Below, piece after piece: positions 1 through 53,476 of a stretch of 53,476 nucleotides of DNA; within the stretch, counting starts at the first letter, position 1; each line of letters starts with the position of its first letter. This DNA is from Opitutales bacterium (GTDB lineage Bacteria > Verrucomicrobiota > Verrucomicrobiia > Opitutales > Oceanipulchritudinaceae), in the NCBI GenBank assembly GCA_020831525.1, contig JAFIGH010000026.1:1-53476 (forward strand), in the 5' to 3' direction. The notes under the pieces are model-generated. The model saw only the letters and a list, made by a program, of their open reading frames with translations, was not told the origin of the DNA and did no database searches. A program made the position numbers and the translations under genes.

Positions 1-47
1 GCGGGCTGTGCAGTCTGCGCGATTTGAAGAAGGATGTGATCGGGTAG
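1..47 (+). CDS. 3' end of a RAYT-like transposase (partial)
   Basis: Only the last 14 codons and the TAG stop of this gene are inside the window. They encode GLCSLRDLKKDVIG, exactly the C-terminus of the complete RAYT-type transposase at 35696-36949. Over the first 50 bases the two loci differ at only two positions (8 and 23), and both changes are silent; similarity fades just after the stop. The rest of the gene lies upstream of the window, so catalytic motifs cannot be checked. This is most likely a second family member about 36 kb away on the same strand. Confidence 0.75.
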   Translation, partial: GLCSLRDLKKDVIG

Positions 48-71
48 CGGCGGAGGCAGGGAAATGAGGAT

Positions 72-112
72 GCAAAGAAAGTGCCGCGGCCTCCCGAAGG
101 AAACCGCGGCAC
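72..112 (-). terminator. Rho-independent terminator of the lipoprotein gene
   Basis: Read on the minus strand, a perfect 9-bp stem GTGCCGCGG/CCGCGGCAC (81-89 and 104-112) is followed by TTTCTTTGC. It lies about 30 bp downstream of the stop codon of the lipoprotein gene at 145. The stem could also stop plus-strand transcripts arriving from the transposase, but no U-run follows in that direction. Confidence 0.7.
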
Positions 113-144
113 GGAAAACAGAGAAACGTGCGGACCGGCGCCGG

Positions 145-582
145 TTATTCGTCGCGAATGTTGTCCAGCTCTTCGCGGGCGTTGTCGTAGGCCTCGGTCA
201 GCCGGTTCCAGCCGTCGCGCATGGCGTCGCCCGTGGCGTCGCGCCCGTCCGCGAGGGTGGACTGAAATCCTTCCCATGCGTCCTCCAGTTCCGACATGGC
301 GTCGTCGAAAGCGGATTGACCGGAGGCACCAGCGTCATCGGCTTCTTCGCGAAGGTCGGACAGGTGATCGGCAAAGCGGTCGCGCTGTTCCTCGTAGGTC
401 GAGCGAAGTGTGTCGGCTTGTTCGCCCATGTAGTCGCGTGTTGTTTCCGCCCGGTCCTCCATTTCGTCGCGGAGGTCTTCGTAGTCGCTGTCCTCGCGCT
501 CGCCGCACGCGGTCACGGTCAAGAAGACGGCAGCTGCTGTGGCGGCTGCGAGGAGGCGTTTGAGAGTTCTTTGAGTATTCAT
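145..582 (-). CDS. Small acidic coiled-coil lipoprotein
   Basis: A 145-residue protein with an N-terminal lipoprotein signal: basic start, hydrophobic stretch, then a VTAC lipobox with the lipidated cysteine near residue 26. The mature part is strongly acidic and helical, rich in Glu, Asp, Arg and Gln in a heptad-like pattern, with no recognisable catalytic domain. It resembles small periplasmic coiled-coil lipoproteins that brace or space the envelope, but I do not recognise a named family. It is transcribed alone, with its own terminator. Its upstream region faces the DUF1328 gene on the same strand, about 180 bp away; stress-type membrane proteins of that kind often sit beside small lipoproteins, so a shared envelope-stress role is possible but unproven. 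Confidence 0.75.
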   Translation of the reverse strand: MNTQRTLKRLLAAATAAAVFLTVTACGEREDSDYEDLRDEMEDRAETTRDYMGEQADTLRSTYEEQRDRFADHLSDLREEADDAGASGQSAFDDAMSELEDAWEGFQSTLADGRDATGDAMRDGWNRLTEAYDNAREELDNIRDE

Positions 583-763
583 AGTGTTTCGTATTTGGTT
601 TTAGGTTTGTGTTTGCGATATTTGGTGATCCGCGCCGTGTGCTGTGTATTTGGCGTCGGGCAGGTCCGTCGGGCACGCTCATACGGACGGGGCACGCTTC
701 TTTAGCCGCAGGCAGACCGTCAAGGCGTCCTCCAGTCCCGTTCTTACGTCGGGGTCGTTGATT

Positions 764-937
764 TCACACCGGCGGTCGCCGCCGTCCGAGTCCAACGATA
801 AGGGACACGATGAACAGGACAATGAAGATGAAGAAGAGGATTTGGGCGATGCCCATGGAGGCCTCGGCAATTCCTCCGAAGCCGAATACGGCCGCGAGAA
901 TGGCAATGATGAAGAATATGGCTGCCCAATATAGCAT
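764..937 (-). CDS. DUF1328 / UPF0391 small membrane protein
   Basis: A 57-residue protein starting [14 protein letters not shown], with a central [14 protein letters not shown] loop and a second hydrophobic helix before a basic tail (GRRRPPV). This is the typical layout of the DUF1328 (UPF0391, YtjA-like) family: two transmembrane helices joined by a Gly-rich turn. A good ribosome-binding site, AAAGGAG, lies seven bases before the ATG, which supports the start. The biochemical function of the family is unknown; members are often small stress-related inner-membrane proteins. It is easily missed because it is under 60 codons. Confidence 0.9.
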
Positions 938-1310
938 AGTAGCTCCTTTCGTTTGGTTTAATTTATGGCAATGGCAGATCGGCCGGCCAACAACTCCGGG
1001 TTCGTCCCGCAGCCATGCGGGAAGTCCATGAGTTCCCGGCTGAACGCGTAGTAGTTAACGTCCACAGGCTTCCAGATGGCAAACAGATGAACGCGTTTTT
1101 TTGCATTGGACGCTGGCATGAGTGAATATTTCGGCAAAAATGGGTTGGCTATTCGACCGCACGCGGGGGGTATACCGCCTTCGGTTGAACGGCGTACCGC
1201 ATTTTGCACGGTGCCGCCGGTGCCGATGCTCGTGCGAATCCAACCTTGCCAGAGGTGCCTCATCCGTTCCATGAAAAGATCTTTTCTTTAACAATTGCGC
1301 ATACTGACCA
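938..1310. other. Intergenic region between the DUF1328 gene and rpiB
   Basis: No convincing gene is seen in these 373 bases; the open frames present lack family features or a ribosome-binding site. The stretch must hold the promoters for the divergent genes on each side. A possible sigma-70-like element for the rpiB side is TTGCAT near 1101 with GAATAT 17 bases further on, but this is weak. Confidence 0.4.
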
Positions 1311-1772
1311 ATGAACAGCAAACGGATTGCACTGGGCACGGACCACGCTGGCTACGCCTATAAAGAGCGCCTCAAGGCGCACTTCAAGGCGCTTGGGCAC
1401 GCGGTCATCGACTTCGGCACGGACTCCCCTGAGGCCTGCGACTATCCCGACTTCGTCTACCCGGCGGCTCGCGCCGTGGCCCGCGGCGAGGCCGATCTCG
1501 GTGTTGTTTTCGGCGGCAGCGGCAACGGTGAGACGATTGTCGCCAATAAAGTGCCGGGCATACGCTGCGGACTTTGCTGGAACCGCGAGAGTGCGCGCAT
1601 GACAAAACTCCACAACAACGCCAACGTCATTTCCATCGGTGCGCGCATGGTGCCGGAAGACGAGGTGTGCCCCATCGTCGATACCTGGCTGGCGACGGAG
1701 TTCGAGGGAGGTCGACACGAGGCGCGCGTCGCCAAGATCCACGCGGGCGAGACCACCGCCGCCGGAAGTTGA
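1311..1772 (+). CDS. rpiB: Ribose-5-phosphate isomerase B
   Basis: A 153-residue member of the RpiB/LacA/LacB family, which interconverts ribose 5-phosphate and ribulose 5-phosphate in the non-oxidative pentose phosphate pathway. The N-terminal GTDHAGY motif (residues 9-15), the GSGNGE loop (69-74) and HNNAN (101-105) are all present, and the length is normal for the family. Enzymes of the E. coli type have a catalytic Cys in the active-site region. This protein instead has the GSGNGE loop seen in actinobacterial RpiB, where Glu is proposed as the base. The start MNSKRIALG places the DHAG motif at the usual distance. It stands alone, upstream of the peroxiredoxin gene. Confidence 0.93.
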   Translation: MNSKRIALGTDHAGYAYKERLKAHFKALGHAVIDFGTDSPEACDYPDFVYPAARAVARGEADLGVVFGGSGNGETIVANKVPGIRCGLCWNRESARMTKLHNNANVISIGARMVPEDEVCPIVDTWLATEFEGGRHEARVAKIHAGETTAAGS

Positions 1773-1980
1773 TCCGCCTTTGGGCGATACACTGGCCATC
1801 CAAGTTCAACTGAGAGGGCCAAGGCAACACTGTGCAAGGGGCGACGGTCGCGAAGAAGGATGCGGTTACGGCATCGGATGGCAGGAAGGCACCGGTTGTT
1901 GCACCGAAATTCAGCGCGCACGGAAGAAAACCGCTTGCGCCGCTTGTCGGGCGGGCTGGGCGGGAATAGAGTGCGCTTTG

Positions 1981-2520
1981 ATGAAAATCTTTCCTTCACC
2001 GAAGCGGGCCGTGATGTCTGCCTCCATCCTTGCACTGATCATGATACCTGCGTTTCTTTTCGGGCGTTCCAATGCCCTTGAGGCCGGTGCCGAGGCGCCG
2101 CGCCAGACTGTGACTATCGAGACGGGCGAGACCGTCGATCTGGCGGAGGCCTATGCCGCCGGCCCGGTTCTCGTCTATTTCTACCCGCGGGCGGACACGC
2201 CGGGGTGCACGAAGCAGGCCTGCAACCTGCGTGATCATTTTACGGAGCTGGAGGAGAAAGGTGTGAAGGTCTTCGGCGTGAGCACCGACATCGTGGAGCG
2301 GCAGGCGGCTTTTAAAGAAAAGCACAACTTGCCGTTTTCGCTTGTGGCGGACACGGAGCGCGAGCTGGGCAAAGCGTTCGGTGTAGGCAGCGCGATGCCG
2401 GGATTCTTCAGCCGCCAGACCTTTCTTGTCGTTGACGGTAAGATCGCGTGGCGTGATCTCTCGGCTTCGCCCGCTTCGCAGGCGCAGGATGCGCTCGCTG
2501 CGCTGGACACAGCCCGCTGA
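1981..2520 (+). CDS. Exported Bcp/PrxQ-type peroxiredoxin
   Basis: A 179-residue thiol peroxidase of the AhpC/TSA family, BCP (PrxQ) subgroup, which reduces hydroperoxides using thioredoxin-like donors. The peroxidatic cysteine is Cys76 in PRADTPGCT, with a second cysteine five residues on (Cys81, KQAC), the arrangement of BCP enzymes that form an intramolecular disulfide. Residues 1-35 form a signal peptide or anchor (basic start, SILALIMIPAFLFG), so the enzyme probably works in the periplasm. The frame stays open upstream to 1639, but ATG 1981 gives the signal peptide and the normal domain size. The next gene is glutaminase, 93 bp away on the same strand. Confidence 0.9.
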   Translation: MKIFPSPKRAVMSASILALIMIPAFLFGRSNALEAGAEAPRQTVTIETGETVDLAEAYAAGPVLVYFYPRADTPGCTKQACNLRDHFTELEEKGVKVFGVSTDIVERQAAFKEKHNLPFSLVADTERELGKAFGVGSAMPGFFSRQTFLVVDGKIAWRDLSASPASQAQDALAALDTAR

Positions 2521-2613
2521 GCCGGTACAGGCCATCCACTCGGAGGGATATCGCCGCTTGACCCGGGGGACCGGTTGCTCTGCCATGGGTGGCGGAGTGC
2601 CTCCGAGCCCGCC

Positions 2614-3555
2614 ATGAGCCACCCGTTCCCGTACAGTCTCGAGACCGTCGTCGACGAAGTCTTCCTCGAAGCCGCCGCCGTGGATGACGGCGATGTGACG
2701 ACCTACATTCCAGAGTTGGCGCGCGTCGACCCGGCGCTCATCGGGCTCTCGGTGTGCGACGGATCGGGAGCCTTCGTCGAGCGCGGTGACTCCGGGCACT
2801 ACTTTACCCTGCAATCGATTTCCAAGGTGCTTGGCTATGCGTGTGTGCTGGAGATTTTCGACGACGAGACCATCGCGCGGCACGTTGGGGTGGAACCGAC
2901 GGGAGAAGATTTTGACTCAATCATCAAGCTGGACCGGCACAAGCGCCCCTTCAATCCGATGGTCAATGCCGGGGCGATTGCTGTGACGGATTTATTGCTC
3001 ACCCGTTTTGGCGGGGAGGCCGTTGAACAGACTCTTGCGTTTTTCGCGCAGCTGCTGGGCAGAAAAGACCTTGTTATCGACGAGGCGGTCTACGAATCCG
3101 AACAGCGCACCGGCGAGCGCAACCGCGCCATTGCGCACCTTCTGAAAAACTTCGCCATTCTCGAGAATTCCGTGGAGGAAGTGCTCGCGCTCTACTTCCG
3201 GCATTGTGCTGTGCAAGTGACGACGGGCGACCTCGCCCGCCTCGGCATGACGCTTGCGAACGGCGGCTGCACGCCGGGTGGCGGCGATCCGGTCCTTTGC
3301 CCGGAAACACTGCGCAAACTGCTGAGCGTGACCCTCACTTGCGGGATGTACAACTACGCCGGCCAGTGGGTCTACGAGGTCGGTTTCCCTGCCAAGAGCG
3401 GCGTATCCGGCGGTATGCTCGGAATCGTTCCGGGACGCTACGGTATCGGCGTGTTTTCACCGCGCGTCGACGAAAAGGGGAGTAGTCCTCGCGGTGTGTG
3501 CGTGCAAAAGCGCCTCTCCGACCGCCTCAACCTACACATGTTCGCGCCGGACTGA
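2614..3555 (+). CDS. glsA: Glutaminase (serine-type, GlsA family)
   Basis: A 313-residue glutaminase that hydrolyses L-glutamine to L-glutamate and ammonia. It belongs to the beta-lactamase-like serine hydrolase fold. The nucleophile motif is SISK (Ser68 and Lys71) in FTLQSISKV; NPMVNAGAI follows near 117-125, then GERNRA, CGMYNYAG and GVSGGMLG near the C-terminus, all diagnostic. An upstream ATG (2575) would add 13 residues with no family match, so the ATG at 2614, which starts MSHPFPYSLE, was chosen. No signal peptide is visible, so it is cytoplasmic. A short GC-rich inverted repeat (3554-3569) overlaps the end of the gene and may be a weak terminator. Confidence 0.92.
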   Translation: MSHPFPYSLETVVDEVFLEAAAVDDGDVTTYIPELARVDPALIGLSVCDGSGAFVERGDSGHYFTLQSISKVLGYACVLEIFDDETIARHVGVEPTGEDFDSIIKLDRHKRPFNPMVNAGAIAVTDLLLTRFGGEAVEQTLAFFAQLLGRKDLVIDEAVYESEQRTGERNRAIAHLLKNFAILENSVEEVLALYFRHCAVQVTTGDLARLGMTLANGGCTPGGGDPVLCPETLRKLLSVTLTCGMYNYAGQWVYEVGFPAKSGVSGGMLGIVPGRYGIGVFSPRVDEKGSSPRGVCVQKRLSDRLNLHMFAPD

Positions 3556-3569
3556 GCCGGAACCGGCTC
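3554..3569 (+). terminator. Stem-loop at the end of glsA
   Basis: A perfect inverted repeat GAGCCGG-AA-CCGGCTC overlaps the glutaminase stop codon. No run of T follows, so it is at best a weak or factor-dependent terminator or an mRNA 3'-end stabiliser. Confidence 0.35.
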
Positions 3570-3918
3570 CGCCTCTGCCAACGTCGGACGGATATGCGGC
3601 TGGATCGCGGGAGCACGGTTCTTCCGCATCCGCCGGATCGGCTGCGACCGGCAGAGCAGACCGTCAACCACCGTTGGTTCGCTCGTCGATTGCCGCTTTG
3701 TCCGCCATTGGTCGTTGGTCGCCGCCGCGCACGTGGCAATGGAGGGAGCGAAAGAGTTACGTAACGCGGCAGCGGGGGTGCGTTTCGCGACATGCCGAAG
3801 CAGAGTGCCGCGTGTTCTATCCTACTCATCGATTGTATTGATTGCTCGGTTGCAGCTTCCGCTTGCGCGGTCGCAGATCACCGGACAGTCGGCGATTCGA
3901 AGCAACATCCACCAAAGA
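3570..3918. other. Intergenic region upstream of the beta-helix protein
   Basis: About 350 bases without a supported gene. The frame of the beta-helix protein is open through part of it (from 3715), but that extension would precede the signal peptide and looks non-coding. I see no clear promoter or repeat. Confidence 0.4.
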
Positions 3919-6900
3919 ATGAAAGAAATGCGCCCGAAAACAAAACTCCTGCTCCTTGCTCACCTCGTCGCCGCCGCGGCGGCGGCCCACGGCCAGACCG
4001 TATTGACTCACGCAACCTGGTATGCCGAATCATCGGCGGATACCGGGGTTGTTCTCGATCCAGGCGAAAACAGTATCGAAGTGACCAACACATCAGGAAG
4101 TCATGCGCGGGCGGGAGGCGTGGCCGCATTGGACCTGCCGGTATCCCTAGACAGCGCCGGTGACTACATCGAATTCGTCGGCGAGTATTCGGGTTCCATC
4201 GGGAATAATGAGAACTACTCCATCCGCGTGGGCTTCTATAATGCGGAAGGTCTGACCATCGACGCCGACTTCCACGCGGACATGGATTCCCTTGTCGGCC
4301 ATTTCGGCGGTGTGGCGACCCGTTCCACGGAGGGCGCGCGCAGCGGGATTCTCTCCCATGCCTCCGGAACAAGCTATGTGTTGGGGCTGGACGCGGCGAA
4401 TGCTTCGGGCAACGGCGTTTCGCTCATCGGTGATTGGTCAACCGAGATTTCAACCGGAGTGCGGACGATCACATTCCGGATCGAACGCCTCGCGGGCGAT
4501 GTGCTCGAACTCTCCCTCGACGACGGCGAACTCCTTGCCCTCACGCGTACTCAGGATGTCTCTGAAGCGCCGGTCGTTGCCTACGATACGGTCGCGGTGG
4601 GGTTTGCTCTGGGGGACAACGCAAGCGCCGACTTTTCGGATATTCTGGTGACGACAAACGCGTCCGCCCCGAGTCGCGGCGCACGCGCGACAGTGGATTT
4701 GTCGGTTATCACAGGATGTGATGAAAGTGTCTTCCCGTCTGTTTTTGACACGGAGATCTATGTCGATCCCGCCGCCGGGGACGATGCCAATGACGGGCTT
4801 TCGCCTACGACGGCGGTACGCACGCTCCAACGTGCCGGGCAGCGCGCGCTCGAACACAATGCGCTCGATGAAAGCGTGCGCGTGAACCTGCTCCCGGGCC
4901 ATTATGATGACGAGGACGACTTCATGGATCTGCTTGCGGGCGGCACGGCGCAGCCGATTGTCATCGAAGCAACAGAGCCAGGGAGCGCCATTCTTTACGG
5001 TTCCGACGTGTGGACCGGCTGGACCGACGAAGGTAGCGGGGTCTACTCGAAGCATTGGTCCCACAACTGGGGGCCGACCGACGAGTCATGGGTTCCGGGC
5101 TGGGTCAAGGCCGACAGCAGCGGCAGCCAAGTGGACAACGAGCTGCTGCAAAGGCGAGAGCAGGTGATCATCAACGGGAACATGCAATTGCAGGTGCTCT
5201 CGTCGGGCGATCTTGTTTCGGTGAATCCGGTCAACGGCGAGGGGACCTTCTTTGTCGATGAGGAAAACGACCGGATCTACGTGGCGCCGCCTCCCGGAGT
5301 CGATCCCGACACCGACCTCGTCGAGGTGTCGGTCCGGCCCGTTTCCATGCGTGACGCCGGAAACCGTCCGGAGAACGTATTCTTTATCGAGCGGGACAAC
5401 ATCGCGCTCATCGGTATTGTGGCGCGGCATCATGCCCTCGGCGTACGTTCAGTCGCGGCCCTGCGTAATGCGTCGAACGTTCTCATTGAAAACTGCGACT
5501 TCAGCTACACGCCGTGGGCCGGTCTCGATTTTTCGTTTGGCGTGAACCAGAATATCACCGTACGCAACAGTGTCTTCAACTGGAACGGCGGTCTCGGCAT
5601 TGTCGGCGGCGGCGATGGACTCAAGAATCTGGTTATCGAGGACACGGTGCTCAACTGGAACAATATGCGCGGTGAATCGGCCGGGACGACGGGGTGGGGC
5701 ACCGCAGGTATCAAACTCGCCAAGACGCACGACGCCCGGCTCACACGCGTGACGGCCAACTGGAACCGCGCAAACGGCATCTGGCAGGATCTGGAGGGGA
5801 AGAACATGGTGTGGGAAGAATGCGTGGCCGACTACAACCGACGCTATGGAATGGATTTCGAGGTACTGCAGGGGCCGCTCCTCCTGCGCGACTCCCGTTT
5901 CGTCAACAACCGTGCGTGGCAGATTGCTATCGCCGCCACGCAGGACCTGACCATCGACGGGATCGTGGCGTGGCGCGACACCGAAGGCGCGGTCGAGTTT
6001 TCCTCCAACCGGCAAATCCGGGGGAGTCTCTCCGTCTGGCAGCAGTCGCGCACGGAGACGGATTGGGATACCGGTGAACCGCTGTATTTGCTGCCTCTCT
6101 ACACAACGATTGTGAACAGCGCCTTCCGCGAAACGGACGGCCGGCTCTACAACCGGTGGGGATCGGGCTCCGGGGGTGATCCGGAACTGACCTACGAAAA
6201 CTGGATTGGTACCCTGTATTCAAACTTCAATCATTTTTACAAGGCCGATATGTCGTTGGCCAACGGCAACGCCGACGATGATCCCGCCGAGTGGATGTTT
6301 AACAATAAAAACAACCAGCGCCGTCCTCTCGACTCGACACCGGGATACAATGACTTCTGGCGCAACTTTTCCGGTGAGGCTGACGGTGTGTTCCAGGATC
6401 TGGACTCCACCGTGGGGGATTTTGCTCCCGATGACCGTCTCGTGCTTCTTCCCGCGCGTCCCTCGGATCTGCTCGCGCAGGCCGTCGATGAGACGGAGGT
6501 TTATCTCCAGTGGTCCGACAACAGCACGAACGAGGATACCTATGTTGTTGAATACAGCGACGACGGCGGAGCCACGTTTTCCACCGCGGCTACCCTGCCC
6601 GCCGGATCCACGAGTGCGACAGTGAGCGGCCTGACCGGCGGCACGGGCTATGTTTTCCGTGTGCTTGCATCGAACACCGCGGGCGCGTCGCAGCCGTCGT
6701 TCGGTGCTTTCGTGTCGACGCCCGCACCTCCGGTTTTCTCAGTCGCGGGAATCGCTTTTGCGATCATTGACGAGGGCAACGGCTATTTTCGGCACGAAGC
6801 CACTGTGACAGTGGTCGACGAAGACAGCAGCCCGGTCGAGGGCGCGTGGATCGAGGGAAGTTTCACCTCCGGATGGACGGGCTCCGCCGGTGCGACATCG

Positions 6901-7026
6901 AATGCCCAGGGGGAGGCGGTGATTGTCTCCGCCTCGTTCAAGCCGGCGTTCTGCGTCGATTTCGCGTCGCATCCCGACAAGGTCTACGATCCGGACGGCA
7001 ACAGCGTGTCTTGCTCCGGTGAGTGA
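3919..7026 (+). CDS. Secreted right-handed beta-helix protein with FN3 domain
   Basis: A 1035-residue exported protein. The start at 3919 gives a signal peptide (MKEMRPKTKLLLLAHLVAAA, ending near AHGQT). Residues about 20-240 are a beta-sandwich-like region of LamG or carbohydrate-binding type. From about residue 280, YVDPAAGDDANDG begins a long right-handed parallel beta-helix, with repeated Asn-rich turns (NASNVLIENCDF, NITVRNSVF, NLVIEDTVL) to about 700. A fibronectin type III domain covers about 847-935 (RPSDLLAQAVDETEVYLQW onward), and a final Ig-like domain has two cysteines. Such proteins are often polysaccharide lyases or glycan-binding surface proteins; no catalytic residues can be assigned. 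It is a single gene with a convergent neighbour. Confidence 0.82.
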   Translation: MKEMRPKTKLLLLAHLVAAAAAAHGQTVLTHATWYAESSADTGVVLDPGENSIEVTNTSGSHARAGGVAALDLPVSLDSAGDYIEFVGEYSGSIGNNENYSIRVGFYNAEGLTIDADFHADMDSLVGHFGGVATRSTEGARSGILSHASGTSYVLGLDAANASGNGVSLIGDWSTEISTGVRTITFRIERLAGDVLELSLDDGELLALTRTQDVSEAPVVAYDTVAVGFALGDNASADFSDILVTTNASAPSRGARATVDLSVITGCDESVFPSVFDTEIYVDPAAGDDANDGLSPTTAVRTLQRAGQRALEHNALDESVRVNLLPGHYDDEDDFMDLLAGGTAQPIVIEATEPGSAILYGSDVWTGWTDEGSGVYSKHWSHNWGPTDESWVPGWVKADSSGSQVDNELLQRREQVIINGNMQLQVLSSGDLVSVNPVNGEGTFFVDEENDRIYVAPPPGVDPDTDLVEVSVRPVSMRDAGNRPENVFFIERDNIALIGIVARHHALGVRSVAALRNASNVLIENCDFSYTPWAGLDFSFGVNQNITVRNSVFNWNGGLGIVGGGDGLKNLVIEDTVLNWNNMRGESAGTTGWGTAGIKLAKTHDARLTRVTANWNRANGIWQDLEGKNMVWEECVADYNRRYGMDFEVLQGPLLLRDSRFVNNRAWQIAIAATQDLTIDGIVAWRDTEGAVEFSSNRQIRGSLSVWQQSRTETDWDTGEPLYLLPLYTTIVNSAFRETDGRLYNRWGSGSGGDPELTYENWIGTLYSNFNHFYKADMSLANGNADDDPAEWMFNNKNNQRRPLDSTPGYNDFWRNFSGEADGVFQDLDSTVGDFAPDDRLVLLPARPSDLLAQAVDETEVYLQWSDNSTNEDTYVVEYSDDGGATFSTAATLPAGSTSATVSGLTGGTGYVFRVLASNTAGASQPSFGAFVSTPAPPVFSVAGIAFAIIDEGNGYFRHEATVTVVDEDSSPVEGAWIEGSFTSGWTGSAGATSNAQGEAVIVSASFKPAFCVDFASHPDKVYDPDGNSVSCSGE

Positions 7027-7142
7027 GGCGCCGGGGTCCTGCGGCTGCGGGCGGATTATTGACCCGTGCGGTAAATTCCGTCGGGTCTTGGCGCGCTGAT
7101 TTTGCTCCGGGCTGCGGCGAATAGCACCAGAAAGCCGCGTGC

Positions 7143-7316
7143 CTAGCGGCGACCGTGGCCGGGCATGCCGGGCACGGTGCCTTCCCACGGGGCGGGCTGG
7201 CTCCACGGGATTTCCTGTTTGTCCGGATCTTCGTCGGCGATGGTGCGGCATCCGCTCAGGGCGAGACCGGCGCCGAGGAGGAGGGCGGAGCTGAGGATGA
7301 GGAAAAAGCGTTTCAT
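7143..7316 (-). CDS. 57-residue lipoprotein
   Basis: A very short protein, MKRFFLILSSALLLGAG onward, with a clear lipobox (LSGC, Cys23) and a Pro-rich, Gly-rich mature tail of about 35 residues. Its ATG overlaps the TGA of the upstream coiled-coil gene (ATGA), so translation is probably coupled. Small entericidin-like or envelope lipoproteins have this shape, but no family is recognised. The coupling suggests that it works with the membrane coiled-coil protein. Confidence 0.75.
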   Translation of the reverse strand: MKRFFLILSSALLLGAGLALSGCRTIADEDPDKQEIPWSQPAPWEGTVPGMPGHGRR

Positions 7317-8038
7317 GGGGTGACGACTAGGGCATAGCCCGAGCCTTTGGCAAGCGTTTGTCCCGTTTCGCGTTCGAGGACGTGCGCGATGGCCCAGTCT
7401 TCCCGGACGTCGGCGAGACGGAGGCGGGCGAGGGGGCGGTTGTCGCGCTGGAGGAGAACGATGCGGTCGGGCGCGAGGCCGTCGCGGCGGCCCCGGTTGA
7501 CGGCGACGACATCGCCGCGGTCGGAGACGCTGAGGATGTCGACGGAGGTGGCCGCTGCCGTCGCCGCCGGGCTTCGGCGGGCTTCGGCAAGTTGAGCGCG
7601 GAGGTCTTCGATTTCGCGTTCGAGTTCCTCGCGCTCCTCGTTGGCGAGCGGGGGCGGCTGGGCACGGGCTTCGAGGAGTTCGCGCCGCAGGCGGGCGGCT
7701 TGGTCGCGGGCACTTTGTTTGTCGGCTTCGAGCGCGGCGACGGATTCACCGAGCTGGCGCGCCTCCAGTTGCGATTGACGGAGCTGCGCGGAGAGGTTGG
7801 TCACACGCGCTTTGGAGGCGGCGAGTTCGCGGTCGAGTTCGCCGAGGCGCCGTTCGGCGTCGGTGCGCCGCGCCTCGCTGTCTTCGGCGTCGGCGCGGGC
7901 GTCGGCGAGCTGTGCCCGGAGGTTGTGGACTTCGCTCTCCAGCTCGCTGATACTGGCGGCAGCGGAAAATTGCAGGTAGGCTGCCCCGCCGAGGATGATG
8001 AGAGCGAGGACGGATGCGCCGATGGCCCAGAGTTTCAT
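7313..8038 (-). CDS. Membrane-anchored coiled-coil protein
   Basis: A 241-residue protein. A single N-terminal transmembrane segment (residues 4-25, IGASVLALIILGGAAY) is followed by a long coiled coil (about 32-155, heptads rich in Glu, Arg, Ala and Leu). A small C-terminal beta domain (about 165-241) contains VDILSVSDRGDVVAVN and GRRDGLAPD, a pattern like that of FlgT-C or other barrel domains that begin with VxxVxxxxVxxNxGxxxGL. It probably spans the periplasm from the inner membrane. The gene lies 81 bp downstream of pgi and overlaps the following lipoprotein gene by 4 bp. Its function is unknown. Confidence 0.75.
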   Translation of the reverse strand: MKLWAIGASVLALIILGGAAYLQFSAAASISELESEVHNLRAQLADARADAEDSEARRTDAERRLGELDRELAASKARVTNLSAQLRQSQLEARQLGESVAALEADKQSARDQAARLRRELLEARAQPPPLANEEREELEREIEDLRAQLAEARRSPAATAAATSVDILSVSDRGDVVAVNRGRRDGLAPDRIVLLQRDNRPLARLRLADVREDWAIAHVLERETGQTLAKGSGYALVVTP

Positions 8039-8119
8039 GGTGATACGGGGTTTCGCCGAGCGGCGGGACGGGAATTAGAGAGAAGACAGCCGGAAACCGT
8101 ACGGCGTGCGCGCCGCGGA

Positions 8120-9703
8120 TCAAGTCCCGGTGTGCCGGAACGTGTCCTTCGCGCGCGTCGCCCCGCGGTCCATGCGGATGCCCTTGGAGGGATTGGCGGC
8201 GAGGTGTTCGAGGAGGGAGTGGACGGTGTCTTCTTTGCCGGCGAGTCCGAGGGCGGCGGCGAGCGCCGGGGCGGTATGAGCGGAGTCGGCGTGACTGCGC
8301 AGGTGGGCGAGGAGGTCGGCCCGCATGCCGAGGAAGGCGGCGGCGGCCTTTTTGCCCGCTTCGACGCCCGGTTGGTGGTAGGCGTTGATGTTGACGAGGC
8401 TGGCGTAGAGGCCGACGGCGCGCTCGTAGAGCGCGATGAGCATGCCGACGGATTCGGGCGTCACTTCCCCGATGGTGAGGGTGAGGGAGCGGCGCTCCAT
8501 TTCGGCAAGGGCGGCGCGCGTGCCGAGGAGAAAGGCGTGCAGGTAGTCGCCGCTGGTGACGCCGTCCTCGACGTCGACGGACGCGCCCTCGCGGTCTTTG
8601 AGGACGGAGATGAAGGTGGCGAAAAAGTTGGGCACGCCCTCGCGGAGCTGCTGCACGTAGGCGTGTTGGTCGGTCGAGCCCTTGTTGCCGTAGACGGCGA
8701 TGCCTTGGTGCACGACGTTGCCGTCGAGGTCTCGCTCCTTGCCGAGCGACTCCATGATGAGTTGCTGGAGGTATTTGGAGAGGAGGCCGAGGCGGTCCTT
8801 GTAGGGGAGGATGACCATGTCTTTCGCACCCTTGCCGTCGGTGCAGTGGTGCCACGCGAGGGCGAGGAGGGCCGCCGGGTTGCGCTCGATTTCGGCGGTG
8901 CGCGTGAGGGTGTCCATACGCGCGGCGCCAGCGAGGAGAGCGTCGGTGTCGATGCCCTGCAGCGCGGCGGGGAGGAGACCGACGGCGGCGGTCTCGCTCG
9001 TGCGCCCGCCCACCCAGTCGAACATGGGAAAGCGCGCGAGCCACCCCTCGGACTCGGCGGTCTTGTCGAGGCGGCTGCCTTCGCCCGTGACAGCGACGGC
9101 GTGGCGCGCGAAGTCGACACCCTCGCCGAGGAAGGCGTGCCGGGCTTCGAGCATGCCGTTGCGGGTCTCCGGCGTGCCGCCGCTTTTGGAGATGACGAGG
9201 ACGAGCGTGTGGTCGAAGCGCCCGCGGATGGGCGCGAGGGCGGCATCCATGCCGTCGGGGTCGGTGTTGTCGAAGAAATGAACGGCCATACGGTCTTCGC
9301 CGGGACGGCCGAGGGCATGGGCGACGAACTGCGGGCCGAGGGCCGAGCCCCCGATGCCGATGACGAGCAAGTCGGTGAAGGGACCGCCTTCGCCCGTGAT
9401 TTTGCCGCGGTGCACGTCTTTGGCGAACTCGTTCACGCGGCGGCGCGTTGTCTCGATCTGTTCGCGGATGGCGTCGTCGGGTGCGAGCGAGCTGTCGCGC
9501 AGCCAGTAGTGCCCGACCATGCGGTTTTCGTCGGGGTTGGCGATCGCGCCGCCTTCGAGCTCATTCATGGCGGCAAACGCTTTGTCCATCGCCGGGCGCG
9601 CGCGCTCGAAGAAGCCCTCCGGTAGCGCGAGCAAGTTGAGGTCCATGGAGACGTCCGCCTCGGGCCAGCGGAAGTATAGGTCGGTCGGTTCTTTCGATGC
9701 CAT
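8120..9703 (-). CDS. pgi: Glucose-6-phosphate isomerase
   Basis: A 527-residue phosphoglucose isomerase, which interconverts glucose 6-phosphate and fructose 6-phosphate in glycolysis and gluconeogenesis. It carries the sugar-phosphate-binding SIS motifs: [18 protein letters not shown], then [30 protein letters not shown] and the basic catalytic region [10 protein letters not shown] and [11 protein letters not shown] follow. The length fits the larger bacterial PGI subgroup. The start ATG at 9703 gives [13 protein letters not shown], typical of that subgroup. Its 5' side faces the divergent FGE-like gene across 127 bp. The coiled-coil gene follows in the same direction. No sign of damage is seen. 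Confidence 0.94.
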
Positions 9704-9830
9704 GGTTCTTGAGACAAGCGGATTTCACAGAAATTGCAACGGGGTAGAGGCCCGGATTTCGCGGGATGGCTGAGGCAGGGTCGGCCTTGCGGGATGGGGG
9801 GCCGTTGACGGCGCCGACACGACGGATAAA

Positions 9831-10940
9831 GTGATGGGCATGTTGAAGGATCGGAATTGGCGAAAGCATTGGCGGCGGGCAGTGTTCGGGGTTTGCATCC
9901 TTGCGGGATGCGGTGCCCCCGTCTTCGGTGAGGCGGATGCCCTCGCGGATTTCCGCGCGGCGTTTGCGCCGACGGTGGAGAGCACGGAGGGACCGCCGGG
10001 CGAGGCACCGCCCGGGATGGTGTGGGTGCCGGGGGGCGAATTTTCCATGGGTATTGCCGACCCTCGGGCGTTGCAGCGAGGCGGGCGGGAGGCGATGGAG
10101 GACGCGCGGCCCGTGCACCGGGTGCGGGTGGACGGCTTTTGGATGGCGAAGACGCCGGTGACGAACCGGGAGTTTGCCGAGTTTGTGGACGCGACGGGCT
10201 ATGTGACGGTGGCGGAGCGGCGCCCGGACCCGGAGGATTTTCCCGGCGTGCCGGAGGAGTATCTCGTGCCGGGTTCACTGGTGTTTTCCGACCCGCGCGA
10301 GGTGGAGGGCCTCGGCGACTACCGGCAGTGGTGGCGCTGGGCGCCGGGGGCGTATTGGCGGCGGCCCTACGGACCGGATTCGTCGGTCGAAGGCAAGGAT
10401 GAATACCCGGTGGTGCATGTCGCGTGGGCGGATGCTGCCGCCTACGCGGAGTGGGCGGGCGGCCGCCTGCCGACGGAGGCAGAGTGGGAGTTTGCGGCGC
10501 GCGGCGGTCTTTCCGGAAAGCCCTATCCGTGGGGTGAGGAGCTGATTCCGGACGGCGATTGGCGGGCGAATACATGGCAGGGCCGCTTTCCCGTGGAGAA
10601 CACGGCGGAAGACGGGCACGAGGGGCTTGCGCCGGTGAAGGCGTATCCGCCCAATGGATACGGCCTTTACGGCATGGCCGGCAACGTGTGGGAGTGGTGC
10701 GCCGATTGGTACCACGCCCGCGCCTACCGCATGCGGGCGGAGGACGGGGAGGCGGTGGACAATCCGCGCGGCCCGGAGAAGAGCTACGATCCCGCCGATC
10801 CGCGCACACCGAAGCGCTCGACGCGCGGCGGCTCCTTTCTCTGCACGGACCAGTATTGCACGCGCTACATGGTGGGCACACGCGGCCGCTCCGAGCCCGA
10901 TTCCGGAGCTGTCCACATCGGATTCCGCATCGTGAAGTAG
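9831..10940 (+). CDS. Formylglycine-generating-enzyme family lipoprotein
   Basis: A 369-residue protein of the FGE-sulfatase (SUMF1) family. The N-terminus has a lipoprotein-type signal (VFGVCILAGC, lipobox LAGC). The enzyme domain begins PGMVWVPGGEFSMG and has the usual blocks DGFWMAKTPVTNREFAEFV, GGRLPTEAEWEFAARGG, NGYGLYGMAGNVWEWCADWY and RGGSFLCTDQYC. Cys338 and Cys343 match the two copper-binding catalytic cysteines of authentic FGE (GGSxxCxxxYC), so this is likely an active oxidase that converts a sulfatase cysteine to formylglycine, rather than a catalytically empty relative. No sulfatase is encoded in the window. Export of FGE is unusual for bacteria and could mean that its substrate is periplasmic. 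Confidence 0.88.
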   Translation: MMGMLKDRNWRKHWRRAVFGVCILAGCGAPVFGEADALADFRAAFAPTVESTEGPPGEAPPGMVWVPGGEFSMGIADPRALQRGGREAMEDARPVHRVRVDGFWMAKTPVTNREFAEFVDATGYVTVAERRPDPEDFPGVPEEYLVPGSLVFSDPREVEGLGDYRQWWRWAPGAYWRRPYGPDSSVEGKDEYPVVHVAWADAAAYAEWAGGRLPTEAEWEFAARGGLSGKPYPWGEELIPDGDWRANTWQGRFPVENTAEDGHEGLAPVKAYPPNGYGLYGMAGNVWEWCADWYHARAYRMRAEDGEAVDNPRGPEKSYDPADPRTPKRSTRGGSFLCTDQYCTRYMVGTRGRSEPDSGAVHIGFRIVK

Positions 10941-10982
10941 ACGGTTACCGCGTGGAGTTTCCTGCCAAAGGAACAACCACTC

Positions 10983-11882
10983 ATGGACGAAGCGTTTCAG
11001 CTCAGCGAAAAGGAGGCATGGGACTTCCTCGAAAGGTTGTTTCCGCACGGATTCGCCGGGAAGGATGTCCTGCGCGAAATCGCACCGGACGGTTGGGAGC
11101 GGTCGCCCTTGGTCCGTGCCTACCATCCCACGCTGGAGCAGTGGCACCGCGAACGCCTTGCTTTTCATGAGAATACGGCGCGGCTTCACGAGATCTTCGC
11201 GAAACGGAGAGAGGATGGCGAATCGGTGGACCCGCCGGGTCCGCCCCCCACGTTCGAGGAATCGCGCCGTGACTTCGAGGAGACGCCGGTGAATGCTGAC
11301 AGGGAATGCCGCGACATTGTCGGCGCGGTGGCGTGGGAGGTATTTTCCGACAACCACAGTGTGATCGCCGAAGACGGACGCGAAGTGAGCCTCGGCAGTT
11401 TCCGGGGGACGGGTGCTTTTCTCGATGAGTTCGACCGCGGCCGGGGACAGGGGCGGCCGGAGAGCGGGGAGTCCGATGAGTTCGCGTTTCCCCTCTTCGA
11501 CTCGGGTGGTTACATGCGCTTCTACATGGGGCTGGCATTCAATTCGGACCGTTGCGACTACGGCTCCGTCTATCGAATGCTCTTCCGACGCCTTCGCGGC
11601 GTCGGGGCGGACTGGGTCTACCGGTTTCCGCGGATCGGGATTGTCCGTTTCGACCGCGGCGGGGAGGCGGATTCCACGCCGGAAGACTACGATCCTTCCG
11701 CTGCGTTCGCGGCAGAGCAGGAGCGAGAGAAACGCGATGAGGAGGTGGCGCGCATGGAGGCGGAGTTGGACGCGTCGTACCGCGAGGCGGCGGAGGAAGC
11801 CGCGAAGAAGCCGCCGCCTCCGGTTGTCCAAGCCTACCGCGCCGTCTACCACCGTTTGCCCGAGGGTTGGCCGCCCGCGTAG
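10983..11882 (+). CDS. Uncharacterised 299-residue protein
   Basis: A 299-residue soluble protein with no signal peptide or transmembrane segment, rich in Arg, Glu and aromatic residues. The central part (about 105-230) contains a DNHSVIAEDGREVSLGSFRGTGAFL block and FDSGGYMRFYMGLAF, which look like a compact mixed alpha/beta domain. The C-terminal 60 residues are a charged helix rich in Glu and Arg, with a short Pro run (KKPPPPVV). I do not recognise a family. The gene starts 42 bp after the FGE-like gene in the same direction with AAAGGAACAA ahead of ATG, so the two may be cotranscribed. It ends 3 bp from the convergent gpgS. Confidence 0.6.
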   Translation: MDEAFQLSEKEAWDFLERLFPHGFAGKDVLREIAPDGWERSPLVRAYHPTLEQWHRERLAFHENTARLHEIFAKRREDGESVDPPGPPPTFEESRRDFEETPVNADRECRDIVGAVAWEVFSDNHSVIAEDGREVSLGSFRGTGAFLDEFDRGRGQGRPESGESDEFAFPLFDSGGYMRFYMGLAFNSDRCDYGSVYRMLFRRLRGVGADWVYRFPRIGIVRFDRGGEADSTPEDYDPSAAFAAEQEREKRDEEVARMEAELDASYREAAEEAAKKPPPPVVQAYRAVYHRLPEGWPPA

Positions 11883-11885
11883 GGA

Positions 11886-12944
11886 TCAGCCGCGGGGCTG
11901 CGGTTTCTTTGCGGGCTTGCCGGGGAGAGGGGCCTTGGCGGCGGAGGGTTTCGTCGCTCCCCGGTCCGCCTCCGGGTGGTAGCGTTGCCGGTATTCGGGG
12001 ATGGTGATAATGGGCGGGCGCTCTTCCTCGACGATTTCACGTAGAACCTGCTCGTAACGGTTTCCCTCGGCCTGGAACTGCCGGAAAGTGTTGGACATGT
12101 CGGGCAGCTTGTCGACGAGCCCGTAGGATTCTATGCGCGTGAGAAAACTCTGGAGGATACCGAAGGACATTTTGCCGAGGTCGAGGGTGGCTTGGTTGCG
12201 GTGCACGCGCTGGTCGATGTCGGTCTGGGCGAAGGCGTCGAGCCCGTGTTTCATGTAGACGTCGATGAGGTGGGAGGTCTCCACGCCGTAGCCGACGGGG
12301 AAGGGGATCTGCTCAAGCACCTCGCGCCGCACGGCGTATTCACCGGAGAGCGGCTGGATGAGGGCAGTGAGTTCCGGAAAGAAGAGGGAAAAGAGCGGCC
12401 GGACAAGAATTTCAGTGACGCGCCCGCCGCCGGAGGGTCGGATGCCCTGGGAGAAGGCGAGGGGGCGGTCGTAGAAGGCTTTGACGTATTGGATCGTGTC
12501 GTTGTGGATGAGCGGGGCGACGAGGCCGTAGACGAAGCGCGGGTGGATGTTTTTGATATCGGCGTCGACGTAGCAGATGATGTCGCCCCTGCACTGGTGG
12601 ACGGCCTTCCAGAGGTTTTCTCCCTTGCCGCGTTTGAAGCCCTGCCCTGGCAGGATTTCGGAGGAGAGGTAGACGTCGGCCCCGAAGGCGGCGGCGGTCT
12701 CGCGCGTTTTGTCGGTGGAGCCCGAGTCGATGACGGCGATCTCGTCGACGAGCGGGTAGCGGTCGACCAGCTCGCTCTTGAAGATGACGATCTCCTTTCC
12801 GATCGTGGCCTCCTCGTTGAGCGTGGGGATGCAGAGGCTGATGGTGAGCCCCTTGCGCTCCTTCTCGCGCACGAGGGCGAGAAGATCCCAGAACTCCCCG
12901 TGGTGGAAGGTGTTGGATTCGAGCCAGGATTCGATCTTACTCAT
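11886..12944 (-). CDS. gpgS: Glucosyl-3-phosphoglycerate synthase (GT81)
   Basis: A 352-residue GT-A glycosyltransferase, likely transferring glucose from an NDP-glucose donor to D-3-phosphoglycerate. This is the first step to glucosylglycerate, a compatible solute. The motifs SLCIPTLNEEATIG, AVIDSGSTDKT, GKGENLWKAV, GDIICYVDADIKN (the metal-binding DxD), GGGRVTEILVRPL, QPLSGEYAVRRE and GYGVETSHLIDVYMKHG match mycobacterial GpgS closely along the length. ATG 12944 lies inside the end of the upstream M20 gene (8-bp overlap, ATGAGTAA), so expression is coupled. A phosphatase (GpgP) would complete the pathway, but none is seen nearby. The Lys/Pro-rich C-terminal tail is not part of the family core. 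Confidence 0.88.
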   Translation of the reverse strand: MSKIESWLESNTFHHGEFWDLLALVREKERKGLTISLCIPTLNEEATIGKEIVIFKSELVDRYPLVDEIAVIDSGSTDKTRETAAAFGADVYLSSEILPGQGFKRGKGENLWKAVHQCRGDIICYVDADIKNIHPRFVYGLVAPLIHNDTIQYVKAFYDRPLAFSQGIRPSGGGRVTEILVRPLFSLFFPELTALIQPLSGEYAVRREVLEQIPFPVGYGVETSHLIDVYMKHGLDAFAQTDIDQRVHRNQATLDLGKMSFGILQSFLTRIESYGLVDKLPDMSNTFRQFQAEGNRYEQVLREIVEEERPPIITIPEYRQRYHPEADRGATKPSAAKAPLPGKPAKKPQPRG

Positions 12945-14109
12945 CGCAAATGCCTCCGTCGATGGCGCGGAGTACGCCCACGAGCTGGGCGATGCCGCTG
13001 AAGATGGGGGCGACTTCGACGCTTTCCTCAATGGAGTGCTTCTCCTCGCCGCGCGTGATGCCGAGCGTAACCCCGGGGATGCCTTTGTCGACGAGCGCCG
13101 AGAGTTCGTTGGTGCTGGGCGCGACCTTCGGCTGAATGCCGAGGGCACCCATGATCTCGCGTGTGGCTTTGACCATGGGGTGGCTGAAATCGATGCCGCC
13201 GGGGCGGCGGCGGGCGATGATGTCGAGGCGGGCCTTGACGCGGTCCTCGGCGTTGACGCGCTCGACGATTTCGGCGATGCGGTCGTGGATGCGCGCGACC
13301 ATGCCGGGCTGCTCGCTGCGCACTTCAAAGCGCAGGGTGGCTTTGGTGGGGGCTACGTTGTAGGCGTTGCCGGCGAGGATGGACCCGAGGATGATGGCGG
13401 TGCGCGGGCGCCCGGGTGTCTCAATCCCCAGTATGTCGTCGATGACTCGGTTCAGGGCGACAATGGCGCCACTGCCGTTGGAGCGCTGCCAGTCGCGCTC
13501 TTCCTCGGTGCGCACGCTGATGTCGCCCCGGATCATGCCGAGGCTGGCGTAGCTGAGCCGCCCGATCTCGATGCCCTCCACGCAGACGGCGGCGTGGAGC
13601 GGGATTTTTGTGTTTTCAATGAAGAAACGCAGGCCCGCGAGATCGCCCTTGCCCATGCTGCGGGTGGTGCCGAGGAGGACAAGGTTGGACTTGAGGCGGA
13701 TGCCGAGGCGGTCGAGAACGGCGGGCAGCGAGGCGAGCGCGGCCGCGCCGAGGCTGTTGTCCGCGATCCCCGGGCCGACAAGGCGCGCGGGTGTGACGGA
13801 GACCGTGTGGTCGATGGATTTATCCCAGATTTTGTCGACGTGCGCGGATACGAGGACCGTGCGCTTGCCTTCGCCGCCGGGTATGAGGGCGATGGCGTTG
13901 CCCGCCTCATCGGTGGAAATGTTCTGCAGACCGCTCTCCGTGAAGCGGTCGCAGAGAAAACGCACAAGCGCTTCCTCGCCGAAGGTGGGCGAGGGGATCT
14001 CCCCGCACATGACGGCGTTGGCAAGAAGGATCTCCCGCAGTCCGGTGAGCGCCTCACGGTGGGCCGGGAGGTCCTTGATAATGGGTTCGAGCACGTCGTT
14101 GGAAAGCAT
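12937..14109 (-). CDS. M20-type hydrolase lacking the catalytic Glu-Glu
   Basis: A 390-residue protein (ATG at 14109) of the M20/M25/M40 zinc peptidase superfamily. The HxD metal site is present in VSAHVDK (His90, Asp92), the bridging Asp in GIADN (Asp117), another acidic position in VEGIEIG (Glu178), and a late His in EEKHSIEE. Where active relatives have GEEGxGDL, this protein reads TTRSMGKGDL. Thus the general-base Glu and the adjacent metal-ligand Glu are Ser151 and Met152. A classical peptidase reaction is therefore doubtful; it may be a regulatory pseudoenzyme or use other residues. It overlaps gpgS by 8 bp, which ties it to glucosylglycerate metabolism. An upstream TTG start (14184) is possible but has no family match. 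Confidence 0.75.
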   Translation of the reverse strand: MLSNDVLEPIIKDLPAHREALTGLREILLANAVMCGEIPSPTFGEEALVRFLCDRFTESGLQNISTDEAGNAIALIPGGEGKRTVLVSAHVDKIWDKSIDHTVSVTPARLVGPGIADNSLGAAALASLPAVLDRLGIRLKSNLVLLGTTRSMGKGDLAGLRFFIENTKIPLHAAVCVEGIEIGRLSYASLGMIRGDISVRTEEERDWQRSNGSGAIVALNRVIDDILGIETPGRPRTAIILGSILAGNAYNVAPTKATLRFEVRSEQPGMVARIHDRIAEIVERVNAEDRVKARLDIIARRRPGGIDFSHPMVKATREIMGALGIQPKVAPSTNELSALVDKGIPGVTLGITRGEEKHSIEESVEVAPIFSGIAQLVGVLRAIDGGICDE

Positions 14110-14402
14110 TTCTCCGGCCAGAGTGGGAGGCGCGGCAGGAATTGGCAAGGACCGTAGGTAAGGGGGGAATCCGCGGTGCCGCAAAACCGCGCCGTCTTTG
14201 CGTTACGGGGTGACGGTTCGTTCTGCGTCCGTGATGGCCCGGAGGTGAGCCGTTCAAGCCGTGAAGTATAATGTAGCAATCCACTTCCACCTTCTATCAC
14301 CAGGTAGGGTGAGGCCCGACACGATTGGGGGGCGTATGCCTCGGCCCGCATTGAGTGCGGAAACCGGATCAACCCCGCTCTGGGTCTCTTCGGCCGGGGT
14401 CT

Positions 14403-15128
14403 TTACAGCGCGGCCACCGTTTCCCGAAGAAGTGCGAGCACTTCCTCCGGGGTGGTGATTTCCTCCGATTTCAGTTGGTCAATTGTCTCCGTTCGCAACA
14501 CCCTTGCCAGGCGGGAGAGTCCGTGGAGGTGGCTGTGGTCATCGGGCGCGCAAAGGAGGAAAAACAAATGCGTCTTCTCACCCTTTTCCGCACCGAAGGC
14601 AATCGGCTCCCGGGTGCGGAGAAACGCAACCACGGTGTCGGAAATGGCCGACGGCAGCGGGCGCCGGGGATGACAAATGGCCAGGCCGCCGGGAAGGGCC
14701 GTTCTGAGAAGTGATTCGCGTTCGATCAATGAGGCAAGCAAGTGTTTGTCGTCGAGCACGTTCCCGGTGGCAACGGCAAGGCCGACCAGAGCGTCGAGGA
14801 CGGTCCGTTTGCTCGAAAGGGGTAGCCCCAACTGGATCGCGCGTTTATCGAGAGAGTCGAAGAGTCTGTGCGAGAGGATTGCCTTCGACGCGCTGGCTTC
14901 GTCCAGATCAGCTTCAAGCTTCTTTTCCAGTTCGCTCAGGCGACGGGCGTCCAGCGTTTGAATCTTCTGGTCAAGCCAATCGATAATGTCTTCCCGGCGG
15001 AAGAGGAATTGTCCGTTGATGTGTAGGCCCGGGATCTTTTCCGAGCGAACAAGGCCCTCGACAAAGCGAGTGGACCAACCGAAGTTTGCGGCGACTTCGC
15101 CGATGGTGAGCGCATCTTGTGGTTTCAT
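14403..15128 (-). CDS. HTH-EIIA(Ntr)-like regulator
   Basis: A 241-residue fusion. Residues 1-57 are a winged HTH of the excisionase/MerR-like HTH_17 class (LTIGEVAANFGWSTRFVEGL and NGQFLFRREDIIDWL). A helical linker (60-100) leads to a PTS EIIA type 2 (fructose/PtsN-like) domain at about 105-241. The phosphorylatable His is His153 in GGLAICHPRRP, matching the IPHG/IPHAR site of EIIA-Fru and PtsN proteins. It may let the phosphotransfer state of PtsP/NPr control DNA binding. It is on the same strand as cysA, 85 bp downstream of it, across a repeat array, so it could be the last gene of the sulfate operon or separate. Confidence 0.8.
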   Translation of the reverse strand: MKPQDALTIGEVAANFGWSTRFVEGLVRSEKIPGLHINGQFLFRREDIIDWLDQKIQTLDARRLSELEKKLEADLDEASASKAILSHRLFDSLDKRAIQLGLPLSSKRTVLDALVGLAVATGNVLDDKHLLASLIERESLLRTALPGGLAICHPRRPLPSAISDTVVAFLRTREPIAFGAEKGEKTHLFFLLCAPDDHSHLHGLSRLARVLRTETIDQLKSEEITTPEEVLALLRETVAAL

Positions 15129-15149
15129 GAATGACGGTGGGTGGGTGTA

Positions 15150-15219
15150 GCTGTTGGGCTGTTAGGTGTTTAGGCTGTTAGGTGGATAGGTGCTGATCCG
15201 TGACCCCTAACCCCTAAAC
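15150..15219. repeat. Degenerate heptamer-type repeat, cysA 3' junction
   Basis: On the plus strand GGCTGTT, AGGTGTTT, AGGCTGTT and AGGTGGAT follow one another, then an 11-base loop (CTGATCCGTGA), then CCCCTAACCCCTAAAC. The two sides form an imperfect inverted repeat (TTAGGTGG against CCCCTAA). The TAG stop codon of cysA (15214-15216) is inside the last unit. It is the same kind of repeat seen after cysW and cysT. Confidence 0.7.
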
Positions 15220-16287
15220 GGCCAGCTTCCCATCCTTGATATCGGCTTCGAGGAATTCGCCTTTGGGGAAGAGGCGAACGTGGCGAAAGACGACCGAGAC
15301 GACTTTTCCGGGGGCCAGTTCCAGCTCGCGGAGGCGTTCGCGGGGCACTTCGGCTTCGAAGGGCTCGTGCGTCCCGACGCGCTCCAGCCTGACCCGCCCG
15401 TAGTTGCCGGCGGAGAAGATATGCTGGACCTTGGCCTTGAGGGAATATTCGTGCGTTTCGCTGCCTTCCGGCTCCAGTTCGACGTCGTGCGGACGCACAT
15501 AGAGAACGTCCTTCGGCTTGTCCCCGGCCTTGCCGCTGACGCCGGCCGTGAAGCGGTTCACGTTGCCGAGAAATTCAATGACAAAGGGGGAGACGGGGCG
15601 GTCGTAGACCTGTTGGGGGGGACCCTTCTGCTCGATCTTCGCATTGTTCATCACGACCACCTCATCGGCCAGTTCGAGCGCTTCCTCCTGGTCGTGGGTC
15701 ACGAAGATCGTCGTCACTTTGATTTCTTCCTGGAAGGTGCGCAGCCAGCGCCGCAGATCCTTGCGCACTTTGGCGTCGAGAGCACCGAAGGGTTCATCGA
15801 GGAGGAGCACTTTCGGGTTGACGGCAAGGGCGCGGGCGAGGGCCACGCGCTGGCGCTGACCGCCGGACAGCTCGCTGGGGTAGCGCTTTTGCAAACCGTC
15901 GAGTTGCACGAGTTGCAGGAGTTCGTTTACGCGGGCGTGAATGGCCGCCTTGTCCGGGCGCTCGGATCGTTTCATTGAGCGCAGTCCAAAAGCAATGTTG
16001 TCGGCGACCGTCATGTGCTTGAAGAGGGCGTAGTGCTGGAAGACAAAGCCCACGCCGCGCTTGCCCGCCTGTGTCGCGGTCACGTCCTCGCCGTGGAAGA
16101 GGACTTTCCCGTTCGAGCCCGGGTCGGCGAAATCCAATCCTGCGAGGATGCGCAGGAGAGTTGTTTTTCCCGATCCCGAGGGACCGAGGAGGGAGACGAG
16201 CTTACCGTCGGGAACTTCGAGGGATACGTCCTCAAGGGCGGTGTAGTTGCCGAAGGTTTTGCGAATATGGATGGCTTGGATACTCAT
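15214..16287 (-). CDS. cysA: Sulfate/thiosulfate ABC transporter ATPase
   Basis: A 357-residue ATP-binding subunit that powers sulfate/thiosulfate import with CysT and CysW. Walker A is GPSGSGKT (35-42), followed by the Q-loop FVFQHYALF, signature [15 protein letters not shown], Walker [13 protein letters not shown] and the H-loop VTHDQ. A C-terminal TOBE-like domain (about 240-357: [29 protein letters not shown]) is as in CysA. The ATG at 16287 starts [13 protein letters not shown], as is usual; the frame extends 21 codons upstream into repeat sequence, which I exclude. No clear Shine-Dalgarno sequence is visible, because the repeat hairpin ends six bases before the ATG. The stop codon lies in another repeat. 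Confidence 0.95.
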
Positions 16288-16390
16288 TTGTAAAGGCTGT
16301 AGGTATTTAGGCTGAAGGCTGTAGGTGTTTAGGCTGTAGGGTTGAGGCATGGTTGGCCTATAGCCTATTTCCCTACAGTCTAAATACCTA
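16288..16390. repeat. Heptamer-type repeat hairpin between cysW and cysA
   Basis: The whole cysW-cysA spacer is repeat. The left arm (16300-16319, TAGGTATTTAGGCTGAAGGC) pairs with the right arm (16371-16390) at 17 of 20 positions. Between them are further GGCTGTAGG and GTGTTTAGG units and a CCTATAGCC unit. The cysW stop codon TAG (16388-16390) forms the end of the right arm. The sequence could form a large stem-loop in the operon mRNA. Confidence 0.8.
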
Positions 16391-17251
16391 ACCGCCCGCT
16401 TTCCATTCGATGATGTTTTTGAGGACGAGGGTGAGGAGGGCGAGGAGGGTGAGAATGGAGGAGAGGGCGAAGGCCGGCACGGTAGCGTATTCGAAATAGA
16501 GGGTCTCGATGTAGAGCGGCATCGTGCTCGTCATTCCCTTGATGTTGCCGGAGACCACGGCGACCGCGCCGAACTCGCCCATGGCCCGCGCGTTGCAGAG
16601 AATGAGCCCGTAGAAGAGGCCCCATTTGACGTTGGGCAGGGTCACGCGCAGGAAGGTGCGCCAGCCGCTCGCACCGAGCGTGAGGGCGGCGTATTCCTCA
16701 TCGCGTCCCTGGGATTGCATGAGCGGAATCAGTTCGCGCGCGACAAAGGGAAGGGTGATGAACATGGTCGCAAGGACGATACCGGGGAGGGCGAAGATGA
16801 CGCGGATGCCCTGGCTCTCAAACCAGGGGCCAAGCCAGCCATGGGTGCCGCTGAAGATGAGGACAAAGATCAGTCCCGCAATGACCGGGGAGACGGCGAA
16901 GGGGAGGTCGATGACCGTGGTGAGAAGGCTCTTTCCGCGAAAACTGAATTTGGTGATGGCCCAGGCGGCGGCGAGGCCGAAGACCGTGGTCACGGGCACG
17001 CAAATGAGGGCAACCGTGAGCGTGAGGCGAATGGCGGCAAGAGCGTTCTCGTCCTCGAAGGTGGCTATAAAGGCGGGAATCCCGCGGCGGAAGGCCTCGA
17101 AGAAGACCGAGAACAGCGGAATGAGGAGGAAGAAGAGAAGGAACCCGGCCGCGAGGCCCATGAGCGTATACCGCATCCAGCGGGGCTCGCTGATGGCGCT
17201 TTGGGTCTTGGGAACCTTGTCGGTGCGGAATCTGGAAATGATGGAAGGCAT
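16388..17251 (-). CDS. cysW: Sulfate ABC transporter permease
   Basis: A 287-residue inner-membrane permease of the sulfate/thiosulfate importer. It has about six hydrophobic helices and the cytoplasmic EAA loop ([22 protein letters not shown], about 195-216), which docks onto CysA. The sequences [16 protein letters not shown] and [13 protein letters not shown] match CysW. The gene follows cysT in the same direction, but a repeat-bounded four-helix-bundle gene on the other strand separates them by 485 bp. The upstream array ends eight bases before the ATG and no Shine-Dalgarno sequence is visible. The stop codon is inside the next repeat. It partners CysT (17737-18624). Confidence 0.93.
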
Positions 17252-17258
17252 TGTGGAA

Positions 17259-17291
17259 GGCTGTAGGCTGTGGGCTGTGGGCTGTGGGGGG
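17259..17291 (+). repeat. Left heptamer array (four GGCTGTR units)
   Basis: Units GGCTGTA (17259-17265) and GGCTGTG (17266-17272, 17273-17279, 17280-17286) are perfectly in phase and followed by a G-rich tail. The array begins seven bases upstream of the cysW start codon, read on the minus strand. Confidence 0.9.
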
Positions 17292-17340
17292 TGGATTTTT
17301 GGGCTTGAGGATTCTATTTTTCCGGGATGAATCTTTTGGG

Positions 17341-17700
17341 ATGCGCGACCACCGGAAGTTGAGGACGTTTGAGCTGGCGGATCGTCTTGCTTTGCGAACG
17401 TATGAAGTCACGCGCTCGTTTCCCAAAGAGGAATTGTATGGGCTCACTTCGCAGATGCGCCGTGCGTCCGTATCGGTGCCGAGCAACATTGTAGAGGGGT
17501 GTGCCCGCTCGACGCAGGCAGAGTATTTGCGCTTCCTTGAGATTGCTTTCGGATCGTTGCGGGAGTTGCACTATCAATTCAGCCTGGCAGGTCGTCTTGG
17601 TTATCTGAGTCATGATGAACTTGGTTTGATTTTGGAACAGTGTTCTGAAGCGGAAAGGGTGATCGGGGGTCTCATGCGCGCCCTCCGCCACAGCCCATAG
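17341..17700 (+). CDS. Four-helix-bundle protein (S23/IVP, TIGR02436 type)
   Basis: A 119-residue protein of the four-helix-bundle family named after the 23S rRNA intervening-sequence protein; the family also includes Avd-like accessory proteins of diversity-generating retroelements. The hallmarks RKLRTFELADRLALRTYEVT, FPKEELYGLTSQMRRASVSVPSNI, EGCARST and EYLRFLEIAFGSLRELHYQ are all there, and the length is typical. The ATG at 17341 gives the family start RDHRKL; the longer frame from 17251 runs through the repeat and is excluded. Its TAG stop (17698-17700) is made by a heptamer unit. It lies opposite to, and inside, the cys operon. No rRNA or reverse transcriptase is nearby, so the usual roles do not apply directly. 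Confidence 0.9.
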   Translation: MRDHRKLRTFELADRLALRTYEVTRSFPKEELYGLTSQMRRASVSVPSNIVEGCARSTQAEYLRFLEIAFGSLRELHYQFSLAGRLGYLSHDELGLILEQCSEAERVIGGLMRALRHSP

Positions 17701-17739
17701 CCCACAGCCCACAGCCTACAGCCTACAGCCCATAGCCTA
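17689..17739 (+). repeat. Right heptamer array (seven units) abutting the cysT stop
   Basis: Seven tandem seven-base units from 17689 to 17737 (CACAGCC, CATAGCC, CACAGCC, CACAGCC, TACAGCC, TACAGCC, CATAGCC) are inverted relative to the left array. The last base of the array is the first base of the cysT stop codon (CTA, read as TAG, at 17737-17739). The array also supplies the stop codon of the four-helix-bundle gene. Confidence 0.9.
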
Positions 17740-18624
17740 GCTCCTCGCTTGCCCGATGGACTCGGTCCAGCGCTGAAGCAGGTTGATAACGAGGAGGAGG
17801 ACGAAGGAGAAGACGAGCATGACGGCGGCCACGGCGGTCGCTTCGGCGTATTGGTATTGTTCGAGAAATTTGACGATGATGAGCGGGGTGATCTCGGTGC
17901 GCATGGGCATGTTGCCGGAGATGAAGATGACCGACCCGTACTCACCAATGGCGCGGGCGAAGGCGAGGGCGAAGCCCGTGAGCATGGCCGGTATGAGCGC
18001 GGGCAGGACGATGCGGCACAGGGTCCGGGTGCGGCTGGCACCGAGGGAGGCGGCCGCCTCCTCGACCTCGGCGTTCAGGTCCTCAATGACGGGCTGGACG
18101 GTGCGGACGACAAACGGAATGCCGATAAAGGTGAGGGCGATGAAGATGCCGACTTTTGAGTAGGCTGTCTCAATGCCGATTGCGTAGAAGTATTGGCCGA
18201 GCCAGCCGGTTTGGGCGTAAAGGGCGGTCAGGGCGATCCCCGCGACGGCCGTGGGCAGGGCGAAGGGCAGGTCGACCATGCCATCGAGCAGTTTTCGTCC
18301 GGGGAATTGATAGCGCACAAGGACCCACGCGACAATCAAGCCAAAGAAGGCATTCGTGCAGGCGGCGGCGAGGGAGACGCCGAAGGTCACTTTGTAGGTG
18401 GCCACGACCTGGCGGGAGGTGACGACACGCCAAAAATCCTCCCAGGTCATTTGGGCGGTGAGGACAAAGACGCCTGCAAGCGGAATCATGACGAGCAAAC
18501 CGAGGTAGGCGAGCGTGATGCCCATGGAGAGGCCGAAGCCGGGAATGACGCGTCGGTTTGGTTGAGGAGGCTTCGTGGGTGGCATATTTAAGTGTCGGTT
18601 GACCGGTGACTTATGGGTTGTCAT
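17737..18624 (-). CDS. cysT: Sulfate ABC transporter permease
   Basis: A 295-residue permease, the second membrane subunit of the sulfate importer (also called CysU). It has six or so transmembrane helices, and the EAA motif is EEAAASLGASRTRTLCRIVLP (about 182-202). DLPFALPTAVAGIALTALY and GEYGSVIFISGNMP are diagnostic for CysT. The ATG at 18624 precedes a hydrophilic Pro-rich N-terminus; ATG 18585 (MPPTKPPQPN) is an alternative start. The gene starts 12 bp after the stop of the M14 gene, in the same direction. Its stop codon touches the heptamer array, so any read-through transcript to cysW must cross the inserted unit. Confidence 0.93.
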   Translation of the reverse strand: MTTHKSPVNRHLNMPPTKPPQPNRRVIPGFGLSMGITLAYLGLLVMIPLAGVFVLTAQMTWEDFWRVVTSRQVVATYKVTFGVSLAAACTNAFFGLIVAWVLVRYQFPGRKLLDGMVDLPFALPTAVAGIALTALYAQTGWLGQYFYAIGIETAYSKVGIFIALTFIGIPFVVRTVQPVIEDLNAEVEEAAASLGASRTRTLCRIVLPALIPAMLTGFALAFARAIGEYGSVIFISGNMPMRTEITPLIIVKFLEQYQYAEATAVAAVMLVFSFVLLLVINLLQRWTESIGQARS

Positions 18625-18636
18625 TTGGTTTGGGTT

Positions 18637-19494
18637 TCAGATGCCCCAGCTGTGGGCAAGGAAGCGGCGGTATTGCTTGAGGATGGCGATGACGGCGGTC
18701 GACCCGGCGGAGACCTGTGCGCTCATGGGCGCGGTCCCCGGCGTTTGGAGAATGATCTCAAAGGGCCAGCCGCGCAGGGCGGGCGGGGGCCGGAGAACCT
18801 CGGGGAGGCATTCTTCGATCATGCCTTCAGCGGCGTGGAAACCGTCGGGGGTGGAGTTGCCGTTGAGGGGAAGAATGCGGGAGGCCTCTTCCAGCGCGGG
18901 TTCAAGCAGGTGGCGCCCAATTTGGCGCCCCTGTGTGTAGCCATAGAGGCCGTCGCTTTTGTGATCGGTGTGCAGGCTGATCAATCCATCAAGGCGCTGT
19001 TTCCTGAGTTCCGCTTCGAGAATGCGCGTCTCACCTTCGGTCGATCCGGTCCAGAAGGAACGGTTGAGGTCGGTGCCATTGGCGTTGTTGCGCGAGTTAA
19101 AGAGCAGTCCCCAGGGATTGCAGGCCGGATAAATGTGCAGCTCATAGCCGTTTAAAAGCGAGGGGTCGGCGGTGAAGCGCAGGAGAATGGCCTCGCAAAT
19201 GAGGGTCCCCGCGCGCTCGTTTCCATGAATGCCCCCGAAGATTCCCAGAACCTTGCGTTCCACATCATTCTCCCGCGGGCCCAGACAGATGTATTTGTCG
19301 ATCTCGAAGCGAAATCCGTTTGCTTCGAATGTGTCGAGGACCCTTCGGTCAACGGCTTTCGCTCCCGGACCTTCGAGTGTCCGTTTTCGCAGGGCGATGG
19401 TGTTGTTCTGAGTGGTGAAACCAACGCTCAGCTGTGGTGTGATGGCGGACATCGCTTGATGGGGGAGGGAGGGATTTAAACGGGGGGCGGTCAT
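18637..19494 (-). CDS. M14/AstE-type zinc hydrolase
   Basis: A 285-residue zinc carboxypeptidase-like protein, related to succinylglutamate desuccinylases and aspartoacylases. The zinc ligands His90 and Glu93 are in GGIHGNERAG and His175 in SLHTDHK; the Arg motif is NGTDLNRSF (Arg145), and a possible catalytic Glu is Glu246 in PFEIILQTPG. The active site therefore looks complete. Substrate is unknown; an N-acyl amino acid or a small amide is a reasonable guess. It lies in the sulfate operon between the inactive-looking paralogue and cysT. The ATG at 19494 was chosen; ATG 19452 is another option. A TTG at 19524 overlapping the previous gene is possible too. Confidence 0.75.
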   Translation of the reverse strand: MTAPRLNPSLPHQAMSAITPQLSVGFTTQNNTIALRKRTLEGPGAKAVDRRVLDTFEANGFRFEIDKYICLGPRENDVERKVLGIFGGIHGNERAGTLICEAILLRFTADPSLLNGYELHIYPACNPWGLLFNSRNNANGTDLNRSFWTGSTEGETRILEAELRKQRLDGLISLHTDHKSDGLYGYTQGRQIGRHLLEPALEEASRILPLNGNSTPDGFHAAEGMIEECLPEVLRPPPALRGWPFEIILQTPGTAPMSAQVSAGSTAVIAILKQYRRFLAHSWGI

Positions 19495-19520
19495 GGATAT
19501 CTGAATACGTGGAGTTTGCC

Positions 19521-20273
19521 TCAAACGGTCAGAGTCTCCCTCTTGGAGTCAGGTTGGGGATGGAGGTTCGCCTGGGATTGCAGATGGCGGAAGAAGACGA
19601 GGAGCCACTGGCTGGCGAAGTGAGTCGCCGCAGACGGATTCCAGGAAGCCGGAATGGCAATGTAGAGGTTCCACGGAACCCGTGCCGAAGCCGGTAATTC
19701 ATTGACCTGGAAACGATAGCGGGTGTCCGGGGAGCCGTCGCCCTCGCTGGCGAGGCGGTCAGTGCTTTCAACGGCGGCATAGGCGGCCTCCTTCCATTCG
19801 GGATCGGCCCGCAGGCCGATGGCGGGAAAGGCGCGGTTGGATGTGGCAATTTCGATCACACCATGGCCGCAGCGCAGGCGCACGGCTTCGTCGATCTCCC
19901 CCAACTCGGCCGGGGGCGCAGCCTCGTTGCCGCGTTCGAGCCCGACGGGATCAAGTACCGGGAGTATACGCAGCCAGAGTCCCTCCCCGAGACCGGGCTG
20001 GAGGACCAACCGCTCGATCAACTGAAGGGTGACCTCAGCGCTCAGGCGGTCGCCCCCGTGCCGCCCGGCAACGAGCCCAATGAAGCGGGTCGGGCCGTCC
20101 GGGGGAATCGGGCCCCGAAAGCTGAAAGCGGGCACGGCATACTTTACACCGTGGTGGTAAAGCGTGCGTTCGAGGGTGCCGGTGAGATTGGGTGCGATCT
20201 CGCAGTGTTCGACATACCCGAGGAGAAGATCGCGAAGGGCTTCGCGATGGTGGCGTTCGATCGTTTTTTTCAT
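19521..20273 (-). CDS. Degenerate M14-like paralogue
   Basis: A 250-residue protein with the same order of elements as the neighbouring M14 hydrolase: a hydrophobic strand plus turn (GLVAGRHGGDRLSAE), then WLRILPVLDPVGLERGN, which parallels HIYPACNPWGLLFNS. The metal site is altered: HGNE is replaced by HGGD (His72, Asp75), and no NRSF-like Arg motif is visible. It may be an inactive partner or have a changed reaction. The gene overlaps the upstream mini-protein gene by 4 bp (ATGA) and ends close to or overlaps the next gene, so the three seem to be translated as a unit. Family assignment rests on this pairwise pattern only. Confidence 0.6.
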   Translation of the reverse strand: MKKTIERHHREALRDLLLGYVEHCEIAPNLTGTLERTLYHHGVKYAVPAFSFRGPIPPDGPTRFIGLVAGRHGGDRLSAEVTLQLIERLVLQPGLGEGLWLRILPVLDPVGLERGNEAAPPAELGEIDEAVRLRCGHGVIEIATSNRAFPAIGLRADPEWKEAAYAAVESTDRLASEGDGSPDTRYRFQVNELPASARVPWNLYIAIPASWNPSAATHFASQWLLVFFRHLQSQANLHPQPDSKRETLTV

Positions 20274-20626
20274 ATGAAGAATGGATTTAGGTTCTGCTTG
20301 TTGTTGAAAAAGCGGCAGCCAACGGCGATGTGGATAGCTTCGGTTGTTGTTGTCCGGTTCGCATGGTTAAATGCCGCGACAACGATTGCGGCTTCGGAGT
20401 TATGGGCCGCAAAGAATTCCGGAGAGGTGAAGTCTTCCGGCTCATCACGCTCCCCCGATCCGTCCGCCGATTCCTTGAAAATCAGTGCCCAACGATCCTC
20501 AAGGTTACCCAGAGGAGCGAGGTATTCGGCCTTCAGAATGACCCGCGGGGTTCCCGGCCCCGCTGCCTGAAGTTCAAGCAGCGGGGTGGGAAACAGCGCA
20601 TCCGCTATGGATGTGTGGATGGACAT
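20270..20626 (-). CDS. Small protein resembling the N-terminus of cysteine synthase
   Basis: A 118-residue protein (ATG 20626, MSIHTSIADALF). Residues 12-55 resemble the start of cysteine synthase CysK: PTPLLELQ, then VILKAEYLAPLGNLEDRWAL, compared with the family pattern TPLVxL and LxKxEYxNPxGSVKDRxAL. The PLP-binding Lys of SVKDR is Glu43 here, and the rest of the PLP enzyme is missing, so it cannot be an active synthase. The second half (65-110, with TTTTEAIHIAVGCRFF) does not match CysK, so the resemblance may be limited. It overlaps the next gene by 4 bp and follows the sulfate-binding protein gene by 52 bp. A role sensing or binding a sulfur metabolite is possible. Confidence 0.5.
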   Translation of the reverse strand: MSIHTSIADALFPTPLLELQAAGPGTPRVILKAEYLAPLGNLEDRWALIFKESADGSGERDEPEDFTSPEFFAAHNSEAAIVVAAFNHANRTTTTEAIHIAVGCRFFNNKQNLNPFFI

Positions 20627-20678
20627 CGTCTTCCGAATAGGCGTTTGAGGGATTGCTCCGCTGTGTTGGACCAACCGC

Positions 20679-21722
20679 TTACTGCAGATAGATTTGGTCG
20701 AACGTGCCGCCGTCGCGGAAGTGTTTCTCATTGGCCGGACCCCAGCCGCCGAAGACTTCGTCAATCGTGAAGAGTTTCAGGTTGGGATACTGGTCCTTGT
20801 ACTTCTCGAGGAACCGGGGATTGCTCGGGCGGTAGAAGTGCTTGCCCGCGAGGTCCTGTCCTTCATTGGAATACAGGTATTGCAAGTAGGCTTCGGCGAC
20901 TTCGCGCGTTCCCTTGCGCTCAACATTGCGGTCGACCACTGCCACGGTGGGCTCGGCAAGAATGCTGACGGAGGGCACCACGATCTCGAAATCGTCAGCA
21001 AACCGCTGAATACCGAGGAGCAACTCGTTTTCCCAGTTGATGAGGACGTCCCCGATGCGGCGTTCGATGAAGGTCGTCGAGGCTCCGCGTGCGGCCGTAT
21101 CGAGCACGGGCACATTGGCGAAGAGTTTCTTGATGTAGTCGAGAACCTTTGCCTGGTCGCCGTTGAACTCGGATTCGGCCCAGCCCCACGCCGCGAGATA
21201 GTTCCAGCGGGCCACCCCGGAAGTTTTTGGGTTGGGCGTGATGACGGAGACACCCGGACGTGCGAGGTCATCCCAGTTGCGAATGTTCTTGGGATTTCCC
21301 TTGCGAACAAGGAAGGCGAGGGTGGACTGGTAGGGGGCGCTGTTTTCGGGCAGGCGGGACTGCCAATCAGCAGAGGTGAGACCACGCTCGGCAATGGCGT
21401 TGACATCGGCGGCGAGGGCCAGGGTGACGACATCGGCCTCAATGCCGTCGATGACGGCACGGGCTTGTCGGCCGGAGCCCCCGTGTGACTGGCGCACAAT
21501 CACGCGGTCGCCGGTCTTTTCAAACCAATGGGCGGCGAAGGCCTGGTTGAATTCGGCATAGAATTCGCGCGTCGGGTCATAAGAAACGTTCAGCATCTCA
21601 ATGCGCTGACCCCCCCGGGCGGCATCGTCGTCGCCCCTTCCGCAATCTGTGGCGATGAGCGTGGCGAGAGCGGCGGTGGCGGCAAGGGCCCCGCGTTGTA
21701 TCCATTTTTTGTTTAGTTTCAT
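20679..21722 (-). CDS. sbp: Sulfate/thiosulfate-binding protein
   Basis: A 347-residue periplasmic solute-binding protein of the Sbp/CysP family, which delivers sulfate or thiosulfate to CysTWA. The signal peptide ([21 protein letters not shown]) has a cysteine at residue 27 but Asp before it, so it is not a good lipobox. Typical family blocks are [108 protein letters not shown] and [13 protein letters not shown]. It starts 44 bp after the porin stop. It heads the transporter part of the operon. Confidence 0.94.
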
Positions 21723-21766
21723 GATCGTGAATAGGCGATATTGATAAGGGTGGGTGAGCAGAGTGC

Positions 21767-23122
21767 CTAGAAGGCGAACTGGAGACGGGTGAAGAGGGCC
21801 TTTTCGTCCCTGGCCGTGATGTTGCCGTTTTCGCCCCCGGAGAATTCCGTGAGCGTGTAGTTGAGGGAGGCTTTGACGTTGCGGTTGAGGTGCCAGTTGA
21901 TGCCCGCGCCGTAGGTGGTGGCACGCCGTGCGCTGGTCGCGACATTGGCATAGAGGGGAAAGGCGTCCGCGTCGATATTCAGTTGCGAGATGAGGATCAC
22001 GCCCTCAAAGGCACCGATACCGTCACCGCCCCATGGGTTGGACGGGTTGACGACCCCGAAGGCGTTCGCCTCCCCGGTGAAGAAATACGATGCGAGGACA
22101 TTCCAGGCGTCGTTTTTGATCTTCGCCTCGCGCCGGGTGCCGTCGACCACGCGGGAGACGTCCTGTGCGGAGTGGGCATACTCGGCGACGATGCCGAGCG
22201 GACCGCTGTAGAAGTAGGCCTGCGGAGAAAACCGGGTGACCTCGCCGTCGGCGGTGGTTCCCCCGGCCCAGGAGAAGAAGGTCTGCTGGCCGATGGTGCG
22301 GTAGACGGCGGGCGCACGGTCCTGCTTGCCATGGGTCCCGGCGATGCCGAGGCCCAATCCGCTCAGCGCGTGGTCGCGGTCCCCGGCAAAGGGCGTGAGG
22401 AAGAGGCGCGCGGAGACCGTGCGATTGTCCGCCGCAGTGGCACGGAGGGCGTTGCTGCCATCGGCCGTCCCGTTGGAGAGGCTCACGGCGTAGGTGCCCA
22501 CGCTGTCCGGCAGGTTGCCGTGGAGCATCAGACCGACGTCGCGGTTGGGCAGAAGCGAGGTCGCGTAGGCGCGTTCAATGAAGTGAAGCGCGGGCCCGGC
22601 TTTGAGCCGCTCGAGTCCAACGGGGGCCTTGCCCTGACCGGCGCGGATCTGGAAGGCGGGCGTGATGCGCCAGTTGATGTTTGCGTCGAGGAGCGTGGCA
22701 CTGTTTCCGGCAAACTCCGGCTGGATGTCGAAACTGAAGTCTTCGTTGAAGGTGCCGCGCAGGCGCGGGCGCACCCGGCGCAAAAGGAAGTCGTTCGGAG
22801 CTGTGCCCGGTGCCCCGTCAAAGTAGAAGCGCCCGTCCACATGAACAGTCGCGTTGACCCGCAGGTCGAATTTGCGGTCGGGCGTGGATACACGCAGACC
22901 GGAAGCGCCGAGCGCGACGGTGGGCTGATTCGCCGCAGCGGCCGCTGGCGGTTCGGCCGGGCGCGAGGTTTCGAGCGTATCGAGACGCTGGCTGAGTTCC
23001 GCGATTTGCGCGCGGAGGCGTTGGATCTCAGCGGCGGACTCCGCCCCCAGGGGAGCGGTCCCGAGCGCCAAGCTCAAGAGGAGAATCCCGCCGAGTCGGC
23101 GGGTGGGTTTTTTGCGATACAT
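21767..23122 (-). CDS. OprP/OprO-type anion porin
   Basis: A 451-residue outer-membrane beta-barrel of the phosphate-selective porin O/P family. After the signal peptide (ending near LGAES) a short coiled coil ([20 protein letters not shown]) probably trimerises the N-terminus, as in many Verrucomicrobia and Planctomycetes porins. The barrel begins [18 protein letters not shown] and includes [20 protein letters not shown] and [17 protein letters not shown]; the last residue is Phe (LQFAF), the usual barrel-ending signal. Given its position between yezD and sbp, sulfate is the likely ligand, but this is an inference from context. It is 44 bp upstream of sbp on the same strand. Confidence 0.9.
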
Positions 23123-23268
23123 AACGGCTGTGCTTTCATGGAAAACCTGCCTCCGGTGGTCCGGTCAGCCGTTGTGGGGGCGCCTTTTTTTCGGCGCGAA
23201 TTGATTTCAGTTGGTTTGTGAACGCGACCTCCGCTGTTGCGGTGGGTCGACTTTTAAAAGAGGAAGAT

Positions 23269-23454
23269 TCAGGAACGTTCCCGCCGCGACGGCCCATCCG
23301 GGGCGAGGCGAGTTTTTTCCGTGCTCTCGATCTGCGTCACCTTGCCCTCGTGGACAATGATCTGCACGACGCCGAAGCGCAGCATTTGCAACTTTTCGGC
23401 GACGATGCGAAGCCATTCGGCCTCCGTTGGATTCTTTTCCAAAATTGCGCTCAT
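23269..23454 (-). CDS. YezD-type (DUF2292) small protein
   Basis: A 61-residue protein. Residues 12-47 match the YezD/DUF2292 pattern: EWLRIVAEKLQMLRFGVVQIIVHEGKVTQIESTEKTR. The family is small, of unknown mechanism, and often located next to sulfur or cysteine metabolism genes. Here it is 10 bp downstream of the Rrf2 regulator and upstream of the porin. A charged, disordered tail (PDGPSRRERS) is specific to this copy. It is cytoplasmic, with no signal peptide. Confidence 0.85.
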   Translation of the reverse strand: MSAILEKNPTEAEWLRIVAEKLQMLRFGVVQIIVHEGKVTQIESTEKTRLAPDGPSRRERS

Positions 23455-23464
23455 GGCTGGAGAT

Positions 23465-24025
23465 TTAGTTCTTGGTGATGCCGGTCAGACCGGCGAGAAA
23501 GCCGTCCGATGGATCGGCCGGATCGCTGGGGGGCCGGGTGGCGGGCTTGGCGGCCCGGTCGTTCAGGAAAAAGTGGGAGGCGTTGTCGCGGCGGATCTTG
23601 CGCAGGGTCACTTCAACAACGTTTTCGAGCGTATAGCGGTCGAGAATGTTGGCGATGGCGTTGCGCACATCGATCATGAGCATGCGCAGCCCGCAGTGCG
23701 CTTCGTCGGGGCAGGAGCACGCTTCGTAGGCCGTCTGGCTCGCACAGCTGATGGGCGCGAGCGGCCCGTCAAGCAGGCGCACGATGTCCCCCATGCGAAT
23801 CTCCGTCATGGGCTTGGCGATGAAGTAGCCCCCGAAGCGACCGCGCTTGGTGTCGACATACCCCGCTGCGCGCAGATCGCCCATGATTTGCTCAATGAAC
23901 TTCAGGGGCAGGTTGTCGCAGGCGGCGAGATCGGTCGCCGTCACGCGGTCCCGTTCAAGGGCCTCGGCGATCCCTAGATTGATCACCGCCCGAAGGCCAT
24001 ACTCTGCTCGCTTGCTGATCTTCAT
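23465..24025 (-). CDS. Rrf2-family transcriptional regulator
   Basis: A 186-residue regulator. The winged HTH (residues 1-75, starting MKISKRAEYGLRAVINLG and including LPLKFIEQIMGDLRAAGYVDTKRG) is the Rrf2 signature, and the later helix is DVRNAIANILD. Four cysteines lie between 94 and 111 (Cys94, Cys103, Cys105, Cys111), compatible with an Fe-S cluster as in IscR or NsrR, though the spacing is not exactly that of IscR. It is the first gene of the sulfate block and has an inverted repeat in its promoter (24038-24062), pointing to autoregulation and control of the genes downstream. The CymR role in Gram-positive bacteria, control of cysteine synthesis, is the closest analogy. The C-terminal 30 residues are probably disordered. 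Confidence 0.9.
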   Translation of the reverse strand: MKISKRAEYGLRAVINLGIAEALERDRVTATDLAACDNLPLKFIEQIMGDLRAAGYVDTKRGRFGGYFIAKPMTEIRMGDIVRLLDGPLAPISCASQTAYEACSCPDEAHCGLRMLMIDVRNAIANILDRYTLENVVEVTLRKIRRDNASHFFLNDRAAKPATRPPSDPADPSDGFLAGLTGITKN

Positions 24026-24037
24026 TGTTGAAAACCC

Positions 24038-24062
24038 AATGTAGACTAAAGTAATCTACATT
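24038..24062. promoter_or_regulatory. Palindromic operator upstream of rrf2
   Basis: AATGTAGA (24038-24045) and TCTACATT (24055-24062) form a perfect inverted repeat with a 9-base spacer (CTAAAGTAA). The site is 13-37 bases upstream of the rrf2 start codon on the minus strand. Rrf2 proteins bind palindromes of this size, so it is a good candidate for the autoregulatory site. Confidence 0.7.
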
Positions 24063-24103
24063 CAAGAAAAATATTAAGCGTGTTCGAATTTTTCTGCTGG
24101 TGG

Positions 24104-24766
24104 CTAGGCGATGTAGCTCCAGGCGACGCCCGCGAGAGCCGACACGGCGATGAGCGGCAGGAGGGCGTTTTTGCGCGTGCGGAGCACGACAAAGGCGAGC
24201 ACGGCGACGACGAGGACAAATGCATCGAGGGAGCCGCCCCCCGGCCACAGCGCGGCAAGGGAAAACTTAACCCCCAGATTCAGAATCACGCCGACCACGC
24301 AGGCGGTGATCGTGGCCAGGGTGGCCGAGAGTTTCGGGAAATTCCCGATGCTTTCGATCCACTGGTAGTTTTCCACGGCTTGCTGAGCCACATAGGGCAG
24401 AACGGCATAAGCTCCCCCGAAGGTGACCAGCGCGGCTTTGCTGAAGAATAATCCCTGCTGTGCAGGCGTGCTTTCCCACCCAAGACCATAGCCCAGTCCC
24501 ATCACCGGTCCCCACCAGAGGGCGAGCGTGATCACGGCGATTAGACCCGCCCGCCGCCACGTGGCCGGAGGGCAGGGGGGAAGGTCGATTGACGGGCCGA
24601 CCCCGGCATGACCTTTGGCGCCATGTGCGCGGTCGGCGGGGAACTGGCGCGGAAGGAACCGGTGCCCAATCCAGCCCATGAGCGCGGCGGATAGAATGAT
24701 GGCAATGAAGCTGATGTTGAAAAAGAAAACCGCCACAAACGCCGCTGCCGCGACCGCCACGGATCG
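24104..24766 (-). pseudogene. Chromate transporter (ChrA) remnant
   Basis: The last part of a CHR-family chromate/sulfate transporter. The reading frame reads VAVAAAAFVAVFFFN (end of the N-terminal domain), a hydrophilic linker, then the C-terminal domain motif FFSKAALVTFGGAYAVLPYVAQQAV. This is followed directly by WIESIGNFPKLSATLATITACVVGVILNLG. In full-length proteins about 70 residues (the GLAETTPGP and FVPCFLWIFLGAPY region) lie between these, so a stretch has been lost. The first 150 or so residues of the N-terminal domain are absent too; the coding similarity stops at about 24766. The TAG stop is intact. It is therefore probably not a functional transporter. It lies upstream of rrf2 on the same strand and may be what is left of a sulfur-regulated transporter. 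Confidence 0.65.
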
Positions 24767-24862
24767 GGAATGAACAAGGCAATATATACTTGCCGGGGCG
24801 GGCGGTGCGGTATGCGCAAGGAGGCTTGTCAACGGGGGCGGGTGTGTTTGAAGTTGAGGGCT

Positions 24863-25564
24863 ATGCTTGATGGCGAATCGGTTTTTCCGCTGGCGGCGGT
24901 GGAGCTGCGCGTGCTTGGCGCGTTGATGGAGAAGTCGGTCACGACTCCGGAGTACTACCCTATGACGTTGAACAGCCTTTTGGCGGCGTGCAACCAGCGC
25001 ACAAGCCGCGAGCCGGTGACGGATTTCGGCGAGGACGAGGTGACGGACGCGCTGGACGTCCTGCGGGCGAAAGGCTTTGTACGCCGGGTGGACATGGCGG
25101 GAGCACGTGCGCCGAAGTTCCGGCACATCGCGGATGAGGCGCTGGAGCTGGACCGTCCGTCCTACGCCCTGCTGACGGTGCTTTTTCTGCGCGGACCCCA
25201 GACGCCGGGACAGCTGCGGGCGCGGACGGAGCGATTGCACGCCTTCCGTGATGTTGGCGCGGTGCAGGAAGCACTTGAGGCGATGCAGGACCGTGAGGCG
25301 GAACCGCATGAGCTGGTGTGCGCGCTGCCGCGTCGCGCGGGCAGCAAGGAGATTCGGTATGCGCAGGTTCTCGGCGGACCGACGGATGAAGGCGGCGTCG
25401 AGGAGGGCGGGGTCGCCGACGAACCCGCGACGGCGGACGCCGGAAACAGCGGCATCGGACGGGGTAGCCGGATCGAGGCGCTGGAAGCGCGTGTGCAGAC
25501 TCTGGAGGACGCCCTTGAGGCGCTGCGGCAGGAGTTTGCGGCTTTCCGGAAGGAGTTTGAGTGA
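24863..25564 (+). CDS. UPF0502 / DUF480 protein (YceH-like)
   Basis: A 233-residue protein of the DUF480 (YceH) family. The body (residues 1-150) matches the family: LAAVELRVLGALMEKSVTTPEYYPMTLNSLLAACNQRTSREPV, then DVLRAKGFVRRVD and GPQTPGQLRARTERLHAF. The fold is a tandem winged helix, usually seen near regulatory genes, with no known activity. The C-terminal coiled coil (RIEALEARVQTLEDALEAL) is also typical. The ATG at 24863 follows GTTGAGGG and gives the family start MLDGESVFPL; the frame stays open upstream to 24770. The last codons overlap the sigma-factor start (GTGA). Confidence 0.88.
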   Translation: MLDGESVFPLAAVELRVLGALMEKSVTTPEYYPMTLNSLLAACNQRTSREPVTDFGEDEVTDALDVLRAKGFVRRVDMAGARAPKFRHIADEALELDRPSYALLTVLFLRGPQTPGQLRARTERLHAFRDVGAVQEALEAMQDREAEPHELVCALPRRAGSKEIRYAQVLGGPTDEGGVEEGGVADEPATADAGNSGIGRGSRIEALEARVQTLEDALEALRQEFAAFRKEFE

Positions 25565-26157
25565 GCGGGAGGGACGAAGAAGCGCCGGCTCCGGAGGACG
25601 CGGGTGATGTAGTGTCGTTTCCGGAAGACGAGGATATCCGGCAGATGCTGCGCCTGAAGGAAGGGGACGAGTCAGCGTTGGCGGAGATCATCGAGCGATG
25701 GAAGAATCCGCTGTTGAATTTTTTCTACCGGTCCGTGCAGGACTACGAGGTCTCGGAAGACCTCGCGCAGCTGGTATTTATCCGCCTTTACCGTGCGGCG
25801 GCGTCTTACGAGCCGCGGGCGAAGTTTTCGACGTATCTCTTTCATATTGCGCGGCGGCTGCTCATCAATGAGTTCCGGCGCCAGCAGCGTAAGCCGCTCG
25901 TCGCCGTGGACCCGCACGACCTCCACGCTGTGGACGAGGCGGACAGCGAGCGGACGATGAACGAGATCGAGGAGGCGTTTCAATACGCGCTGAAGGATGT
26001 ACCGGAGAAGCAACGCACGGCGCTTTTGCTCTTCAAGCAGCAGGAGTTGAGCTACCAGGAGATCGCCGAGATCATGGGCGCTACGGAGAGCGCGGTGAAG
26101 ACGTGGATCTTCCGCGCCCGGCATTCTTTGAAACAAGCACTGAAAGATCTGGTTTAA
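25561..26157 (+). CDS. ECF-type RNA polymerase sigma factor
   Basis: A 198-residue sigma-70 family factor of the extracytoplasmic function class. Region 2 (about 25-100) contains NFFYRSVQDYEVSEDLAQLVFIRLYRAAASYEPRAKFSTYLFHIARRLLINEFRR; region 4 (130-198) contains DVPEKQRTALLLFKQQELSYQEIAEIMGATESAVKTWIFRARHSLKQAL. It starts with GTG at 25561, overlapping the yceH stop codon, so translation is coupled. It probably directs RNA polymerase to stress or envelope genes. The putative anti-sigma gene follows 13 bp later. Confidence 0.93.
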   Translation: MSGRDEEAPAPEDAGDVVSFPEDEDIRQMLRLKEGDESALAEIIERWKNPLLNFFYRSVQDYEVSEDLAQLVFIRLYRAAASYEPRAKFSTYLFHIARRLLINEFRRQQRKPLVAVDPHDLHAVDEADSERTMNEIEEAFQYALKDVPEKQRTALLLFKQQELSYQEIAEIMGATESAVKTWIFRARHSLKQALKDLV

Positions 26158-26170
26158 CTGGTCGAAGGGT

Positions 26171-26695
26171 ATGGAATCACGCGAAAACAACGAACGCTCC
26201 GACGCCATGGACGCGCATTTGGATGAACTCCTCCGTCGTCCGTCGGTTGTCGCGCGCGGCGATTTCGCCGCTCGCACGCTGGCGCGCTTGCGGAGCGACG
26301 AGACGGCGCTTGATGCCGGGCTCGACCGGATGCTCCACCGCGAGGCGGTGTTTGCGCGTCCGGACTTTGCGGACCGCGTCTTCGCGCGGCTTGCGGATGA
26401 AGACGTGGCCGCACGTCAAAGAGTGGTTTCCGGTTTCCGCGGGTGGCTTTCGCCGGTGGTCGCGGCCGCCGCGCTGCTGCTCATTTCCATCGGTTTTCTC
26501 GCCCGGCCGGAGTCAGTACCCTATGAGACCGCGTTTGCCGAGGATTCCGTGCCGTCACTCAGCGAAATTGCGGCCGATCCGTCGATTGATCCGGAAATGG
26601 CGCGGCTTTTCGCCCTTGCCGAGGGACTTGGTTCCGAGGCGCGCGCGCTGCTCGACAATCCGGACGTCTCTTCGTGGCTTGCCATGGCCGAGTGA
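26171..26695 (+). CDS. Putative membrane anti-sigma protein with internal repeat
   Basis: A 174-residue protein with one transmembrane segment (about residues 95-110, PVVAAAALLLISIGF) and a cytoplasmic N-terminal part made of two similar 28-residue repeats: 17-44 (LDELLRRPSVVARGDFAARTLARL) and 51-78 (LDRMLHREAVFARPDFADRVFARL). The periplasmic tail is acidic (EDSVPSLSEIAADP). It follows the ECF gene at 13 bp in the same direction, which is the usual anti-sigma position, but the sequence lacks the ZAS HxxxCxxC motif, so the role is inferred from context. Confidence 0.65.
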   Translation: MESRENNERSDAMDAHLDELLRRPSVVARGDFAARTLARLRSDETALDAGLDRMLHREAVFARPDFADRVFARLADEDVAARQRVVSGFRGWLSPVVAAAALLLISIGFLARPESVPYETAFAEDSVPSLSEIAADPSIDPEMARLFALAEGLGSEARALLDNPDVSSWLAMAE

Positions 26696-26715
26696 GCCAC
26701 ATTGGCTTCCCTTCC

Positions 26716-27297
26716 ATGTTTCTGTCGCCCGTTTTTGCGGTGGTCCCTCTGGGACTCCTCCTTTTGGTGGCGGCGTTGACGGGAGGGGAGGGAGACGCGC
26801 CCCCGCCCGGTCGTCCGCCGCCCATTCCCGACGAGTTGTTGCGGATGCGTCCGCCTCCGCCTCCGCCTTCGGCACCGGATGACCGACAGTTGCGGGAGCA
26901 GCTCGAGCTTTTCGACCAATTCTTGCAGCTGCCGCCGGAGAAACTGCGGCGTATGCGCCAGACCATCGAGGCGATTGAGCGCATGAGCGAGGAGGACCGG
27001 GAACTCTTTCGCGTGCGCATCCGGCAGTTCACCGAGATGTCGCCGCAGATGCGCGAGGAGATCCGGCGCGAAGGCCGCGGCCTGCCGGCTGAGTATCAGC
27101 GGGTTTTCAGTCAATACTGGCTCAGCCTCTATCCGGAGCAGCGGGAGCAGTTGCGCACGCGTATGGAAGGCATGGAGGACGAGAAGCGTCGGAAGTACCT
27201 CGTCGCTGAGTTGGACCGTTTTCAGGCCCGTATGGACGAAATCTTCGCGGAGATGCGCCGCCGCATGGAAGAGCAGCGGGGGGAACCCGGCTCCTGA
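26716..27297 (+). CDS. Secreted Pro/Glu-rich helical protein (DUF3106-like)
   Basis: A 193-residue protein with an N-terminal signal or anchor (FLSPVFAVVPLGLLLLVAALTGG). A Pro-rich linker (PPPGRPPPIPDELLRMRPPPPPP) leads into a helical, charged domain (about 55-190) with repeated patterns LPPEKLRRMRQTIEAIERMSEEDRELF and YPEQREQLRTRMEGMEDEKRR. These resemble DUF3106 or Spy/CpxP-type periplasmic stress proteins with LTPEQR motifs. It follows the putative anti-sigma gene by 20 bp in the same direction and may be a third component, for example a periplasmic sensor. An in-frame ATG at 26674 overlaps the previous gene; 26716 fits the signal sequence better. Confidence 0.6.
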   Translation: MFLSPVFAVVPLGLLLLVAALTGGEGDAPPPGRPPPIPDELLRMRPPPPPPSAPDDRQLREQLELFDQFLQLPPEKLRRMRQTIEAIERMSEEDRELFRVRIRQFTEMSPQMREEIRREGRGLPAEYQRVFSQYWLSLYPEQREQLRTRMEGMEDEKRRKYLVAELDRFQARMDEIFAEMRRRMEEQRGEPGS

Positions 27298-27358
27298 CAG
27301 AGATGGGTTTTCGTATTCGCGATTGACGCGGACCGTTTTTTCACCGTTTTAACTACAA

Positions 27359-28255
27359 ATGATGAGAGTTACCCAAAACACATTTTTGCGCCGCTGGGCC
27401 CCGATTTTGGCGGCCGGTGCGGTGGTCTTCGCGCCGCTCTCCGCCGAGAAGGCTGAGGCGGTATCGGAGGATCACGCCCTCTACACGATGGGCTTTGCGA
27501 TGGCGCGGCAACTGCGCCTCGATATCGGGTTTTCCGAGCAGCAGCTCGACCGGATTTTCGAGGGCATGCGTGCTGTCGCTGAAGGAAAAGACGACCCCGA
27601 CGACTTCCAGACCGCCCTCCAGACCGCCCAAGGTATCTATATGGCCAAGATGGAAGAAGCCCGCGCGCGTGAGGAAGCCGAGCGCGAGGAAGCGGCGGCG
27701 GCCAACCGCACGGCGGCGGAGACCTTCTTCGCCGGTCTGGACGCGGATGAGGACGTTGAGCGCACCGAGAGCGGGTTGCGGTTCCGCGTCCACGAAGCGG
27801 GCGAGGGCGACAAGCCCGGCCCGCGCGATACGGTCGTCGTGAACTACCGCGGCACCCTCACCGACGGTCGCGAGTTCGATCAAGGCGACGGGGCTGAATT
27901 CGCCCTCAACCGCGTCGTCCCCGGTTTCGGCGAAGGCTTGCAGCAAATCGCTCCGGGCGGCAGCGCCACGCTGTATATCCCGCCCGATCTCGGCTACGGG
28001 GACAACCCGCGTCCGGGAGGCGTCATTGAGCCGGGACACGCCTTGGTGTTTGAGGTTGAGTTGGTCGAAGTGAAAAAGGCGCCGGAGCGGCCGTCACCGC
28101 CGCGCCGGGCTCCGGGCGCACCTCCGGGCGGTCCGCCGCCGGGTCCGCCGCCGGGTCCGCCGCCTGATTTTACGCCTCCGCCGCCGCCCTCAGGGCCCCC
28201 GCCGTCGGCACCGCGCACGCCGCCTCCGCCGCGGCCTGCGCCGAACGACCAGTAA
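27359..28255 (+). CDS. FKBP-type peptidyl-prolyl isomerase
   Basis: A 298-residue exported FkpA/Mip-like isomerase, which accelerates cis-trans isomerisation of peptidyl-proline bonds in periplasmic proteins. Residues 1-35 are a signal peptide. A helical N-terminal domain (36-130: YTMGFAMARQLRLDIGF, QALQTAQGIYMAKMEEARA) mediates dimer formation in relatives. The FKBP domain (about 130-240) has VVVNYRGTLTDGREFDQG, VVPGFGEGLQQIAPGGSATLYIPPDLGYG and IEPGHALVFEVELV. A Pro-rich tail of about 55 residues (GGPPPGPPPGPPP and so on) is an unusual addition. It starts 61 bp after the Pro-rich protein gene and is followed by a terminator. Confidence 0.92.
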   Translation: MMRVTQNTFLRRWAPILAAGAVVFAPLSAEKAEAVSEDHALYTMGFAMARQLRLDIGFSEQQLDRIFEGMRAVAEGKDDPDDFQTALQTAQGIYMAKMEEARAREEAEREEAAAANRTAAETFFAGLDADEDVERTESGLRFRVHEAGEGDKPGPRDTVVVNYRGTLTDGREFDQGDGAEFALNRVVPGFGEGLQQIAPGGSATLYIPPDLGYGDNPRPGGVIEPGHALVFEVELVEVKKAPERPSPPRRAPGAPPGGPPPGPPPGPPPDFTPPPPPSGPPPSAPRTPPPPRPAPNDQ

Positions 28256-28277
28256 TCGGGCCCGCGGATGATTTTCC

Positions 28278-28314
28278 AGCCGGACTCCCTTAAGACGGGG
28301 TCCGGCTTTTTCTT
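28278..28314 (+). terminator. Rho-independent terminator after the FKBP gene
   Basis: AGCCGGAC (28278-28285) pairs with GTCCGGCT (28300-28307), extended by CCC/GGG with a bulge, and TTTTTCTTT follows. It ends the yceH-sigma-FKBP operon. Confidence 0.85.
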
Positions 28315-28373
28315 TGTGGGCTGTTGGGACGCTGGACTTTCCGCACGGCTTCTCCCCGGTGCCCGTAAACAAG

Positions 28374-28399
28374 AGAACCGCCCCTGCCGGGGCGGTTCT
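28374..28399 (+). terminator. Second hairpin, 11-bp perfect stem
   Basis: AGAACCGCCCC (28374-28384) and GGGGCGGTTCT (28389-28399) form a perfect 11-bp stem with a TGCC loop. No long T-run follows. It is either a backup terminator or part of an RNA. Confidence 0.5.
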
Positions 28400-29265
28400 T
28401 GCGGGCAATGACACTGTCAAATCACGCCCTATCTCTGTCGCTGTCTTAACTTTGGGCCTCGTGGACCCTGTTTTGGCCTATCGCTTGCCAGAAATCGTTG
28501 TTTTTGGGAGGTATGCCTGATTGTGAAATTCGTGTAATATTTGGCTCCGGCGAATCCTCCCGGTCAACTCAAATTGTGTGTTTTTCCCGGATTTTTTTCG
28601 CTTTGAGTCAGTACTTGTCCGTTTTTGCGTCGCACTCTTTTACGTTTGTAAAAATGTGTGCCCTCTGCCTTCACCTCGAAAAATACGCCATTGGTCCGGG
28701 GCGAAAAAGGGCGGACGGAGGCATCCGAAAAAAAAAGAATTTTTCTCTTGCGCTCCGGCATTTCCGGTGCAGAGTGTTGGACATCATCAGATTTCCCGAA
28801 AGGGAGTTTTGGGGTAATAAGGAGTAGTGAAATAGAAAATAATGGCGGGCAGCTTAGGGGTAGGCTGCCCGCCTTCTTCGTTTTCACGCGCTGGATTTCG
28901 ATGCCCTCCTTATCCCTCTGGAAGCGGTCTGGTCTGTCGGAAGGTACTGACGGGTGAGGTGGTGTGAGGTCGAGGTTATGAAGATTGGATTTGCCTCTGA
29001 GCCGCTGCTGCTCTTTACAGAATCGTTTTTTGTGAGTAATCGTAATTACAGGCGTCGGCGGCGGGCCGGGAATCTTCCTCTTTCAGCGCATCGTGCTGAA
29101 CGCGTGCTCGTAGGTTGCCGTCGGAGTGGGCGTCGCCTGCCGCGTGGTCCTGTCGGTTCCGGTACGATTGATTTGACAACGACGTTTGCGCTGAACCCGA
29201 TGAGCCGCACCATTATTTTGGCACAAAGACCGGATTCACCCCTCTGAAAAAAATTGGAAAGAAAA
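28400..29265. other. Gene-free 0.87-kb region before the TonB cluster
   Basis: This stretch is markedly more AT-rich around 28500-28760 than its surroundings. It holds no convincing protein gene; the longest frames lack family features and ribosome-binding sites. A terminator-like hairpin lies at 28844-28873 with no gene ahead of it. The 3' end must include the promoter of the DUF3450 operon. A small RNA is possible. Confidence 0.45.
28844..28880 (+). terminator. Orphan terminator-like hairpin
   Basis: GGCGGGCAGC (28844-28853) and GCTGCCCGCC (28864-28873) form a perfect 10-bp stem with a TTAGGGGTAG loop, followed by TTCTTCGTTTT. No gene ends just upstream, so it would terminate a non-coding or leader transcript. 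Confidence 0.6.
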
Positions 29266-30051
29266 ATGAAGAATGGACGATTTGCCCTGTGGACGGCGGC
29301 TGCCGCTGTCGTCACGGTTGTTTACGCGGCTCCGCTTCCGGCAAGGGCCATCGATCTTGATGAGACGACCTCCACGCTGAAAGAGTGGGTGCAGACCGAA
29401 CGTATCATCTCGCGCGAACGGGCGGATTGGGAAGTCGAGCGGTCGACGCTGAGGGATCTTATCGCCGTCTACGCAGACGAACTGGAGCAGTTGGAAGAGA
29501 TGATAACGAGGGCCGAGGAAGACACCACGGCAGTCGATGCCCGGCGCGCGGAACTGACGGACCGCCTTGACGGCTTACGCGAAGTCCAGTCGGTGCTCCG
29601 CGATCAGATCACGGCGGAAGAAGCACGTGTGCGGGAGCTGGTGCGCTATTTCCCTGAGCCGCTGCGCAAGGAACTGCAGCCGCTCATCAACCGCCTGCCG
29701 CGCCCCGGACGCGAAGTGGAAATGGGGCTTTCGCAGCGCATGCAGAATGTCGTCGGGATTTTGACCCAGGCCGACAATTTCAACCGCACCGTGACCATCG
29801 AAACAGAATTGCGGGAGACCGACGCCGGCTCCATTGCCGTGACGACGATGTATTTCGGTCTCGGAATCGCCTACTTTATCGACGGGTCGGGTCAGCACGC
29901 CGGTTACGGTGTTCCCGCCGCCGACGATTGGAGTTGGACGAGCGACCCCGAATACACCCCCGTGGTGCAACAATTGTTCAATGTATACCGCCGCAACGTG
30001 TTGGCGACCTACGTCAACACGCCCATCGAGACCACGGACATCCAGCGCTAA
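29266..30051 (+). CDS. DUF3450 protein of TtpC-type TonB cluster
   Basis: A 261-residue exported protein (signal peptide to about residue 28, ending PARAI). The N-terminal half is coiled coil (LKEWVQTERIISRERADWEVERSTLRDLIAVYADELEQLEEM). The C-terminal part has YFGLGIAYFIDGSGQHAGYG, a DUF3450 pattern. DUF3450 genes are found at the start of TtpC/ExbB/ExbD/TonB operons, for example in Vibrio, but the role is unknown. The ribosome-binding site GGAAAG lies just before ATG 29266. The TtpC-type gene starts 20 bp later. It probably sits in the periplasm and interacts with the coiled coil of the next protein. Confidence 0.88.
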   Translation: MKNGRFALWTAAAAVVTVVYAAPLPARAIDLDETTSTLKEWVQTERIISRERADWEVERSTLRDLIAVYADELEQLEEMITRAEEDTTAVDARRAELTDRLDGLREVQSVLRDQITAEEARVRELVRYFPEPLRKELQPLINRLPRPGREVEMGLSQRMQNVVGILTQADNFNRTVTIETELRETDAGSIAVTTMYFGLGIAYFIDGSGQHAGYGVPAADDWSWTSDPEYTPVVQQLFNVYRRNVLATYVNTPIETTDIQR

Positions 30052-30071
30052 TCCTCCGACCTATCCGACCT

Positions 30072-31466
30072 GTGAAACGCACTTTTCCGAGCATCCTGCT
30101 TTTCCTTCTTCCGTTTCTCGCCGCCGCGCAGTCACCGCAGGAGGCGGGCCGCAGCGCCGACGCCGACCTGCGCGACGCGCTGGAACGCCTCTCGGCCCTG
30201 CGCGCGGAAATCCGCGATGAGAAAATTCCGCTCGCTCGCGAGGTCTCCGACTTGGAGCGCCAACTGCGCGACAAGCGCCGTGAGGTCGACCGTGTGCAGC
30301 GCCGCCGCGACACGCAGCGCATCGACTTGAACCAAGTGGAGGAAGGCCTGCGCCTGCGGCAGGACGAGATCGACTATGTGTCGAATCTTGTCGCCGAGTT
30401 CACACGGATTCTAGACTCGCGCAAGGACATCAGCGAACGCCGCCTCTACAGTGAGCGGTTGGAGCCCCTCCTTCTCGCCGGCGAGGAGGACCTTTCGCGG
30501 CAGCAGCGGCTCATGCGCATGCGCGGCGCGACGGGCCTGGGTATTGACCGAATGGAGCGGCTCATCGGCGGATATACTTTTGAAGGTCGTGCGGTTTCTC
30601 CGGGCGGGCGGGTCGAGGACGGGAGTTTTCTCCTCATCGGACCCCTCGTGTATTTCGCGAGCAGCGAGACGGAAGGTGCCGGACTGGCGCTCGACCTCGG
30701 TGCTGTCGATCCCAATTATTTTCCGCTCGGCGGGGTCTTTGATGCGCAGATCCACGATTTGGTGGCGACCGGACGGGGGCGCGGTCCTGTCGACCCCACA
30801 CTGGGTGACGCCTTCGCTCTCGAAGAAGTGCGCGAAACGCTCTGGGAGCACATTCAGAAGGGCGGCATATGGATTTGGCCGATCCTCGCCTTTGCCTTCC
30901 TCGCTTTCGCGACGGCGCTCTTCAAGGTGTTCGAGATTTACACCGTCAAGATGCCGCCTCCGGGTACGCTGCACGAACTTCTGCGTCTCATCGACGAAGG
31001 CAAGAAGGAGGAAGCGCTGGCCTACGCGCAAAAGGTTCCCGGCCCTGTCGGCAAAATGCTTGTCGACGGCGTGCTGCATATCGACGAACCCGTCGAACTC
31101 ATTGAAGAAGTGCTCTACGAGCGCATGCTTGAGATCCAGCCCCGCCTCGAGCGGCTTCTGCCGTTCATCGCGGTCACGGCCGCGACCGCGCCCCTCATGG
31201 GCCTTCTCGGCACGGTGACGGGTATGATCAACACGTTCAAGCTGATCACGGTGTTCGGCACCGGTGACGCGAAGAATCTCTCCTCTGGTATCTCCGAGGC
31301 GCTCGTGACGACGGAGTTCGGACTCATCGTGGCGATACCCTCCCTCATCATGCATGCGCTCCTCTCCCGCCGCGCCCAGGGCGTAATGGCGAACATGGAG
31401 CGGATGGGCGTCGCCTTTGTGAACGGCCTCACACGACGCGGCAACGGTAGTCCGCCGAAAGCCTGA
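30072..31466 (+). CDS. TtpC-like ExbB/TolQ proton channel protein
   Basis: A 464-residue protein. A signal peptide (residues 1-19, starting with GTG, KRTFPSILLFLLPFLAAAQ) precedes a periplasmic coiled coil (about 25-120). The channel domain starts with a transmembrane helix at about 266-290 (IWIWPILAFAFLAFATALF). It continues with the ExbB signature ([63 protein letters not shown]) around 355-440. This is the layout of TtpC, which stabilises the TonB2-type system in Vibrio. Its start overlaps nothing but is 20 bp after DUF3450. It probably couples proton flow to TonB. Confidence 0.9.
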   Translation: MKRTFPSILLFLLPFLAAAQSPQEAGRSADADLRDALERLSALRAEIRDEKIPLAREVSDLERQLRDKRREVDRVQRRRDTQRIDLNQVEEGLRLRQDEIDYVSNLVAEFTRILDSRKDISERRLYSERLEPLLLAGEEDLSRQQRLMRMRGATGLGIDRMERLIGGYTFEGRAVSPGGRVEDGSFLLIGPLVYFASSETEGAGLALDLGAVDPNYFPLGGVFDAQIHDLVATGRGRGPVDPTLGDAFALEEVRETLWEHIQKGGIWIWPILAFAFLAFATALFKVFEIYTVKMPPPGTLHELLRLIDEGKKEEALAYAQKVPGPVGKMLVDGVLHIDEPVELIEEVLYERMLEIQPRLERLLPFIAVTAATAPLMGLLGTVTGMINTFKLITVFGTGDAKNLSSGISEALVTTEFGLIVAIPSLIMHALLSRRAQGVMANMERMGVAFVNGLTRRGNGSPPKA

Positions 31467-31496
31467 CCTCCCCCCGGCGCACGGAACAGCGATACG

Positions 31497-32120
31497 ATGA
31501 CCTGGGACCGGTTTACCGATGAAACAATCACCATCCTGTCTGACGGCGGGTGGCTGATGTTTCCGCTCGTTCTAATTGCGCTGCTCATTTACGGCACAGC
31601 GTTCCGGCTCTTTTTCTACTTCTCGCAGCACCCGTTCTACCGCACGAAGCGGAGAAACTGGACCGGGTGGGTCGAAAGCCCGGACTCGAGTCCTGAGGAA
31701 ATCCGCGGTATCCTCGAATACACGCAGGAGGACATGAGCTCCATGCGGTCCATCCACAGCCGCTTCAACGAAGTGCGCAACGACTACCTCGCCTTTCCCG
31801 ACTCGATGCAGCGCTTTCTCATGACGCTCATTACCGCCGCGCCGCTCATGGGGCTGCTCGGGACGGTCACCGGGATGCTCACGACGTTCGCCGGCCTCGG
31901 TGCGACGCGCAGCGGCAACACCGTCGACCTCATCGCGCAGGGCATTTCGGAAGCGCTCATCACGACGCAGACGGGTCTCATCATCGCCATTCCAGGCTAC
32001 GTCATTGCGTGGGCCATCCATAAACGGCGCAACGAGATGAACGAGTGCCTGAACGCCCTCGAATCCATGACCTCGCAACTTTTCACCAAACAACAATCCG
32101 CCACCGCGCAATCCGCATGA
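31497..32120 (+). CDS. exbB: ExbB/TolQ-type proton channel protein
   Basis: A 207-residue inner-membrane protein with three transmembrane helices, of the MotA/TolQ/ExbB family. The conserved part is [28 protein letters not shown] and [28 protein letters not shown], matching ExbB2. Together with ExbD it forms the proton-driven motor for TonB. It begins 30 bp after the TtpC-like gene and its last codons overlap exbD (ATGA). The N-terminal region [15 protein letters not shown] is the first helix. Confidence 0.93.
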
Positions 32121-32521
32121 AACGCCGCCGCATATTCGCCACCGGGTCGCAGGGGATGGCCGAGATGAATATCTCGCCCCTCATCGACATGGTTTTCATC
32201 CTCCTCATCTTCTTCATCGTCACGACGGTTTTTGTCGAGGAGACGGGCGTTGAGGTATCCAAGCCGCAGGCGGCCTCCGCCATCGACCTTGAGCGCGAGA
32301 GCATCCTCATCGCCATCACCGCCAACGGCGACGTCGTCTACGGCGGGCGCGGCATCGGCGTGAGCGGGGTGCGCCCGCTCGTCCGCCGCCTCCTTGAGGA
32401 CAAGCGCATGCCCGTGATCATCCAGGCCGACGAGTCGGTGCCCACCCGGCTCCTCGTGCAAGTCATCGACGAGTCCAAGCTTGCAGGCGCTGACTCTGTG
32501 AACATTTCCACCGACCAGTAG
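32117..32521 (+). CDS. exbD: ExbD-type biopolymer transport protein
   Basis: A 134-residue protein. The N-terminal transmembrane helix has [31 protein letters not shown], with the conserved Asp in [13 protein letters not shown] needed for proton translocation. The periplasmic C-terminal domain follows. The ATG at 32117 overlaps the exbB stop codon, giving translational coupling. It is the motor partner of ExbB and TonB. Normal length for the family. Confidence 0.95.
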
Positions 32522-32532
32522 TCCTCCTTTTC

Positions 32533-33210
32533 ATGGCTCTGAACAACGGCAGGGAAGGATTTCACAAACCGGCGGGACGCCCGTTGGTCATCCGCATGGT
32601 GCTCGCCACGGTCATCATGACGCTCGCGATCATCTTCATCCTGCCTTTCACCCAGCTCCTCCAGACCGATCCGCGCGACATGCACCGCGTGCGCTCCATT
32701 GACATCGCGCCTCCTCCTCCTCCGCCTCCTCCTCCGGATCCCCCGCCGCCGGAGGAAGAACAGCAGGACCCGGACGTCGACGACCTCTCGACGCCGCCGC
32801 CGCCCATCTCCCTCAGCCAGCTCGAAGCCGCCCTCAACCCCGGCATCGGCGGCGCGCTCGGGCAGGCGGTTGACCTCGGTGCCTTCGGCGTCGCTCCCGA
32901 CGCCGCCGCCGAAATGCAGATTTTTCAGCTGGGCGACCTCGACCGCCGCCCGCAGCGCCTGCGCACAGTGACTCCCAGGTTTCCTCCAGAGTTCTCCGTG
33001 CGCGCATACCAAGGCACTGTGCGTGCCCGCATCATGATCGACGAGGAGGGCAACGTGACCGTCATGGAGATCGTTGAGTCGACACATCGCGAAGCCGTTC
33101 AGCCCGTGCGCCAGGCCCTTGCCCAGTGGCAGTTCGAGCCTCCCGTCCGCGACGGTCGGCCGGTGCGCGCCACATACATTCAACCCATCCCCTACGATTT
33201 CGCGAATTAG
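32533..33210 (+). CDS. tonB: TonB energy-transducing protein
   Basis: A 225-residue protein: an N-terminal membrane anchor (residues 18-42, LVIRMVLATVIMTLAIIFI), a Pro-rich stalk (nine consecutive prolines in IAPPPPPPPPPDPPPP, then EEEQQDPDVDD), and a C-terminal TonB domain (about 140-225, TPRFPPEFSVRAYQGTVRARIMIDEEGNVTVMEIVEST). It transmits energy from ExbB/ExbD to outer-membrane receptors. It starts 11 bp after exbD, in the same operon. Confidence 0.92.
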   Translation: MALNNGREGFHKPAGRPLVIRMVLATVIMTLAIIFILPFTQLLQTDPRDMHRVRSIDIAPPPPPPPPPDPPPPEEEQQDPDVDDLSTPPPPISLSQLEAALNPGIGGALGQAVDLGAFGVAPDAAAEMQIFQLGDLDRRPQRLRTVTPRFPPEFSVRAYQGTVRARIMIDEEGNVTVMEIVESTHREAVQPVRQALAQWQFEPPVRDGRPVRATYIQPIPYDFAN

Positions 33211-33216
33211 CCACCC

Positions 33217-34605
33217 ATGCAGTTCAAGACGACGCACCTTCTTCCAGCGCTGAAGCTGGCACTGTTTATTGGATTCTCGGGAATCCTCGCGGCTCCGGCG
33301 GCCCAGGCCCAGACGTATCCCCTGACCGAGAATTCCTGGGACAACCCTGAATTTGTTAAGCGGTTTCTCGGCAGCTACGGCATGCAGACCCGTCTTGAGC
33401 CGGAGCTTTCCCGCGAAGAAGGCGAACTCTTCCGCGAATTGGTCGAGATCATCCCCAACAATCCGCAGGAAGCCATCCGGCGGCTTCGGACGGCACGTAC
33501 GCGGGAGTCGAGCGCCGCGCTCGATTTTCTGCTTGCCAGTCTTCAACTCCAGGAGCGCCAACCGGATGAGGCTATCCGGAATTACGAGGAAGCCATCCGC
33601 AAGTTTCCCAATTTTCTGCGCGCCTACCGCAACCTCGGGCTCGCCCTTACGCAGGCGGGGCGTTATCAGGATGCAATCCCGCACCTCGTCAAAGCCATTG
33701 AGCTGGGCGACGGCGACGGCAATTCCTACGGATTGCTCGCCTATTGCTACCTGAACGTCGACCGCCCTCGTTCGGCGCTCGATGCCTACCGGATTGCCTA
33801 TGTCCTGCGTCCGGAGAACCGGGACTGGAAGATCGGCCTCGCGCAGGCACTAAACCTCACCGGAGAAAACGAACAAGCCGCCGCCGTGCTCAGCGAGCTG
33901 ATCGAAGCCGATCCCTCCAATCCGACCTTCTGGCTCACCCGCGCCAATGCTCTTCTCGCCAAGGGTGAGTCGGAAGACGCGGCAACCCATCTGGAGATGG
34001 TTCGCCGGATGGGCCGGGCCAATTCAGCCACCCACCGGCTCCTCGGAGACATCTATCTCTCTCAAGGTGTCAACCGGTTGGCCCGTGACAGTTACTTGCG
34101 CGCCATGGAGTCGCGTGACGACCGCGTCGCCGCGCCGGCCGCCATACGCGTCGTGGAAAACCTTGTCGCCTACGGCCTCTACGACGAGGCCCTTGATGTG
34201 GCGGCCCGGCTGGAGTCGGATTATGAACTCACGGATGCGCAGGAGGTCGAGGTGCTCAATCTCCGCGCCGAAATCGCTCTTGCCAAAGGTGAGGATGCCG
34301 AGGCCGCCCGAATTCTCGAAGAGGTTGTCGCGGTCGAGCCTCTTAACGGAAGCGCATTGCTCCTCCTTGCCGACTACCACGCGCGGCAGGATGACTTTGA
34401 AGAGGCCACCTTCTTTTTCGAGCGTGCCCGCAGCTTGGATGATTACCGTCCCGATGCGCTGGTGCAGCAGGCCCGCATGGAGGTGCGGCGGAGGAATTAC
34501 GGCGATGCGGTGCGGCTCCTGCAGGAAGCGCAGAGCATCCGGCCCCGTACGAACGTCGAAAACTACCTCAACGCCGTGCGCAACGCCTTCGAGTCGACGC
34601 GGTAG
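33217..34605 (+). CDS. Exported TPR-repeat protein
   Basis: A 462-residue protein with a signal peptide (to about residue 32, PAAQAQT) and a long array of tetratricopeptide repeats: DEAIRNYEEAIRKFPNFLRAYRNLGLALTQAG, YQDAIPHLVKAIELG, SALDAYRIAYVLRPENRDWK, QAAAVLSELIEADPSNPTFWL and others to the end. It should be a periplasmic scaffold. TPR proteins of this sort are part of many TonB2/TtpC operons, where they are required for function. It starts 6 bp after tonB, so it belongs to the operon. The specific partner is unknown. Confidence 0.88.
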   Translation: MQFKTTHLLPALKLALFIGFSGILAAPAAQAQTYPLTENSWDNPEFVKRFLGSYGMQTRLEPELSREEGELFRELVEIIPNNPQEAIRRLRTARTRESSAALDFLLASLQLQERQPDEAIRNYEEAIRKFPNFLRAYRNLGLALTQAGRYQDAIPHLVKAIELGDGDGNSYGLLAYCYLNVDRPRSALDAYRIAYVLRPENRDWKIGLAQALNLTGENEQAAAVLSELIEADPSNPTFWLTRANALLAKGESEDAATHLEMVRRMGRANSATHRLLGDIYLSQGVNRLARDSYLRAMESRDDRVAAPAAIRVVENLVAYGLYDEALDVAARLESDYELTDAQEVEVLNLRAEIALAKGEDAEAARILEEVVAVEPLNGSALLLLADYHARQDDFEEATFFFERARSLDDYRPDALVQQARMEVRRRNYGDAVRLLQEAQSIRPRTNVENYLNAVRNAFESTR

Positions 34606-34676
34606 GGGCAGGTCCAGCCGGGGTCGGAACCCTTTGGAGGTATTCCGGAACCGATGGACAATTCCCGCGACAAATC

Positions 34677-35615
34677 ATGTCTTGGCTTTTGAAATCGCAC
34701 AGCCGTCGGCTGCTTTCGATCCTCGTGGTGTGCACCGTCATCCTAGCGGGTTGTTCCTCGCCACAGGCAGACCGCCCATCGCCCGCAACCGCGCGTGAAA
34801 CCACTGAGCCCGCCCGGCAGTCGGAGGCGAGGGACGGCCTCTCCCTCTACGAACGCCGCCTCATGCGCATCCTCGAACGCGAGCGGGCTCTTAAAGCCCG
34901 CGCAATGGAGGCCGACGATCTCCTGGAGGGCGACCTGCGGCAGTCCTTTCAACGCATTGCCCGCGAATACGAATCCGTCATCGCCGACAACCCGCGCGAG
35001 GTCGAGCCGCTCCTTCTCTACGGCAAGTTTCTTGATTGGTTCGGAGACCGCGACGGTGCCCGCGATCAATTCATAACCGCCTACCGTCTCGCGCCCGAAA
35101 CCGCCGTCGTGCAGCAGCAACTAGGCGTCTACTTCGCGGAAGAGGGTGACTTCGGCCGCGCTCTCGCCCACTACCTCCGCGCCATCGAACTGGAACCTGA
35201 GCAAGCCGTCTACCACGCCGACCTCGGCGAACTGCTCTACGCTTTCTCTCCCGGCTTTATCCAGGAGAATATCTTCGATCCGGACACCATTGACGCGATG
35301 ATGCTCGAGGCCTTCCGCGAGGCGGCACGTCTTGAACCGGGCAGTCTCGTCTTCCAGTATCGCCTCGGCGAAGCATACTACGACGTCGACAACACACCGT
35401 GGAAAGAGGCACTCGACCACTGGGAGAACCTACAGCAACGTGACGACCTCACCAATATGCAGCGCGATGCCGTCCGCCTCCACCGCGCCCGCTGCCTCCA
35501 CGCCCTCCGCCGCCACGACGAAGCCGAGACCGTCGCCCTCGATGTTTCCCATGCCGACCTCCAGCAGACCCGCAATGATCTCCTCATCGAAATCCGCGTC
35601 GCCCGCGAAGACTGA
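34677..35615 (+). CDS. TPR-repeat lipoprotein
   Basis: A 312-residue lipoprotein: signal and lipobox LAGC (Cys26 in VILAGCSS). TPR units at about 95-185 (ADNPREVEPLLLYGKFLDWFGDRDGARDQFITAYRLAP, TAVVQQQLGVYFAEEGDFGRALAHYLRAIELEPEQ) and more to the C-terminus. It is probably anchored to the outer or inner membrane and works with the preceding TPR protein. It follows that gene by 71 bp in the same direction and is likely the last gene of the TonB operon. Confidence 0.85.
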   Translation: MSWLLKSHSRRLLSILVVCTVILAGCSSPQADRPSPATARETTEPARQSEARDGLSLYERRLMRILERERALKARAMEADDLLEGDLRQSFQRIAREYESVIADNPREVEPLLLYGKFLDWFGDRDGARDQFITAYRLAPETAVVQQQLGVYFAEEGDFGRALAHYLRAIELEPEQAVYHADLGELLYAFSPGFIQENIFDPDTIDAMMLEAFREAARLEPGSLVFQYRLGEAYYDVDNTPWKEALDHWENLQQRDDLTNMQRDAVRLHRARCLHALRRHDEAETVALDVSHADLQQTRNDLLIEIRVARED

Positions 35616-35695
35616 TCTCTCACTTTCCGTAACAGATATAATTAACAACGTAAATAATCATTGACAGTTCAAGGAATCCGGACAGGTTGGTGAGC

Positions 35696-36949
35696 ATGAA
35701 ACAGGGAAATGCTGAAGCTGCACGAACGGCGCTAGGAGAGGCGACGGGGGATTCGGAATTCTCCGGCGTTCCGTTCAGTGCCACGCTCCGGGTCCCTTGC
35801 AAGTCACGTCGTGTGCCGCGTGCGGTGGTGCCGGAGGGGCAGGACGGGTATTACCATGCGGTGAGCCGGATCAACGGACGGGCGTTTTTGCTGACGGACA
35901 CGCAGCGGGAGACATTCCGGGATCTGATGGGCCGTGTGGCGGGGTTCTGCGGGGTGGAGATCCTGACCTACTGCCTGATGGGGAATCACTTCCACCTGTT
36001 GGTGCGCGTGCCGGGGGAGGCGGGGGAGATTAATGACCGAGAACTGCTGCGGCGGGCGGGGCTTTTGTATGGCAGACCGACTGCGCGCAGCCGCCAGCCG
36101 TTGACGCTGGCGGGGATCCGGTCGGTGCTGGAAGGGGACAACGAAGCGGACCGTGACGCGATGCGTGAGCTGCTGATGGGGCGGATGGGGTCTCTGCCGA
36201 TGTTTGTGAAGATCCTCAAGCAGCGCTTTGCATTGCAATACAACCGTGAGAACGGGCGGCTTGGAACACTTTGGGAGGGTCCGTTCCGCAGTGTGCTTGT
36301 CGAGCCGACGCGTGCGGCGCTTTCCGTGGTGGGGGCGTATATCGACCTGAATCCGGTGCGGGCTGGAATGGTGGCGGACCCTGCGGACTACCGCTTCAGC
36401 GGCTACGGGAAGGCGATGGGGACGGGGAAGCCGACGGGACATGCACTGCTGCGACGTATGGTGCTGCTGGGGCGCTGGCGGACGGTGCCGGACGGTGATG
36501 GCGGCAAGAAGGAGCGGCGGACTTCAGCCGTCAGCCGCGGCGCGGCTTCGGAGAAGGCGGGTATCGCCGGTGGTTCCCCGGCAGGAGCGGACGGGTCCAG
36601 TGGTGCTGCGGAGCGTTGGACCAAGGCGGAGTTGAAGGCTGCCTTGGCGGAGTACCGTCGGCTATTGTATTGGGAGGGTGCGGGGCGGCGCAGGGCGGGA
36701 GACGGAGTGATCGAGCGTGAGCGGGTGGAGTCCGTTGTGAAGTCGGGTGGGAAGGTTGCGTTGCCGGAACTGCTACGCTGCCGGGTGCGCTACCTGACGG
36801 ACGGGGCGGTGATCGGGAGCAAGGGGTGGATCGAGGGCTGGATGCGGGAGCGGCAGGCGGCGCGCAAGACGCCGCCGAAGCGGATGCGCTTCGCGGACTG
36901 GGGCGGGCTTTGCAGTCTGCGCGACTTGAAGAAGGATGTGATCGGGTAG
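35696..36949 (+). CDS. REP-associated tyrosine transposase (RAYT, Y1_Tnp)
   Basis: A 417-residue protein with an N-terminal HUH (Y1_Tnp) nuclease domain. The start YYHAVSRINGRAFLLTD leads to the HUH motif GNHFHLLVRVP. The catalytic Tyr is likely in ALQYNRENGRLGTLWEGPFRSVLVE, followed by AYIDLNPVRAGM. The C-terminal part (LKAALAEYRRLLYWEGAG, VRYLTDGAVIGSKGWI) is an extra domain common in the longer RAYTs. These proteins nick REP/BIME hairpins and copy them. A near-identical C-terminus is present at the window start. The ATG at 35696 is preceded by in-frame TTG and GTG. No obvious paired REP hairpins were found at its flanks. Confidence 0.88.
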   Translation: MKQGNAEAARTALGEATGDSEFSGVPFSATLRVPCKSRRVPRAVVPEGQDGYYHAVSRINGRAFLLTDTQRETFRDLMGRVAGFCGVEILTYCLMGNHFHLLVRVPGEAGEINDRELLRRAGLLYGRPTARSRQPLTLAGIRSVLEGDNEADRDAMRELLMGRMGSLPMFVKILKQRFALQYNRENGRLGTLWEGPFRSVLVEPTRAALSVVGAYIDLNPVRAGMVADPADYRFSGYGKAMGTGKPTGHALLRRMVLLGRWRTVPDGDGGKKERRTSAVSRGAASEKAGIAGGSPAGADGSSGAAERWTKAELKAALAEYRRLLYWEGAGRRRAGDGVIERERVESVVKSGGKVALPELLRCRVRYLTDGAVIGSKGWIEGWMRERQAARKTPPKRMRFADWGGLCSLRDLKKDVIG

Positions 36950-37372
36950 CGGAGCGCAGGGGGAAGGTGGGCAAGAGAGGCTGTTCTTGGCGATTCAGCA
37001 GACGGCTCGTATGCCTGTCATGTAAGTGGCTGCGACGATGGGCGGTATAAGGAGCAGGGCAGAAGTGCCGCGAGGAGAGGCCGGTTTCAGTTCTCGCACC
37101 TACTCTGCGGGCTCAGGCCGGACTACGATTCGCCCGCCGTTTCGGAAGAACGCCGGCGAGCGATTTGGGGAGGCCGATGCCTTTGCCATCGAACAAGAGC
37201 TACGGAACCAGATCTCCACAGTTGAATCTTCGCGATCCGCGTCCGTCTTTTCACCTGCAACGACTTGTCCGCTCCGCGCAACGCACCTTTCCGCTGCCCA
37301 TTCGGGATTGCCTAAGCCGTTTTGCTCTCAAGTCTTAATGCTTCTCATCGACGCTCAACTACGCCAATCAAG
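36950..37372. other. Intergenic region after the RAYT gene
   Basis: About 420 bases without a convincing gene. The frame open at 37026-37376 shows no family features. No clear REP-like inverted repeat or terminator could be recognised by eye. Confidence 0.4.
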
Positions 37373-38314
37373 ATGAAGTTTCCGAAAGTCTCCCCGCAGT
37401 ATCTACCACGGCTTCTGTCCGGACGAAAAGGCAGAGTTGCCGCCGTTCTCGATACGGACACCTACAACGAGGTCGACGACCAATTCGCCCTCGCCCATGC
37501 GGTCCTTTCTCCGGACAAGATCGACCTCCAGGCTGTTTATGCCGCCCCATTTTTCAACTTCCGGTCGACAGATCCCGGCGAGGGGATGGAGAAGAGTTTT
37601 TGTGAGATCCACCGTATCCTAAAACTCATGGGCCGTGACGGCAGTTGTCCCGTCTTCCGCGGATCACGATCTTACCTGCCCGCGCCGGATTCTCCGGTGA
37701 AAAGCGCCGCCGCTCAGGACCTTGTTGCGCGGGCGCAGAATTGCCGGCCGTCAAAGCCGCTCTACGTCCTTGCGATTGGTGCGCTCACCAATGTAGCCAG
37801 TGCGATCCTTCTCGAACCCTCCATCGTCAAGCGGATCGTTGTCGTCTTTTTGGGCGGCCATTCGTTCTGGCACCGCGCGGCACGCGAATTCAATCTCGGT
37901 CAGGACATCCCCGCCTCGCAGTTGCTCTTTGACTGCGGTGTTCCCGTTATCCATGTCCCTTGCCTGCACGTTGCCTCCCACCTTGTGACCACTGTCCACG
38001 AAGTGCAGCACTTCCTCGGCGGCCGGAATCCATTGTGTGACTACCTTGTCTCCATTGTGCGCGAGTACGAGGAGCAGACCAGTGAAGACCCCGGGAAACG
38101 AAAAGCGTGGTCGAAGGTAATCTGGGACATCGCGGTCACCGCATGGCTTGCCTGTCCCGAAGCGTTCCGCACCGAGATCGTACACAGTCCTGTCCTGACC
38201 GACAACTGCACGTGGAGCTTTGACCGCTCCCGCCATCTCATCGCACAGGTCTCCTGGCTCGACCGCGACCGCATTTTCGGCGATGTCTTTGCGAAGCTTG
38301 CGCAGTTACGCTGA
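37373..38314 (+). CDS. Inosine/uridine-preferring nucleoside hydrolase family protein
   Basis: A 313-residue member of the IUNH family, which hydrolyses the N-glycosidic bond of nucleosides. The calcium-binding aspartate motif is DTDTYNEVDDQFALAHAV (about 27-44). Further family features are KPLYVLAIGALTNVASAIL, VVFLGGHSF, and the C-terminal DIAVTAWLACPEAF. The start ATG at 37373 sits next to the family N-terminus; upstream codons add nothing. The DTDTxNExDDQFAI form is the subtype seen in a subset of hydrolases of uncertain substrate, so the nucleoside specificity is not known. It stands alone after the RAYT gene. Confidence 0.85.
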   Translation: MKFPKVSPQYLPRLLSGRKGRVAAVLDTDTYNEVDDQFALAHAVLSPDKIDLQAVYAAPFFNFRSTDPGEGMEKSFCEIHRILKLMGRDGSCPVFRGSRSYLPAPDSPVKSAAAQDLVARAQNCRPSKPLYVLAIGALTNVASAILLEPSIVKRIVVVFLGGHSFWHRAAREFNLGQDIPASQLLFDCGVPVIHVPCLHVASHLVTTVHEVQHFLGGRNPLCDYLVSIVREYEEQTSEDPGKRKAWSKVIWDIAVTAWLACPEAFRTEIVHSPVLTDNCTWSFDRSRHLIAQVSWLDRDRIFGDVFAKLAQLR

Positions 38315-38440
38315 GTCGTTTCCAGACTGCCGGGGGCCTGCGCGGGGCGACCGCTCCAGCGCAGTTGTCCGTTGGCGGAAAGCGAGATTTGCGGCGAAGT
38401 CCGCTTGAACCGGGGAGCGGAACGGGTTGAATTTCGGGGG

Positions 38441-39043
38441 ATGCGCTGGTTTGGAGGAGGTCTGGAGCTGGAGGCGGGAACGGGGCGGGTACTTCGCCTG
38501 CCGGAGGTTTCCATGGCGGGGACGGTGTTCGCGGAGATTGAGCGAAGCCGGGCGCACCTGCGGGTGTGGATGCCTTGGCTGGACGGTACCCGCACGGTGC
38601 GGGATACGCGGCGGTTTCTGGAGGCGAATGCGGTGGCATTCCGGAAGGGAGGGGGGTTCAGCCTCGCGGTGCTAGAGGACGGACGCTTCGCCGGTATGGT
38701 GGGCTTTCACGGGTTCGACACGACGAACCGCGTGACGAGCCTTGGCTACTGGCTGGGGCAGGCGTTTTGCGGGCGCGGGCTGATGACAGCGGCTGTGCAG
38801 GCGGCTGCGCGGTATGCGTTTGAGCAGCGGCGAATGAACCGTGTGGTGATCCGGTGTGCGACGGGCAATTCGGCTAGCCGGGGCGTGGCGGAGCGGCTCG
38901 GTTTCACGCACGAGGGGACCCACCGCGAGGCAGAATGGCTTTACGACCATTTTGTGGATTTGGAGGTTTACGCCCTGCTGCGGCGGGAGTGGGTGCTCGG
39001 CGTTGACGGCGGCGCAGGGGGCGTGCAGGGTGGGCGCGTATGA
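38441..39043 (+). CDS. GNAT family N-acetyltransferase (RimJ/RimL-like)
   Basis: A 200-residue acetyltransferase that uses acetyl-CoA. The core has IERSRAHLRVWMPWLDGT near the start, SLGYWLGQAFCGRGLMTAAVQAAARYAFEQ (the acetyl-CoA-binding GRGLM motif) and NRVVIRCATGNSASRGVAERLGFTHEGTHREAEW. The pattern is that of RimL and ribosomal protein Ser acetyltransferases. An upstream TTG frame start exists at 38372; ATG 38441 fits the domain. It overlaps the next gene by 4 bp (ATGA). Its role next to ExbD/TonB-like genes is unclear. Confidence 0.88.
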   Translation: MRWFGGGLELEAGTGRVLRLPEVSMAGTVFAEIERSRAHLRVWMPWLDGTRTVRDTRRFLEANAVAFRKGGGFSLAVLEDGRFAGMVGFHGFDTTNRVTSLGYWLGQAFCGRGLMTAAVQAAARYAFEQRRMNRVVIRCATGNSASRGVAERLGFTHEGTHREAEWLYDHFVDLEVYALLRREWVLGVDGGAGGVQGGRV

Positions 39044-39567
39044 GGGATGGAGAGAATGTTGTGCGCACGGTCGACGGGCGGCGCGTGGTTGCCATGCCCG
39101 GAAGCATAACGCGGCCGCTTGATTTCCGTGCCCTGACCCGCGTTCGGCCCGGGGTTGGTTTTGACGCCGTTCCGCTGCTGGATGTGATTTTGGTGTTTGT
39201 GCTTCTTGCGCTGGGAAGTTCGCGGTTTCTCTTTTCTCCGGGCATGGATGTCGACCTTGCGCAGATTCCGGTCGGCGCCGGCGGGGGCACTGCGCCGCCC
39301 GCGGTGCTCACAGTCATGCCAAACGAGCAGTTTTTCCTTGAAGGGCTGAAGATTCCGCGCGCGGCGCTGGGCGCGACATTGGCGGCCCACGCGGAGCGGT
39401 TGCCGGAGTCGGAGCGCAGCCTTTTGCTCAAGATCGACAAGCGCACGGCTCTGGAGGAGACCTTTGCCATTCTTGCGGAGGCGCGTATGGCGGGATTCGC
39501 CAGTGTTCGCATTGCGGGGGAGGAACGCCGGGATGAACTGAAGGGGTTCCGGGAGGGCATGCCTTGA
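39040..39567 (+). CDS. ExbD/TolR-like protein
   Basis: A 175-residue protein with a transmembrane helix carrying the ExbD-type Asp: VPLLDVILVFVLLALGSSRF (residues about 43-62). A periplasmic domain follows (ALGATLAAHAERLPESERSLLLKIDKRTALEETFAILAEARMAGFASVRIAG), like the ExbD/TolR C-terminal fold. The N-terminal 40 residues are longer than in typical ExbD. It overlaps the GNAT gene and the next gene (TTGA), so the three are probably translated together. No ExbB gene is adjacent, so the motor partner is elsewhere. Confidence 0.75.
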   Translation: MRDGENVVRTVDGRRVVAMPGSITRPLDFRALTRVRPGVGFDAVPLLDVILVFVLLALGSSRFLFSPGMDVDLAQIPVGAGGGTAPPAVLTVMPNEQFFLEGLKIPRAALGATLAAHAERLPESERSLLLKIDKRTALEETFAILAEARMAGFASVRIAGEERRDELKGFREGMP

Positions 39568-40313
39568 GCGGCGCGGCAGCCATTTTGCAGCGCCTGCGGC
39601 CGACTCCGCTTGCGCTCACGGCTATCCTCGGAGGAACGGCGGTGCACGCGCTTGCCATCGTGCTCGTGCGAGTACCCGATCCCGCGCCGGCGCCCGCCGC
39701 GCCGGCTCCGTTTGTGCGCTGGGCGGAGGACGCCGGGGAGGACGCCCGTGTGCGGGAGCAGGCGATGCTCTTTGATTCCGCGCCTCTGTTTGTGCCGACT
39801 GCCTGGAATTCAGCGAGCGCGATTGACGGTGTGGCAAGCCTTGAGGAGCAGGCGGAGTTGTATGGTGTCTTCCCTCCGCGTCTGCGGATCGACGAGGCGG
39901 AGGCACCCACGGCCGAAATCGCCGCCCGCTTCCGCCCGCCCGCCGTCGATGCGCTGCGCGATATGCGCATGCTGCGCGGCACCGAGGGCTTCGGCAAAGG
40001 CGCGGAAGCGGGCTACACAGTGCCCGGACCGCGGGCGGTTCGCATTCTCGTCGAGCCCATGGCGGGCGGCGCGGCGACCGGGGAGCAGCGCCTGGAACTG
40101 CCGGATGAAATCGCCACGGCGATTCCGGGCGGGCTGTGGGAGACTCCGGTGTTCTTTATCGATGCCGGGCTGACCGGCGTGGTGGGGGTTCCTGTGATGG
40201 CGCGTTCGTCGGGGATCGAGGAGCTTGACGCGGGGTTGCGGCGCCATCTTGCCGGAGCGGAGTTCGCGCGGCGGCTGGCGGCCGGTTATTACCGTGTGAC
40301 GCTCGTCCCGTGA
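39564..40313 (+). CDS. TonB-like membrane-anchored protein
   Basis: A 249-residue protein that probably starts with TTG at 39564, overlapping the ExbD-like stop. An N-terminal anchor (about 17-36, LALTAILGGTAVHALAIVLV) and a Pro/Ala-rich segment (PDPAPAPAAPAPF) lead to a soluble region. The last 60 residues (PVFFIDAGLTGVVGVPVMARSSGIEELDAGLRRHL, YYRVTLVP) have the pattern of a TonB C-terminal domain (GxVxxVxVxxSSGxxxLD). Together with the previous gene this looks like a second, incomplete TonB-type unit. Family assignment is tentative. Confidence 0.6.
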   Translation: MSGAAAILQRLRPTPLALTAILGGTAVHALAIVLVRVPDPAPAPAAPAPFVRWAEDAGEDARVREQAMLFDSAPLFVPTAWNSASAIDGVASLEEQAELYGVFPPRLRIDEAEAPTAEIAARFRPPAVDALRDMRMLRGTEGFGKGAEAGYTVPGPRAVRILVEPMAGGAATGEQRLELPDEIATAIPGGLWETPVFFIDAGLTGVVGVPVMARSSGIEELDAGLRRHLAGAEFARRLAAGYYRVTLVP

Positions 40314-40337
40314 GGCGTGGCCGCCGGCCTTCACGGG
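40307..40337 (+). terminator. Stem-loop after the TonB-like gene
   Basis: CCCGTGAGGC (40307-40316, including the stop codon) pairs with GCCTTCACGGG (40327-40337) with one bulge. No strong T-run follows immediately, so it is a moderate terminator candidate. Confidence 0.45.
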
Positions 40338-40384
40338 GCGCGGGCGGGACTGTGAAAAGGGCTTGTTTTTCGTGGCAAAAGTGC

Positions 40385-40414
40385 TTGACCCGAAAATTCC
40401 GCACCCTCAATGTT
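40385..40414 (+). promoter_or_regulatory. Candidate promoter of the tRNA-tuf-rpoBC cluster
   Basis: TTGACC (40385-40390) is a good -35 element; AATGTT (40409-40414) at 18-base spacing is a poor -10. TATGAT at 40448-40453 is a better -10 but would begin transcription too close to the tRNA 5' end. The assignment is tentative. Confidence 0.35.
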
Positions 40415-40460
40415 CGCCGCTTTGCTTCAAAACCAATCCCCTGAATTTATGATTCGGAAG

Positions 40461-40536
<76 letters not shown>

Positions 40537-40592
40537 TTTCGTAGTTCCGGGTTTCTTTCAAACCGCGTTACACCACAAATACTAAACAACTC

Positions 40593-41783
40593 ATGTCTAA
40601 AAAGCAGTTCGAGCGTACCAAGCCGCACGTCAACGTCGGCACCATCGGCCACATTGACCATGGCAAGACGACCCTGACGACGTCGATCTTGAAGGTCCAG
40701 TCCGACAAGGGGCTGGCCCAGTTCAAGTCCTATGCGGATATCGCCAAGGGCGGCACGGTCCGCGACGAGACCAAGACGGTCACGATCGCGGTCGCGCACG
40801 TCGAGTATGAATCCGAGAAGCGTCACTACGCCCACGTGGACTGCCCGGGCCACGCGGACTTCGTGAAGAACATGATCACGGGCGCGGCCCAGATGGACGG
40901 TGCTATCCTCGTGGTGAGTGCGGCGGACGGACCTATGCCGCAGACGCGCGAGCATATCCTTCTCGCCCGCCAGGTCGGCGTGCCCAAGATTGTGGTTTTC
41001 CTCAACAAGGTCGACCTTCTCGACGACGAGGAGCTTCTCGAACTCGTCGAGATCGAGGTCCGCGACCTTCTCTCAAAGTACCAGTACGACGGCGACAATG
41101 CCCGTGTCGTGCGCGGTTCCGCTCTCGGCGCGCTCAACGGCGAGCAGCAGTGGGTCGACTCCATCGGCGAACTGATGACTGCGATCGACGAAGAGATCCC
41201 CGAGCCTCAGCGCGAGACCGACAAGCCTTTCCTCATGTCCGTCGAAGACGTCTTCTCCATCACCGGCCGCGGCACGGTGGCGACAGGCCGCATCGAGCGC
41301 GGTGTCGTCAAGGTGGGCGAAGAAATCGAGATCGTCGGCCTTACCGACACCCGCAAGAGTGTCGTGACCGGCGTGGAAATGTTCCGCAAGCTTCTCGACC
41401 AAGGCCAGGCCGGCGACAACGTCGGAGTGCTCCTCCGTGGTGTCGCGAAGGACGAAATCGAGCGCGGCCACGTGCTTGCCAAGCCCGGCAGCATTACGCC
41501 CCACGTTAAGGGCAAGGCCGAGATCTACGTTCTCACCAAGGAAGAAGGCGGTCGCCACACGCCGTTCTTCTCCGGCTACCGCCCGCAGTTCTACTTCCGC
41601 ACTACGGATGTCACCGGCATCATGACGCTGCCGGAAGGCGTTGAGATGGTCATGCCGGGGGACAACCTCGCGGTGGACATCGCCCTCCAGAAGCCGATTG
41701 CCATGGAGGCCGGCCAGCGCTTCGCCATCCGCGAAGGCGGCCGCACCATTGGCGCCGGCCGGATCACCGAAGTCACGGAGTAA
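40593..41783 (+). CDS. tuf: Elongation factor Tu
   Basis: A 396-residue translation elongation factor that brings aminoacyl-tRNA to the ribosome as a GTP complex. G-domain motifs: [11 protein letters not shown] (residues about 19-29), [27 protein letters not shown] and GSALGAL; domain [20 protein letters not shown]; domain [24 protein letters not shown]. The length is normal. It lies between tRNA-Thr and tRNA-Trp, leading to secE, the canonical arrangement of the tufB-secE-nusG-rpoBC cluster. Confidence 0.98.
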
Positions 41784-41805
41784 GCTTGACATTCTTTCAC
41801 TGGTT

Positions 41806-41850
41806 GCCGGAGGCTCGTTTTCGGGTCTCCGGCATCCCTGTTTCATTTTT
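41806..41850 (+). terminator. Hairpin with T-rich tail between tuf and tRNA-Trp
   Basis: GCCGGAG followed by GCTCG (41806-41817) pairs with CGGGT then CTCCGGC (41822-41833), a 12-bp stem (with G-T pairs) and a TTTT loop; TTTCATTTTTT follows at 41841-41850. It may terminate part of the transcripts after tuf or mark RNA processing. Confidence 0.6.
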
Positions 41851-41856
41851 TCATTC

Positions 41857-41932
41857 AGGGCAGTAGCTCAATTGGTAGAGTAGTGGTCTCCAAAACCATT
41901 GGCTGGGGGTTCGAGTCCCTCCTGCCCTGCCA
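41857..41932 (+). tRNA. tRNA-Trp (CCA)
   Basis: Acceptor AGGGCAG/CTGCCCT, anticodon loop CTCCAAA (anticodon CCA), T-arm GGGGGTTCGAGTCCCTC, discriminator G, encoded CCA. The tRNA immediately precedes secE, as in the conserved tRNA-Trp-secE-nusG layout. Confidence 0.97.
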
Positions 41933-41984
41933 TTCCACCGCCCGCCGACCCGGCGTTTTTGAATTTCCCGTTCCGCCAGCAAAT

Positions 41985-42191
41985 ATGGCCAATCCATTCC
42001 GCAGCATCCGCATCTTCCTCGGAGAGACCTCCCAGGAACTGAAAAAGACAGTGTGGCCGACCAAGACCGAACTGCGCGACAGTACGATCGTGGTCTTTGT
42101 CGCTTCGTTGCTGCTGGGCGCGTATGTCGCCTTGGCCGATTTCAGCGTCTACAACTGGATCCAACTGCTCACCAACTGGGTGCGCTCGTAG
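41985..42191 (+). CDS. secE: Preprotein translocase subunit SecE
   Basis: A 68-residue membrane subunit of SecYEG. The sequence RIFLGETSQELKKTVWPTKTELRDSTIVVFVASLLLGAYVALAD has the conserved amphipathic helix (ELKKTVWPTKTEL) and one transmembrane helix, the minimal form found in most bacteria. The start ATG 41985 gives MANPFRSIRIF. Gene order (tRNA-Trp, secE, nusG) supports the call. Confidence 0.95.
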   Translation: MANPFRSIRIFLGETSQELKKTVWPTKTELRDSTIVVFVASLLLGAYVALADFSVYNWIQLLTNWVRS

Positions 42192-42227
42192 AGGCGGCGC
42201 CGATCCACACGCCTCCGATTCCGTCAC

Positions 42228-42854
42228 ATGGCAACGCCTGAAGAATCTTCCGGACAAGCATCTGTTCCCCAGACCGACAGCGGCAATCCGCTGCGGCAGG
42301 GAGAGTGGTACGTGGTCCAGACGCTCTCCAACAAAGAACCGGGGGCAAAGCGCTACATTGACCGCTACATTGCGGAAAACGAACTCGACGACTACATTTT
42401 CGAGGTGCTCGTGCCGATGGAGACGGTCTCCGAGGTCAAGCAGGGCAAAAAATCCCAGCGCCAGCGCAAGCTGTATCCCGGCTACCTCTTTATCCACTGC
42501 CGCCTCTACGACGAAGACGAGCAGATCATCCAGAAGGTCTGGTATTACATCAACGGCGCTGACGGCGTCATCGGTTTCGCCGGCGGCAAGAAACCCGCCG
42601 CGCTGAAAAAGGCCGAGATCGACCGAATCCTCACCCAAGTGGCCGAGGCCGAGGGGAAGGAAGTGCCCAAGGTCCAGTACGAAGAAGGCGAGGAGGTGAA
42701 GATCACGGACGGCCCCTTCCTCAACCTCACGGGCCGCATCGACGAGATCGACCCCGACCGCGGCAAACTCAAGGTCTCGGTGTCCATTTTCGGGCGCTTC
42801 ACCCCCGTGGAACTCGAATACTGGCAGGTGGAGCGCGTCACCGAGGACCAGTGA
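42228..42854 (+). CDS. nusG: Transcription antitermination factor NusG
   Basis: A 208-residue factor that binds RNA polymerase and links transcription to translation and Rho. The NGN domain (about 25-130) contains WYVVQTLSNKEPGAKRYID and YPGYLFIHC; the KOW domain (about 150-208) is GEEVKITDGPFLNLTGRIDEIDPDRGKLKVSVSIFGR. An acidic linker is present. It begins 36 bp after secE. Confidence 0.96.
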   Translation: MATPEESSGQASVPQTDSGNPLRQGEWYVVQTLSNKEPGAKRYIDRYIAENELDDYIFEVLVPMETVSEVKQGKKSQRQRKLYPGYLFIHCRLYDEDEQIIQKVWYYINGADGVIGFAGGKKPAALKKAEIDRILTQVAEAEGKEVPKVQYEEGEEVKITDGPFLNLTGRIDEIDPDRGKLKVSVSIFGRFTPVELEYWQVERVTEDQ

Positions 42855-42917
42855 GGCACACCCGCTCCCGATTCCGTTTCCGCAATCAAATTTCGATTCA
42901 AGCAAGGATAGACAACA

Positions 42918-43343
42918 ATGGCTAAGAAAGTCACAGGCACGATCAAGCTCCAGCTCCCGGCCGGAGCGGCAAATCCCGCTCCTCCCGTCGGACCCGCGCT
43001 GGGCGCCGCCGGGGTTAACATCATGGCGTTCTGCAAGGATTTCAATGCGCGCACGAAGGACCAGGCGGGCATGATCCTGCCGGTGGTCATCTCGGTCTAC
43101 CAGGACCGCTCCTTCACGTTCATCCTCAAGTCGCCGCCCGCCGCCGTTCTCCTGCGCAAGGCCGCGGGTGTGGCGAAAGGCTCCGGTGTGCCGAACAAAG
43201 AGAAGGTCGGCAAGGTCACCCGCAAGCAGATCGCCGAGATCGTCGAGATCAAGAAGAACGACCTCAACGCGCGCAATCCCGATGCCGCTTCCCGTGTGAT
43301 CGAAGGCACCGCCCGTTCCATGGGCCTTGATGTCATCGATTGA
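42918..43343 (+). CDS. rplK: 50S ribosomal protein L11
   Basis: A 141-residue protein of the GTPase-associated centre of the large subunit. [43 protein letters not shown] is the family signature, and the C-terminal rRNA-binding part ends [13 protein letters not shown]. The length is typical. It begins 63 bp after nusG. Confidence 0.97.
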
Positions 43344-43404
43344 GCGCTTTTTCATCCACCGTATCGCACAACGTTAACACCTCCACGGAGGGAGTGGGCG
43401 AACC

Positions 43405-44103
43405 ATGAACAAAACCAGCAAAAAACAAACCCAGGCGCGCGGTCTCGTCGACCGCCTCAAAACCTACCCGCTCGACGAAGCGGTCGAAGTTCTAGGCAAG
43501 ATGCCGAAGGCGAAGTTCGACGAAACCGTCGAGCTTTCTCTGCACCTCGGCGTCGACCCGCGGCAGTCCAACCAGATGGTCCGCGGCGTCGTCGAACTGC
43601 CCAACGGCAGTGGCAAAAAGGTGCGCGTCATCGTCTTTACAGAGAATCCGGAGGAAGCGAAAGCCGCCGGTGCCGACGAGGCGGGCCTCGCCGACCTCAT
43701 CGCGAAGATACAGGACGGTTGGCTCGATTTCGACGTCGCCGTGGCGACGCCCGCCGCCATGCGCGAGGTGCGCCAGGTCGCGCGCGTCCTCGGCCCCCGC
43801 GGTCTCATGCCCAACCCGAAGTCGGGCACTGTGACGGACGACGTTTCCACCGCCCTCAAAGCCATCAAGAGCGGCGGACGCGTGGAGTTCAAAATGGACA
43901 AGACGGCCAACGTCGGTCTCATCGTCGGCAAGCGTTCCTTCAACAAGGAGCAGCTCGCCGAGAACATTCGTACGGCCATCGACGCGGTGGGCAAGCTCCG
44001 TCCCGATGGTCTCAAAGGCCACCGCTACATCAAGTCGGCGGCCATCTCGGGTACGATGACCCCCGGCGTCCGCCTCGACGCCTCCCTCTACAACCACTTT
44101 TAA
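43405..44103 (+). CDS. rplA: 50S ribosomal protein L1
   Basis: A 232-residue protein of the L1 stalk. Signature blocks: AVEVLGKMPKAKFDETVELSLHLGVDPRQSNQMVRG, LGPRGLMPNPKSGTVTDDV and EFKMDKTANVGLIVGKRSF. It starts 61 bp after rplK. It ends with YNHF, 11 bp before rplJ. Confidence 0.97.
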   Translation: MNKTSKKQTQARGLVDRLKTYPLDEAVEVLGKMPKAKFDETVELSLHLGVDPRQSNQMVRGVVELPNGSGKKVRVIVFTENPEEAKAAGADEAGLADLIAKIQDGWLDFDVAVATPAAMREVRQVARVLGPRGLMPNPKSGTVTDDVSTALKAIKSGGRVEFKMDKTANVGLIVGKRSFNKEQLAENIRTAIDAVGKLRPDGLKGHRYIKSAAISGTMTPGVRLDASLYNHF

Positions 44104-44114
44104 AGGAGAGCCCC

Positions 44115-44633
44115 ATGCGAGCTGAAAAACAATTTCTCATCGACGAGGTCGGGGCGCACCTCGACAAGTCGAACTACGTCTACTTCGCGGACTTCAAGGG
44201 CATCACTGTTGCCGAGACGGAGGAGCTGCGCGGCATCCTTGCCGACCACGGCGCGGAGTTCCACGTCGTCAAGAACAGTATCCTCCAGCGCGCAGGCCAG
44301 GATCGCGGCCTCCCCGGCATGGAAGAACGCATCACCGGCCCGACCGCCATCATCATCGGCGGCGAGAACGCCCCCGGCGTGGCCAAAGTCCTTGAAAAGT
44401 TCCTCAAGGATAAGAAGAAGATGGAGATCAAAGGCGGCTTCCTTGAAAAGGGCCGCCTCTCCCCCGAGGACGTCACGCAGCTGGCCAAGCTGCCGACCGC
44501 CGACGTTCTCCGCGCGCAGCTTCTCTCGCTTCTCAATACCCCGGCCACGCAGCTGGTGCGGGTACTCATCGCCGGTCCGCAGGGTTTCTTGAACGTCTTG
44601 CAGGCCAAGGTGGACAAGGAGAACGAGGCTTGA
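44115..44633 (+). CDS. rplJ: 50S ribosomal protein L10
   Basis: A 172-residue protein of the stalk base that binds L7/L12 dimers. The start MRAEKQFLIDEVGAHLDKS follows AAAGGAG. SNYVYFADFKGITVAETEELRG and the C-terminal helix for L12 are present. The 11-bp gap from rplA leaves no room for the long L10 leader known from other bacteria. Confidence 0.96.
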   Translation: MRAEKQFLIDEVGAHLDKSNYVYFADFKGITVAETEELRGILADHGAEFHVVKNSILQRAGQDRGLPGMEERITGPTAIIIGGENAPGVAKVLEKFLKDKKKMEIKGGFLEKGRLSPEDVTQLAKLPTADVLRAQLLSLLNTPATQLVRVLIAGPQGFLNVLQAKVDKENEA

Positions 44634-44757
44634 GGCCCGCAAAGAAACATTTTTAGATTTCACCTGAACGAAGCTGCTAGGGGGAAAGGCCCCTTAAACG
44701 ACGAAAGCGCAGTTCCGCGCAAGTAGCGCTAGCGACATCGGAAGGAAAGACAAGACC

Positions 44758-45141
<384 letters not shown>

Positions 45142-45186
45142 TTCTGAGACCTCTCCGTTTCATCAGACATTCTCTCAGGTTTCAGT

Positions 45187-45225
45187 GCAGGCCCGGCAAC
45201 GGGCCTGCGCTGATGCCTGTTTTTT
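45187..45225 (+). terminator. Attenuator-like hairpin between rplL and rpoB
   Basis: GCAGGCCCG (45187-45195) and CGGGCCTGC (45200-45208) form a perfect 9-bp stem with a GCAA tetraloop; a TTTTTT run starts 12 bases later (45220). The position matches the attenuator known between rplL and rpoB of E. coli. Confidence 0.7.
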
Positions 45226-45239
45226 CGTATCCAATCCAG

Positions 45240-45283
45240 TGCGAAGCGGCCGGAAGTCCTTGGTGACTTCCCGCCTCTTCGCA
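45240..45283 (+). promoter_or_regulatory. Long hairpin ahead of rpoB
   Basis: TGCGAAG (45240-45246) pairs with CTTCGCA (45277-45283) and GGAAGTC (45252-45258) with GACTTCC (45265-45271). The internal CGGCC/CGCCT bases extend the stem. It is a possible double-stranded processing site, as E. coli has an RNase III site in the same spacer. Confidence 0.55.
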
Positions 45284-45324
45284 TTTCCACGTTTTTCAAC
45301 AAACGCATTCAACCCTCCGCGACC

Positions 45325-49104
<3,780 letters not shown>

Positions 49105-49134
49105 TCACCGTTTCCCCTCCCACACCAGCGCGCC

Positions 49135-53247
<4,113 letters not shown>

Positions 53248-53292
53248 GCCCGGATTCGCTGCGTAGGTTTACGCGAACACGGAATCTTTTCC

Positions 53293-53330
53293 AGCCCCGG
53301 CGGCCCTCACAGGCCCCGGGGCTTCTTTTA
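53293..53330 (+). terminator. Rho-independent terminator after rpoC
   Basis: AGCCCCGG (53293-53300) pairs with CCGGGGCT (53316-53323) around a 15-base loop that itself contains GGCC/GGCC bases; TTCTTTTA follows. It ends the ribosomal/RNA polymerase cluster. The final 146 bases of the window contain no recognised gene. Confidence 0.85.
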
Positions 53331-53476
53331 TGCGCGGGCTGCGGGAAGCTTCGCCTCCGCTCTGCGGGAAATCGGCTATCGGGAGACGGCGCCCGGGAGC
53401 CAGTCCGTGTGCGGCAGAACGGTATCCGTCCGGCAAACGACCCCCTGTCATGAACCGGCGGCGGTGTGGTAGACTG

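Follow-up and report, generated by a model that had tools for sequence, protein, structure and literature searches.

The window, a stretch of 53,476 nucleotides from an Opitutales bacterium, carries between cysW and cysT a unit that is probably one copy of a widespread small element, mobile now or formerly, which is similar to the intervening sequences (IVSs) of rRNA, lies outside rRNA and has gene-less derivatives. From the sequences, the recurrence of this class of element across bacterial groups is well supported and its past mobility is supported. The unit and its surroundings consist of the following features.

15214..16350 (longest ORF), minus strand: cysA-like ABC ATPase, found by profile, start set by eye.
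About 16293..16392, no strand: inverted pair of degenerate heptamers of the GGCTGTA type, without a gene, in the gap from cysA to cysW, found by sequence reading and fold.
16388..17251, minus strand: cysW, left neighbour of the insert, by profile above the CysW equivalog cut-off.
17259..17286, plus strand: left arm, four tandem GGCTGTR heptamers (28 bp), found by sequence reading and repeat search.
17302..17345, plus strand: leader, lying between the left arm and the start codon, identical in genome G006 at 41 of 44 positions.
17341..17700, plus strand: S23/IVP four-helix-bundle gene (119 aa), above the cut-offs of PF05635 and TIGR02436.
17689..17737, minus strand: right arm, seven inverted GGCTRTR heptamers, found by sequence reading and repeat search.
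17737..18624, minus strand: cysT, right neighbour of the insert, by profile above the CysT equivalog cut-off; its stop codon abuts the right arm at 17737.

The insert is 479 bp long. An earlier note on this DNA had described four heptamers on the left and seven inverted ones on the right, and both arrays were found as claimed when we read them again. The left arm is one GGCTGTA followed by three GGCTGTG, and its comparison with the reverse complement of 17696-17723 gave a single mismatch in 28 positions, which agrees with the identity of 27 in 28 claimed before. The profile scores also bear out that the only gene between the arrays is of the TIGR02436 type, opposite in strand to the cys genes and with cysW and cysT as neighbours. 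Its likely start is the ATG at 17341, and its stop codon TAG (17698-17700) does lie within the right array. In the repeat search the two arms are joined by an inverted pair of 37 nt with 92% complementarity, and the whole unit has a predicted fold with a z of -3.81. With at most one mismatch, GGCTGTRGGCTGTR has 10 matches in the window compared with a shuffled mean of 0.05. The exact two-unit pattern is confined to the window locus, with 6 overlapping matches in the 184 contigs (5.30 Mb) of the genome, and the reversed-pattern control has 0. An Rfam scan of 13000-21000 returned zero matches, and at up to 14 mismatches the leader was found at no locus besides that of G006 among the loci compared.

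Profile scans in the window covered six proteins. The protein of the unit belongs to the S23/IVP family, with 113.8 bits against PF05635 (cut-off 33.8) and 114.8 bits against TIGR02436 (cut-off 24). Its fold is known because its sequence matches PDB 2gsc (XCC0516) with an E of 2.1e-22, and in an alignment of 20 sequences the residues Q35, S42, N46, E49, G50 and E72 are invariant. In the profile search it matches no transposase family, only PF05635 and, below the cut-off, PF22296.

The gene-less pair between cysA and cysW has a 20-bp stem (16322-16341 / 16371-16390) and folds with a z of -5.53; its units are more degenerate than those at the window gene. By eye, the first 21 codons of the longest cysA reading frame enter this hairpin, and so the true start is probably the ATG at 16287. 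Four other TIGR02436 matches exist in the genome. In a period-7 scan, two of them have heptamer arms of other units, GTGATGG at L008 (inverted similarity 4.96 of 7) and AAATCCT at L009 (5.50 of 7), while the same scan found no heptamer arms at the remaining two, L010 and L011. We considered whether the arrangement is a peculiarity of one genome and rejected this, since the unit differs by element and a search for GGCTRTR only overlooks the arms of L008 and L009 that the period-7 scan finds.

The earlier reading, that of a discrete unit inserted with tandem repeats at its ends, is backed by gene-free sites in relatives. Of 55 related genomes searched for CysW, 13 passed the strict limit. The unit is present between cysT and cysW in G000 and in G006, which represents another genus of the same family, and their unit proteins are 72% identical. 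In the other 11 there is no room for a gene between the tblastn ends of cysT and cysW, and when G008, G001, G005, G029, G011 and G019 were read base by base, neither the gene nor the arrays were present at this junction. CysW of G008 is 84% identical to that of the window and CysW of G006 only 66%, yet it is G008 that has no unit; therefore a loss in the line of G008 or more than one gain must be assumed. The cysA-cysW gap of G006 contains a series of directly oriented related heptamers, which is missing from G008, G001 and G005. The earlier note had tied the heptamers to the gene. This stands in so far as the six gene-free relatives are array-less at cysT-cysW and arrays are rarer away from such genes, but not throughout, as GGCTRTR arrays without an adjoining S23/IVP gene exist in G006 and G008. 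Two loci of G006, L018 (C177) and L022 (C179), each have at about 1501-1528 a GGCTGTA-type array within the stretch that seems to encode the signal peptide of a predicted protein, and neither locus yielded an S23/IVP gene.

The association between arrays and gene extends over the phylum, where 301 of 387 sampled genomes have TIGR02436 matches. Around the best-scoring matches listed, 80 regions of 6.4-15.7 kb were chosen (G375 was taken twice), and a custom profile recovers a TIGR02436-type gene in all 80. At a score limit of 14, period-7 arrays were found in 45 of 195 flanks of these genes compared with 28 of 980 flanks of other genes, the controls being greedy long ORFs. In non-coding DNA, arrays near the genes (57 in 18,149 bases) have about 6.5 times the density of those far from them (53 in 109,124). 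Among other periods from 4 to 15, only 14 (10 at genes vs 8 at controls), 8 (8 vs 3) and 4 (2 vs 0) were relatively higher beside TIGR02436-type genes, with no relative excess in the rest. The ParE control, drawn from the same phylum sample, had arrays in 0 of 48 flanks, with 24 of its 30 loci usable; for the TIGR02436-type genes it was 13 of 56, with 28 of 30 loci usable. There were zero period-7 arrays in 18 regions (314 kb) of genomes without the gene, after 2 of 20 regions below 4 kb were dropped, and 3 in 15 random regions (280 kb) of gene-rich genomes, after 5 of 20 were dropped on the same ground. As these control regions are nearly array-free, the arrays are concentrated at such genes more than they are spread through their genomes.

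For two-sided counts the score limit was 11. Among 100 genes (the 80 regions, the window and L012), 20 have arrays on both sides, 13 on the left only and 23 on the right only. In the 20 two-sided genes, the window's own included, the units of the two sides mirror each other with a similarity of 6.15 of 7, compared with 3.74 (sd 0.21) when permuted (0/5000). From gene to gene the units vary, AGTGGCT, AGCTTAA, ATCGTGA, GGGGAAC, AATGCGG and GGCTGTG being found among the 20. Three further loci may be described. At L156 (5783-5993) one arm is spaced at 8 nt (TTAGGCTA / TTAGACTG) with 7-nt units downstream, and such octamer variants are in line with the small excess at period 8. At L153 (1650-10758) one S23/IVP gene with GAATCGT as its unit is surrounded, within 12 kb, by several mirrored pairs of that unit. 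L104 has at about 10500-10521 roughly three units of the TAACTGA type, the heptamer treated in PMC4679880, before its S23/IVP gene.

Outside the phylum, the best 80 of at least 588 confirmed TIGR02436 loci on named genome contigs were taken. Thiohalocapsa, Clostridia, Acidobacteria, Planctomycetota, Bacteroidota, Chloroflexi, candidate phyla and an archaeal MAG are among the matches listed. Both arms were found at 29 of the 81 genes of this set, a left arm only at 14 and a right arm only at 10. The mirror similarity of the 29 is 5.99 compared with 3.73 when permuted (0/5000). Mirrored units are present in 27 of them; L239 and L273 have arrays in direct orientation on both sides, which counts against our reading. 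(About 100 bp downstream, L273 has other units that look inverted.) Also counting against it, no array was found at the limits used for 44 of the 100 genes of the phylum set and 28 of the 81 of the other set. The two sets overlap, as the arms of L236 and L105 are identical and likewise those of L277 and L097, and they contain close relatives (L100/L104 and L091/L093), so that the permutation results are somewhat generous.

In a plasmid collection, 32 records match the family, mostly from cyanobacteria. At the 12 loci examined, arms lie on both sides in 9 by program and in L330 and L333 by eye, while L331 has a right arm only. The flank counts, the mirror permutations and these plasmid copies support that the window unit is one of a wide class. 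At L324 the outer left array is the mirrored one, and at L330 an unrelated hairpin-like stretch upstream of 2495 apparently interrupts the left arm. The copies of L322, L324 and L333 sit within runs of CRISPR-cas genes (cas6 to cas4; cas10 to a cmr3-family gene); in the part of PMC3936711 available, 18 genes of the S23/IVP family are reported in cas loci.

A second junction with filled and gene-free forms is accB-accC in Xanthomonadaceae (accB, accC, rpoB and rpoC were identified by eye). The single TIGR02436 gene of an X. arboricola genome encodes a protein matching PDB 2gsc (XCC0516) with an E of 1.8e-62 and lies, by eye, between accB and accC, with four GGGAATC-type heptamers per side as arms. 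Among 30 loci, the gene with arms is present at accB-accC in 10 and absent in 20. Six of the 10 filled loci have an insert of 434-444 bp with 28-bp (4x7) arms, the last base of the right one directly preceding accC. In 15 of the 20 unfilled loci no more than about 15 nt separate the end of accB from accC, and the other five carry some other sequence there. Two of these five, L366 and L386, show arm-like pieces; in L386 (G454), heptamer-like CCGGNNN-type units flank a short spacer. Runs of at least three GGGANTN-type units on both sides occur in 13 of the 30 Xanthomonadaceae loci examined. Gene-less pairs with four-unit arms are found at L285 (rpoB-rpoC) and L289, and L286 has one with 3 and 4 units.

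On the level of Xanthomonadaceae genomes, with no correction for relatedness in any of these counts, GGGAATC arrays occur in 31 of the 54 that have the gene and in 8 of the 65 that lack it, GGGATTC arrays in 37 and 9, and either of the two in 41 and 11, the last 11 counting against a strict dependence. Also counting against it, the dominant unit of a genome shows no tie to the arm of its own gene (6 GGGAAT-arm and 10 GGGATT-arm genomes, p 0.15). According to the available part of PMC4692102, X. campestris pv. campestris has the GGGAATC repeat in 186 places and 70 convergent pairs of it; the same source gives only few pairs of a similar repeat in genomes of the Nostoc sp. PCC 7120 type, and none on plasmids, which counts against our reading. 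The words XCC0516, accB and four-helix do not occur in the text of that paper as available, and a search of one open-licence PMC library found no paper that links heptamer arrays to an S23/IVP gene outside rRNA.

What keeps the two arms alike may be approached through the positions of the unit. In 12 distinct arm pairs of Xanthomonadaceae, position 2 is the same in both arms in 41 of 48 cases and position 5 in 43 of 48, compared with 0.65 and 0.42 between elements; position 7 is the same in only 23 of 48, no better than the 0.46 between elements. Pairing alone should hold position 7 too, so the freedom of this position would fit a factor that reads the other positions. A G-rich inward strand was found for 66 of 76 left arms and 72 of 82 right arms. 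Four units are commonest (64 of 158 arrays), followed by five (38 of 158), and long arrays also occur. Unit similarity climbs with protein identity (Mantel r 0.157, 0/2000). Gene-less arrays resemble the unit of the gene in their region with a similarity of 5.01 compared with 3.73 when permuted (0/5000), and the value exceeds 5 in 10 of 17 regions. Since gene-less arrays thus tend to share their unit with the gene close by, they fit the mobilisation in trans that had been suggested for the window unit.

Evidence on movement itself comes from 14 pairs of loci with similar protein and unit. Ten have shared neighbours, which suggests that most of the similarity is by descent; three have no shared neighbour and the pair of the window and L156 has one unspecific match of 26%. 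We take the pairs without common neighbours, together with the gene-free junctions, to point to past movement or transfer and not to present activity. Neither a transposition nor two near-identical copies at separate sites in the same genome were seen. By eye, no target-site duplication was recognised at the filled and gene-free cysT-cysW and accB-accC junctions, where the empty relatives are not close enough.

Several known systems share part of this anatomy. With transposons and MITEs the window unit has terminal inverted repeats in common. The Avd proteins of diversity-generating retroelements have a related fold by a weak profile match, but the score of 33.1 bits is below the 80-bit cut-off of NF033474, and the neighbours here are cys genes. 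In REP/RAYT systems (REPtrons), one gene encoding RAYT, a Y1 transposase, is flanked by inverted repeats, and gene-less copies are scattered. The inverted repeats around a single gene and the scattered gene-less copies are found here as well; unlike in REP/RAYT, there is no match to a Y1 (HUH) transposase, and the tandem heptamers at the ends differ in sequence from one element to the next. The STRRs of cyanobacteria and the TAACTGA repeats are tandem heptamers and mostly intergenic. The Xanthomonas GGGAATC repeats (PMC4692102, as far as available) are likewise tandem heptamers, mostly intergenic and often in convergent inverted pairs, and GGGAATC flanks the Xanthomonas S23/IVP gene; unlike the window unit, the GGGAATC and TAACTGA repeats are described without a partner gene in the available parts of PMC4692102 and PMC4679880.

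The closest likeness is to the 23S rRNA IVS of Coxiella burnetii, which has 428 nt, an S23p ORF, a 28-bp stem and a variable number of tandem heptamers before the ORF (PMC4990558, available part, where the origin and function of rRNA intervening sequences are called unclear). The window unit and the accB-accC inserts share with it an S23/IVP ORF within terminal inverted repeats of about 28 bp, the heptamers and the size (479 and 434-444 compared with 428). The earlier view that the role in rRNA intervening sequences does not explain the arrays is therefore not upheld, because the Coxiella IVS has much the same anatomy. On the other hand, the window unit lies between the protein genes cysW and cysT and not inside a 23S rRNA gene, its ORF is opposite to the operon strand, its heptamer is another one and it has gene-less relatives. 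As it is not in rRNA, it lacks the defining feature of an IVS and is a variant rather than a member. A universal 23S motif (21 nt) had no match in the loci examined, so there was no rRNA-borne copy to compare.

Other explanations of the arrays have to be weighed against a small mobile element. We consider it unlikely that the unit is a regulatory device which does not move, in which the protein would act post-transcriptionally by binding the heptamers of its own leader and those of other mRNAs, with the scattered arrays as targets. Such a role has been proposed for the TAACTGA repeats, which in one Beggiatoaceae genome mostly stand immediately before start codons (PMC4679880, available part), and the left arm does lie directly before the gene, for instance 14 nt before the domain start at several Xanthomonadaceae loci. 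However, a leader site needs no mirrored arm behind the gene, inverted pairs are frequent among gene-less copies, both in the loci here and in the available part of PMC4692102, and at accB-accC the arms and the gene are gained or lost jointly.

It is improbable that the protein is a passenger while an unrelated transposase or host recombination moves the arms and the hairpin. The missing match to a transposase family and the existence of gene-less pairs would be expected from it, but the elements read contain no second gene between the arms, the similarity of units follows protein identity, and the presence of arrays tracks that of the gene in Xanthomonadaceae. That plain polymerase slippage in weakly constrained intergenic DNA made the arrays, with the gene there by coincidence, we regard as very improbable: array lengths vary, long arrays occur and a slippage hypothesis for period 7 is cited in the available text of PMC4692102, but slippage does not make mirrored units on two sides and is at odds with the density of arrays near these genes and with the array-free ParE genes of the same genomes.

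For the small mobile element we propose the following scheme. The autonomous form has about 430-480 bp: a short leader and one S23/IVP gene lie between a 28-bp arm of four heptamers and its inverted counterpart, and the element sits between genes, operon interiors included. Repeat slippage can lengthen an arm, as in the seven right units of the window, and the gene-less derivatives consist of arm, spacer and inverted arm. The encoded protein presumably reads the units, and this would be why they stay alike. The title of the 2gsc structure, in the reference list of PMC3936711, speaks of five four-helix bundles. An XCC0516-like pentamer ring might thus lie on tandem heptamers of single-stranded RNA or DNA with about one unit per protomer, and such five-fold binding would explain the fixed period of 7, the variable sequence and the prevalence of 4-5 units. 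A ring that meets tandem repeats at a fixed period is found in TRAP. In the weakest step of the scheme, new copies might arise via the hairpin with the help of host enzymes, which we propose because the protein matches no transposase family. The rRNA intervening sequences may be elements of this kind too, made tolerable in rRNA by RNase III cleavage at the stem. More tentatively, and with less confidence than in the element itself, we suggest a mobile class in multiple phyla with tandem-heptamer ends, in which the unit varies and a pentamer taking one unit per protomer would keep the period, the arm length and the symmetry; the heptamers of Xanthomonas, cyanobacteria and Beggiatoaceae and the 23S IVSs could then be its non-autonomous or specialised forms.

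The TIGR02436 'four helix bundle' genes are common and have no known role outside rRNA inserts, and the heptamer repeats scattered in cyanobacteria, Xanthomonas and sulfur bacteria have no known maker; these repeats may gain a source in the S23/IVP element. A tie between repeat and protein gives each a testable partner, for asking which protein reads the repeat, whether the repeat is moved and why the period is 7. If the tie holds, the rRNA intervening sequences would belong to a wider family.
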